From Ectocarpus siliculosus (taxonomy: Eukaryota > Sar > Phaeophyceae > Ectocarpales > Ectocarpaceae), in assembly GCA_000310025.1 (NCBI GenBank), contig FN648492.1, positions 123,932-187,931 of the forward strand: a DNA stretch of 64,000 nt, written 5' to 3'. A model generated the notes under the pieces. That model did no database searches and was not told the DNA's origin. It saw only the letters and a program-made list of their open reading frames with translations. Made by a program: the position numbers and the translations under genes. Shown piece by piece: positions 1-64,000 of this stretch. Position 1 is the stretch's first letter; each line of letters opens with the position of its first letter.

Positions 1-53
1 ATGACTGAATTCCCCTCTCTCCTCACCCCCCGTTGCCTTCGGTGCACCCAAAG

Positions 54-3000
54 GTGCGGCAGCGGAGGTGCGAGGTGGAGTACATCTCGTTTTCCGCACA
101 CGTGGACTTCGTCCAGAACAAGGGCTTCATCGAAGGGGTGCAGGTGCGGCGACGGCGGCGTCCACGTGATATAGCAAAACGCGACGGAAGAAAAGCGAAA
201 ACCCCGGGCTGTCACACATTGCGCCACGCCTTACCTCTCCCTTTGGTAGTTTCACTAGGAATGGGCTGTACGCCGTATGTACATGTACGCGATGGAATAG
301 GCGTTAACGAAATGGTGCCACATTGTTTATGCCATGATCGATCCTCTTTCCATGGTTAAGCTTCCCATGATTTTAAGTCCTTCAGCGCTCACTCTGTCGC
401 CTACTGAAACTATTGCCGGATTGGTCGCGATTCTGCCTCTCGCGTCTCGTTCGGGCGCACATGTTCGTCTAATATTTCCTTGACGCGAGAGGCCGTGACT
501 TTTGTTGTGCCTTTATTTTTTTGTTTGCTTTCCTCTCTTGGCTTCACGCCCCTAGCCGGCCAACGTTATCCTGGTGCACGGGGAAGAGACGGGCATGCTG
601 AGGCTCAAGACCGAGCTCGAGAAGCAGTTCGCCATGGTGCCCCAGGACGAGCGACCCCTTGTCTTCAACCCCAAGAACTGCGCCGAGGTGTGTATACTCC
701 CGTTACCCGAAGATCGAATCTCGCCGCAACATTCCGACCCACCAAGATAGAATCCCAAAGCACGCACAACACGTCTTCCCGCATCCCTGCCCACCCGGAA
801 CTAAAAACTGAATCAAACAAACGTTGGCAGGTTAAGATCGAGTTTCACCGGGAGACTGTGGCCAAGGCGGTCGGCTCTCTCGCTCGCGACCTGGGCGGCC
901 GCGGGAAGGGTAGCAAGGGTGTCAGCAGGCGGGCGGCGGCCGCGCGACGGCGAGGCGAGGCGTTTGACGTGCAGGGGCTGCTGGTGAACGAGCGCTTCAC
1001 CAAGAGGCTAATGTCTGCGGACGAGCTGGACGAGTACACACTGGTAAGTGAGAGAGGGAGGGGGTGGGTGGGCTGCAGCAGCAGCAGCAGCAGCTTCCTT
1101 TCTTTTGTTAAGGTTTTTCGTGGAAGTTGAAATGCGGCCGGACATCCGGAGAACAGCGGTCGTGGAGAGCTTGAGGCCCGACGATAGGCCTAGACCTCTC
1201 GTTTCATTGCCTGCCCGCCCCTCCTCCCTTTCTGCCCATGCCAACGCCGCCTCTCCGTCTCTCTGGCCATACCTTGTGGTCCAACGTGACCGCTACGTAC
1301 TTTACATAAATACATACAGTACCATCATCCCAGCCGTTTCTTCCCCCCTGGGGACATGCAACACCATGCATGTGTACTTTTGCATAAATACATACAGTAC
1401 CATCATCCCGGCCGTTTCTTCCCCCCCCTTCGGACATGCAAACACCACGTGGTGTGTCTTGTCTGTGCAGCTCAAGGTTGGCGGAATCCGGCAGCGGCTA
1501 TCGGTGCCGTACTTCTCCTCCGCCGAGGCCCTCCGAGCTTTCGTGAGGGAGGTGTTCGCCGACGACAGCATCAAGCAGGAGGAGGGGACCTTCGGCACCA
1601 GGCTCGTCGTTCACGGGGCTGTGGCAGCGACTCTGCCGCCTCCCAGCGCTAAGGACAGGTACAACACCTCCTCCGCCCTCGCGAGTCGGTATTTTTGTTT
1701 TGTTTGTGCGCGCGGGAGTTTGGGTGTACATACATACGTGAACGGAGGGCGCTTGACACATGCATGCTCGCGACAAGTGTATGCAGACGTGGTTTTGTGT
1801 GGGAAGGACGCACGCCGAGACGCTTCGAAACTCAGTCCTCCTGAGCGTTCCGTTGTTTTGATTTGTCACTTCATGCGGCGCGCCTACATATCTGGTGTGC
1901 CCAGGCCACAAAGAATCGCAATGTAATGTTGATCGAGCGACACTCTCCGGCCGACATGTCTTCGAACATTGCCCCCTACTTCTACCACATCCCTCGTGCA
2001 GTCTGCATGGGTAGGCCACTAAAAAATGCCCCCGCATTTTGCTATGCATTTTGCTATGCACCCTCGATCTCAACGTCAAATGGCCGCCTGCCAGGACCAA
2101 GCTTCTTCTGGAGTGGGATGCCAGCCCCGTCAACGACATGCTCGCGGACTCGATGGTGGCGCTCGCGACCCAGGCGCAAACCAGGTACGTTCGTTTCCAC
2201 CCGGTGTTTTTTAATGTTCTCATTTTGTTTTTTGCGCTCACCTCATTTTTCCCGCCACCTCACCTTGTTTCTCGAGGTGGCATAGTTTTCTCTCGTGTGT
2301 GATGCGATGCCTATCTAGCAGCATGCAAAAATAGAAAAATAGTCTCACTTTTATCTCTGAGCATGGCGTGCTGCGCCCGGCCCGCCTCTGCCGTTGACGT
2401 TGCCGCCGAACCTGACTGCAAAACCAGCCCGGCCGGAATTTCGCTCACAACGGGCGGGCACCACCACCACCTCCACCACCACCACCACCACCACCACAAA
2501 CACGGGGATTGTGCTCGAGACAGGGAAGAAGGTGCGCGTGTCAAGGCTACAGGAGGCATGGGTGTAGATGAAGGAGGTGTTGCTGCGACGTTGTCCTCGA
2601 AGGTGAAGACTGAGGTGGGAGAGGAAGGAGGCCCACCAGCGTTGGGAGGGAGAGGGACTGGTGTCGCTGGTGCCAGAGCAGTCAAGACGGAAAGTTCGTC
2701 GGCGGCGGGGGAGGGAGCGGCGGCAGGGGATCGAGAGAGGACCAAATCACCGTCAGGCAGTGTTGCTGGCCGGGCGGGAGACGAAGCCAGAGCCTCTGCT
2801 TCGGTTCATACGGCAAAACCTACCGCGGCGGCACCTCGCCGCGGCGATGGTGCTGCCGGAGAAGACCAGGAGGGCAGCGACTGGTCGTCGATGCTCGCGG
2901 CAGCGCTGCTGCTAATACGCCATGCGATGCAAGACACTTTCGGGAAGGGGGCGGTAACCGTGACTTCGAAGCACAAGAAGAAGCCGGCACCGCCGCCGGC

Positions 3001-3253
3001 CGCGGCCGGGAAGCAGGCTTCGCCCGACAAGCCGTTGTCGGCGGAAATAAAGATCGACACGGATGGTGCAGTCGCTCGGTTGCAAGTGTACGTGGTACCG
3101 CCTGCGAGCACCGCCGTGTCCGGGTCCGGGGAGAGCGGAGGCGGAGGGTCGGCTGGGTGGCGATGCGAGGTGGTGGAGTGCACGAGAGATTCCCTTGGGA
3201 GCCAGATCTCGATGCTCGTCGAACGGCTAAGGGCGGCTGTTTCGAGGAGCTGA
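54..3253 (+). CDS. CPSF3: CPSF73 (CPSF subunit 3), C-terminal part, 5' partial
   Basis: This is the 3'-end-processing endonuclease of pre-mRNA cleavage and polyadenylation, a nuclear CPSF subunit. I read exons 54-143, 556-687, 831-1043, 1471-1658, 2095-2184 and 2362-3253 (stop TGA at 3251); all phases agree. Conserved stretches in order are EVEYISFSAHVDF, ANVILVHGEETGMLRLK, LLVNERFTKRL, LLLEWDASPVNDMLADSM, and the C-terminal domain with AMQDTFGKGAVTV and WRCEVVECTRDSLGSQI. These align in order with the end of the beta-CASP region and the C-terminal domain of CPSF73. The metallo-beta-lactamase part lies before the window. The last exon carries an insertion absent from animal CPSF73: a His tract (about 2460-2500), then a Gly/Ala-rich stretch with two VKTE motifs. 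The start of exon 6 is the least certain border (acceptor ctctgag, phase 2). Identification is firm; exon 6 start is inferred. Confidence 0.93.
1304..1447. repeat. Two-copy direct repeat in CPSF3 intron 4
   Basis: A segment of about 65 bp beginning acataaatacatacagtacc is repeated with a 78-bp period (cataaata at 1305 and 1383). The copies are nearly identical and lie within the intron before the 1471 exon. Confidence 0.85.
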
Positions 3254-3811
3254 GCCGATTGGTTACAAGGGCGTAACCAGTTAGTCGGGTGGATGCTTGG
3301 CGGCACGAGGACGGCGCGCGCAGTTGTTGGATGCGTTTGGCGATAGTCCGGTTTGTTGCGCTGGTTGTTGTTGGCTTGCAGGGAGAGAAATGCATTCTGC
3401 GAGTGTTGTTGATTATCCGGCAGGTGTGCCTTACATGCGACACTACGAGCCTGGCCCGGCTTATATTAACGGCACTGCTGCAGCCCTGTTCTTTAGGCAG
3501 CTTTGATGCGTTGTGCACGTCGCAGAAGAGGCCGGCACGCGGGATATACGCTGAAAGAGGGACGGTCTTGCTGAGCAACGGTGTCGTTCTTACTTGTTCG
3601 TGCGTTCTCGCCATGGGTGTTGAAAAGGTAGCTTTCTTCCTGGTAGTGACCGTTCATGCTGATCAAGAGTCTGCCATGGAAACGACGTAACGGGGTTGCA
3701 GTCGGAAGACTGACTGTACAGAACCTGGTGTCATAATGGAATATTAGGTCTGAGAATTTCGGCAACAGAAACTGAACCCCTACTGTAAACGGGGCTTCAG
3801 AACATTTGCTT
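3254..3811. other. 3' flank of CPSF3, no gene seen
   Basis: This holds the CPSF3 3' UTR and spacer. The reading frames here are short and show no domain or splice structure. Confidence 0.5.
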
Positions 3812-4448
3812 TGAACGAGAGTGTGAATCTGGTCGCCGTAAACCGTCAATGGAAGTTTAAATATCTTGGAATCGCGTCGTCTGGAGCTCCAGAGCGTGAA
3901 ATACATAACTGGCAACGAGTATTTTGTCCCAAACAGTACACGGATTCCCTTGTCTTGCAACATCAAGCGAAATCATTATTGCTCTTTTCCCTAATTGTGT
4001 AGTACACTCGACGACATGCATCACTTCCAGCAACGACAAATAGTTGGAATGGTCTTGCTTCTAAATTACACGAGGGACATGTTTAGCGGCACCGAACTCG
4101 GTGGGAATGTGTGGGGATCGGTGTCATTTTCCCACGTTGCACGACTCTACGGGAGGCCGCCTTGGTACAACCTTTTCTGTGGCTTTGGCCCCGCGAGAGG
4201 TGCGGGTCCAACAGCGCCGTGAGTTTCAACAACGACGTCAACGTCCACCGCAGCTATCGACTGGAGTCTTGTGTCGCCCTGTTGAACGCGCGCCACGAAA
4301 GGCAAGTCACTACCACCGGGATGCATGTTTCCCAACACGCAAGCGTGACCGGAGAAGAATCGTGTAGACCTCAGCTGGTGGTTTTGTGGAAGGAGTCGGA
4401 AGCATCTCGGCGAAGGCGAACCGAGATGGAATTATTTCCATTAATTTC

Positions 4449-4521
<73 letters not shown>

Positions 4522-6361
4522 ACTCTTTCTCTCCCTCTCTCTCTCCCTCTCTCTCTCTCCCTCCCACTCTGTGCCGTAACTTATGGCAGAACCCAGGAAA
4601 TTTCCCTATAAAGTAATCACATTCACCGTAGACAAGTACTCAACAGATACATATCGTGCCACGCAATCCATCACCCCCCCTGCTCGTATCCATCGTCACG
4701 ATACGGCAAGTCCGGCAAACGCACCCTAACTCCGACGAAATCTCCCCGCCAAGAATCGACGAAAACCGATGTCCCACCGACTAGAATTTATCCAAAACTT
4801 CCGAATTGAATGTGAATCGTTCGAACCCCCTCCCAATCTCTCTCACCCTCTCCCTCATACTCTTCTCTCTGTCTCCTCCCCCGTCTCTCTCCCTCCCTCC
4901 CTCTCCCTCCCTCGGTATAAGACACCCAATCTCCGGCATCCCTTTACCGGAGTATTCCATGCCAGTTTCGCAACTCACGGCCTCTCGCCCCCGCCGCACG
5001 CCGACACACGAAAGTACACCCGGCCTCGTGCTGAACCCCAGAAAATGGAACACAGAGAAAATACAAAAGCAGCTGCGAGTAGTGCGTTTGCGATCATCCG
5101 TGTCGAGCCGCTCTGCGTCAACGAACAATATGGTCGCACCCTGTTCACTCTCGACCCTCCCAACAGGTGTCGTCCACACCAGCAAGGTCACCAGACCGGT
5201 CGCGACCGCTTCAAGCCATCACCCGTACATTTTGCTCCCTTCCCTCCTTTTTCTTTTTCATTTTTTCGTTTTTCTTTGCTCTTGCGATTTTTCTCCTTTT
5301 CTAGGTTTCTTCTTTGTCGGGCTCTCGCTTCTCCCTCGCTCCCTCCCTCCCTCCCTCTCAATCTTCACTGAAACCCTCAAAACCCGACATGCAGATCACA
5401 ATCCCAACACCCGTCTCGACGTTCATTTCACTCCTTAGGGTATCGCTGCTCGTCGCTTCTGGTGCTTCGTCTCGTCAGCCCGCCGGGCAACCCTCGGTAG
5501 TCTTCGTGCATGTCATGTTCGCTACATACATCCTTCTTCCGCCCCTTTTTCTGTTCTTTTTGTCCCCTCGTTTTTCCTTTTTCTTCACTTTTCGACGTTT
5601 CCCTTTTTCTTTCTTTTCCACTTTTTGGGGTCTTCGCATCGGCCTCTCTTTTTCTTTGCCCAGATTCTCAATCTCTCCGTCCCAATCCTTCCCTGAAACC
5701 CTCGATACTCCACATTGTTCCATCTTCCGAACACCCACTCAACACTGAGGGTTTCACCGAACAACACCATTTTGGTGCGCGCCATTCGCGTCATCTCGTT
5801 GCGGCAGCCTTTTCGCGATTGCTTTTGTCTTCACGAACAGGCGGTCACAATCTCCGCTGAGCAACTTCCAGCATTTCAATGGTCAAGCTGACGCAGGAAA
5901 AGCTCCCAAGTGCATTTTCCGAAAAATCGAAAGAGAATGAAAGCACGCGGACAAACGAAACACAGCAGTCGCGATAAGACATCATCCCAGACAAACGCCA
6001 CCAACAAGTCCGACTTCGCAGCAAGCAACTCGCCACCGAACAAAGGTGATCGATAGAGAGATCGATCCACAGAGCCCACCGCTCCCGCTCGACACGCGAG
6101 ACCAACTAAAAATGATGAAATATAAAACAAAAGTATCACGTACATATTTTTTCTTGTTTTCTTCTTTTCCCTTTTTGTTTCTTTTCCTTCTTTTTTTCCT
6201 TTTTCTATTATTTTCGGGCTCTCGCCTCTCTCGTTCTTCCCTCCGCCTCTACCATTTTGCCGTCACGCCGGGACCGTCGGAACAGCAAAGAAAAAAGACA
6301 GGCATCCTCTAGTCTAACCAATGGCCCTCTATTTCCACCGCTTGAACCAAGTCCGCCTCTC
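3812..6361 (+). repeat. Dispersed repeat family, copy 1 (inverted relative to 41555-44709)
   Basis: The sequence from about 3812 (gagagtgtgaatctgg) to about 6361 is matched in reverse complement by 44709 down to 41555. Shared landmarks in order are the start near ctggagctccagagcgtgaa, a (CT)n tract, the cggtataagacacccaatct block, the cgacacgcgagaccaacta block and the aggcatcctctagtct block. Similarity is high but interrupted by indels. I see no conserved ORF, terminal inverted repeat or LTR, so it is probably a non-autonomous transposable element of unknown class. The pyrimidine bias gives long meaningless Ser/Leu/Pro or Arg/Glu reading frames. Confidence 0.8.
4453..4562. repeat. (CT)n microsatellite
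   Basis: A nearly pure CT run followed by degenerate CCCTCT units. It lies inside repeat copy 1 and matches the (GA)n run at 44114-44183 in copy 2. Confidence 0.97.
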
Positions 6362-6585
6362 TCTACAGTACCGTTTCCTTTTTATTTTTTCTCTTTTTTT
6401 CTCTGATCATGTGATGCTGATTTCTATTGACTTGCGGATCCCTCGGGGCCAGTTTTTTTGAGGGTACCTTTTTAGGGTCAGTTAACCTGTGACCACGGGA
6501 ATCGACCGCGTCGTGTGTTGGATCAGTACGAACATACGAAGGTACTACTGGGTAGACAGAGATCGGAACGGTTTTTAAGGTGAAG

Positions 6586-6627
<42 letters not shown>

Positions 6628-6992
6628 CGTCATTGATGACCAGCATCAACTCAGCACTCTGATCGGTACAGCTTATGCCCTTGGTGGTGTATCTGTAGCT
6701 CTTAATTACACCGTATGCTTTACAGCAGCCCTTGGTCATCATGTATGTGTCTCTGCTAAGATGACGCCGGTCCTTGGCTATACTGTCCATAGGCTACATT
6801 GGTCGGTCTAGTCGACTACAGTATGCACGCAAAATAAATACTGACAGTTTCCCGAATCAAGAATAACGCCTCGCGAACTAGACTGAAACCCATTCTCATC
6901 GTATATGACCAGCCACACACACACAGAAGCAACAGCTTCGTCGTGAGTGCCTCGCTGCTTCGGTCTCCAACTCGGGATCTTCAGTAGTCAAG
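6362..6992. other. Spacer upstream of the kinase-like gene, with (CAA)n run
   Basis: Non-coding spacer containing a (CAA)n microsatellite at about 6586-6627. The last 100 bp presumably hold the promoter and 5' UTR of the gene starting at 6993. I see no clear TATA element. Confidence 0.5.
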
Positions 6993-9900
6993 ATGGATAG
7001 GATGTCTGTGGCAAAGGTCAATGAACTAATTCGTGGCAGGTTTTCGGACAAGCCTGCGGGCGAGGGTGGGCAGGGCTGGTACCGTCCTGACCTGCTGAGC
7101 CAGGGGAAAATGGAGTACACGGCCGGCGGGAGCTTCGCCCGCATCGCTGTTTTCAAGGATATCGGTACTAGGGAGGTAAGGCATGAGACACTCACGAAGG
7201 AGGTGGGGTTTTACAAAAGTTTGAGGTTTGAGGGTGCCACCTGCACGCCTTTCCTCAGTTCGGGTCAAAATGTCGACGACGCCAACAGCCTTGTTTTCGT
7301 TTTGTGCGTTTCGGCGAGACGGGCGAGAGGAGTTGATTGAGATCTTGGGCAGATGCAGGGTGCAGCAAGCAGTTGACGACCTGCACACAGCAGCCGAGGC
7401 AACCGTCGAGGGTGCTCGATCTGTAGGTGCCCGATCGCAGACCGGTACCCCCACCGCCGCCGGCAAGAGTGCAAGTCTAGCCATCAACCACCCCGTGTAG
7501 CTTTTTATTCAACCAACAATCTGCGCCACATTTCGCGGATTTTTTCAAGTAATATCGTACTCAACCCTGTCCGTACTGCAGGACTACATGCATACATGCA
7601 CAATGACCTGAAAGTGAGCCAGCAGATACGCATATTGCATGCATAGATACAAGTGGCTGAGAATTTCTAACCGGCGTGGTGAGAACCCCCGGCAGAATTC
7701 TGGGCATTGTATTTGGAAAAATAAAATATGCGTATGATACATACGTGCACAGGGAGAATATCAGAGCTTGTAGTCTAGTGTATGCTTGCAGCACGCAGGT
7801 GGCGCCAGATGAAGCTGCTGTATCTGGGGCGCAAGTGTGTGTGTTACGACACAGGGCGGGGTAACGAGCCGCGCGGTAGCCAACTCAATATCTTGCAGTA
7901 GTCTATCTGCGATAGTGTTTTTTGCGGTGGCGAGTGCACCCGACCGTTGAATATTGAATCCGAGCCATCATCAACAACAACAACAACAACATTACAAGAG
8001 GTTCTTACTACTCTGTGCAACGCACGGACGGCCGTTGGGATTCGTGCGCATACAGCAGTAGTCTTAACGTGCATGACACAAGATACCACACCCTGGACCA
8101 ACTTCCATAGCTCGGTTGCTCCACACCACAAAGAGGGGCGGTGCCGAAAATGGTGGTGTGGGAACCGCCTCGTCAAGAGCTTTACGAACACGTCTCGCTG
8201 GGTTTACGCATCCTGTTCGTCGTGGAATAATCGAGCTTAAAATAATCCATGCAGGGAGTGTGGTATCTTCTGTCACCGACGCTGTCACCGACGGTACAGC
8301 AGTATACCGATGTGCCAGATGCATATGCACACGTGCGTTCCATATCGGAGGTGACCCCTCCCCGTACACCGAAGCAACAGCAATAACAAATGTATCCGCC
8401 ACGAGCTGTGTCCATGCTTTGTCTTGTATGGTGATTGATACAGACCAGGATCTACAGTAGTAGGACGCTCAGAAATTGCGAGCGCGAGAGTGTGGGACAG
8501 CCCGAAAACAAAAAACCGCGTTTGCTGGGATCAGTCGTATATTTTTTCCGCTTTGGGCAAGGTTGGGTTTTACTGATGATCACTCTCCACACACCTAAGC
8601 AACAACAATGACAATGACATCCGCCACTTGCTCTGTGTATGGCTCCCTACCCCCGCCAGTGCTGTCTTGCCACTCCGGGCGGTGTTGCGTGTTTCGCTGA
8701 GCGTTCCTCTGTTTCTCCTGGTGTGAACCAAGCAACCGCGTGTGTCTGTTGGGTGGGAGATCTACGATCTTGGCTTGCATTTTCTCTACAACTCCGCGGG
8801 GGTCGGGGTGAAAATCTCCTATGATTTTTGGGTACAGATACCGGTGAAGCACCGCCATCTGCTGTCGGAGCACGACCAAACCGGTGTGAAGGGCGCCCTA
8901 TTTTTCTTGTTCTCCACAAGCCAACAAATCGTCAATCGGTGCTCTATAGTCCTCGTGCTGGTCGAAAAGGATGGAAAATTCAGTCGGTCGTTCATTGAAA
9001 CTTGGTCCCATGATAGATAGAGCCTGTTTTTTCCCTCCTCGGTCGTAGGGAAAAGAACGGTCGCGCTTCGCGCTCCGCGGCTCATTAAAATTTTACGTGT
9101 ATCGCGATCCTGTCCGATCACGATCCCTTATTGTCAATCCGGCAACCTCAGCCGGTGCCTGTTTATGTTTGTATTTACGGGGTGCTACTGCTGTCTTTGG
9201 TGTCCAGATTTAGGGACTCGTCAAAAGTCATCCTTGTACGGTGGTTGTAAGATATGCTGTGGTAGGTAATTTTGCAATTTTCGGACGGTCGAACAGCTTT
9301 GGAATTGTACCAATATTTGCTTTCCTTCGCAGTTTAAAGCCCACTTCGCCCGAGCCGCAGTATAATAGCAGTAGTAGAAGCAAGTGAGGAATGTAGCTCG
9401 TGTTGTAGGAACGTATGGTGACTGGGAAAACGAAAAAAATGATCAGGAGCTTCTCCTTTGTCTAGGGTTTTAGGGTTTTCTGACCGCAAGCCGCGGGATT
9501 TGTCGTGTCGGCCTCGTTTCAATGGACGAAACCTAACGTACTCCACGAAAAACAAATCATGGAGACCCGGTCATTTTGTCACGGACAACCGTAGTGTTCT
9601 CCGCGGTGTTCTTCGACGGTGCACCGCCGCCAAGGCCGCGGTTCGCGCGGTTTTTGTCACGGGTAGAAAAAACCGCACCGTAAAAAAAAACGTGCGACGG
9701 TGAACCGCACCGCACTGCACCGTCAAATTTCGAGATGAAAAAAACCGCGCCGCACCGCACCGTCGAATTTGGAGATGGTCAAAACCGCACCGCACCGCAC
9801 CGCACCGCACCGTGATATGATAAAACCGCACCGCACCGCACTGTCAAATATCGAGATGAAAAAAAACGCACCGCACCGCGCCGTGACCATGTCAAGATAC

Positions 9901-12900
9901 AAAAACCACACCGCGGTGCGGTTCCACACCGTGAACATCCCTGGATTTTTCGCTTCAGTGGCGGGACTGTCGCCATAATAAATAGGACGAAAACACACAC
10001 ATACACATACATTCGGAGACAGTTTACCTTCGAGCTAGCTCGCTTTCTGTCGATGCGAACTCGCGATGTGTTCAAACGTCATGGGCTACTGATCGACCAA
10101 CTTCCACCAGGGCCAATCGGTTGGGATCTCTGCGACAACGATAGTATTGAGGGGAATTATTTTGGGAGTGACGGAGACGAAGGAAAGGGAAAGGGAAGAA
10201 AGGAGGACGAAAACGACGGTGGAGGAGGAAAACATGGAGGAGTGGAAGAGAGCAAAGGGTTTGAGCCAGATGACCTTCCCCAAAACAAAAAACGCAGGGC
10301 TAGGGAAGAGCTGGCAAGAGATTGTCGTCAAATGAGGATCAGAATGGTGGTAGCGACAACAAGGAAGATAATGGTGAAAGCACTCCTAAACGAACTCGAG
10401 TACAAGGTAATAGCCTTGGTAGACGCGTGCAGTTTTCTTCTATTGCCACCGTTTCTGTCTTTGATCCGAAGGATAGTTTAGCCTCCCCCATGCTGCCCCC
10501 TCACGGGGTCCCAGTTCATGCCCGATTTTGCCCGATTTTGCGGAATTCCCGAGCTAATAATGTTGATCAAATGGAGGCCTGCAGTCGGGTTAGGGGCCGA
10601 ATACACCAAGATGGACCCAAATCCCCAAATTGGAGTTTAAAGAACTCTCATAGGAATGAGTATACCGTTACCACACGCTACGGTCGACCCACCACAAGAC
10701 TCTCCAAAACATCGAGACAACAACATTTTTAGTACACCCTTGCTCCTTGAATCATTGCATTTTGCCTAGTTTGCGGCAAACCCGTATGTTTCGCTTGTGC
10801 CATGCTCTCACACACTCCACAAGAACTTGCGCTCATTTCGTGGCATTGTGCTGGCATCACTACGAACGTGTAGCTGCCGATAAACTAAAGCGGGCAAGTA
10901 TCTGTTTCGACTTTCCTCCTTGAACACGACCATCTCACTCTTGTGCCGGATCAAAACCTTCTCGAGTCCGGACTGCCATTATTTTACCGCCACTCAGGCG
11001 AACGCAACACGCAGACGCAGATGCCCATTTGCAACGGTTTTCTCAGCCTCTCGCCCACCTTGGGGAACGCTGTGCGGTGCGGTGACCGTTACAGGGAATG
11101 TGCGTGAAAGTTACGAGGATGGCCAGGACCGACCCGAGCTCGACCGTGAAGCAAAAGTGCCAGGACATGTATCGCAACGAGGTCGGAGCCTTCGTTCGCA
11201 CCACTGCGGCTTCCATCCAGGGCGTCGCGAAGCTGATCGCGATCTGCCCTTTGTTCGGCCCGAACAACGCGATCATTTTGGAGTACTGCGGACCGTGAGT
11301 TGTACCGGTGATGCGCATAGCTCTGCAGTCTCTCAACCCTTTTCTTCGGACTCCCCCCTCGCTCAGGTAAAAAAATGCCATGTTGTACTACTGTAGGTCG
11401 TGTTGTCTCACGCCGAACAACGGCGCCCAAAATGTCTGACATCATGCTCCGCCTGCCTTTACCTCTCAACGATCAGGATCATGCTCTCCAAGGTGGTGCT
11501 GAAGGACCCTAAGGCTTTGGCGGCGCTAGACCTCCAGGAGGTCTCCATGGCCGACAAGACTGACATCATGGGTCAGGTGAGACACACAGCGCTCGAACTC
11601 GCTCTTCCGTGTACCTGCCCTGAGGATGCAGAGCTGTCACACGAAACCCGGTGGCGTTCAAGCAGATTCGGTGATGAAACTATGCGTCGGCACAACAAGG
11701 TCTGGAAACTGTTTGCACACAGTAGCGAAAGGCCTTGCCTTGCTCCTCGTTGTTTTGGGTAGACCCGTCCGTGACGCTTCGAAGCTGAACATTACTGACC
11801 TTTTCTCCCCGGCATTTTGGTCGTGGACCCAGCGGAGATCTGGAAGGGGATGTTCTGTACTCGTATGCATGCCTACGGGTGTATTTGTGATTATCGCCAG
11901 CTGGCATCGCTGATGCTTCGGTGTATAGGCCTAAGCAGACTCAAAAAACAAGTCTGCTTTCCAACAAGTTTTCCTCAACACCCACTCTGCGAAGACTTCC
12001 AACATATTCCTTCGATTGGAACATTTTCTCGAACGGGTATTTGCTTCATGCGATTGCGACAAACTTTTTTCCACCCGAAACGTTTTGAGCAGTTTCTCTC
12101 CTAGTGTTAGTAGGCGTGAGACTCGACTGGAACTACCATCAAGAGAGCTACAGCTCGCCGTGAACCGTTCGTGTAAATGTAGTTCAAGTGGCACCCATAC
12201 CTCGATCTACCACGCGTAGTCATTGCATCCGGTTTTTGCGAGACTGTTCTCACTTCGCTCATCTCGTATCCCGCCAGACGAGAACACATTGACCTACTTG
12301 TCTTGCCGACGAACACATGGCTATCTGTACACCGCAAATGTACTCGGCCACTGTTTCCTTCGGCTTCTTGATCAAAGTCTGTCCCCTGCTACAACTCAGG
12401 CTGCACACATGAGCATGCTCCCCGTGGCTTGTCCAGGTTTTCCGTAGTTGTTCCCAGTCGCGAGTTTTGCTCAGTGTCTGTGGCAGGGTTTTGCTCGTCA
12501 ACCCCGACCCTCAACAGATAAGACGAAGACCGACATACGTCCAGATATGTTTCCCTTCGCAAGTCTGCATGATTTGAATGAAACCTGCCCCAGACAATCG
12601 GGTAGAACCCCCGCACGAAACGTGTCTTAGATTTTTTCCCCCTTTCGGAACTCAATTTTCAACGTGACCAGGCAATCGGGTAGGATCCACGCACCACCAT
12701 TATTAGTGGGGGTGGAGACAACCCCGATCCTCAGTTCGGACACCCCCGCGCCCCCGTTGTCTACTGACGTTGCTCGTTTTTTTTTCATCTCTCGCCTCTC
12801 TCGTGAATAAATGTATCAGCTATTTAATGCGATGTTAGGCCTGAATTCGATTGGTGTGGGACACAACGACGTGAACCCGCCCAACGTCATGTTGGAGCGG

Positions 12901-15900
12901 AAGCAGGCCAGGAACAACGCGAAATCCTACCTCCTCGCCACTGTGGTCGACCTCGGCACGGCGACGGTACTCGCGGTGAGTCTTGACAGCAGTCGTCCAG
13001 TATTCTAAACGGTGGCCGGCCTGTGTTTGTTGTGGAATGCATACGCCAATGAGGCCAGCCGGGCCTTTACCTTAGGTGGCATCAGAAGGTGTTACACCCA
13101 CGAAGATACCCTACCCCTACGACGCACAGGAACCACCCGTGTGATATTGCTTTTACACCCGGGAACAAGCACCGATTTACCACACGGTCACAGAACATGC
13201 CACACTGCCTATGTTGAGCCGCACATATGTATCCACGGAGCCCCCATCTCACCGGTGTGGTAGGCCGTGATCGTGCACAACGCGCACGCAACCCTGTGCT
13301 AGAGCTACTGCTGTGACGGACCAACACAGCGGAGACGATCGAAGAACACAACACTGCTGAAAGCGTCTTGGCTCCGACTGCAGTGAGCCAGACTCCAGCG
13401 GTGGCGCCATGCCCAAATACGTCATTTTTTTCTGTGCCTCCTGACACTCCCGCAGCACCCGCTGTGCCTGCCACCGCCCGTGTTGCTGAGGCCCACACGA
13501 GATACGTGTAACGTTACCACACCCCCATGATTGTACCAGACCACCTCTTGATCACCCCCCCCCCGCAGGTTGGGTCATGTGGGCGCACTCAATCTTGCTG
13601 GTGACATTATCAAACCCTTTCTTTATCACACACCCTTACTACCACTACCACACCCCCTGCGGGGTCAAGTCCTTTGAGTGCGGTTTATCAAGGGGGTCAC
13701 ACAAGACACCACACCCCTTACAGAGCACTACACCCGTGTGCTGTTTGCATCATGTCGTCCAGCTTGAAAATCGTTTCCTTTTCTTCTCTTGTGTCGTAGA
13801 CGACGTGTCTTTGCACATGAGTTGATCCAGGAGGTAGTGTTCGCACTTCGGCAGGGCAACACATGTCGTGTGAGGCGAGGCCTGTCCATGTCCACTCGCT
13901 GCACCTCTTGTGGGGGAGAGTATGCCCCGGCGAGCGTGCGCACATGCTTGATGAACGCCTTTGCTGTCGTCTTTCCGTCCCCGCTCCGCGCCCCAATCAC
14001 TTCCAACCGTTGCTGATGCTTGTTCACTCATCCTCTTTCGTTTTTTTCCCCCTGTCCGTGCGTCGATGTCGCTTTCGATCTTTCCTGGAAGGACGACGGC
14101 ACATCGGAGCTGCCCATGACCGGCGCGCGCGAGTACACCGACCCGCAAGTGGTAAGTGAGGGTGTCTGTGTGCTGTCTTCCTTCGCCCAACTGGGCAGTA
14201 GGTCCACAAACGCCCCGTTGGCAGAGTTCCCGTAGAAGCGCATCTTGGTTGGGGCTTTGGGGGGACCTCGTTGTTCTCGAGCGGCGGAAGAACCAAGACC
14301 ATANNNNNNNNNNNNNNNNNNNNNNNNNNNNNNNNNNNNNNNNNNNNNNNNNNNNNNNNNNNNNNNNNNNNNNNNNNNNNNNNNNNNNNNNNNNNNNNNN
14401 NNNCGTTGTTTTGGAGCGGGGGAAGAACCAAAACCATAATTTGTTTTGCGCTAGTTCCTCGAGCGGGGAAATCGATTACCCCTTCCCCAAAAAAAAATGA
14501 GGGTGTGCCCCGATCCGCAAGAGGTCGAGCGGATATTTTTCTTGGTCCAATGGGCTCAACTCGTGGGAGGATTACAACAACAGCAGCGCTGTTTAATGCG
14601 AGACAAGAACACTGCCAACATAACAACAATAGCAGAAATGCCCGTAAGCAATGCTTCATCCCTTAGTTGGGCTGCCGCATACAACTTGTTGGACCTCACT
14701 TGCCTGGGTCGGTAAGGAAATAAGCCAAGAGAAGGCGGATGGGAGGGGGGGGGGGGGGGTACTGGTGTTTGTCATGCCTGCAACGTTTAGACCATTCACC
14801 ACGCGTCCGCGAGAGGGCGGAGCAATATTGTTCCCACAGGACCGATCACCGATGGCCAATCGTTCCTTTCTATATTGCCAAAGGTGGCCCAAAAATGTCA
14901 TCCCTAGCCCATCTACCCTATCCTATCAGTTTTCACTTCCCGCCTTTTTACCCCACTTCGTACGTGTGCTCCAGTTAGCTACCCTATTCTCCAACCTATT
15001 CCAAGCTATTCCAATCGGAGGGGAGGTGGGGTCTATTCATAGCCGTGCCCGTGCATGCCGTAGTCGTTAGGCCATTGGCCTCGCTTCCCTACATCGCCGG
15101 GACGAAGCACGCCGGGATCTCACTGGACCAGGCTCTGACAGCACATCACCAAGCGCGAAGCACCGTGAGGTATTCGACGAGTCGCATGGAGAGGGTGCGC
15201 TGCACCCTGACACCGCTTTTTATGGCTCCGCAATGTTGCAAGAAAAGCTGCAAACGTTTTCTGCAACTTTTTGTGCACGCTCATTATGGGACAAGGAAAG
15301 TTTAGGGACTGGCGGAATGCGGAGGCGTGTTTTTTTTTTTTTTTTGCAACGGCGAGAACAAGGCACGCGCTTTTCATATCGCAGCGCGAAAGAACCGGTC
15401 AGAGCGTGCGGGAGAGGGTGGTTGCAACCTTTTTTCTCCATACTCACGATACCCCAAGGCATCGAACCTGGTACCAGAAAGATGCTGTGTAGAGCTAGCT
15501 CCCTCGGGGTGGCATTGCTGTTGCTGTGGCCTCCTCCTTCGAAAAGTTATCGCTGGAAAACCAAACCTTGAGCACACAACGGCTGCAAACTTTAACCAAC
15601 CGCTCTCTGACGTGGGTACTTTAGGGTCGATCAATATTTTTTTCCCGATGCGCACAATACCCCACGGCACCAAACGTTGGGCATGAAAAGATGGAGCAGA
15701 GAGCTACCTCCGGCCGAGTATCCTTGCTATTGCTGTTGCTTCCTCCCTCGGAAAGTTGTCGGTGGATAACCAAACTCGTGGCGGTCGAAAACATCGAGCT
15801 TGAACTAACCGCTCGTGGCCGTTGACGGTAGTGCGTCCGCAGAAACGTTTTTTCCTGGCGCATGCGGCACCTCACGGCCCCAAACCTTGGCATTGCCCAA

Positions 15901-18900
15901 CAGCCCATGGCATCACCTCCTTTCAGATACCATTCATGAGGCATCTCGTTTGGTATTCGTCGACATATCGGTGATCACAGCGTTCCCACAATCGATGCTG
16001 GAGAGGGTTTACGTGTGCAGTAGGGGTAGCAGCCTGACGTGGATTGGCGGAAGTCTCGCCGCACAACTTTTGTTCGGCACTTCGTCGCGAAAGAAGCTGT
16101 AGAACTTTTCTCCAGATCGCAGCTTTTTGCTCCCATATTGAGCGTACTCGAGAAACGTTGCAAAAATGTTTGGGAACTCCGACGTATTTGGCAACTTGGT
16201 GCTCCCTATAGGAAGCGGTGTTTGGGTGTTGAACGTCTCTTCCTTGCATACGGCTGACAGCTGCGAATAGTTTATTCTATTTTCTCGTGCTTTCACTTCC
16301 AGATACAGTTGTTAACATAGTGTACTGCCTCCCGGGGTGCTTGCGCCAATTTAACACAACGTGGTGCGATGATCAACCCTTTGCGCGGAGTGGGGGTTCT
16401 CGGCCCCGCACAACATTATCTACTCGACCACCATTGTGGTTACCGCAAAAAGGAAACCAAAGGCATATTCTACAAAAAGCCGTACCCTGGTTGTAAAGCT
16501 CACGAAGCGATGGGCGTGCTTTACAACGTTGTTGCCACGCGGCGACAAATCCCAACCCCGATGGGGGGAGGGGGTGCACTCATCGTCGTGCATACCGTAG
16601 TCGATAGACCATTGACCTCGCACCCCTACAAAGCCGGGACGGAGCACGCCGGGTTCTCGCCGGACCAGGCTCTCACATCACCGAGCGTAAAGCGCCGTGA
16701 GTCATTCGGCGAGTCGCATGAAGGGTGCGCTGCATCCTGCTAAGGGTGTTCGGCATCTTGTGCTTACTTCCTTGCGTGCGGATGACAGCTGCGTGTGCTT
16801 GTGTAACTGCCTCGAGGGTGCTTGACCGATTTTAACACAACGTGGTGCGATTATCCCCCTTGCGCGGAGTGAGGGTTCTCGACCCCGCACAACATGATCT
16901 ACTCGACCACCATTCATGGTTACCGCAAAAAAAAAAGAAGGTAAAAAAACACTCGGTAACCTGGTTGCCGAGTTCACGAAGTGATCGGCTTGTTTTACAA
17001 CATCGCTGCCAAGCGACGAAAACCCAACCCCGTGGCAAACACCTGAGGGGACGGCTTTTTTTACAGCGTCGTTGCCAAGCGATGAAAACCCAAACCCAAG
17101 CTGGGGGGGACCAAGGGGTGGGGGTGTTTTTTTTTCGCAGCCTCTAATCCTCCCAAGGAAGAGGTGGTTACAAATTGGAATCTCAAACCCGGCTGACTCC
17201 AAACTTTCTGCGTTGTCGGTGAACGGATTCGTGAGGGTAAGGGCTCGAAAACAGAATGCGGTGATTTCCGCACAGGTATTTTGACCCTTGTTCTTGGTGC
17301 TCTTCTGCCTGCCTGTAGAAGTCTCCACGGTTCAAGAGGGTGCCCGTACAAATTCATCCCGCACACCTAGGTACCAGGCCGAAGTTTTTGTCGGCTTTTT
17401 GATTCTCATGGGGCTTGGAGCACTTAACGCAAGCTGCATGTGCGGGACACATGATGTTCTACTGGTGACGATGTTGTACGCATACTTTGAGTGCTCTCGA
17501 TGTGTTACTCTGTACACCGGTTTTGTGTCATCATGGGTCCGGGGTTCGCAGGAGAGGATATTAGCTCGCGCAATGGGGTGTACCCAAAATAAAAATGGGT
17601 TCCCCACCGCGGGCCCCCTTTGTTTTTATAGGAATTAGAGTACCGATACCCCCCCCTCCGAAAACCTCCCAAATACAAAAATGGGTACGTATGCATAGGT
17701 GTCGGATAATTTCTTTTCGGGCGCCCTTGCACGGTTCGAATGTTGCGCTTTTTCGCTCTGCCCGTACGGCTGGCTGTCCCACCTCTATGTTCGCTTGGCA
17801 TGTCGTCCAATGATTTCCTGTGCTCTCTTGAGCACGCATGCACGTGGTCTGAGGACGTTCCTTGTGATAGCTTTTTTTTTCGGTATCCGATGGGGAGGGG
17901 AGGGTACGGGGGTTTTGATGTTGTTGACCATTTAATTTTGGCGGTGCTAGCTCAACACGTGATTGATGATGGGGTTGACGTTGTATCACAGAACATTTCA
18001 CATTTCAGCGCTGCAGAACAGTATGTGGCTACCTGGATCAAGCAGCGGGGTGACTCCAGCGTCACCCGTCCGCGATTCGCTTCTAATATGTTTGTGTTCT
18101 TGTTGTCCGCTGTGGATTTTTTCTCACCCCTCCTCTCCTCCTGAAACCTAGCCACAATCGACGAGCTTTCGTAGGCACATCCTCCTCGCCCAAAATAGTG
18201 TGACTCATGGATATGTACACACGAACAGAGAAAAGACAGCACTCCCGCTGTTCACGATTCTACGAAAATTCCTCGCTTTAAGCAAGTCCTCGAGGATGAC
18301 AAGGTGGTGGTGACACGCCACCGCACAGAACCGCTCCTATTTTCCGTTGCCGCAACTCACCGATTCTGCTCTTGCAAGCCCTTGTGTTTTTTCGCGTTTT
18401 TCGCCTCGCTATTGTAGAGAAACGCCTCGACCTCCCCACCCCGCTCCCGCTCCGGCATCCTCATGGCGGTGTGTAGGGTGCAGGATGAAGGGTACACATT
18501 CAACCTTTTTGATGCTTCCAGTTTGGGGGTACCAGACTTGACGAAAATGTGGTCGTTGAGCGGACGGCGGGGCGCGTGCTGGTATCTGACTACAAGAGGG
18601 TACAAGAATTATAGTATTTTACATACAATTTTTTTTTTTTAACACAAGGGACGGCGATGTTTTTTTTGCTGTGCACGGCAATCGTGAAACCTACCAGTCA
18701 TCCCAACCAAAACGTACGTTGCGTAATTTGTCCTCCCGGTTGTTTTCATCTGCGAATCCCCCCCCCCCCCCCATTCAACGCGTGCGGCAGACCTTCGAGA
18801 GACTGGCCGTGCAGAACAAAATTCCGTCTCCCGGCAGTGGAAGGATCAAACCCTTCCACAATGACATGTTTGCGGTGGGAATCATTGCCACCAAGCTCTA

Positions 18901-21900
18901 CGATGGTCTCGGGTACTTCGCCATGGGCGACGGCCTCGGACAAACTGCCCCCGGCCCCAAACCAGGGTCAGGTGAGAGCGAGAACTCAGCCGTCCACCTT
19001 GACCTTCTTTCTTGGCGAGGTATTTGTTTACGGTCGTGAGATTGGCGGATTCTTTTTTCCCGAGCTGGTGGTGGGACAATTCTTCGCGTTGGGGGAAGAA
19101 AATAGCAACGACTACGGTGTGGCGTGACAGGAGATATTATTATGACCCCCAAAGTGTGTTGAGGTGGGTCATGAACATGATGTGGTGTCAGTGCTGTCTT
19201 TGCTGCCAAATCCCCTCAAAGTGAGTGTCACAAGGTGGATACAACATGACAGGGCGGGGCGTACCGTGCCATGTAACGTTGGTATGAGGGTACAGTTGGT
19301 TTGTGTGGATGCAGACATCAATAGTGTTTCAAACCGGTGCATCACCAAATGCGCCTCCGCCGTTTTTTTCTTTTTGGTGTTGCCATCACTGGCGCTGCTC
19401 ACGGTCATCGATGCTCGCAGGATCTCTCCTGTCGCAGCGCTACAGAGGTCTTTGTAGAGAGAAAACACGGAGGTCGATGGCCGAGGTTTCACTCCCACCT
19501 GCGTCAACTCCGTTCACCTCCCACGCTGTAGCTGCTTATCTGACTCTGTTCTCCCCCGCCAATTCCCAAGCGGGCTGATCCTACTGGTTCTCGACTAACT
19601 ACTTGGCCTTAGCGGCGCGTGCCTTGCGACGACCTCCTATGAAGGCAGCAGTCGCAAGACGGATGCCTCGGGAATGTCTTGCACAGGGACCCCAGAAAAA
19701 CGGATCAGGGCCTGAACCACCGCTCCTCTTGAAGACATGCAGCAGTTAAACCGTATCGTGTGCATCCTCCAGATCCGTTGTCGTGTCGCATGCATGTGCA
19801 ACGAACAAGGCCCACGCAGCACCCTTTTTTTTTTATTTATTTGCCATCCCTGCGGCGTCCGTCCTGCCTGGTTGATCTCGTGCTTGGAGCAGATCTCCTC
19901 CAAGTGCTCGTATCTGCGCTGGATGTCACGTGGAACAACCGCCCGAGCGTGACCTCTGTTCGCGACAGCCGGTTTTTCAAGGTAAGCCTTGACCAAGACA
20001 GCGCGTGTGCCGGTGTGCTTTTGTGTCCGTGGTGTGCCTGACCGTTGTTTGCTTTTTTCGGGGGGGCTCCGCCTCTCCAGGTTTGATTCAAGTCTTGCCC
20101 TCTCTGCAACATTTGTTGGCTCGGTTGTCCCGACCACCCCAGGTCGCGAGAGTGAATAGTCAGTTTTTCGAGCATCTTTTTCCCGCCAGCGTAGGCGGAA
20201 AAGTGCCCATCTGGTGTTTGTGCGCGAATGGGAGGTTGAACGCTATTCTTGTTTTGAAGGATGGTCTGGTGCCTGTTTTGGACACTAGCCAGATCAAGAT
20301 CATATTCGGAAGATATTTTTTGCCCCCCAGTGAACAATGTTGTGAATGTTCTTGTTGTCTGCGGTAGCCTAAATCGGTTCGTTTCAGCAGTGGTGTTAAC
20401 ATTTCTGTCTTTTGTAGAGTGTTAAAGGCCGGGTGTCAGTCGCTACGTGTGTGTGGCTTCGCGGCAGCACCTGTCATGCGTCAGGAATAAGGAGAGATTG
20501 GTGGCCCTGATGAGGCACCCTCTTGATCGTTCTTCTCCCCCCAGATATACTTCAAAGTGTAGTTATTGTTCGGGAGAACTACATCGTAGAAAGGCCTTGA
20601 GGGAGGGCAGGAAGTATGTCCTTCCCGAGTGAAGAAGAAAATATGACAAGAAGAACACAAGTCCCACAAGTCCCACAAAATCCCACAAGTCTCACAAGTC
20701 TCACAAGTCCCACAAGTCCCACAAGACTGCAAGTGAGTCGCTGATTTGAAGATGACAGGCATTGTGGAGAAGAACAGTTGATTGGGATTGGATTCTGCAC
20801 TTGGCCGCTGAATAGCTTTTTCTAGCAGAGAGCTCTGCTTGGTTTGGTTATTGTCTCCATCGTCCCGTTGTTGCCCGTCAAACAGAGGTGGCAACGCGAC
20901 TCGGCGTTCCTCAAGGGGGTTGGGAAACCAGCTCGAGGTGCCCAAGTGCCCGCTTCACCGGAGGCATTGCCCCCAGCAAGCTCGCCGGCGGGCGCCGGGG
21001 CCGGGGCGGGGGCGGGGGCAGCACCGGAGGCGTCGCCCCCAGCAAGCTCGCCGGCGGGGACGGGGGCGGCGGCCGGGGCGGGGTCTGGTGGAGGGAAAGT
21101 GGCGGGGGGGGGCTCTGGACTGCAAGCGGTGAAGACCGAGCTTGTCGAAGCTCCGCCGCCTGCAGCTCCCCTGGTATCGCCGAACCCGCAGCAGCAGCAG
21201 CAGCACGCCGCGGTGAGCAGCGGTGGCGGAAGCAGCATGTCCGGTTCAAGCGCGGCATCCCGTGTGGCCACCACATCCCGTGCGGCCAGCAGCAGCGATG
21301 GCGGGAGCGGCTCGCACGAAACAGCGACGCCGCCTGCACCGGTTGAGAGGAGGTATTTTGGAGCAACGGGAGGCCACTTCGGACTTAGCTCCATTTCTAG
21401 GCTAGGCCGCAGCGCTACGCACCGCACAGCGACGCTATCTCCGGCGAGGGTAGCATCGGTAGCATCGAGCTCCGGTGCCAGCAGCAGCGGTGGCGGTAGC
21501 GCCTCGACCGAGCCGTCCACTCGGGTTGCGGGAATGGCAAGCGCGGTGATGCCGCCGGCGGGATCGGGTTCGGCACCGCCGAGGTATGTCGGTGGGCCGG
21601 CTGGATTTGGCATCGACATCGGCCTCATGCAGACGGGGCCGCCGGCAAGCGCGGCAGCGGGGGCCGGGGCGGGGGCCGGGGCCGGGGCGGGGGCGGGGGC
21701 AGCACCAGAGCCGTTGCCCCCAGCGAACTCGGCGGCCGGGGCGGGGTCTGGTGGGGGGAACGTGGCGGAGGGGGCCTCAGGACTGCAAGCGGTGAAGACC
21801 GAGCTTGTCGAAGCTCCGCCGCCTGCAGCTGCCCTGGTATCGCCGAACCCGCAGCAGCAGCAGCAGCAGCGGCGGCGGCGTGAGACCCTTACACACGCCG

Positions 21901-24900
21901 CGGTGAGCAGCGGTGGCGGAAGCAGCATGTCCGGTTCAAGCGCGGCATCCCGCGCGGCCACCACATCCCGTGCGGCCAGCAGCAGCGGTGGCGGTAGCGG
22001 CTCGCACGAAACAGCGACGTTGCCTGCACCGGTTGAGAGGAGGTATTTTGGAGCAACGGGAGGCCACTTCGGACTTAGCTCCATTTCTAGGCTAGGCCGC
22101 AGCGCTAGGATCCGCACAGCGGCGCTATCTGCGGCGGGACCATCGAGCTCCGGTGCCAGCAGCAGCGGTGGCGGTAGCGCCTCGACCGAGCCGTCCACTC
22201 GGGGTGCGGGAATGGCAAGCGCGGTGATGCCGCCGGCGGGATCGGGTTCGGCACCGCCGAGGTATGTCGGTGGGCCGGCTGGATTTGGCATCGACATCGG
22301 CCTCATGCAGACGGGGCCGCCGGCAAGCGCGGCAGCGGGGGCCGGGGCGGGGGCCGGGGCCGGGGCGGGGGCCGGGGCAGCACCGGAGTCGTTGCCCCCA
22401 GCGAACTCGGCGGCCGGGGCGGGGTCTGGTGGGGGGAACGTGGCGGGGGGAGGCTCAGGGCTGCAAGCGGTGAAGACCGAGCTTGTCGAAGCTCCGCCGC
22501 CTGCAGCTGCCCTGGTATCGCCGAACCCGCAGCAGCAGCAGCAGCAGCAGCGGCGGCGTGAGACCCTTTCACACGCCGCGGTGAGCAGCGGTGGCGGTAG
22601 CAGCATGTCCGGTTCAAGCATGGCATCCCGCGCGGCCACCACATCCCGTGCGGCCAGCAGCAGCGGTGGCGGTAGCGCCTCGACCGAGCCGTCCACTCGG
22701 GGTGCGGGGATGGTAAGCGCGGTGATGCCGCCGGCGGGATCGGGTTCGGCACCCCCGAGGTATGTCGGTGGGCCGGCTGGATTTGGCATCGACATCGGCC
22801 TCATGCAGACGGGGCCGCCGGCAAGCGCAGCGCTGGCGCCGGCGCCGGGTGCGACGGGAGCGTCAAGCTCAAACCGCCAAGGCTCATCATCGGCGATGGT
22901 GTCCGCATCGTGTGCACGCCACGCATTGGGCGGCGGTTTTGGGCTCCGCGCATCGAATCAACCTGCGGCGAGGGCAGCGTCAGGATCATCGAGCTCCAGC
23001 AACTCCAGCTCAGGGGGTGGGTACGGCATCGGTGGCTCCGGCAGCGGTACCAGCAGCAGCGGTGGCGGCAGCAGCTTGTCCGGAGCAAGAGCGGCGTCCC
23101 TTCCGGGCGGCAGCAGCGGGGGTGGCGGTAGCGCCTCGTACGAGCCGTATTTTGGGGATGCAGGAATGCCACCCGGCATGATGTCGATGGGAGCGCCGGC
23201 GAGGTCGGATTCGGCGTCGGCGGGGCGGTCGTTCGCATCACCGATCGTGCCGTCTGCATCTGGCGGCGACGGCCTCCGCCACGGCGCGTTTATGGGGGTG
23301 CCAGTGGCGAGGGAAGCGTTGGGAGGGTCGAGCTCCGGCAGCTACAGCTCCGGGAGCGGGTATGGCATCGGCGGCTCCGGTAGCGGTAGCGGTGCCAGCA
23401 TCATGGGGTGGGGTGGGTATGGCATGGGCGGCGGTTCCAGCAGCGGTGGCGGCAGCAGCTTGTCCGGAGCAAGGGCGGCGTCCCGTGCGGGCAGCAGCAG
23501 CGGTGGCGGTAGCGCCTCGACCGAGCCGTCCACTCGGGGTGCGGGGGCGGCAAGCGCGGTGAAGCCGCCGGCGGGATCGGGTTCGGGTTCGGCACCGCCG
23601 AGGTATGCTGCATATGGCAGCGACATCGGCCTCATGCAGACGGGGCCGCCGGCAAGCGCAGCGCCGGCGCCGGCGCCGGCGCCGGGTGCGACGGGAGCGT
23701 CAAGCTCAAACCGCCAAGGCTCATCATCGGCGATGGTGTCCGCATCGTGTGCACCGAGGGGGCCGTCTGCATCTGGCAGCAGGCACGATATCAACGAAGC
23801 GATCTTGGGGCGCAAGGGAGCGACGAGGGCCGGGACGGGAGCCTCAAGCTCAAGCCGCAGCTCCGGGGGTGTACACCGCCTCGGCGGCTTTGGTGGCGGT
23901 GCCAGCGGAAGCGGTTCACGAGCGTGCCTCGGGGCACAGTCGCTAGGCTCTGGGGGTTCCGCAGGTGGAGGGGTGTGCGACCTGGGAGCAAGAGGTGCGG
24001 GGAGCGACGCCGGCGTAGTGGGGGCCGGAGGAGGAGGAGGAGGGGCGGGGCAGGGTCAGGGTCAGGGTCAGGGTCAGGAGGGAGGCGGAGGATCAGGGTC
24101 AGGGAGGTCCAGGACCAAGCGGCGCAGGGAGGAGCTCTCCACGGAGTCCCGCGAGCCGCGCGAGGACGGCCTTCGGCGCAGCGCGCGCAATGTGAAGGAT
24201 GTGCAGGTGCGGAGGAGCTCGCGCATCAAGGAGAGGGACGAGAAGGCCGCCGCGTTGAGGACGACGAGCGGCATGGGGCAGGCGGCGGCCGGAGGGAGGA
24301 GGCGATCGGCAGCGCCGGTAGCGGCACCAGAGTCGTCCGGCAAGGAGACCAAGAGGGCCCGCCGCGGCGGAGGAGTGGAGAGCGGAGGGAGGAAGCGATC
24401 GGCAGCGGCGGTAGCGGCACCAGAGTCGTCCGGCAAGGAGACCAAGAGGGCCCGCCGCGGCGGAGGGGTGGAGAGCGGAGGGAGGAAGCGATCGGCAGCG
24501 GCGGTAGCGGCACCAGAGTCGTCCGGCAAGGAGATCAAGAGGGCCCGCCGCGGCGGAGGGGTGGAGAGGAAGGTCGCTTCGGGACGAGGGGCGGGAGCGC
24601 CTGCCGCGGTGGCGGCGGTGGCGGCGGCGGCGGGGAGCAAGGTGAAGGCGGAGACGAAGCGCGCCGGAGGCGGGAACGACGAGGCGGGAACGGACCAGGT
24701 AATGTAGGCGGCGCCACGAGGGTAGAAGTGACAGTGCAACGGACGAACCAAACGCGGCATCTCTGTTGCAATCTAACTCGGTACCGTTCGTAGCATGCTG
24801 TACACGATTTTGTCCTTGAGTTAAATAGAACACGACCAGGAACAAACTTTTTTGCATTTTACGCATAGCGTTTGCAGAACAATGTGGTCTCACGGACTGA

Positions 24901-25108
24901 TCAGCTTTCCCCCCTCAACTTCCTCAACCGTACTTCGTTTGTGGCTTTGTTTGTTCCGCCTGACTGATTTGAACCCCAGGGCGGCGGGGCGGCGGGGGGG
25001 TCGGGACGCCCGGGCACCGGCGGTGGCGGAAAGGCGGGAGGAGGCGCCTCGGCCGCGGGCGGGGACAACGGGGCCCAGGGCAGCACCGCCGCTGCCGCCC
25101 CCAGGTAG
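6993..25108 (+). CDS. Divergent protein kinase fused to a giant Gly/Ser/Ala repeat tail
   Basis: Exons: 6993-7175, 11095-11294, 11477-11576, 12820-12975, 14092-14151, 18791-18971, 19893-19981, 20886-24698 and 24980-25108 (TAG). Phases match at every junction, giving 1,636 residues. Kinase landmarks: AGGSFARI (44-51, Gly-rich loop), K66 in MCVKV, E90 in helix C, LEYCG hinge (123-127), GHNDVNPPNVML (175-186; D178, N183), VVDLG (D205, DFG-like), TDPQV (229-233, APE-like), PFHNDMFAVG (helix F) and NNRPSVTSVRDSRFF at the end. Catalytic residues are kept, but HRD is HND and DFG is DLG, and the C lobe is short. The tail (324-1636) is Gly/Ser/Ala/Pro-rich with 226-residue repeats, VKTE motifs, poly-Gln and a Lys/Arg-rich end (KRRREE, KRARRGGG) suggesting nuclear location. 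ATG at 6993 is in good context (caagATGG). Kinase family is not recognised. That kinase and tail belong to one transcript is inferred from phase. Confidence 0.78.
9690..9925. repeat. ACCGC-rich degenerate tandem repeat
   Basis: Runs of accgcaccgcaccg alternate with spacers like gtcaaatttcgagatgaaaa, giving an irregular repeat of about 60 bp with four or five copies. It lies in intron 1. Translations here are repetitive artefacts. Confidence 0.85.
10053..10732 (+). pseudogene. Unrecognised hydrophilic ORF broken by one frameshift
   Basis: The frame from ATG 10053 (MRTRDVFKRHGLLID) is acidic and Lys/Arg-rich up to about 10320. A natural-looking continuation (SSNEDQNGGSDNKEDNGEST, then GRRVQFSSIATVSVFDPKD) runs in the -1 frame to the TAG at 10732, ending near YTVTTRYGRPTTRLSK. 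Joining the two needs a frameshift or a very short intron near 10310-10325. The RVQF element resembles a PP1-docking RVxF motif, but that may be chance. It could be a transposon gag-like remnant or a nested gene. Function unknown. Confidence 0.3.
14152..18790 (+). other. Intron 5 of the kinase-like gene (4.6 kb with gap)
   Basis: It begins GTAAGT and ends after a poly-C tract with GGCAG, joining phase 0 to phase 0. It holds two degenerate repeat pairs: about 15045-15210 with 16590-16741 (shared gacgSagcacgccggg and ctggaccaggctct-like blocks), and 16378-16450 with 16857-16930 (shared gcacaacat-atctactcgaccaccat). No coding segment was identified. Confidence 0.6.
14266..14441. repeat. 100-N gap inside a local repeat (intron 5)
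   Basis: Ns occupy 14304-14403. The left flank (cgttgttctcgagcggcggaa) and right flank (cgttgttttggagcggggga) are near-copies followed by gaaccaaRaccata. The gap therefore probably lies in a collapsed tandem repeat rather than random sequence. Confidence 0.8.
20940..22850 (+). repeat. In-frame 678/498-bp tandem repeats in the kinase tail exon
   Basis: The marker atgtcggtgggccggctgg recurs at 21586, 22264 and 22762. Spacings are 678 bp (226 codons) and 498 bp (166 codons). The shorter copy lacks exactly 180 bp (60 codons), so the frame is kept. Each unit holds a Gly/Ala run, GLQAVKTELVEAPPPAA, a poly-Gln tract of 5-7, SSGGGSSMSGSS and GPAGFGIDIGLMQTGPPA. Copies are nearly identical, which suggests recent expansion. 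Confidence 0.92.
24310..24575 (+). repeat. 93-bp in-frame tandem repeat encoding a basic 31-residue unit
   Basis: Three copies encode APESSGKETKRARRGGGVE followed by SGGRKRSAAAV. Each carries KRARR, a monopartite nuclear-localisation-like cluster. The third copy changes KET to KEI. It lies near the end of the large tail exon. Confidence 0.9.
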
Positions 25109-26703
25109 GAGCAACAAGTGAACGGGAAACGCTACAATAGTGTGTCGCCGTTTTCTCAGTGCTTTAAACAAGCTGCCTGAAACAGATCATATGATGAGGG
25201 GCGCAACTTCTGGCGCGCACACTCCAGAGCGTGCGTATCACTCACTGTTGAGGAGTTTTTTCGTGGCGTACCTGGGAGGGTGTGTGCGGTGTGTGGGCGT
25301 GTGGTGGCGTAGCATCATACAGCGTGCTTGCACGGAGACACATTGGAATCCTACTTGTCGAGTTCCTACGCATGCACAGTCAGTCGCCACTATAGGCCTC
25401 CTAGGGGAATTGGCCTACAGCTGTCCCCCCGTTCTTGTGGATACTTGACATCACACAAGGCACTTCTAGACGGCCGATGCATGCTCTGAAGTCCCCGGTA
25501 GTTGTCGTCGTGCAGAGTGCTGACGACCTTTGCTTTCTCGAAACCTCGCAAGAGGCACCGGTCTCCCGCTGCTCGAACACCTTCTTATCAACCCTGTCGG
25601 GCATCTTGTTTGCGCGCAAACAGACGCGCGCTTCCGCGCCCCCCTGGTAAGGTAGTCCCCGGGACCGTTGGAAAAGAGAAGCGGTTTGCGCGGATCGTTT
25701 GGACGGGCGCCTGTGCATTGGCCAGTCGTGTCAGCCTGATATGAGCACACCTTCCCATCCACGCACGTCCTCACTCACACTTGCCTCACGCACACCGCTC
25801 CCTTTTCGTTCGATGCTGATGCTGTCCACTGCTACAGGTAAACGCGGGTTCGGACACGGCCTTCTGTTGTCTTTTTGACAGGAGGCTGGGTCTTCCGTGT
25901 GTTCTCTCTGGGTGATCAAGGTGTGCCTTGCTTTTTTTTTTTTTTTGTGCTTGATGGTGGTGAGGGTTCGTTCTGGCCCACAATCGGCTGCTTTCGTGCT
26001 GTCCAAGCTTTTTTTTTTGGCCTTGCGCGGGGTTTATTTACCAGAAGACCCGGGTATCGTTCCTGGGGAGTGAAGGGTATTTACGAAAAGAACCGGCCAC
26101 CTGTCCGGGCGAATGAGGGGTGATATGCTGCAAGAGCTGTTGGAAGCCATGTCGTTTTTGGTGTTCACTCGATACGGCGACATCTGCAGTTGCTCCTCAT
26201 GAGTTCTTTTCTTTTTGTTTATTTTGGTATTTGCGATGGCGTCGGCAACTGGCATCGGCAGCGGCCTATCAAACGGCGGGGTGTAAGCCCAATGCACCAG
26301 TTATTTTACCGCGTGCTGTCTGTGAGGAATTGACACGCGGTGTAAAGTCTTACCCCGGAGGCTACACGAAGGGGATCCTCGTTCTTACCGCCTTCTACGG
26401 ACAAGTCACACAGAAGAGGAAGGCGCGGAGTTTTTGTTTTGTTTTTTGCTCTTCTCGTTCGCGAGTATTTATCGTTTTTTGGCTCGGCCTTGGAGCGGGG
26501 GATATCATGCGCACAAGGCATGGGTGTGCGTGTGCGTGTGCTTGATAGAGGAGGCGAGCTGGGGGCGAGTTGGTCGTTCAGACTGCCCGTGTCTTGGTGG
26601 TGGTGGGGATAGGAGTGCGGGCGAACGGCAGCTGTGCGGGAGAAGCAGTCGAGAGGTCGAAGTGCCGGCTTTCGCCGGAACATTTCAAGGGCCTGGGGAG
26701 GAT
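25109..26703. other. Spacer after the kinase-like gene, nothing convincing
   Basis: Poly-T runs at about 25930 and 26010 and short overlapping frames only. No domain, splice structure or RNA gene was seen. Confidence 0.5.
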
Positions 26704-28690
26704 GTCGTACATGACAAGCCAGCAGGTGAAAACCTAGCCGTGCCGACTTGTATGCGAGCGCTTTGCTGCTGCTGAAGGGTATTCCCATCGTAGACTGCGG
26801 AAGTGATATCGGTTGTTTGACGGTGAAGATGCGCTGTCGCGTGCTGCTGCTGCTGCTGCTGCTGGTGCTGGTGCTGGTGCTGGTGCTGCTGCTCGTTAGA
26901 GCCTCGCTAGAAAGCAATGCTACAACCGTAGATGGGACGTTTTCAGGCGTGCACGCGTCCTGTGTCGTCATAGGAGCGTGTGCAAGTATCTCCAGAGTTG
27001 ACGCTATGTAGATGCCGTCGCGAGAGCAGTGCAAGGACGTGTCTGTTGTTGTGCATGTGCAACGATGACTGTTGTTGGTGTGCAACGGCTGGCTCCCGAC
27101 TCCCGATCACGTATCGTCTCGAATATTATCCCCTCCTTGTTTAATCCCCGCTGCCTCATCCTTTCACGCATGCGTTCATCAGATTCAGAGGCCGAGACCA
27201 TACCATCCATCGGTTCATCCACGCACCCGGCGGACGTCGGTGTTATGTGGTGTCGGGCGGCAGCTTGGTGTTGTCGCGGAGAGAGCTGCCGTGTCCTGCG
27301 ATGGTTGGTATTGTGTTTCCACTACCGCCTCTGGTCTGTGGGGGGGAGCACGAGGTGGAACCGGTGCTGCTACCGGTGGTCGTCGCCTGTGCTATTGAGG
27401 TACGATTGAGGTTACCGCAGTCGTGTTTCGTCTCGTGTGTGTGTGTGTGGAGATGATCTGGTGCAGTTTTGTTTCTCCTGCCGCTTACGGCTTGCCTCTG
27501 TCGTGCCGGGTGTCTTTCGTGGCCCTTTATCATCCGATACAAGCACGATCATTTGTCTTTGCCTTTTCCCCTCTGCAACGCAGGCCTGGGTGTCGACATT
27601 CTCATCCAGTCTCGCGCGTGCTTTGCGGCGGCGTGTGTTTAGAATGCCATCCCGTCGATGGCGATGGGTTGGTGTTGGGGGCTTGTCGGTGGGACTGGCT
27701 GTGGGGGTCGTCGTAGATGACAAGCCAGCAGGTGAGAAGTAGCCGTGCCGACTTGTATGCCAGCGCTTTGCTGCTGTTGAAGGGTATTTCTATCGTAGAC
27801 TGCGGAAGTGATATCGGTTGTTTGACGGTGAAGATGCGCTGTCGCGTGCTGGTGCTGGTGCTGGTGCTGCTGCTGCTGCTCGTTAGAGCCTCGCCAGAAA
27901 GCAATGCTACAACCGTAGATGGGACGTTTTCAGGCGTGCACGCGTCCTGTGTCGTCATAGGAGCGTGTGCAAGTATCTCCAGAGTTGACGCTATGTAGAT
28001 GCCGTCTCGAGAGCAGTGCAAGGACGTGTCTGTTGTTGTGCATGTGCAACGATGACTGTTGTTGGTGTGCAACGGCTGGCTCCCGACTCCCGATCACGTA
28101 TCGTCTCGAATATTATCCCCTCCTTGTTTAATCCCCGCTGCCTCATCCTTCCACGCATGCGCGGATCAGATTCAGAGGCCGAAACCATACCATCCATCGA
28201 TTCATCCACGCACCCGGCGGACGTCGGTGTTATGTGGTGTCGGGCGGCAGCTTGGTGTTGTCGCGGAGAGAGCTGCCGTGTCCTGCGATGGTTGGCGTGT
28301 GTTTCCACTACCGCCTCTGGTCTGTGGGGGGGAGCACGAGGTGGAACCGGTGCTGCTACCGGTGGTCGTCGCCTGTGCTATTGAGGTACGATTGAGGTTA
28401 CCGCAGTCGTGTTTCGTCTCGTGTGTGTGTGTGTGGAGATGATCTGGTGCAGTTTTGTTTCTCCTGCCGCTTACGGCTTGCCTCTGTCGTGCCGGGTGTC
28501 TTTCGTGGCCCTTTATCATCCGATACAAGCACGATCATTCGTCTTTGCCTTTTCCCCTCTGCAACGCAGGCCTGGGTGTCGACATTCTCATCCAGTCACG
28601 CGCGTGCTTTGCGGCGGCGTGTGTTTGGAATGCCATCCCGTCGATGGCGATGGGTTGGTGTTGGGGGCTTGTCGGTGGGACTCGCTGGTG
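26704..28690. repeat. Tandem duplication of about 1 kb
   Basis: Copy A (about 26704-27709) and copy B (about 27710-28690) both start at gatgacaagccagcagg-like sequence and run in parallel to the cttgtcggtgggact block. They differ by scattered substitutions and by a CTG/GTG repeat (26845-26892 versus 27846-27882). Neither copy holds a convincing ORF. The longest frames are shared artefacts of the duplication. Confidence 0.92.
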
Positions 28691-31566
28691 GTGCTGCTGG
28701 TTGTCGCCATTTGCTGCGAGGTAAGGACGGCCGTGTTGGTTGTTCGGTGTGTTGATTGAGAATGGTTACTGCTGCTGTGGCGCGTGTGCTGGGTTGAGGA
28801 AGGCACAGGTTGGGGGCGAGTCGATAGGGTATCAACTATACTGTGTGCGTTCTTGCATGGTGCATTCCGAAGTAGATTAGGATTTATGATGCTTCTCTGG
28901 GTTGGGTCTGCCGTGGACCTGCCCCCTCCCGTGGGGTCGTTCCCGAATCGACGGAGTGGCTTTTGCCCTGCCCAGGTTTCAACCGCATGCCCAACGGAGA
29001 TATCTTACCGGTGGAAACAGACAGGTGCTTGTTTTCTTCTCCGTTTCCCGTCTTTTCCGCGTCCAGCACTGTAGCAGAACACATTGCTGTCGAGGTTCGA
29101 TGTTGATTGGTTGGCGTGCATTGTTACACCTGTCTCCATTTTCTGCTCCCGCCCCACTAGATGGTGGCGAGAGAGAGGAAACAGGAAGTACACAGATACA
29201 CAATGTTTGGGGAAATCGTTCGTGGAAACGTCCATACGGAAGGTCCTCCCCGAGAAATGAGAAATGTTCAATGAGCATCGAGAGTACTGCGGATTGTCTT
29301 TGTCGAGGAGTGGCAACAATGGCTCGTATTCGAATATGAAGCGCCTCGAAGGATCACGCTGTCACCTGCCATGCAAGCACTGAGCCTATTTCCGCTCCCC
29401 TTGCGTCGCAAACTAACTTTACTGCTGCCCTTGCTGTGTCTTGCCCAGAACGTGCACGGGTCTCGTGTGTCGTGTGGCGAGGCACACCCCTCTTGCCGTG
29501 TGCGTTGCTGCCGTGTTGACGGGGCTTCGCGGGAAGTGTGCTCCTGCCCACGGTTGCACTGCTGGCGCATGGATTGGTCGGCGCCGGGTAAGGACGTGGA
29601 GAGAAGACTAATCATACCTCTCTAGTCACATTGTTAGCATTGGCGCTCATGTCACCTTGGTCGACGGACAGACCGAAGCGGGCGTGCTGCTTGTTCATCT
29701 GCGCTCTTCACTAGCACCAACCGAACCGACGAGATCTGCGTTGAGCTGAGGGAGACACCCTGTGGCGCCATTGCCGTCCTCACGTGTTTTTGAGACCTTC
29801 CCGTTGTTCCTGTTGGCTCGATCCCTAACCCACAGACAGGTTGGTTCCTGTGGTTCGGCTGCCGAGCCATTGGCTGTGTGCGACGGTGGCTTGGGGAGGC
29901 ATGGCGAGAGACACGGGAGAGGTGAGAGAAACGTGCAGGCTGGAGTACAGTACTAGTACAGGCTCCTTGTTTCAACTCCCGACTATTGCAGACGGGAGTT
30001 GGCAGGGCGGCCCGTGGAGCACCACCTCAGTGCCAGTGCCGACACGTGTGGTGTGTTGGTGGTGTTATATTTCCAGCAGGGAGGCTGTGCGTCTGTGGTT
30101 TCGGCGCGGCTGAACTCCCTTCCAGCCCGTCGGTTAGTTGGTTCCTCTTGGAGTGTGAAATAGTGTGTCCTATCCTTGGTGCCCCCTCGCCTCTCACTCT
30201 TTCTTACCCCTTCCTTCCCTCTCTCGCTTTCCCAACTCTCCTCTGCCCGCTGCGGCACCGCCCTTCACATCCGCGTTCGCGTGGTACACGCATGGATGCA
30301 CCGGTCTACTTTCGGTCGCGCCCCGGACTCTTGCACCAACCGTCGGGGCAGAGGTGTGCATGGGGGTGGTGGCGGCAACATGCACCAGGTTCGATTGTAT
30401 GGGACTGCTGCGGCCGAGCGCGTGGCCGCGGGGAGAGGTATCGTCGGGCCTCCGGCGGTGAATTTTCTGGTACGTCTGTAAGCCCGTTGCCTCGTGGGAC
30501 GCCAGGTGAGCGGGGGGCGATGAGCTTGAGGGTAGGGGACTTGGAAGGGGAAGGCAGGGAACCGAACCGTGACTAGCTATCCGCGGGGGAGTCGGCGCAA
30601 GCCGGGATCCCCTATTGTCAACACTCTTTGCGTCAAGCGCTGTTGAGCTTCGGGGGGGGCGTTCGTTTTTCCCGTGCAGTGGATCCGATTGACCTTGCGA
30701 ACGGTGGCCCGGTGGAAGGGGGAAGAGAGTAGCGGCGAAGTGTGCCTCTCAGGTGTGCGCGGAGGTGAATCGCCTGCCCGAGGTCTTGCAGTGTTTGGGG
30801 CAATGCCAGCCCTACGCCCCCAAACCGGGCTTGTGTCCGCTCTCCGGTCTCGGGAAGCCGGCGGCCGCCTACGGGCGGTGGGCCGTGGATTTCCCTCTGG
30901 TATAACCATTAGCGATTGGTGGAGCAATCGCTTTTGGCTGGACTCCGCCGCGTTTGTCCCTGTAGGTAGGGTAGGGTAGGGTAGGGTAGGTTAGGTAGGA
31001 TAGGGGGTTTTGGTCGGAGGCTGCCCTTAAGGGTAAGGCTCCACGTCGGCGAATGGGGGCGGCGATGCTACGTGTTCAGCCCTGGACAGGGCGTGGGGCA
31101 CGCTCCAAGTGCTAAGGTCGGCGGGTTCCAGGACACGAACTCTGCTGAGCCCAACTCCGGACGGTGCAAGCTCCTCTCGGATGTACAAAACTATTTTTAA
31201 TCACAGCGTCTCTCCCTGCATCTGCTCGTGTGTTTTCAGAATTCAGCCTGGAGTGCACTGCACCGCACTCGCGTTTTTCGGTAGCAGCGCTGTCGTGACC
31301 ACGCTTCCCTCTCGTCGGGTGTTTGTTTTTCGCGATCGTTCGTTGCCTGTTTAGCTGGCGGCTGGTATGTAGGGCGTTCGCTTTCTCAGCAGGATTGTTT
31401 TTGGTGTTGTTGTTGTACACCGTGGCAAAGCCTTTGCCCTCCGTATGAAGTTTTGATGACGTATCCCGCTGCCGCTTGTTTCTGCTATTTGCCTGGTTCA
31501 GGGCCACACAACGAAACCTGGTAACGAACCGTGCTCTCCCAGATATTGTTTGTGTTGATTGATTCT
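28691..31566. other. Spacer with short GTAGG repeat; no gene assigned
   Basis: It contains a (GTAGG)n run at 30963-31000 and a small ORF at 29371-29625 with a signal-peptide-like start (listed as a finding). Other frames are short and overlapping. Confidence 0.45.
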
Positions 31567-31640
31567 ACCATGTGCGTGCCTTTTCACCTATGTACTCTGA
31601 ACTACCATGTGCGTGCCTTTTCACCTATGTACTCTGAACA
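31567..31640. repeat. 37-bp perfect direct repeat, two copies
   Basis: The unit accatgtgcgtgccttttca plus 17 further bases is repeated without a spacer at 31567 and 31604. Confidence 0.93.
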
Positions 31641-31962
31641 GCTACTGTACACACCTATTGTAGTTGCACCTTACTTGCAAAACCCTTGCCCCTCCTGTCC
31701 TTTCATCACCATGTTGCGAATGTATGTACTTTGAAGTAGTCATTGGTACGAGGTGTTCTTTAATGGCATTCTACACACAAGCTCTGTTTGTGCTAGTTAG
31801 GGGTGAGTGTAGAGACACAAAATACACGGCTGAATTGACCCTTATTTTTCCCAAAGAGGCCGGATTTTATGCACGAAACTTAATTACCACAGCATAGCAA
31901 TATTTTTTACTTCGTGTTGATTTGTTTTCGAAATCTGGAGAACATAGCTCCCTTGTCCGAAA

Positions 31963-32290
31963 AGGCAGACAGACAAACAGACAGATAGGCAGACAGACAG
32001 ACAGAAAAGAGCCATCGACAGGCATGCCTGAGCATCGACCCATTGTTGTATATTTTTGTATATTGCATGCCTGAGCATCAACACATTGTTGTATACGAGT
32101 ATTCTGTACATTCCAAATGTAAATACTGTACATCCAGGTTCGGAGAGCGACTGACAGGCACCAACAGCCAGGCATGCCTGAGCATCAACACATTGTTGTA
32201 TATTTTGTACTTCATTCCAAATGTAAATACTGTACGTCCAGGTTGGGAGAGTGACTGACAGGCATCAACAGACAGGAGAGACGATTGTAG
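31963..32290. repeat. (CAGA)n run and three-copy repeat
   Basis: A degenerate CAGA/CAGG run at about 31963-32005 is followed by three copies of gcatgcctgagcatcRacNc with cattgttgtata (about 32022, 32066 and 32172). Two copies continue into a longer shared block ending near gagcgactgacaggca. Confidence 0.85.
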
Positions 32291-32770
32291 CGTCTCCGTG
32301 GGATCATTGACGGTACAATACTTGAACTTTCGACCCACTCTTCCGCTGATTCTAAACTCAATGGTTCTGGTATCTAGGAAGTACGCGGGCGGGCCGGAAG
32401 GGACTTTGCCTCCGCCGCCCTTAGCAGCACACAATTCGATCTTTACAAGCCACGCGGTTTCCCCCGATCCCATTCAGTTAATGTTACGAGCGGTGACGAG
32501 ATGGATACTGGCTATAGCCAAATTGAGAAGGTGCTTGAAGCGTCGCCCGGATTTGTTGTCCCGGGCATGCTTGTTTGGCACGTTGAAAAGAAGAGCCGGG
32601 CACCTCGTCGCTCCCTACTTCCAGTACCTTAGCAGGCTTGCTTGCTTCCGTATCGCCTACCCAGGCAACGTTTCCTTTTTTTGGATGAAATATCCGGGGC
32701 CCCCTCTGTACGAACCCCCCGCCGGTGTCTCGAGAAGTCGGCAGCTGTCGTTCGTGCATGACACATTGCA

Positions 32771-33500
32771 CCCATCGTTACTCCTGACGTCGCTCTTTCA
32801 ACCATCGTTACTCCTGACGTCGCTCTTTCAACCATCATTACTCCTGACGTCGCTCTTTCAACCATCGTTACTCCTGACGTCGCTCTTTCAACCATCGTTA
32901 CTCCTGACGTCGCTCTTTCAACCATCGTTACTCCTGACGTCGCTCTTTCAACCATCGTTACTCCTGACGTCGCTCTTTCAACCATCGTTACTCCTGACGT
33001 CGCTCTTTCAACCATCGTTACTCCTGACGTCGCTCTTTCAACCATCGTTACTCCTGACGTCGCTCTTTCAACCATCGTTACTCCTGACGTCGCTCTTTCA
33101 ACCATCATTACTCCTGACGTCGCTCTTTCAACCATCGTTACTCCTGACGTCGCTCTTTCAACCATCGTTACTCCTGACGTTGCTCTTTCAACCATCGTTA
33201 CTCCTGACGTCGCTCTTTCAACCATCGTTACTCCTGACGTCGCTCTTTCAACCATCGTTACTCCTGACGTCGCTCTTTCAACCATCGTTACTCCTGACGT
33301 CGCTCTTTCAACCATCGTTACTCCTGACGTCGCTCTTTCAACCATCATTACTCCTGACGTCGCTCTTTCAACCATCGTTACTCCTGACGTTGCTCTTTCA
33401 ACCATCGTTACTCCTGACGTCGCTCTTTCAACCATCGTTACTCCTGACGTTGCTCTTTCAACCATCGTTACTCCTGACGTCGCTCTTTCAACCATCGTTC
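32771..33500. repeat. 30-bp minisatellite, about 24 copies
   Basis: The unit ctcctgacgtcgctctttca plus accatcgtta repeats about 24 times with only single-base variants (cgtta/catta, gtcgct/gttgct). The period is a multiple of three, so both strands stay open: + gives QPSLLLTSLF and - gives MVERATSGVT. The surrounding 438-codon + frame (32298-33614) and 295-codon - frame (32629-33516) are most likely by-products. Confidence 0.97.
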
Positions 33501-34529
33501 GGGCTGAAATCTTCACTGAGGAGGCTGTTTTTTACCAATCCATTTCTGAACTACTGCAGTTGGCCTCGTCACTGTCCCGATGAAATCTTAAAAAAAGGGG
33601 CTGTCTGTCCGTAGCGGGCGTAACCCGTTGCGGCTGTGTATGTAGACGTTTACTGCCGGGTTGGGGCACTCGGGGCGTTTTTTTGTTGCCATTCTGGAAA
33701 GCACCAGTGTCAGCCACAGCGTTGTGGAGTGCTTCTATAGCGCCAATACCATATGCTTCTTTCATGCTTGTACTGCAGTTCGCCTTGAGTATATCGGTTG
33801 GGCAGCATCGCGCCGGCCGGCCGCAAGACTGCTGTCGCCGGTGAGGTGGTAGGGTGCGTCTACCCTCCGCACGGAGGGAGGGATCAAGGCACACGCTCCC
33901 TGGGGGTTGCGTCATGTACTAGGTGAGCTCGCCTCTTGAGCTGAGGCGTTCGAGATGACTGAGAGAAATGCAACAACGGAGGACAACTAACGAGCTGCCT
34001 GTGGGTTAACTCTCGTTTGCCGCCTTCTTGGCTAATTCAGACGGTTGGGCTCCCGCTTGGATGGAATCACTGCATCATTATGCTTTGCTTCCATCGAGCG
34101 GGGACCAAATGGTCGAATTAACCAAGAAGGCGGGATTCGGGTTGTCCTCCGGTGGGGTATGTCGATCTGGTCATCTTTGGCGTCTCGGCATAAGGTGTTG
34201 AGCCCACCGAAACTTGTCCGCCCCGTGCCTGATGTACTATGATACTAATTTCTACTACAATACATACTCAAGTGGTACTCGGCCCACCAATGATATGTCG
34301 AGGCGAATCTGCATACAAATGTTGTCTCCAGTCAATCTTGGGGTTGACTGGATTCGAAAACGACCTTCATGAAGAGCGCACCCAGCGATCACACACGAGA
34401 TGAAAAAATGACCAATTGGGACGGACTTGTCTTGACATGCAATCTACACTACTGTATGCGTACCTGCGCACACCTTTTTTTTCACACCAAGACAAGATTT
34501 TTCACAAGTCTCACTTAAAGACGACACAA
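33501..34529. other. Spacer, nothing recognised
   Basis: No repeat of note and only short reading frames. Confidence 0.5.
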
Positions 34530-35025
34530 GCGACACCGCGGGTGCTTAAACAAGGTCATTGCGGTGCGGAGTCCCGATTCGGACATCTGCACCAGTAGAG
34601 AGCAGGCATGCGCGTTGGCGCGCCCAGATCTGCTGGTGCTGCGGCCGTGCTGTCGAAGGATGCAGCTGCTGCGGTTCGAAAAGTCTACAAATCGGCGTCC
34701 TTGCTCATTCACGGCCGACTGCTGTACGCGCGGTCACAGACCCAATCTCCCGAACTTCGGTTCGTCCAAAGCCGCCAATGGTGCGAGTTTTCATGCTGTC
34801 GGCCAGGAGTTCGGGGGGTTGGGTCTATGACGGCGCGCAGAGCAGTGGATCGTGAGTTGGATAATTAAGGACCCAAGTTTGCGGACTTTCGGGGGCCGCA
34901 GCTGGGGACGGACTTGGACAGCACGACCCCAGCAACAGATGTGAGCCCTGAGGCCGAGCGCAAGGAAGACAACCATTTCTATTCTGAGCGAGGCCTGCCT
35001 GTTCGCGGTTAAACAGTTGCAGCAT
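34530..35025. mobile_element. Foldback (inverted-repeat) element, copy 1
   Basis: The left arm (about 34612-34750, with ccagatctgctggtgctgcg and gcggtcacagacccaatc) is matched in reverse complement by the right arm (about 34838-34985, with gcagagcagtggatcgtgag and ccccagcaacagatgtg). About 90 bp separate them. The outer left edge has gggtgcttaaacaaggtcat. The same arrangement recurs at 49560-50045. No ORF is present, so a MITE or foldback transposon is likely. Termini and target-site duplication were not resolved. Confidence 0.72.
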
Positions 35026-36261
35026 GCCTGTTGTCTACTGCCATCTCTACATCCCTCCCCGCCCAACGCATGCTTGATGAAGGGGGCGGGAAGCACGACG
35101 AATAGCAAACAACGAATTGCAGCCCCCGTACTGTACTTGAGTAATTTTTTACGGTTGGTGGCAAACCTCCGAAGCGAAACAAAAAAAAACGGATCCAGAT
35201 CATGAAGTACTTTTTTTTCTGTAGGGCGGGGCTGTAACGTAATGTAACATCGACGAGCAAAACCAGGCTCAAAAACGTGAAGTACAGCACAACGGCACAC
35301 ACAAAACACGAACACAAAAACACAAAACAATGGAGCACGTTTTATCCCAGCAGGTTGGGTTTGCTACTCTCTAGGCTTTTGGCGGCACGGCGTTGGAGGT
35401 GTTGCGTTTGTTTGGACTTGTTACGGTCGTGTTCTTGGCGATCCACGGAGTACACCTGTACACCTGTACTCCTGCAAGCGTTCGGTTCCTCAGCATACAT
35501 GAAACAGCCATTCGTCGGCTACGGCTAGAAACGTTGCGGTAATTATCCCCCCCATGGAGGAGAAGCGTGTTTGCGAGGGTCGCTGTTCCCGTACGACGGT
35601 GTTGGTGTGGTGCTCCCAGGGCGGAATTCTGAAAAAAACCACACAATCAGAGCTGTCTTGGAGAACGCATTTTTTTTCTTTTTTCGTGATTCAATACATC
35701 CGAGAGGTTCGTGCACCGGAACGATGAGGCGAGGCCACCGTGTCTTGAGATACCCGCGGCACCCACGGCTCTGTCCATCTGTTCAGCAGCCAGCCCATCA
35801 ACCTTTCGTCAACGTGCGTAGCTGCCGTCGCGCCAGACCCCCGGGACCGTCGGCGGAGGGAGGCAACGGAAGCGGTCACAATCCCCGGATGGGAAGCGGT
35901 CGGGTGTGGTTGCTCCGGCGCTCAAGATTTTCGTTGTAGGTGTCGGCTCCGCGTAAGTATGTCTGAAGCATGCCGCTCTTCTCTCATTACCCCGGGTGCC
36001 GGGCCGTTAAGCTGTTTGCGGGTCATGATTCGCTACTGCTCGGGAAATGCATGCTGCCGTGAGGTAGCGGAGAACAAACCCTGCGTGCTCGATTCGCACT
36101 TGCCACGAGGGGATTGGGAACGGAGAGGCCAGTCTAGCGTTCACCTCTCTGCTTGACCTGGATGAGAAAGCCCCTCTTGCTTTGACCCCTTCCTCTCATC
36201 TCCCGCGAGCGTACTCGGCGTCTTCCAGGGTTGATGTGCGTTTCTATGCGCGCGTCTTCTT
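35026..36261. other. Spacer, nothing recognised
   Basis: Short overlapping frames only. No RNA gene or domain was identified. Confidence 0.45.
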
Positions 36262-37540
36262 TCACCGGTGGGGGCGGCGGAAGGGAGGAGAGTCGAGGAT
36301 GGGGCGGTAGATGCGCATCCTCGAGACCTCCCTCGCGCCGGAGGCTATGCGGGTTGGGGGGCGGTGGCGGTGGCAGTAGGAGAGGGCGGAGGTAGAGCCT
36401 ACTGTCTATCGTTTCCGCAGCCGTGTGGGAGGGGGACGAAGGCCCGCTGCTATACAGAGGACCATCACCAGTTGTATAGCACCGGCGGCGCCTTGTGTGA
36501 TACCAACGTCACACGCGTCCTCCTTCACCACACACCCCCGGCTCCATGGCTCCTGACAAGTCCGCTTGGATACACTCCGTTATCCAGGTTGGTTGTGTTT
36601 TCTGTCTTGTGTCGAAGTTGCGTTTTCGTGTCGTGTGGCTTTTACTCCGTTGTTTGTTTGGGATCAGTTCCGATCTTTGAGCATGGAGTGAGGAGGCATG
36701 TGAGACCACCAGATGTCAAGGTAGCCGCGTGTTTTTCTAGTCTCTTTTCTGTTCGTTGTGTGATTGCTTATACTACAACACCCCCGCGCGACTCGTACGC
36801 CGGTCGATGTTCTCACCTCCAGCAATGCCCCGCTTGCCTTCCTTGGTCAACGGTTTGCTCTCCTCTTGCTGCCACCGGTGGCTTGCAGGCAAGGGGCCTA
36901 CGGGGGCGGTGGGAGGCGAGTCGAGGATATGATGGTGGATGGGCATCCTCGACAGCTCCCTCGCGCCCGGGTCTTGCAAGGCAGGGGTCGGTGGCGGTGG
37001 TAGGGCAGTAGAGAGAACGGAGGGAGAGTCTCTACTGCTGCCGCTGTCAACAGGTGTGTTAGAGGTGGACGAGGCCCCCCGCTGTAACGAGGATTATCAC
37101 CCGTGTTACGGCGGCGGTGGCCTGATGCGATTCCAACGTCGCATGCGTCTTACCGGAGCACGCCTTCCCGGCTCCATGGCTCCCGACAAGTCCGCTTGGA
37201 TACGCTCCGTTGGCCAGGTTGGTTGTCGTTTCTGCCTTGTGCTTCGCCCCCGCGTCATCGGCATGATTGTCACCGTTGCGTTTTCGGGTGATGTGAGATT
37301 TTTCTCCTTTGCCTTTGAACTTGAAATGAGGACGGCATGTGAGACCACCAGGTGTCAAATTGCATCGTGTTTTCTAGCTTCGTTTCGTGCCGAATGGTAA
37401 TGGTTGCTTAAGTACAAAATCCCCGCCGACCCCTACGCCCGTGGATGTACTCACCCCCAGCAATGCCCCGCTTGCCTTTCCTTCACCCATGGTTTGTTGT
37501 CGTCTTGCGGTCACCGGTGGTTTTTAGGCGAGGGGCCTAC
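36262..37540. repeat. Diverged tandem duplication, about 633-bp period
   Basis: Landmarks repeat with an offset near 633: catggctcctgacaagtccg (36544) and catggctcccgacaagtccg (37177), gagtcgaggat (36290 and about 36918) and tgagaccaccagRtgtcaa (36702 and 37339). The copies are more diverged than the 26.7-28.7 kb pair. No gene was recognised. Confidence 0.85.
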
Positions 37541-38319
37541 AAGCGACCGAGAGCGCGTTCTCGCTCTCGGCGCGCCCCTGCTGGCCCGGAGTCTTCTCCT
37601 TGGCGGTGCTCGGCGAAGCATGGGTGGAGAGTTTCTCTGGTGAGCTACGTACTACTGTTCTGCTGTAGCCCCTTCGTTGCTTCGAAAGTGTTTTCTAATC
37701 GTGCGAAATACTGGATAGAAACGCCAGTGGTGTTCTCACATGCCGCTCGGCAAATCTCACTCACTCTACCTGCACATGTACTCCCTCCCTCGCGCCCTGC
37801 CTGCCCTCACGCTTCTGGCCTGTTTTTCCAACCGTTCCCTCTCGTATATTGAAACGTTTTGAATCACACGTCCAACACACGGGCGATGTTGAGTCTTGCG
37901 AAATCTGATCTCCGGACGACTCGACTGGTGTGTTTCTCGACCTCGAAAGAGTGAATTGAATTGAACATTCCTTTTGTTGTTTCTGGCGTGCTACATGTAC
38001 ATCGGGTGTTTATATTGTTGTCTTTCGAATTGCCATTTTGCATCAATGTTTCTCTTCATACGCGAGGAACAGAGAGAACAACCACACTGACAGAAGGCGT
38101 TTCCTGCAGACGCCCTCTGCGCCTGTCCTACGGTGTCTATATCCATGCGTACTACTGCTGTCTCTCTCGCTCTCTCTTCCCTGAGAAAAGAGCCCGGGGT
38201 TTCTCTTTCCACCGGTGTCGGGAACTCTTCCCACTTTACGAAACATCTCAGACGACCCAGTCCCCAAATGGTACTCTACCATTTGCTGTACCCAATTCGA
38301 GGTCACCATGAGAGTCTCA
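37541..38319. other. Spacer, nothing recognised
   Basis: No domain, RNA gene or repeat of note. Confidence 0.45.
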
Positions 38320-38428
38320 CTACAAGTGAAGCATCGTATTTTCTTCCCGCTACCCCACGCCGTGTTCTCTCCTACAAGTGAAACATCGTATTTTGTTCCC
38401 GCTACCCCACGCCGTGTTCTCTCCCATG
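38320..38428. repeat. 54-bp tandem repeat, two copies
   Basis: The block ctacaagtgaaRcatcgtat continuing to ccacgccgtgttctctcc occurs twice in a row. It sits at the downstream edge of the reverse transcriptase remnant. Confidence 0.9.
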
Positions 38429-39850
38429 TCCAACGCCTCATGTCCTTGTTGCTGCTCCTGCCAACGAATGTTGGGCCGGTACGAGTGCAAATTTGAGGCA
38501 ATTTCGTCGTGCTTCCATCTCGAGATACCATCAGCGAACGTGTTGGCCACGCCCTTGATGTGCTATGCCCTCAAACGCCACTCGCTCCGCATTTCCAACC
38601 ACCCAAGCACCCGACCTCGGCTCCTTTGCTCCCCCACAGTTGTTAACCCAGTGGACGGCACGCATGTTGTCTCCTCTCATCAAGATGATCTGCCTGTACG
38701 GTCAACGCCCATGCCGTGACTAGCATGCCCAGCAACTCGAACACGTTCATCGACAAATCATGTCGAGAGAGTACCCGGTTGCGGAGGCGCACCCGAGTAT
38801 CATCTGTGAAACCTACAAAATCTATCCTCCACCACTGACCAGTCTCTAGGAAAAACAATCTCTTGCCGTACCCACTAGCATTGCTCACAAGTGTTGGAGA
38901 CGGCGCCTGCAAAAAGGAGAAGTGCAAGGGCGCCTCTGACCGCGTGATTCCATCCGACCCTGTAGCTGTGGCCATGGCTTTTCCTCCAGAAGGCCCAAGC
39001 CTTCATGAAACTCTCGACCCATTTTACAAAAACGCAGCCGCGTTTGTGCTTGCCTCCTACCTTAAAGCCGGTACCCGTATCTTCCCCCGCTTTCACTGGC
39101 GCTAGCCCCAACCGGGTCAGGATGCGGCGTACGAAACACTTGCCCGGTCTTTTACCGCTTCGCACCAAGTGCAGCAACTTTCCCAACAACGACCGCACCT
39201 CCTTCACAGTGGCTACCGGTCTCTCTACCGCCCATTCCGCCAACATGGCCCCCAAGTGCGCAAATTTCTCTTTGTGACACCGAAATCGTCATCGCCACTG
39301 TATCGATCAGCCTTCCTATTTAGCGTTTCCATGCGCGTATCCCACGACGTGGGTTTCTCCGTATCAAAGAGGGGAGGGTCCCCCCCCCTCGTGGCGATTG
39401 CCGAATAAGCGAAAGCTGTCGGACGCGTATGAACGAGTCGCGCGCAGACATCGTCTCCCCCGCAGTAAGCTCTCAAGCTCTACGAATAACGCATCTTCCA
39501 CGTAGCTATTTACGCACCCAGAAGTTGTTGCGGATTAGCTCCCCCGAACCCCGCGGAAAAACATTATCCGGCGGCAACTTCCGCGCACTTCGTTCTCTCG
39601 GGGTGGCTCTTCGCAGGCATGACTGGTGGCCTCCCGACCTTCCGGGGTGATTACTGCGGACGTGACAGTCGTGTTGTTGTGCGCATGTGGTACGGCGGAA
39701 GCACACGCCCCACAACACCGGGGAGCTAGTGCACCCAAACTGGAGACATGGGTCTACAATTACAAGATCCTCGAACACGTGTAAACCAAACGGCGTTCAC
39801 ATGTATGGCGCCATTCAGAGTCATCAACTCGTCCGTTAGGTTATTCTGGC
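38350..39850 (-). pseudogene. Decayed reverse transcriptase-RNase H, DIRS/Ngaro-like
   Basis: Pieces of one polymerase are readable in different frames from high to low coordinates: LQFGCTSSPVLWG (RT palm, about 39740), IDTVAMTISV (about 39290), KEVRSLLGKLLHLVRSGKRP (RT thumb, about 39190), VSNASGYGKRLFF and MNVFELLGMLVTAW (RNase H, about 38870 and 38740), and HIKGVANTFADGISRW (RNase H end, about 38530). Several frameshifts and at least one in-frame stop (just before HIKG) separate them. The thumb LLGKL...RPGKxF and the FADGISRW end fit tyrosine-recombinase retrotransposons better than copia or gypsy, but class assignment from such fragments is tentative. No recombinase or terminal repeats lie nearby. 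Confidence 0.72.
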
Positions 39851-41554
39851 CCCGCCGCTGATGGACGATTATTACCGCGGCCCTTCGGAACGGCCCCTCG
39901 GCGGCAAAAATGCCCCGCGTATCAGCGGTTGCAAGTGCGTGATGGAACGTGCGTCTGCAAAAGCATATGCCTATGCACGAAAAAGCGTCGTTCAGCAATG
40001 ACACCCGAATCATCTGCGAGCTATGTACTGCCGCTCGGCCCTTGCCCGACAGCTTCATGTATTGCATACTCACAACGGCAACGCGCACGACTGTGCAGGT
40101 TTGAATCAGTAGTTCATGTCTGGGTTCTTCGAATGGTGTCGACAGCCGGGTTGGTTGCGGTGACACCACCTTTGGCGGCGTTTTTTTTTTTAATGCAAAT
40201 GTACCATGGATGACGGCATATTACATGCCCCCTTACCATGTAACTTGTCTAGAGTCGATCACTCCACGTCGGAATCAAATATTTGTGTTTATTTTTTTTT
40301 GCACGAGATTGGCGGCGTTGTACCCGTCTCGTAAAAAAAAATGCCGAAACCGTATCGTTCAATTGGTGTGTCGTTCCCGTCGTGGGTTAATCGAGCGTGG
40401 GATCGGCCCCAGGAGGTGTGGTATCGTGTGTCACCTGCAGCAATCCGCACAACGATAAATTCGTTGGGCGGCATTACGTGCCCTCTGCTACTGCTGCTCA
40501 GCCCATGGCCGACAGCTGCGGCGATTATGCGCACCACAACGGCAAGCGGCGCAGTTATAGTGTGCACGTTTGAATCAGTAGCTCATGTGTAGTAGTCTGG
40601 GTGTAATCGTATCTGCCCCGCTGCTCGTGGACTGCTGTCGACAGCCAAGCGGGTTGCAAGCCCACTCTTGGCGGCAACATTTTCGCGCATGGCTGTATGC
40701 GATAAACGTTTTTCAGCGGCGATACCTATGGAGATGTTACTGCGCTTCGGCCACGGTCCAACGGCTACGATGGGTGTTCCGTGGTCTCGCGGCGGCAAAC
40801 TGCATCGCAGGCGTGGGCGCTCGCCAGCGGTGCGATTCGAACCAGTACCCTGGTGTGTGTGTGTGTGTGTGTATGTGTGTCTTGTGGCACACCACCACCG
40901 ATCGTTTCTCTCGGTGGACAAGGGTGGGCGAGTACACCAAGAAAAGGGAACACCACAAGGCGTCGTGTGCCCATCAGCATGAGTATGGCTTCGCCGTACC
41001 CGACATATCGCTCTTTCAAGAAAGATACTTCCGTCGCCGCTCTCGACTCCAAGAAAATGACAGAACGCAACTTCTGGGACTTTCAGCCTGGCCAAGTCTT
41101 ACTATCCCTATCTCTGAGTTCACCTACTACTGTTGCGTAGTTCTGCTATTCCACGCTGTCCAGCAGGCCTTGTCCTTGCATGTGAACTCTCCGAGAAAGT
41201 GACCACTCCAGGGAAACCTCCCAATATGATACCCCGAAATACAGGAACAAAAACGACTGTGGCAAATAAATTCGACGGTAGTAGTCTGCATCGGCTAGGT
41301 CTGCCTCGCTGCCTCGCCAAACTTGCTATTTGTATGTGCTCGTTTTCAGCGGTGGCGCTTACCTGAAAAAATGCTCTCACCGGCCTGATTTGTTCGTGAG
41401 ATTTAACACGCCGCTATCCTACTTGCGGGTTGACGACGCTTCGGCCCCCACCTGTGTACCTTCTGTCAGGAGTGAAGAAGCTCGAGGGTTGGCCAAGCCC
41501 GTGCAATTGACGCGCATCAGCACCAACAGCATGTATATAACAACATCTGTATAT
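39851..41554. other. Spacer with degenerate duplicated blocks
   Basis: Blocks near 40037-40170 resemble blocks near 40500-40690 (shared acgactgtgcaggtttgaat-like and gtcgacagcc-gggttg segments), so an old duplication is likely. A (GT)n run lies at 40856-40880. No gene was recognised. Confidence 0.5.
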
Positions 41555-42735
41555 ACTTGGATCAAGCGGTGGAAATAGAGGGCCATAGATTAGACTAGAG
41601 GATGCCTGTCCTTTTTTTTGTTCGGGGGCGTTTTGTTCTTTGGCTGGTTCGAATTTCCCGGCGCGACGGCAGCAGGGTGGAGGCGGACTTGGTTCAAGCG
41701 GTGGAAATAGAGGGCCATGGATTAGACTAGAGGATGCCTGTCCTTTTCTTTGTTCGGGGACGTTTTGTTCTTTGGCTGGTTCGAAGTTCCCGGCGTGGCG
41801 GCAGCAGGGTAGAGGCGGACTTGGTTCAAGCGGCGGTGGAAATAGAGGGCCATAGATTAGACTAGAGGATGCCTGTCCTTTTGTTTGTTCGGGGGCGTTT
41901 TGTTCTTTGGCTGGTTCGAAGTTCCCGGCGTGGCGGCCGCAGGGTAGAGGCGGACTTGGTTCAAGCGGTGGAAATAGGGGGCCATAGAATAGACTAGAGG
42001 ATGCCTGTCCTTTTCTTTGTTCGGGGACGTTTTGTTCTTTGGCTGGTTCGAAGTTCCTGGCGTGGCGGCAGCAGGGTAGAGGCGGACTTGGTTCAAGCGG
42101 TGGAAATAGAGAGACATAGATAAGACTAGAGGATGCCTGTCCTTTTTTTTGTTCCGGGACGTTTTGTTCTTTGGCTGGTTCGAAGTTCCCGGCGTGGCGG
42201 CAGCAGGGTAGAGGCGGTCTTGGTTCAAGCGGTGGAAATAGAGGGCCATAGATTAGACTAGAGGATGCCTGTCCTTTTGTTTGTTCCGGGGCTTTTTTTA
42301 TTTTGGCTGGTTCGAAGTTCCTGGCGTGGCGGCAGCAGGGTAGAGGCGGACTTGGTTCAAGCGGTGGAAATAGGGGGCCATAGATTAGACTAGAGGATGC
42401 CTGTCCTTTTGTTTGTTCGGGGGCGTTTTTTATTTGGGCTGTTCCGACGGTTCCGGCGTGACGGCAACAGGGTAGAGGCGGACTTGGTTCAACCGGTGGA
42501 AATAGAGGGCCATAGATTAGACTAGAGGATGCCTGTCCTTTTTTTTGTTCCGGGGCTTTTTTTTTTTTGGCTGGTTCGAAGTTCCCGGCGTGACGGCAGC
42601 AGGGTAGAGGCGGACTTGGTTCAAGCGGTGGAAATAGAGGGCCATAGATTAGACTAGAGGATGCCTGTCTTTTTTTTTGGCTGTTCCGACGGTCCTGGCG
42701 TGACGGCAAAAGGGTAGAGGCGGAGGGAAGAACGA
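41555..42735. repeat. 132-bp minisatellite, nine copies
   Basis: The marker ggccatagattagactagag starts at 41581, 41713, 41848, 41980, 42113, 42244, 42376, 42508 and 42640 (the 42113 copy reads gacatagataag). Spacing is 131-135 bp. Copy 1 of the family has a single unit (6295-6361). The period is a multiple of three, so the minus strand stays open and yields a 534-codon frame (41414-43018) with a 44-residue repeat. Protein coding is doubtful. Confidence 0.95.
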
Positions 42736-43639
42736 GAGAGGCGAGAGCCCGAAAAGAAAAGAAAAAGGAAAAAAGAAGGGAAAGAAAAAAAAAGGGAAAA
42801 ATAGGAAAAAGAATAAAAGATATGCATATGTACGTGACACTTGTTTTTATTTTCCATTTTAGTTGGTCTCGCGTATCGAGCGGGAGCAGTGGGCTGTGTG
42901 GATCGATCTCTCTTTCAATCACCTTTGTCCGGTGAGTTGCTTGCTGCGAAGTCGGACTTGTTGGTGGCGTTTGTCTGGGATGATGTCTTATCGCGGCTGC
43001 TGTGTCGAATTTGTCCACGTCCTTTCATTCTCTTTCGATTTTTCGGAAAATGGACTTGGGGAGTTTTTCCTGCGTCAGCTTGATTGACCATTGAAATGTT
43101 GGAAGTTGCTCAGCGGAGATTGTGACAGCCTGTTCGTGAAGACAAAAGCAATCGCGAAAAGGCTGCGGGAACGAGATGGCGCGAATGACGCGCACCGAAA
43201 TAATGTTATTCGGTGAATACCCTCAGTGTTGAAGTGGGTGTTCGGAAGATGGAACAATGTGGTGTATCGAGGTTGTCAGGGAAGGATAGGGACGGAGGGA
43301 TTGAGGATTGGTGCAAAAAGAGAAAGAGAGGCAGATGCGAGGACCCCAAAAAATGGAAAAGAAAGCAAAAAGGGAAAAAGTCGAAAATTAAAGAAAAAGG
43401 AAAAACGAGGGGACAAAAAGAACAGAAAAAGGGGCGGGAGAAGAATGTAGCGAAAATGACATGAAGGAAGACTACCGAGGGTTGCCTGGCGGGCTGACGA
43501 AACGAAGCACTTAGCAGCGATGAGCAGCGATACCCTAAGGAGTGAGATGAATGTCGAGACAGGTTTTGGGATTGTGATCAGCATGCCGGGTTTTGAGGGT
43601 TTCAGAGAAGGATTGAAATGGACGGGGGGATGGGAGAGA

Positions 43640-43782
43640 GAGGGGAGGGGGGGGGGGGGANNNNNNNNNNNNNNNNNNNNNNNNNNNNNNNNNNNNNNNN
43701 NNNNNNNNNNNNNNNNNNNNNNNNNNNNNNNNNNNNNNNNNNNNNNNNNNNNNNNNNNNNGGGGGGGTGGGGGGGGGGGGTG
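43640..43782. other. Assembly gap of 100 N in a poly-G tract
   Basis: Ns at 43661-43760 are bordered by G runs on both sides (aggggagggggggg and ggggggtggggggg). The gap most likely reflects an unread poly-G/poly-C stretch. Confidence 0.95.
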
Positions 43783-44111
43783 TACGGGAAATGGCATGAA
43801 GCGACCGCGACGCGTGCGGCGATCTTGCTGGGACGGTCGAGAGTGAACAGGGTTCGACCATATTTTGGGTTGACGCGGAGCGGCTCGACAAGGGTGATTG
43901 CAAACGCACTACTCCCAGCTACTCCTGTATTTTCTCTTGTGTTCCACTTTTCTGGTGTATAGCACGATGCCAGGTGGATGTTCATGTGTCGGCGTGCGGC
44001 GGGGACGAGAGTCCGTTAGTGGAGAAAACTGGCATGGAATACTCCGGTAAAGGGATGCCAGAGATTGGGTGTCTTATACCGAGGGAGAGGGAGGGAGGGA
44101 GGGAGGGAGAC

Positions 44112-44187
<76 letters not shown>

Positions 44188-44708
44188 AGGAGGGAATAAA
44201 ATGGAAACAATTTCATCTCGGTTCGCCTTTGCCGAGATGCTTCCGACTTCTTCCACAGAACCACAAGCTGACGTCTCGCGCCGTGGACGTTGTTGAAAAT
44301 TATGGTGCTGTTGGGCCCTCCTGTCTCGCGGGGCCAAAACCGCAGGAGGACGGGTTGTAACAGGGCGGCCTCCGTAGAGTTGTGCAACGTGGGAAAATGG
44401 CACCGATCCCCACACATTCCCAACGCGTGCGGTGCCGCTATAGGCATGTCCGCCGTGTAGAAACAAGACCGCTCCAACCATTTGGGGTTACTGGAAGTGA
44501 TGCGTGTCATCGCATGCACCAGGGAAAAGAGAAAAGAGCAAGAACGATTTTGTTTGATGTTGTAAGACGAAGGAATCGCCGTGTGCTGTAGGACAACATA
44601 TTCGCTTCCAATCATGTATTTTTCACGCTCTGGAGCTCCAGGCGATACGATTCCAAGATATTTAAGTTTCCTTTGAAGGTGTAGGGCGACCAGATTCACG
44701 CTCTCATT

Positions 44709-45760
44709 TCAAAAGCGACCCACTCCCCAAAGAACGATACGACATTCAATCTCCCCGGTGAAGGTTGTCGCCTGCTCTGACACGCAGCTTGTTGTACATG
44801 CTGTATGGAAATTCACTCTTCTCCTGGTGGTCATTTCCAATGAGTGAGCTGGTGAAAACATCATCATCGGTAGGGATATAAATGACAGGGAGAGAACCAA
44901 CGAGTGCAGTCAATGTGAGTCTGCGCGAGACATTGTGCGGGGGGTACCGACGCATTGCTTGGCTGAAACTCCCTCGTCTTGATGGCGCTCATCCAACCTC
45001 CAGTGATTGTTGGGAAATTGAAGATTGTGAAGTCCAAACCAACTATCCCGTCCAAACACGTCAGGAGGAACTCGCGAGACGGGGTAAATAAAGCGGGGAA
45101 GCTGGAAAGGGCACATTATTGTGTGAGGCGTATGTAGACAATAAAAACCGAGGTTTATTAAAACAAGTCCAATTGCCATGCCGCTCATATCCTTTACCGG
45201 GAAAGTATTGGCTGCGTAGTACGTGGCCCCTCGAACGGATGTGGAAATTGCTCGTTGACTTGAATTTTGGTGGGAAGTGAACTTGCTACCTTCAGGCTGT
45301 GTGTCACTGGGTGTAGACGTAACAATCATGGGGGCTGCCGTTGAACGGGTGTGCAACTTCCTACATCCCGCGAGCTGAGTTCACGTGTAAACACAATGAA
45401 TGCTACATATCTCTTCTGCTCTACCTGCGCTCGGGATCTGTTCATAAAATGGAAAAAACAACGCGTTCGCTGGTCGTGAAACCCCGCACGTCGTTTATTG
45501 GTGAAGGATCTCATCATTGAAGTTGGCCGCTCATTGGACGCGTCTTCAATTGTCGGAGGTGGATTTACTATAATCACGGGCTCCCGGTGCCGGACCTAGA
45601 TACTATGTTGATTGTGTAGATTAAAGTATGTATGTCCGTACCAAATTGATTTTTTCGAGCAGTATTCCAGGTAGTAGTCGCTGCAGTGTGGCTGCCACCC
45701 ACTCCTGTACGTCCTTCAACGAAGCGCCGCGTACGAACGAATACGATATTAGCCATCCTC
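44709..45760 (-). pseudogene. Unrecognised minus-strand coding fragments, frame-broken
   Basis: Adjacent frames contain protein-like stretches: GSLPVIYIPTDDDVFTSSLI and MYNKLRVRAGDNLHRGD (about 44750-44880), LDFTIFNFPTITGGWM (about 45000-45040), VRGATYYAANTFPVKDMSGM (about 45180-45240) and ANIVFVRTRRFVEGRTG (about 45750). No single frame joins them and no convincing splice sites were found. The cluster abuts the edge of repeat copy 2, so an older gene may have been truncated there. Product unknown. Confidence 0.25.
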
Positions 45761-46268
45761 CATATATATGCAGAAAACAGGGCGGCGTCGCAATGAACCC
45801 GACCGTCCGGTGTTCACTTCACTTCTTCCTCTAACCTTTGTCAATTCGTACTGACCGCTAGGTAAGGAATTTATGTTTCAAGGAAACACGTCGTGCAACC
45901 GCTCGGGTACACCTACGACAAGGTACCCAGGCAAAAAACACCGGGACAGGAAGTAAGATGATCAACGAAAGCAAAGAAGAAGACGCCGAAGACTCGCGAC
46001 CCCAAGGGAAAAAGCAACTTGCAAGGTGCAGCGAACGGTTGGTACGTTGCATTGACGTCCCTCCTGCACCACTCTCAACGCACCGGCCACTCTTCCGCTA
46101 CGAGACCGAGCAGGTGAAAGGAGGGCCGCGTGAACTCCCGTACAAGAGACTCTTGAAGAGATGAACTTCTCTTTCGTGTTTGCTGTAAGAACAAAGTATG
46201 CACATAAAAAGCTTTGGTGACTGTTCGTGCTTCGGCATTTCTTTCTTTTGCGGCAGCGAGTATTTTAT
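45761..46268. other. Spacer, nothing recognised
   Basis: Short frames only. Confidence 0.45.
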
Positions 46269-46870
46269 GGCGATTCCTTCGCAAGGGCACGCAGGAGGCG
46301 AGTCGGTACAGTAATGCTTGTTGTGCCCGGAGCTCGATAGGCCTCCGTCACGCGTGTGGTTGACGGTCAAAGTTGCGAAAAACTGACTCAACACCCCGGG
46401 GGCGCGTTCCGGGCAGACAAAATGCCTGGCGAACCAATTCTGAAACCCATGAAAAACGACAGTGTTGAAATATTTGCCTCTTTGCTTTTTTTGTCATTCC
46501 CACTTCATTCATTCATTCATTCATTCATTCATCGCTAATTCCATATGGATGGCTGTCACTCTTCGTCGTTTCATCGCAGCGATTCCTTCGCAAGGGCACG
46601 CAGGAGGCGGGTCGGTACAGTAATGCTTGTTGTGCCCGGAGCTCGGTAGGCCTCCGTCACGCGTGTGGTTGACGGTCAAAGTTGCGAAAAACTGACTCAA
46701 CACCCCGGGGGCGCGTTCCGGGCAGACAAAATGCCTGGCGAACCAATTCTGAAACCCATGAAAAACGACAGTGTTGAAATATTTGCCTCTTACTTTTTTT
46801 GTCATTCCCACATTCATTCATTCATTCATTCATTCATCGCTAATTCCACTTCGATGGCTGTCACTCTTCG
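46269..46870. repeat. 309-bp tandem duplication with (TTCA)n
   Basis: The block starting gcgattccttcgcaagggca occurs at about 46271 and 46580, and runs nearly identically through the cgggggcgcgttccgggcag segment to a (TTCA)n run and catcgctaattcca. The copies differ mainly in TTCA repeat number. Confidence 0.95.
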
Positions 46871-48899
46871 TCGTGTCATCGCAATGCAACAGTACCTACC
46901 TGCGCTTGGTCTTTTTCACTTCGCAGCGGGCAAAGTGAAACGTTGGCGCTGCCGTAGATAAGTCTTAGCGCATGCACCCGCAGTTTGTGTCGGGCATGTA
47001 TTGTTTGGGGTGCTATTTCGGAGTCAGTCGCGTTCGTTTCTCATTGGAAATCTGCCATCGTCAGCCAAGACATCATAGCAGGCTGAGCTTTTTTCGCTGG
47101 CAAGTTATTGTTCTCTGCTCGAGCTGGTTCTACGGAAAAATAAATACGTGCGCGATGCTTTGTAAGGAATATGAGCGGTACAAAACTGCCCATCAAACAC
47201 AAGACACACGGCCCATCGGCAATGCGCACGTGGTCTTGCGTCACCCGCGGAAGGCTTGACACCCACGTCCCAAAGGGAGACCTTGCACAAATTATATATA
47301 ACCAAAAACAAACGTAGATAAGACAGGCTCAGTCGGCGGGCTTGTCGCTTGCCGCCACTCTCAGCATCGACGAAACTGAGCGGCGAGAGGGAAGCGACGT
47401 CAACGTTGGACGTCTACCCCGCCGCCCTTGACTTTCTGAAGGAGAGCGAGACTACGACTACAACTGAAAACTGTATCTTGAACTCGTCACTTGACGCAAA
47501 AAATCATCAACGTCACAATCCACCGGAGGCACGCGAGTGAGTCCAATTTCTACACAACCGCCATGACCACATAGATGCAGTAGATGGCAGTCTCCCACAC
47601 GCAGAGTGCAGATATCCGCAAGAGATCCTTGGAACAAGAGATGAGTGAGTGAGCTGGTTGTAGTTGTTTGTCGTGACGGTGGATGGGTACATATATGGGA
47701 CGATCTGCTATCTGCTGCGGCTGTTGTTTGGTAGAAGAAGACGGCCGGGAGGTGTCACGCCTAACACATTTTTTATTGGCCATTTTTTCCCCAACTAAAT
47801 GCTTGCCCACCTGCGGAATCTTCATCTCCGAAAGAATGTGCATATGTGTTGAAAAGGACACAACAAGCAAACCGCCAGAAGTCTTGCCGCTAGCGGGCCG
47901 AGCGAATTTGATCAACGCCTGGGAGGCATTTCAGCGAAGGAAGGGCAGCGAGCTAACCAGAGAAGGAGGCGAAAACCACACCCTACCTCCAACGGTAGCT
48001 CTGTAGCTCTTTGCAATGTATTGCTTAATCAATTGATGTACTCACTTGTCGTACGTCGTAGGTATGTAGTAAATACCCGTGATCCCTGCTGATACTATAT
48101 AATGTGCTATATTGTTTGTTGCTTTGCACTATTCTCGGTTGTTGGTGATTGAGACTGACTGTGATCAGCAGCGACCTTCAGGATTTTCTCACGTCCGCAT
48201 TGTCCCCGTACTATGATATTCAAAGTACAGAGTATTTTTGCATGAAAACATGCACACACATGCACCATCCATGTGCTTCTCATACTGCACGCATTCTTTC
48301 ATCTCTTCTTTGTACAAGGTGCCGACTCGTTTTCAACACGAAACTTGCATTTATCCACTACCGGTTGGGTATAGACTAGTTGTTGGAGGTCATACTGCGA
48401 GAACCTCTGCGAGCACTAAGTCATCGTTCGGGGAGGCGCAGAAAATCTGATGCCACGTGGTCCCGCAGCTCGCAGCTGGTCGCTCTTCTTGCGAAGAACG
48501 TTGGAATCGCGCCTGTTTCGGTTTTCTGGACGTCGGTCTTTAGTATAGGCTACATCTTGCTTTTGTCGGTACAATTTGCTTCACGCACCAGCCGGGTTCA
48601 CACCACAGGGGGGAAGGTCGCGCAGGAGCACACGAGACATGTTTTCTCCACCCACCTCTTGTACTCATGGACTAGTCTACCTATCTATCTATCTATGTAG
48701 GCCGCTGATCCTGCCTTGCGTGCACGTCACGCCCGCAGTCACGGCTAGGGGTGTCGATTCCCTCCGGCAGGACTCTGCATTCTAAAAGGTTACCAAAAAT
48801 TCTTTTGTCGTGCAATAAGTCAAGATCGGGTTTCCATTTGGTTCGGAAGGCATCGATCGATTGTGAACCAAACCGAACCATCCACGGTCCAGAACAGCC
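46871..48899. other. Spacer, nothing recognised
   Basis: Short overlapping frames and a small (CTAT)n run at about 48678-48696. No domain or splice pattern was identified. Confidence 0.45.
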
Positions 48900-49069
48900 A
48901 GGCGGCCGACGGCAGAGGGTGCTAGGTGCTAGGGCGCCGCAGAGCTGCCGCAGGGCACAGCGCTCCCAGCTCGCAGCTCCCAGCCAGCTCCAGTGCTCAG
49001 CGCGCAGCCTGCCTAACGGCTTGCGAGGGTCGGGGCATAGGGAAGAGATAGGAAGAGGCCGGAGGTGTG

Positions 49070-52000
49070 ATGCAGCAGCAAGCTGATGAGGACGAGCTTG
49101 GCTTGTCCTCCGCGGCGTTGGCAGCTCTCAAGGAGTTCGCTCTCGAGAACAACATGCTTGGTGAGTGAGTGCCTCTAGTCTACATCTCTGCCGCCATTCC
49201 GGAACGTGTGAAGTGTATCTATATCTCTAGAGAATAGAGCTGCACACGCCTGTTCGGGAACAGCCTCACGGATCCGGGCTCCTGTGTTCGCGAAAATACT
49301 GCCTGTGAACGCAGTTTGGGAACTGCTGAGTCTGCTGCTGCTGCCGTACCTACTGTCCGCGTACCAAATATTCCCGAAGAATGCTTGTAGAAATGTATTC
49401 CAGATACACGGAGAAATTGGACAAGAATATAAACCAGGGTGGTTTTTTCCTTTGGTACGACGGTTGCTTGCCAGCCCCGGTTTTCAGTATTACAGCATCC
49501 AGCTCGACAGCAGTCCTACATGTAAATCAAAGATTAAATATCGAAAATGGCGCTGCCACTTGCTGCGTAGTTCCGACTTGAACTTCCGATCCAGTAGAGG
49601 ACGTCATGGAGCAACGGCATGCGTATTGACATGCCCAGATATATTGCTGGGGCCGTGCTGTGGAAGGCTGCAGCTGCGTGCGGCCCGAAACGTCCGCAAA
49701 ATCTTAGGCCGTGCCATTCATGACCCACTGCTGCACGCGCCGTCACAGTTGCAATACCCCCAGCTGTTGGCTACAGCAGTAGCTTGCAACACTATTTTAT
49801 TACCTTCGACAAAGTGCAGCAAAGATTGGGTCTGTGGCGGCACGTTCAGCAGTGGATCGTGAATGGTATGGACCTAAATAGCGGACGTTTCGGACCGGCA
49901 CTGCACTCTCCGACAGCACGGGCCCAGCAACAGATCTGGGCGTACCAGCGCGCATGTCGCTGCTCCATGATCCCCTCTACTCGTATGGATGTCCGAGCCG
50001 GGACTATGCAACGCAATGACCTTGTTTGAGCACCCGCCGTGTGTTTCCTTGAATTGGGAAAGTTGGGGGGGGAATATGCCTAGGGCGTGTGGAGGTATGT
50101 AGACTTCGTGATACGCTGGGTAGAGACAAGTCCCAACCGTTGCTCAGTGCGACAGCTAGAGTAGAGTTTTGCGGAGGACTGCTTCCCAACCGGTCTGGTG
50201 CATCTCGTGTGCGCTCCTCGGGTCTTGTTCGCAATCCGTCAAAATTAAGACCAATCTGGAAGAACCCTTAGAGATTCTTTCTCCAACCTCGCTCCACCAC
50301 CTTGTGTACCACGAGTATTGGCTCCTCAAATGTTTTTTTCCATGGTCACAAGCAAGAACGATAGCGAGCACATCGCGAACCCATGTTCAAAAAATACGGG
50401 GCCGAGGGCTGGACCCGGCCCCACAACAGTAAAGTGCATCCTTGTTGTGTTGCATACTCAACACTTTGGCGCGGTCTGCGCACAACGGTGTCCAGGTTTC
50501 GTCCGGAACGTCCCAGACCGGCAAATGCACCGCTGTTGCTCCTTCTCCTGCTTTGTTGGCGTGTTGGGTACATGGTTTGCGAAAACACAGCCTCAGCAGC
50601 ACAGCCTTCAGCGTCTGCGGGCTTGGCCTTAACCGCCTCTCAGGGGTTTTCCTTACCTTGCTCGTCGTCGAGCGTGTTTTTTACTATGGTTGGCGCTCCG
50701 CTTGCACGTGAAACGTCTACATGCGCCAACGACAAGCATACCTTTTTGTGGAAATGTTGCACTGCATGGTTGTGAGCGGACCGCACCATCGTGCCGCTTT
50801 TTTTTTCTTCCGGAGAGACGTTGCTATTTTGGCCGCTGCTCCCACTGCCCGCAAATACGTTGCATTTACCGTGTTGTCTCGGGCGGGGGGGGGAGGTTCG
50901 CGGATTGAATCTTGAAGGATGGTGAAAAAGCTCCCCATTTTCATCGGCTTATGGATTCGATGGTTGCCCACCAGTGGTAGCTCTTGTGCTATTGCTGCGG
51001 TCTCATCCGTTGACCTTTTTTGGTGTCGGAGGACGGGCATGTACCATATTTGTTCCCAACGGCGGATACTGAATGTTCTTCCTGTCGGAGTCCAAGACTA
51101 CTATGATTGTGCTGGTAGGCCCTCCGCGTGCTGTCTAGTTCCCATAGTGCAAAGCAGTTCACCATGCGGCGTTTGTTTCCCTTCTTAAGCCTCGAGAACC
51201 CCTCCCCCCTGTAGGCCCGGAAGGAGGAGACGACGACGTTGTAGATGTGCGGCTCCAGGTGCAGGAGCGTATGGACGTCAAGGAGAGGACGCACGAGTTT
51301 TCCTTCACTTTCGGGGACGATGGCGACGACGAGCAGGTGACAGTTGCCGCCCCAGGTGACGATGCCGAATAATGTTTTTTCCGCCGCATTACGTACTGTG
51401 GGCCAACTGTCGACGGCAAAGGTCTGGGCCGAAACGTGCGACGTACATATTTTTGTGGCCCTGGGGCGAGCACCTGAGTAGAAACGTCTTGGAAGCATGC
51501 GGTTCGGTGTTGGCTGGTGCCCGTTTAGCCGTGAGCATAGTTGTGCCGGGGGTCGAACCTCTTCCCCTGTGAACTCAAGCGAATATGCAGGCGAAGGTGC
51601 GGCGAATTGTGCGGAATCGGTTTTTGCGGGTACCGCGCAAAGCACCCATCACCATCATCGACAGTATTCTCAAGATGGCATATATGATGGTTAGAGTTAC
51701 TTCTCTGTTGCTCGCGTCGCTCGCCGATCCCCGATCGTGTGTGCGTGCTTTTTACTGGCTCCGTTGTTCCCCACGTTTTAACACTACACCCACGTAACCG
51801 CATGAATGCGGTGCTTCTTGACGTAGGTTTGCATCGCCCTGGCTGGCGTCAACCCGGAGCTGGGACAGACGCTGGCCAGCACCGGGCTGACGGTGTGGAG
51901 GGCTGCCCAGGAGATGGCCCGCTTCATGTGGGAACACAGGTATCCGACACCCACACGTAACTTTTTGGCCAGCCGCTCAAGCAGATACTGGGGGATGTTC

Positions 52001-54617
52001 TTTACGCCGGAGAAGGTTGTGGGCGAGTATTTACGGTGACAGTGTCAGAGCTTAGGATGTGTCTCTGACACTCATGGCATGCCATACAAGGGGAGCAGGG
52101 GAGGCGATGTCCTTTGTGTAGGAAAGCAGGCAAGGGCATCTTGATGCTTTCGGTTTCAAGACGGGGCGACAGGACCATCACCTCGCGAGCTGTTGTTGAC
52201 AGGCGTGCGCAGCAGCACGTTTAGGTACTCGGGGTTGGCCACCACTTGGACGACACTCACACTACACTACACTGAAACTCTTGGCAAGCGTGCCAGCACC
52301 TACAGACATGAGAATCACCGTAGCACCACTTTTGGCCTTGTTCACCGATCAACAGCGACGCAACCCCACCCCCCCTTTGCTTCTTTTGCCTTCATGGCAT
52401 CCCGCTGAAATGACGGGTTGTCGCCTCATCCTGCGCTTTGTCCAGACGGTGGTTCGCAGGCAAACGGGTGGTCGAGCTGGGTGCGGGGTTGGGGCTGTGC
52501 GGCGTTCTTGCGTCCAAGCTTTGCATCGGCGGAACGGTAAGCGTTGTCGTGCAAGTTTTCTCACACTGTATGAGATGCTTATCGCTTGCGTGTTGCATGC
52601 TGTTCGTTTCCTCTCCGCCGCATCTGTCGAGTAGTCTGTCGAGTAGTAGCCGCGGCCGCAGGCATGAATCTTCATACAGAGCAGTGTCGCTTGGCTGCAT
52701 TCGATCGGGGAGAAGGTTTATTCTGCTCTTGCGGTGAGGTGTTACTCGCACGTTGTGTCGACGTGGTTGAAGCTCGCCGATCTGCGTCGTATTCCCTTTT
52801 CCTCGCGTCGTTCTCGGTTGGATATATAAATGAGAAAAAATTTAGTGATGATGAAGATGATGTTGAATGAATGCCCGATACACCTAGTCAGCGGGAGGGT
52901 CACCAGCTAGCTTGAGGCTGTTCTCTGTCAACCGTGCCCCGGTAAACACAGCAAACGTTTGCCCATGCCGTGACGTGACATAGGTTGTGATAACCGACGG
53001 TGGAGAGGAGTTCACAGACTCGGCCATGGATGCACTCAGAGCAAACTTGGTAAAGAACTCGTGTAACCTGCTGGCCCAGTCGCCGGCGAGAAACGGCAGC
53101 AATGCTGCCGTTGGTGGTCGTGATGCTACTGCTGCTGCTGCTGCTGCGGCGGCGGCGGCCGAGAGTGAGGCGCGGGTGGCGTTGGAGAAGCTAACGTGGG
53201 GAGAGCACGAGGCTTTCTTGGGGCGGAACGGGGGTGGAAGCGACCGAACCACCGACGGCGTCAATGACGGAGATCACCAAGAAGGGCGGGGAGGGTTCGA
53301 CTTTGTCGTAGCGGCCGATGTTATATGTGAGAAACCATGGACACCGAACGTATCTCATTGCCCCGCATCGTGATTGGCACGGCTACACGCTTCCTCTAAC
53401 TGTGACGTTGCCGAGGCCGAGCTGTTTCTGAGGGCGGTGGAGATTGTGGATATGGTGTTCCGCCATGTAGAACGGGAATAGGCCCCCGTGGATAGCGCGG
53501 GTTGGGGGATTTGGAGACACACACAAGAAGAGGGGGGTAGATCTATTCTTTTTTCTTTTTTTTTTTGCCACGGTCGATAACATGGCGTCATGTTTTTTTC
53601 TCGAGTGCACACACACTCGCTTGCTGTATGATTAAGAGGACTCGGTCGGCGACTGCCAGGCTTGGTTTCGCAACACCAACTTGAATGTGATCGTGTCTTC
53701 CAACGCTATGAAACAGCGTTGTAGAATACGGTATACGCTCGTGTCGGCCCCTTATCATAGTTGTCGACGACGGGGCAGGCGGTGATGTCCCACGACAACT
53801 TTTTCATATTTTTGCAGGAACTGTTCTTGTCGGCGCGCTCGTCTAGAGGCGGCGACCCCAAAGCGGGAGATACCCTGCAGTGTACGTGGCTCGAAAGACG
53901 CTCTTCTTGCGCGTGCACTGTGAAGGCTCTCTCTCTCTCGTCTCTGTGCCTCATGCTTCCGTTATCGGCCCTGGATCCTGGCAATGAAATCATGGATGGC
54001 GCGGCCATGGACACAGTACTTTGTCTGGGAGAACCCTCACGATAATGCTTTCTCGCGTCATTTGAAGGTTTGTGATTTGAGGTTTTGCGTGCGAAGGAGG
54101 GCTGGATGAAGAGCGGGTATCTGGCTGTACCAACTTGAACCCCCGCGCGCATCGTCCTGTGTTCACTCTGTCCCACGTTTTGCAAAACCTTCGTGACGAA
54201 ACAAATCCACCAGACGAGGAAGAAGGGGTCAGCCCGCTGCTGCGCACCGTGGTCGACATTCTCAGGCTGAGAGCAGGAGAGCGCAGCGACAGCAAGCACC
54301 CCGACCACTGCCCCAGCCCTTCTCCGGCGGCAGCGGCACCGAAAAACGAGAATGAGGAGCAAGACCCGCCGCAGCCCGAGTCTCCCGGGCCAGCACCCTC
54401 GTCTTGTCTCCGACGCCAAGCCTCGTCGCCTTCGGCGCCGCCATGCCTCTCTCCTGCTCCGACGGAGTCGACTTTTTTGCTGGCCTTCGCCCGGCGCAAC
54501 ATCTCGATCGAGCGAGTCCTGGGGGAGGCTGAGAGCCTCGGCCTCGCGTGGAGGGTGCCAGATGACTTCGAACCCGCCAGCGCCTCCGAGAACATTTATC
54601 TCATGAGTCTTCGGTGA
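49070..54617 (+). CDS. METTL21/22-type protein-lysine methyltransferase
   Basis: Exons 49070-49160, 51215-51336, 51827-51939, 52446-52536, 52984-53326 and 54214-54617 join with matching phases into 387 residues ending at TGA 54615. Family signatures in order are LASTGLTVWRAAQEMARFM (87-105), the SAM-binding motif I VVELGAGLGLCG (117-128), the acidic D144 of VVITDG, N160 in RANLVKN, LTWGE, FDFVVAADVIY (244-254, the family's DxxY-type motif split by the last intron) and FLLAFARRN near the end. This fits the Methyltransf_16 group that trimethylates lysines on chaperones and translation factors; the substrate here is unknown. A poly-Ala run (about 188-198) and a Pro-rich loop (about 285-320) are insertions relative to animal members. 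The start ATG opens an acidic N-terminus (MQQQADEDELG). Confidence 0.88.
49161..51214 (+). other. Intron 1 of the methyltransferase gene
   Basis: It begins GTGAGT and ends CCCTGTAG, joining phase 1 to phase 1. It carries foldback element copy 2. No extra exon was identified. Confidence 0.75.
49560..50045. mobile_element. Foldback element, copy 2, inside the methyltransferase intron
   Basis: The left arm (about 49570-49750, gccgtgctgtggaaggctgc and gacccactgctgcacgcg) is matched in reverse complement by the right arm (about 49825-50040, cagcagtggatcgtgaatgg and gacagcacgggcccagcaac). The right outer edge, caatgaccttgtttgagcac, is the reverse complement of the left edge of copy 1. Confidence 0.72.
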
Positions 54618-55789
54618 CGGGGGTCGGGGCGGCCGTTGGTTCGATGCTTGCGAGACAGCGGGAAGGGGTTCTACTCTACAGTTGTGGTTGCGTGTGGTGT
54701 AGGTGCTTGGTTGGTGAAGAAATGTTGTTTTGTTGTTGTCCTCGTCTTGCCTCGATTACCGTTGTTGAAGCAGTTTGCTAGTTCTGCGCACTGTATCGTT
54801 GGTTGGGCGACACAGGTTTGAAACCCCGTGATAGTTGTTGTGTCGTGTATTGTATTTGATGGGTGCTTACGAGAGAGCTGGTGGGCACAACTACTGAGGT
54901 ACTGCTGTAATGGCAACATGGCGTAACTGGTCCGTGCGGCACCGCTTTCGCCGTGCCTCGGCGACGAGTCTTCTTTGGCCACTGAACGGGGTCGTGATGT
55001 GTATTGGCATGACCCCCTCGGGTAGATGGTGTCAGACGTTAGCCGAATTTGTCTTTACTCTGCTCCGGTTGCGGCCAATTAACAACCACCGTTCGTTTCT
55101 GCGGCTGTAATGGTGCTTGAAATGCAGGGATATAGTAAGGCGGTGTGCTGAACACTGGCGGCCCTCCTATGTGATCGAAACCTCGAATGTATCGCGGCCG
55201 TCCGGGTAGACCTTTTTTTATCGGCAACGCACGAATGCTACACATTTCTGAGTCCGTCAAATGCATTGATGAGAAGGTTTTCCAGGACGGGGAGGACCAG
55301 TGCCCTCATCGTGTAGTTGATTGAATCTTATGAAAAGAATGAAAACGCATGTAGCCAGGCAAGTTAAGCGGCCTTCTGGGCATTTTTACGGGGGGTGTTT
55401 TATTGCACAGGTTCAGTTGTCACTCACTGCGCCTACCCCATTCCAAGCACCGCCCCCGACGACTCGTTGGTCGTTCGGACGACCTTTTCAACATCGCGCC
55501 TTCGCTGTGTCCATGACAGAGCATCTCGGCATCATGGAAAACTCAATAGTATATCATATGCGCGTTCGTACGGAACGCCTTCCGTAACAATGTGTAGCTC
55601 CATACGCAATGAAAACGGTGTTTTCCCCGAAAGGCGCACAAGACCAACAGCAACATCTAGCTTGCTATGTTCTTCGTTCACTGTCTCCTCTGACTTGTAT
55701 AGTAAGGGTTCGAATCTCTCCGGAGTGAAATAGTAGGAACAGTATGAAGTATCCATTCCGACGAAGAGTAAAAATAGTTGGCATAGTGG
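54618..55789. other. Spacer, with one isolated B-box-like site
   Basis: No gene was seen. A pol III B-box-like ggttcgaatct occurs at about 55708 without an A box or tRNA fold. Confidence 0.45.
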
Positions 55790-55866
55790 TCGCCCCCGTG
55801 GTCTAGTTGGTATCCTCGAAACCTTCTAGAGGTCAGGTCAGGGGTTCGAATCCCGGCGTAAGCGAA
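55790..55866 (+). pseudogene. tRNA-like sequence (pseudo-tRNA or SINE head)
   Basis: An A-box match (tggtctagttgg at 55799) is followed about 32 bp later by a perfect B box (ggttcgaatcc at 55843). The anticodon arm can be drawn as acc-TTCTAGA-ggt with anticodon CTA. The T stem has only three pairs and the acceptor stem only four (tcgc/gcga), so a working tRNA is unlikely. A second A-box-like tggcctagtgg lies at about 55909 without a B box. A tRNA-derived SINE head or decayed tRNA is the best reading. Confidence 0.45.
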
Positions 55867-56132
55867 CTTTTCTTGCAAAGTGAGTTATTCTCTCGCTTCT
55901 GCTTCTGGCCTAGTGGATAGCGCTAGTTCGTGTGTACACGGAGGAGGGAAGAGAATGCTGAACTCTTCTCGCATTAAAAATCGAAGGCAAAGTACCGCAG
56001 GAGGGGAGGGTGGAGAGGGGCTCTTCTGTGTGACCACGGGTTGGAGTAAACGGCACTAGTGCTGTGAGCGCTGATTTGAAGTGAAGACGAAAAAAATCAA
56101 ATAAATAAATAAAAGTATATATATAAAAAAAT

Positions 56133-56395
56133 AGGAAGGTTTGTTCGTCGAAGCAGATAGAATAAACTGGTGTTTATTTTGTAACAGTCGAATTAGAATT
56201 TGGCTTCATTTTCTACCGGAAACCCAGGGTCACGGTGTTTGGAATTATTAGTCTATAGTTGGGGGTGTCATTCCGTGATCGAGTCCACGCAGGGGCTGTA
56301 GCAAAGTCGGGTAACGTGTGACAGCTACAGAGCGCGTGAAGCAACGGAAGGACAGCAGCAGCCGCCTAACGCAGTAGCGGCGGCAGTTTAGAAAA
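56133..56395 (+). repeat. Split direct repeat A1 (left end)
   Basis: Matches 62083-62345 without visible difference (constant offset 5950). It is followed by gggcggga, whereas A2 is followed by tcccgccc, its reverse complement. Confidence 0.95.
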
Positions 56396-56450
56396 GGGCG
56401 GGACGGGACACGGCGCAAGCATTGGGGAAGTGACCAGCACGCGACTCTCC

Positions 56451-56458
56451 ATATAAAG
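56451..56458 (+). promoter_or_regulatory. TATA-like box of the retroelement
   Basis: atataaag lies 56 bp after the end of A1 and upstream of all element reading frames, a plausible position for the genomic promoter. Inferred from sequence only. Confidence 0.45.
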
Positions 56459-56636
56459 GTGTGTACTCGTGTCCAACATCCATCGTGTCGGCCGTGTTCC
56501 TATTCGCGTCCCGCTACTCTTGTGACCTCACCGCTGCGTGCATTTAGCACGAGGGGGGAGGGTGCAGTAAGATAAGCGGCGGCAAGCCAACGCAGTCTCG
56601 CTCGCCGCGCCGCTCAGATAGGTCCCTTCCCAAACA

Positions 56637-56730
56637 TGGGATGCGGTTCATCCCAACCGAGACGTACTCTCGCTGAAGAAAAAAAATGCGGTTCGTCCCA
56701 ACCAGACGTACTCTCTCTGAAGAAAAAATT
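56637..56730. repeat. Two-copy direct repeat in the element leader
   Basis: Two copies of atgcggttcRtcccaacc with gacgtactctcNctgaagaa lie side by side, about 46 bp per unit. Confidence 0.85.
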
Positions 56731-57544
56731 CAACGGCAAAAAGAAAGAGCGGGGCCTGTTGTATGGTCGCACGCTGACTTGTCGCGGTTGATAGCAGCCA
56801 TTGTACTGCACGGGGTGGAGGAACCCTGCGGCATCGGACATAACCAATCGACCCGCGGCAGTAGGGCATGATGCTGTCACGATTATGCACATGAGGCAGG
56901 TGCCTTGTTTTCTGTTTCCCCCGGCTACTAGGGACTACTTGCCGGTACAATCTTGTCTGTGCCGCGCACAGAGGGGCATATAGCTGAAGGAATCGACGAT
57001 AATATGCCCACTCACGTAAGCAATCGTCTCCACGGATGGTATTGACAAGTCCCCACTGATGGTATCGACAAGTCCCATGGCATACAAAGCGGCCGCATAC
57101 GTAATCGGAAAGTGCATTCAACAGCATTCACGGGAACGGATAAAAGCAAAAACACATGCATGCGAGAGAAAGACTCAAAGAAAAAGACTGAAAAACAATG
57201 AAGACGAGAAAAAAAAAAACGAGACAGCGAACTACGTGCTGTATGCATAAGGAAAAAGAAGATGAGAAAAAAATAGGGGGGGGAGGTGGATGTGACACGC
57301 GAGGTTCGAACTCGCGAGGAACGTCAGGTAGCGGTCCATGTGAGTGCATCACGGTCTCGAGGGGCATCACGTCAAATTTATTGCCGCCGTGACACAAACC
57401 TTCTATAAGAATACGTCACGTCCATCGACGATTAAGCGACCAAAAACGCCCGGACAGCAATTGATGCATGCCAAAAACTCGTCCACCTGCCGTAGGATTG
57501 TCTATGCGGAAGTGATCTCAATGAAAATAAAAAAAAAACAAGGA

Positions 57545-59290
57545 CACGCACCAGCACGGGACGCGCCAATAGTGGAAGCACTCGTCCGTGCTGTTGGCGA
57601 GTGGAAGTTAACCGATCTCAACGCAACGAAACACGAAGTCATACATGTATCAGCACGGGATGCGCCAATGAGTGGAAGCACCCGCGCTGTTGGCGAGTAG
57701 AGTTAACCGAATTCAACGCAGCGGTAGAAAAATACCACAAATCATGCATCAGTACGGGACGCGCCAATGAGTGGAAGCACCCGTGCTGCATATGTGATGT
57801 CAGCCTCAGCACGGGACGCGCCAATGAGTGGAAGCACTCGTGCGGTTGGTGAGTAGAGTTAACCGATCTCAAAAAGAAAGAACAAAACGCCGTACATGTA
57901 TCAGCACGGGACGCGCCAATGAGTGGAAGCACCCGCGCTGTTGGCGAGTAGAGTTAACCGAATTCAACGCAGCGGTAGAAAAATACCACAAATCATGCAT
58001 CAGTACGGGACGCGCCAATGAGTGGAAGCACCCGTGCTGCATATGTGATGTCAGCCTCAGCACGGGACGCGCCAATGAGTGGAAGCACTCGTGCTGTTGG
58101 CGAGTAGAGTTAACCGATCTCAAAAAGAAAGAACAAAACGCCGTACATGTATCAGCACGGGACGCGCCAATGAGTGGAAGCACCCGCGCTGTTGGCGAGT
58201 AGAGTTAACCGAATTCAACGCAGCGGTAGGAAATACCACAAATCATGCATCAGTACGGGACGCGCCAATGAGTGGAAGCACCCGTGCTGCATATGTGTTG
58301 TCAGCCTCAGCACGGGACGCGCCAACGAGTGGAAGCACTCGTGCTGTTGGCGAGTAGAGTTAACCGATCTCAAAAAGAAAGAACAAAACGCCGTACACGT
58401 ATCAGCACGGGACGCACCAATGAGTGGAAGCACCCGCGCTGTTGGCGAGTAGAGTTAACCGAATTCAACGCAGCGGTAGGAAATACCACAAATCATGCAT
58501 CAGTACGGGACGCGCCAATGAGTGGAAGCACCCGTGCTGTATATGTGTTGTCAGCCTCAGCACGGGACGCGCCAACGAGTGGAAGCACTCGTGCTGTTGG
58601 CGAGTAGAGTTAACCGATCTCAAAAAGAAAGAACAAAACGCCGTACACGTATTAGCACGGGACGCGCCAATGAGTGGACGCACCCGTGCTGTTGGCGAGT
58701 AGAGTTAACCGAATTCAACGCATCGAAAACGAAGTCGTACACGTATCAGTACGGGACGCGCCAATGAGTGGAAGCACCCGTGCTGCATATGTGTTGTCAG
58801 TTTCAGCAAGGGACGCGCCAATGAGTGCTGTTGGCGAGTAGAGTTAACCGATCTCAAAAAGAAAGAACAAAAACGCCGTACACGTATCAGTACGGGACGC
58901 GCCAATGAGTGGGCGCACCCGTGCTGTTGGGCGAGTAGAATTAACCGATCTCCACGCATCGAAAACGAAGTCATACACGTATCAGTACGGGACGCGCCAA
59001 TGAGTGGAAGCACCCGTGCTCATATGTGTTGTCAGTTTCAGCAAGGGACGCGCCAATGAGTGGAAGCACCCGCGCTGCGTACAAGTATCATCAATGCGGG
59101 TCGCGCCAATGAGTGGAAGCACCCGTGCTGCATATGTGTTGTCAGTTTCAGCGAGGGACGCGCCAATGAGTGGAAGCACCCGCGCTGTTGGCAAGTGGAG
59201 TTCACCGTATCCAACGCATCGAAAAAAAAAAAAAAAAACACGTATCAGCACGGGACGCGCCAATGAGTGGAAGCACCCGTGCCGATGGCG
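57545..59290. repeat. Higher-order tandem array with hairpin subunits
   Basis: The core gggacgcgccaatgagtgga recurs about 20 times. It is arranged in higher-order units of about 250 bp (equivalent sites at 57828, 58079 and 58329) that share gagtagagttaaccga spacers. Most cores are flanked by AGCACGGG or AGTACGGG and CCCGTGCT or CCCGCGCT, so single strands could form a stem of about 8 bp with a 20-nt loop. The array is in the leader between the TATA-like box and the gag-like region. Reading frames across it are artefacts. Confidence 0.93.
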
Positions 59291-59572
59291 AACCGGGGTT
59301 CACCGAATCCAAGAAAATATATATATAAAAAAAAAAAAAAAAGAGAAACCATCGCTAGTGTTCCAAAGAGAGAAATATTCGGGATTGGTCGACGTCCGGT
59401 GACCGTAGCGTCAGCAGCAATAATCACTCCATTCAATCCACAGGCGTCGAGAATGAACTAACGCGAGCTCGCGATATAACAACGCGTCGTTCTGGGCCCG
59501 ACGAAAACCCACGTCAGATAGTTTCGCCCGAAGATAGGATTTGTAGACCATTCTAACTGCAGATCCAGGCGC

Positions 59573-60577
59573 GCGATCGACTACGCCCACGATGAAGAGG
59601 AAAAGAAGTGTTCCCGCAACGCCGCCCTGACGCTCGCCCGCCGCCTGCCGCCGGTCCGCTGCTTATACGACTCCAACCGCGACCAGATGCCGACACGGGC
59701 CTCCACGCGGAGCGGCAGGGCAGCGGCTGGGCAAGCAGGGCGAGGTCGGGCGGCGACACCTTCGACACCACGCACGAGAGGTCTACCGCGCGATCGGTGG
59801 CGAGCTCGACGGCTCGCCCCTCGACGCGCAGCGGATCACGTACTCCCGCGAGGCGTCGAGCGGTATCCTCCTCGCGAGCGCCAGGGACAGGCACCCGCGG
59901 CGACCCCCCCGCTGATGAGACTGAGCTCGCTTCTCTCCGCGGGCTGGTGGACGGCCTGAGGGAGGAGCTGCAGCGGAAGCGCGATGAGGCTGCCGGTGAT
60001 CGCCAGCAGCTTCAAGCAACGATCGACGACCTGATCGCCACCCAAGCAGCAGGACCTGGCCTTCCGGGGGGGGGTGCAACTTGTGGGCACAACCGCCCCA
60101 CCATCGGCCTCTCGGGCCCCCGCTACACCCAGCGCCGAGGCGGCTAAGGCTACGGCAAAGGATAGAGCGCGGATGTGGGGGGACCTCCGCCGGGTAAAAG
60201 CGTGGCTCATCCTGGGGCGGCCCCCGGCAGTTTCAAAACTGTCGCAGATGGAGTGGCAATCCTTGCTTCGCAAAGGCGTCCTGGTGACAGAGAAAGTGGC
60301 GGCATCGCTCGACACGCTCGTGGTTACTGCTTCGCCTTCAACTCGTCGTCCGGTTGCCATGATCGTAACTGCCCACACATCCACGCCCAGAACCCTTCCC
60401 ACGCTAGGCGCGGAGCGTCCGAAACTCCGGCAACCGGCGCGCGCGGCGTTGGCCACGGCAACGGGGGAGGGCGCGGAGGAGAGGCGCGCGCCGCTGGCGA
60501 GGGCGGCGCGAGACCCAAGGCCGCTGGCTTCTTCACCCACGGGAAAGACAAATAGGGGTGCGGGCTCTCCCGCGTAG
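59573..60577 (+). pseudogene. Gag-like region with CCCH zinc finger, frame-broken
   Basis: Coding character moves between frames. An N-terminal part has AIDYAHDEEEKKCSRNAALT. A segment with EVYRAIGGELDGSPLDAQRI follows. A coiled-coil-like stretch (SLRGLVDGLREELQRKRDEA, about 59930-60000) comes next. Last is a CCCH finger, YCFAFNSSSGCHDRNCPHIH (about 60325-60385; C-x8-C-x4-C-x3-H). Frame changes fall close to homopolymers, notably the C run at about 59906 and the G run at about 60066. Either the gene is decaying or these are sequencing errors. Ngaro-type elements commonly encode a gag-like first ORF; the match here is by position and zinc finger, not by global similarity. Confidence 0.55.
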
Positions 60578-60648
60578 CGGGGGGGCCTACCTCGGATGGC
60601 AGCGCACCTGCGGCTAAATCGAACGGCAGCACGCCGGTCTACACGAGG

Positions 60649-61803
60649 TTGGCTCCAGGGCTATCAGCAGGTTCAGGACCTGGGACAGGCAGGACGGGAC
60701 TTTGTTACCGACGTCTTGGCATGCAGCTCGTCGAGCACTCAGTTGCGTCTTCGTCTAGAAGGACTTACACGTCAGGCTTCAACTCTTGGTGCACGTTTCG
60801 CAGGCTGACGGAGAAGCCCAAGTTCCTAGGGCAACGTGCCGGGGACCTTCATGTGTGGGAGTTGATAGACTTCGTAGCCTGGTGTTTCGAGTCTGAGGGT
60901 AATCTAGCGAGTACAATATCCGGAAAACTCACGGCTGTACAACATTTTCATAGGCTGGAAGCTTCTGTCGAGCTAGACTTGTCGTCTCCGATGTTGAAAT
61001 GTGCGCTAAGGGGGATTGCGAGGAACCACGTGGCTGTGGGGACGGTACGCCGTGTGCGCCTGCCTGTGTCTTGGCGTATGCTGCTGGACGGGGAAAGCGC
61101 AAGCCAGAACTGGGGGGAAGGGGGCAGAGTGATGTGGCTGTGTCTGTGCTTGTCCTATCTCTTTATCACACGGTCTGATGAGGTGTTCGCGAATGATGCG
61201 GGCAGGGTGCATGAGGCACACTGTCTTACGAGGGCGGACGTAGCATTGTTTGCTGGCGAGACGCAATTAGTCTTTAGTCACTATCGTAGAGCAGACCGTG
61301 TCGAAATGAGGTTTAGAGGGCACAAGGCCGATCAAGAGCAGAAAGGAAACATACGGGTTCGTACGCGAGACGAAGTCACCGGACCGCAGTCAGGTGTGAG
61401 AGCACGCGGTGGCGCGGTGGCTCTTGTGGTGGAGCTGTTATCGTGTCATGCGACGTTCCCTGACTCCGCACCGTTGGCTTCGTACCGTAGTGGAAGAGCA
61501 GTGAGAGTAGTGAGGTATACTGCTGCCTTCCGTGCACTCAGAGAAGTGGTAGCGAGGTCGGGGCGTAACCCCCAGGAGTACGCGTTGCACTCGTTGCGAA
61601 TTGGAGGCGCGACGGCTCTTGCATCGGGCGGAGACATCGCAGAACGAGTGATTCAGAGAGAAGGGAAGTGGAGGTCGGATGCATACAAGCCGTACGCGCG
61701 AAACAATGTAGAGGATTCGCGGCGAGTGTCACGGAAACTTACAGACGGCAGTAGGATCGTATCGAGACAGCCGGGGGAGGGGACCGTCTGGGGGAACGGA
61801 TAG
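60649..61803 (+). CDS. Tyrosine recombinase of a Ngaro-type retroelement
   Basis: An uninterrupted 384-codon frame ends at TAG 61801. The first ATG is at 60721 (residue 25); upstream codons may be translated from a fusion or non-ATG start. The catalytic set of tyrosine recombinases is present: R175 (LFITRSDE), K226 (RGHKADQEQKG), H314-x-x-R317 (LHSLRIGG), W341 (GKWRSDAYKPYA) and the nucleophile, probably Y349. An N-terminal SAM-like helical region precedes them (RRTYTSGFNSWCTF). It would integrate the circular cDNA. It starts just after the gag-like region, with no space for reverse transcriptase. Intact reading suggests it is or recently was functional. Confidence 0.88.
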   Translation: MAPGLSAGSGPGTGRTGLCYRRLGMQLVEHSVASSSRRTYTSGFNSWCTFRRLTEKPKFLGQRAGDLHVWELIDFVAWCFESEGNLASTISGKLTAVQHFHRLEASVELDLSSPMLKCALRGIARNHVAVGTVRRVRLPVSWRMLLDGESASQNWGEGGRVMWLCLCLSYLFITRSDEVFANDAGRVHEAHCLTRADVALFAGETQLVFSHYRRADRVEMRFRGHKADQEQKGNIRVRTRDEVTGPQSGVRARGGAVALVVELLSCHATFPDSAPLASYRSGRAVRVVRYTAAFRALREVVARSGRNPQEYALHSLRIGGATALASGGDIAERVIQREGKWRSDAYKPYARNNVEDSRRVSRKLTDGSRIVSRQPGEGTVWGNG

Positions 61804-61844
61804 TTGACTTATTCGGTAGTCGTCCAGAAACTGACCTCGATGTG

Positions 61845-62084
61845 GGTGTTGTAGAATGGTGTGTACCATTTGAGGACTTGGTCAGTTTTGGGACTCCTGC
61901 GTTTGCAGTCGTAGTCCCCCGGCTAGTATTTGTGGGGAGAGAGATGGATTTGTAAGAGTTGACGCCGGCCTTTGCAGCTAACGCGGCCGGAGAGACGATG
62001 AGCGTTTCGTGCGTCTCTCTCCCCAACACGTAGCCTAGAAACCGAAGAAATAATGAAGCAATTCGAAAGAAAACAAAATAAAAG
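61845..62084 (+). repeat. Split direct repeat B1
   Basis: Matches 62414-62653 without visible difference (offset 569). It starts 42 bp after the recombinase stop and overlaps the first two bases of A2. Confidence 0.95.
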
Positions 62085-62345
62085 GAAGGTTTGTTCGTCG
62101 AAGCAGATAGAATAAACTGGTGTTTATTTTGTAACAGTCGAATTAGAATTTGGCTTCATTTTCTACCGGAAACCCAGGGTCACGGTGTTTGGAATTATTA
62201 GTCTATAGTTGGGGGTGTCATTCCGTGATCGAGTCCACGCAGGGGCTGTAGCAAAGTCGGGTAACGTGTGACAGCTACAGAGCGCGTGAAGCAACGGAAG
62301 GACAGCAGCAGCCGCCTAACGCAGTAGCGGCGGCAGTTTAGAAAA
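62083..62345 (+). repeat. Split direct repeat A2
   Basis: Second copy of A1, abutting B1. A 68-bp unique segment separates it from B2. Confidence 0.95.
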
Positions 62346-62413
62346 TCCCGCCCTCCCATCCCTTTTCTTTCGAAGGTGGGGGCATAAGTTCGGGAATATT
62401 CGGTATCTAGTCA

Positions 62414-62653
62414 GGTGTTGTAGAATGGTGTGTACCATTTGAGGACTTGGTCAGTTTTGGGACTCCTGCGTTTGCAGTCGTAGTCCCCCGGCTAGTATTT
62501 GTGGGGAGAGAGATGGATTTGTAAGAGTTGACGCCGGCCTTTGCAGCTAACGCGGCCGGAGAGACGATGAGCGTTTCGTGCGTCTCTCTCCCCAACACGT
62601 AGCCTAGAAACCGAAGAAATAATGAAGCAATTCGAAAGAAAACAAAATAAAAG
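62414..62653 (+). repeat. Split direct repeat B2 (right end)
   Basis: Second copy of B1 and the right terminus of the element. Confidence 0.95.
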
Positions 62654-64000
62654 TGTAGAATTCATAGCGTACACACAGTTCGACCAGCAGGTGTACGGGA
62701 TTGCTACTCCATATGCCCTGGAAAAACCAGGAAAATAATAAACAAAACAAACTCCAGACACAAGTTTAAAATTGGCCAAAACAAAACACACCAATTCTAT
62801 GTTTTTGTTCTTGCACACGCGGTAGCGCGGCGCGCCGTTGGGTTTGTTTTCGAGTTGACTCAAGGCGAGCATGAGGAACGGCGGAGAAAAACAATCAGCG
62901 CTCCTATTGAGGTTATACGTTCCTTCTGTGTGCCCGGTTGGTGTACCAAACATGTGCCGAAAGTGTAGACTGGCGCCCAGAATAGATGCAATGAGGCGAA
63001 ACACCGTCGTCCCATGTAGAGGTGACACACACATCAATGCCGCGTCCAAGGCCTTGCAGGTATGCCACTGTACTCCAGAGTAGGAGCTTTCGGCCATATT
63101 TCGTATTGGAACAAATTTGAAGCGGTTTTCTCCTGATGTATCGCACATGCGTTGGATAGTGGCCATGTTGCAGGCGGGGTCTACCGCCATTGTGTGCAGT
63201 AAATACGTCAATACTACCAGGCTTCTACATTACGCATACACGTAGACTACAAGTCGCAGTTTGGAAGTAAATGAAGTAAACATGTCTGATGAAACCGCCG
63301 GAACCATGCGGCGGAACCATGCCGGCGGAACCATGCGGCGCAACCGGGGTACCATCGCAACTGCGAACAGCATCTGGTGCGAATCTTGGAGGACAGGGCG
63401 GGAGCGTCAATCTCCGAGCCACGCGTGTGCCCCCATGCCTTCCGACATCCAGCGACAGCTGTGAGTGCGACGTGTCTGCTGTTTTGGGGTGTACAAGGGT
63501 CCCGTGTGTGGTGGGCCACCTGGATCGCAGCAAAAAACAAAGAACATGATGACGAAGGGCACGAATGCCGTGCGCTCGAAGTGCGTAGCGCATGTTCTAC
63601 CTCATAGTCGTTCTACTGCATCTACAGGTCATGAAGCTTCGCCCTGGTATACATTCTCTCGTCTCGTCTCTCGCTGTTAGCAGCGATCATTTGCACCTGG
63701 AATGCACAGCAGGTTACGGCTACACGAGCAACCCCTCCGTCGTTGCCTCTTTTTTTTTTGCGTGGTCTACTCTCGCGAGCGCTGGCTACGGCTGCTGCTG
63801 TAGAACATGTACCAGGTTTGGCGGCGCACAAAGCGGGATCATATTACCTCCGGACAAACAAAAAACCGGCTGAAGCAGCACAGTAGGTATCGTGAAATAT
63901 ATCCTACGATACCCCAATTCGAACGATAGGAAGATGAGGAATTCCATCTTGAACACACACAATGAATGGCGGCACTTGAGTTTACATGCTGAGAGTGTAG
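62654..64000. other. Right flank; one minus-strand ORF of unknown standing
   Basis: A 239-codon minus frame (63211 to 62492) begins MTYLLHTMAVDPACN and includes GTYNLNRSADCF; its last part runs into repeat B2, so that end cannot be an ancestral gene end. No family was recognised. A short ggaaccatgcNgcgg triplication lies at 63300-63343. No other gene was seen to the window end. Confidence 0.35.

Follow-up and report, generated by a model that had tools for sequence, protein, structure and literature searches.

The closest described systems are the Ngaro retrotransposons. In the available parts of the reports on Cafeteria burkhardae (PMC8547959) and Xenopus (PMC9210276), these elements are laid out as A1-[ORFs]-B1A2B2, with the gene for the tyrosine recombinase (YR) in the last position. 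In Cafeteria, the accessible text also includes type 2b deletion variants without ORF1, which would appear to keep all other parts (PMC8547959). For Ectocarpus, 15 Ngaro families with 3893 copies are given in the available section of PMC12477816, and NgaroDIRS6 is named in that of PMC3174193; the accessible text of these two papers describes no Ngaro that lacks reverse transcriptase (RT) and has a YR. SIRE is presented, in the part of PMC6681497 at hand, as a truncated VIPER, with mobilisation by full VIPER as one possibility, and Cryptons appear in the relevant passage of PMC4157794 as DNA elements with a YR domain only. The non-autonomous or ORF1-less YR retrotransposons in the available passages of the literature (PMC8547959, PMC6681497, PMC9210276, PMC4157794, PMC3783388, PMC12477816) have other shapes than the one described below, and a narrow literature search on deletion derivatives of YR retrotransposons retrieved no RT-less, YR-keeping shape.

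Here we describe a 6.5 kb element of Ectocarpus siliculosus in a stretch of 64,000 nt of contig FN648492.1 (positions 123,932-187,931; hereafter the window). This element is, very probably, non-autonomous and derived by internal deletion from a Ngaro-like retrotransposon (gag - RT - RNase H - YR, A1...B1A2B2); RT and, probably, Gag and YR would be supplied in trans. It has the split direct repeats of the published Ngaro elements and, in the last-gene position, a presumed YR, as far as their available descriptions go, and its RT-bearing kin in the same genome have the order gag, RT-RNase H (RT-RH), YR; it differs from Ngaro in that RT-RH is missing and gag is broken. The element is Ngaro-like at its ends, but without the RT and Gag features of Ngaro. 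Its loss is complementary to that in the Cafeteria type 2b variants, going by the available account of these (PMC8547959). Like SIRE, as portrayed in the accessible part of PMC6681497, the window type is a shortened form that stems from a split-repeat YR retrotransposon; SIRE consists of the A2-B2 region only, whereas the window type keeps the YR and most of the non-coding parts. The window family may be one of the catalogued Ectocarpus Ngaro families. Because the RT-less form makes up the majority of the tallied copies and coexists with RT-bearing kin and possible intermediates in the same genome, sequence data allow tests of the order in which parts were lost, of whether YR is needed in cis and of exchange with the parent.

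Results

Architecture of the element

Split direct repeats of the Ngaro type, A1...B1-A2-B2, are present in the window element (Table 1). The initial annotation had described a complete element of this kind with identical repeat pairs, and this was confirmed: A1 and A2 agree at 263/263 bp and B1 and B2 at 240/240 bp. The left insertion boundary is the start of A1 at 56133 or one base earlier; on the right, the last base certain to belong to the element is 62651 (...ATAAA), and the next two bases are possibly host sequence. The length of the 68-bp spacer is kept in 19 of the 21 copies read (30 bp in L012; L028 is without B2). The tandem array comprises 20 motif cores in the window copy and 9-20 in other array-bearing copies, with counts that vary partly in steps of three; six cores were present in L012, in which a contig end cuts the array.

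Table 1. Features of the element in the window (position 1 is the first letter of the 64,000-nt stretch).
Feature	Position	Strand	Basis
A1, left split direct repeat, 263 bp	56133..56395	+	sequence comparison
5' non-coding part	56396..57544	+	97.7-99.7% identity among copies having it
Tandem array, ~57/95-bp units within 250-bp higher-order units	57545..59291	+	
gag-derived region, frame-broken	59522..60555	+	frames, and homologous frames in RT-bearing copies
CCCH-like motif C-x8-C-x4-C-x3-H, within a gag frame	60328..60384	+	translation
Remnant of the RT-RNase H frame (C-terminal end), running into the YR start	60665..60805	+	
Presumed tyrosine recombinase (YR), 360 aa from first ATG	60721..61803	+	stop-to-stop frame from 60556
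B1, internal split repeat, 240 bp, 2-bp overlap with A2	61845..62084	+	
A2, internal split repeat, 263 bp, same sequence as A1	62083..62345	+	
A2-B2 spacer, 68 bp	62346..62413	+	
B2, right split repeat, 240 bp	62414..62653	+	

The CCCH-like identity of the motif in the gag-derived region is presumed from a reading by eye. The YR frame lies just 5' of the internal repeats and is open over 415 codons, in agreement with the initial annotation. Its motifs ITRSDE, HSLR and GKW, together with Y at 322/325 of the protein started at the ATG, resemble those of tyrosine recombinases, and on established knowledge we take the product to be such an enzyme. No profile match was obtained for the YR in Pfam, NCBIfam or PHROGs, and no recombinase was matched among the PDB sequences. 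The one sequence similarity that speaks for the assignment is weak: across HxxR...W, the protein resembles the YRs encoded by other RT-bearing elements in this genome (E 0.002 to 3e-6 by tblastn; E 0.0026 by hhalign, with a probability of only 11%). Two of these other elements, L048 and L049, were considered as the parent and rejected, as their similarity is limited to the weak YR match and no DNA match to the window was found at E 1e-3. The YR of L048 carries an ALOG domain, and the RT of L050 was seen only as a search match.

Deletion of RT and RNase H

RT and RNase H are missing from the window copy, as had been stated initially. RT had no Pfam match in the three plus-strand frames scanned, and an RT fragment of the kin, compared with the genome (149 matches; 150 of 172 candidates scored), matched no place on the contig of the window. 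The RT-RH frame, a Ngaro feature, is represented only by a tail remnant, the last approximately 47 codons of the frame of the kin, cut at about position 60667. At this junction, GGGC(T/A)ATCA|GCAGGTTCAGG, the end of gag abuts the RT-RH tail, and the base at which they meet is the same in 14 of the 14 RT-less copies aligned, both of the window type and older. The window type lost RT-RH via a deletion, the junction of which is common to all these copies. One copy, L039, has an additional small gap just ahead of the junction. No methyltransferase domain was found by Pfam in the three window frames scanned, the RT-bearing kin having been read in part.

RT-bearing kin

In three YR relatives, L042-L044, a stretch ...ARHVKGISNTLADGISRW... 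stands directly ahead of the same YR; judging by its motif, we take it to be the last part of an RNase H domain, for which no Pfam match was found. An 86-aa tail query matched eight places at 93-100%, in six of them starting at residue 1 and in two at residue 4 (150 of 312 candidates scored), whereas window-type copies match from residue 40 onward only. Upstream of the tail in C79, the 601 + 400 bp read show the RT motifs INDLR, KVDSKDAF and FGWNLSPPYF, together with a PF00078 hit that is weak and falls short of the cut-off (E 9e-4). The RT fragment was found at 94-100% in C79, C27 (at 2.94 Mb), C14 (at 3.10 Mb), C74, C156 and C187, and in split form in C147 and C85. In five of these copies, about 1.08 kb separates the window-type gag segment from the RT that follows it; C147 has a longer gap, and in these six copies the gag frames comprise 334-565 aa. 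Because the tail, the RT motifs and the gag segment precede the same YR, the order of the parent is gag - RT - RNase H - YR.

RT persists in the kin at least in part, and some of these copies are damaged. In C79 the YVDD segment is out of the 768-aa frame, and the RT of this copy is probably broken; C74 also has a 768-aa frame, and C187 contains stops. In C273 the tail is present, with no RT match listed. Of the A/B ends of RT-bearing copies, the first 90-104 bp of B1 were read in two. A 1341-aa frame in C241 was rejected as an RT-bearing copy because of a run of N, and the same caution applies to L021. Among the first four RT candidates taken from PF00078 matches, L030-L032 were rejected since their frames, read by eye, are presumably DDE-integrase-like frames of LTR elements, and the fourth, L033, is cut by N.

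The gag frame

The initial annotation, in one of its two alternatives, had the element keep gag. This was not supported: the gag segment is split over several frames in the window copy, so that the Gag-like ORF1 characteristic of Ngaro is lacking. The gag-homologous frame comprises 180 aa, compared with the much longer frames open in the six RT-bearing copies, and in the 33 matches whose gag segment is identical to that of the window, the frame spans 173 or 180 aa. Longer frames occur in some other RT-less copies. A minor RT-less type comprises C71, C137, C269 and C344, as well as C11, in which the junction differs; its gag frames measure 357-514 aa. In an RT-less layout with a 747-bp gap between gag and YR, these measure 514 aa in C269, 461 aa in C137 (with one stop within the match) and 363 aa in C71; another RT-less layout is that of the window, with a shorter gag-YR gap and a broken gag. 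Frames of 316-589 aa also extend across the gag segment in some window-like RT-less copies, with that of L019 excluding the CCCH motif. A plausible order of the losses would lead from RT-bearing elements via RT-less elements with gag to RT-less elements without gag.

Copies in the genome

In the 189.5 Mb of genome searched, the B1A2 stretch gave at least 41 full-length matches, each of which rounds to 100%; the scoring covered 40 of 423 candidates. Besides the window copy, 20 further copies were read. Of the total of 21, A1 was seen in 18, shortened to 230 bp in one and to 257 bp in another, and B2 in 20; the three copies without A1 are L012 and L013, which are cut by contig ends, and L021, which holds N. 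An assembly duplication as the source of the repeats was therefore rejected, in view of the numerous B1A2 matches, the presence of A1 in most copies and the differing flanks. The copies with A1 span 2.9-6.6 kb, owing to internal deletions and array length; in the 2.9-kb copy L016, the deletion joint lies at 9 bp common to both sides. L014 and L021 carry 2.8-2.9 kb of N. Indels apart, the YRs of the 20 copies differ from that of the window mostly at 1-2 sites, and at up to 12.

Among the YR matches listed, at least 84 of 102 have at least 95% identity to the window YR, 78 are free of stops within the match, and 43 are so across all 415 residues; 101 of 753 candidates were scored, and the numbers are lower bounds. 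The 101 listed YR places (the second piece of C257 was dropped) were tallied by their neighbors: 84 have gag within 1.3 kb without RT, six have RT in between and 11 are not joined to gag. This tally also used 107 of 140 gag matches (later, mostly partial ones were omitted), the first 20 of 149 RT matches and the first eight of 150 tail matches; for gag, 40 of 138 candidates were scored at the DNA level and 150 of 167 at the protein level. Among the best 40 of the 138 gag DNA candidates, YR adjoined in 31, four stood at up to 219 bp and five had none listed. The search for other copies and for RT-containing relatives, which had been proposed along with the initial annotation, thus yielded many RT-less copies and a few RT-bearing ones, and a lone deletion in the window copy was rejected. 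A search of IMG/VR for close relatives confirmed none. As a side observation, in this genome of 54% GC all 150 scored places of the EsV-1-7 motif, out of 880 candidates, were above the cut-off; the domain has proliferated in brown algae, according to the available part of PMC12477816.

Selection and exchange in YR

The YRs of two RT-bearing copies differ by 11 synonymous and five nonsynonymous changes (73% nonsynonymous expected under neutrality, p 0.0007), whereas those of 24 window-type copies, including the N-bearing L014 and L021, show nine synonymous and 30 nonsynonymous changes plus one stop (p 0.60). The two ratios differ (Fisher p 0.0019), with small counts and an RT-bearing side of two copies. 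Eight older RT-less copies show 26 synonymous and 38 nonsynonymous changes plus two stops (p 0.04; p 0.0496 against the RT-bearing pair). Pairwise dN/dS is 0.17 for L043/L044 and 0.42-0.53 for the window against the eight older copies. Thus, there is no detectable constraint on the YR of the window-type copies, in which the ratio is neutral-like (31:9), and most variants in these young copies probably arose after insertion. Given the slight constraint in the older copies, YR may have been used during part of the life of the lineage. The suggestion that YR is specially retained is not borne out by this ratio, which makes the openness of the frame explicable by youth; as long as a family is young, little about selection can be read from a recombinase frame that is still open.

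These data bear on a variant in which RT is supplied in trans, yet Gag or YR are still made by the RT-less elements themselves. The mostly stop-free YR matches among those listed, the gag frames of the minor RT-less type and of some window-like copies, and the slight YR constraint in the older copies would agree with it; the broken gag of the window, the short frames of the 33 identical matches and the neutral-like changes in the window-type YR argue against it, and we give it a small but real chance of being right.

In a YR tree of 25 sequences, the RT-bearing L042 separates from L043/L044, RT-less copies stand on either side, and a single clade of L042 and L043/L044 was rejected (AU p 0.0038). 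Together with the one common deletion junction, this non-monophyly suggests that RT-less and RT-bearing elements may exchange YR segments, via template switching or gene conversion; such a pattern would be expected if the two kinds swap segments during joint copying. Genomic gene conversion, or two deletions at the same microhomology, could also produce the non-monophyly. The synonymous divergence between the window and the older RT-less copy L034 is about 9%. That the RT-less lineage is a lasting satellite that outlived this divergence, by YR-made DNA circles or by co-copying with RT-bearing kin and taking up fresh YR segments, is a long shot.

Insertion sites and mode of spread

The many near-identical copies occupy different places, most often AA-N sites, and no target duplication accompanies them. 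The flanks differ among the copies examined; on the left, AA-N precedes AGGAAGG in 14 of 18 copies, and on the right the elements end with ...ATAAA, followed by host sequence. The internal junction reads ATAAAAGG. For one copy, inside a Copia element, the joined flanks match 16 empty sites over 179 bp (96-99%), and there is no net gap, no target duplication and no loss; insertion without target-site duplication, a Ngaro feature, was thus observed in this comparison. For DIRS1, a circle junction has been proposed to recombine with a short target that matches it, according to the available part of PMC3266345, and by analogy the clean insertion would fit such a route.

The initial annotation had offered two alternatives, borrowed RT or a Crypton-like circle. 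Borrowing is the better of the two, given the close RT-bearing kin within this genome, and spread of the RT-less element with the RT of its relatives is most likely. The element would be transcribed from A1 to B2, with RT-RH supplied in trans by RT-bearing members and, because gag is broken and YR unconstrained, Gag and YR probably likewise. The cDNA ends would then be joined with the internal B1A2 stretch as a guide, which would yield a circle with a B2-A1 junction, and YR would recombine this junction, ATAAA|AGG, with a short host target rich in A. That the YR frame is open would be mostly a sign of youth.

A dead family, with decaying copies left from a past burst and some copies supplied by host segmental duplication, would accord with the damage in some RT-bearing copies; however, different flanks at the copies examined, clean ends and high identity indicate independent, recent insertions and make it improbable. 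A DNA-only, Crypton-like circular life cycle, in which YR would excise a circle that reintegrates without an RNA step while recombination between the two BA units of the circle keeps the repeats alike, is very improbable: the absence of RT (the likeness to Cryptons, as these are described in the available text of PMC4157794), the many stop-free YR matches, the precise insertion, which suits excision and retro-circles equally, and a tandem B-A-spacer-B-A-spacer-B at C12:1581870-1583246 agree with it, but the element differs from the YR-only Cryptons by long split repeats, typical of YR retrotransposons, by the RT-RH remnant and by RT-bearing kin, the window-type YR lacks the constraint that a YR-dependent element should impose, dozens of near-identical copies require a copying step, and the sequence analyses gave no evidence specific to such a cycle.

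Joint renewal of the repeat pairs can be examined in one older copy, L034. Its A1/A2 and B1/B2 pairs are 99.6% alike internally, yet match those of the window at 94% (A) and 97.5-97.9% (B); therefore, the pairs were renewed together in L034, as the split-repeat model demands.

Structural variation among copies of the element

In a search of the genome with the B1-A2 stretch, a rearranged order of repeats was found on contig C12, in which the duplicated unit is B-A-spacer, with a length of 569 bp; a repetition of this kind would be expected from unequal recombination or from a unit carried on a circle. In the family copy of L028, B1-A2 is directly followed by the element's own 5' interior, which reaches the equivalent of window position 56665, and no B2 was present after B1-A2 within the stretch read. 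The tandem array inside the element also differs from copy to copy, with 20, 17, 16, 14, 11 or 9 cores per family copy and none in some deleted copies.

The gag frame comprises 357–514 aa in RT-less copies on contigs C71, C137, C269, C11 (at 1463105) and C344. The RT-less tail junction is present in four of these (C71, C137, C269 and C344); that of the C11 copy differs. These five copies possibly represent an intermediate stage of loss.

Relics, other recombinase families and a minisatellite

The genome search with the RNase H tail from RT-bearing relatives revealed a relic in the window, which is 57% like this query and contains one stop. Further tyrosine recombinase retrotransposon families of this genome are represented by L048, L049 and L050. 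RT (PF00078) was found in L048 and L049, and an upstream RT match was seen for L050 in one search only; the L048 recombinase carries an ALOG domain. The L019 relic was judged by eye. The repeated-unit frame in the window is a minisatellite.

Coordinates of the rearrangements, relics and repeats
Sequence	Position	Strand	Feature
Window	32259-33611	+	Frame built from repeated QPSLLLTSLF unit
Window	38422-38580	-	RNase H tail relic
Window	57545-59291		Tandem array inside element
L019	692-1759	+	Relic similar to L049-type recombinase, adjoining family copy
L028	8831-9372		Continuation of B1-A2 into 5' interior
G000:C12	1581870-1583246		B-A-spacer-B-A-spacer-B
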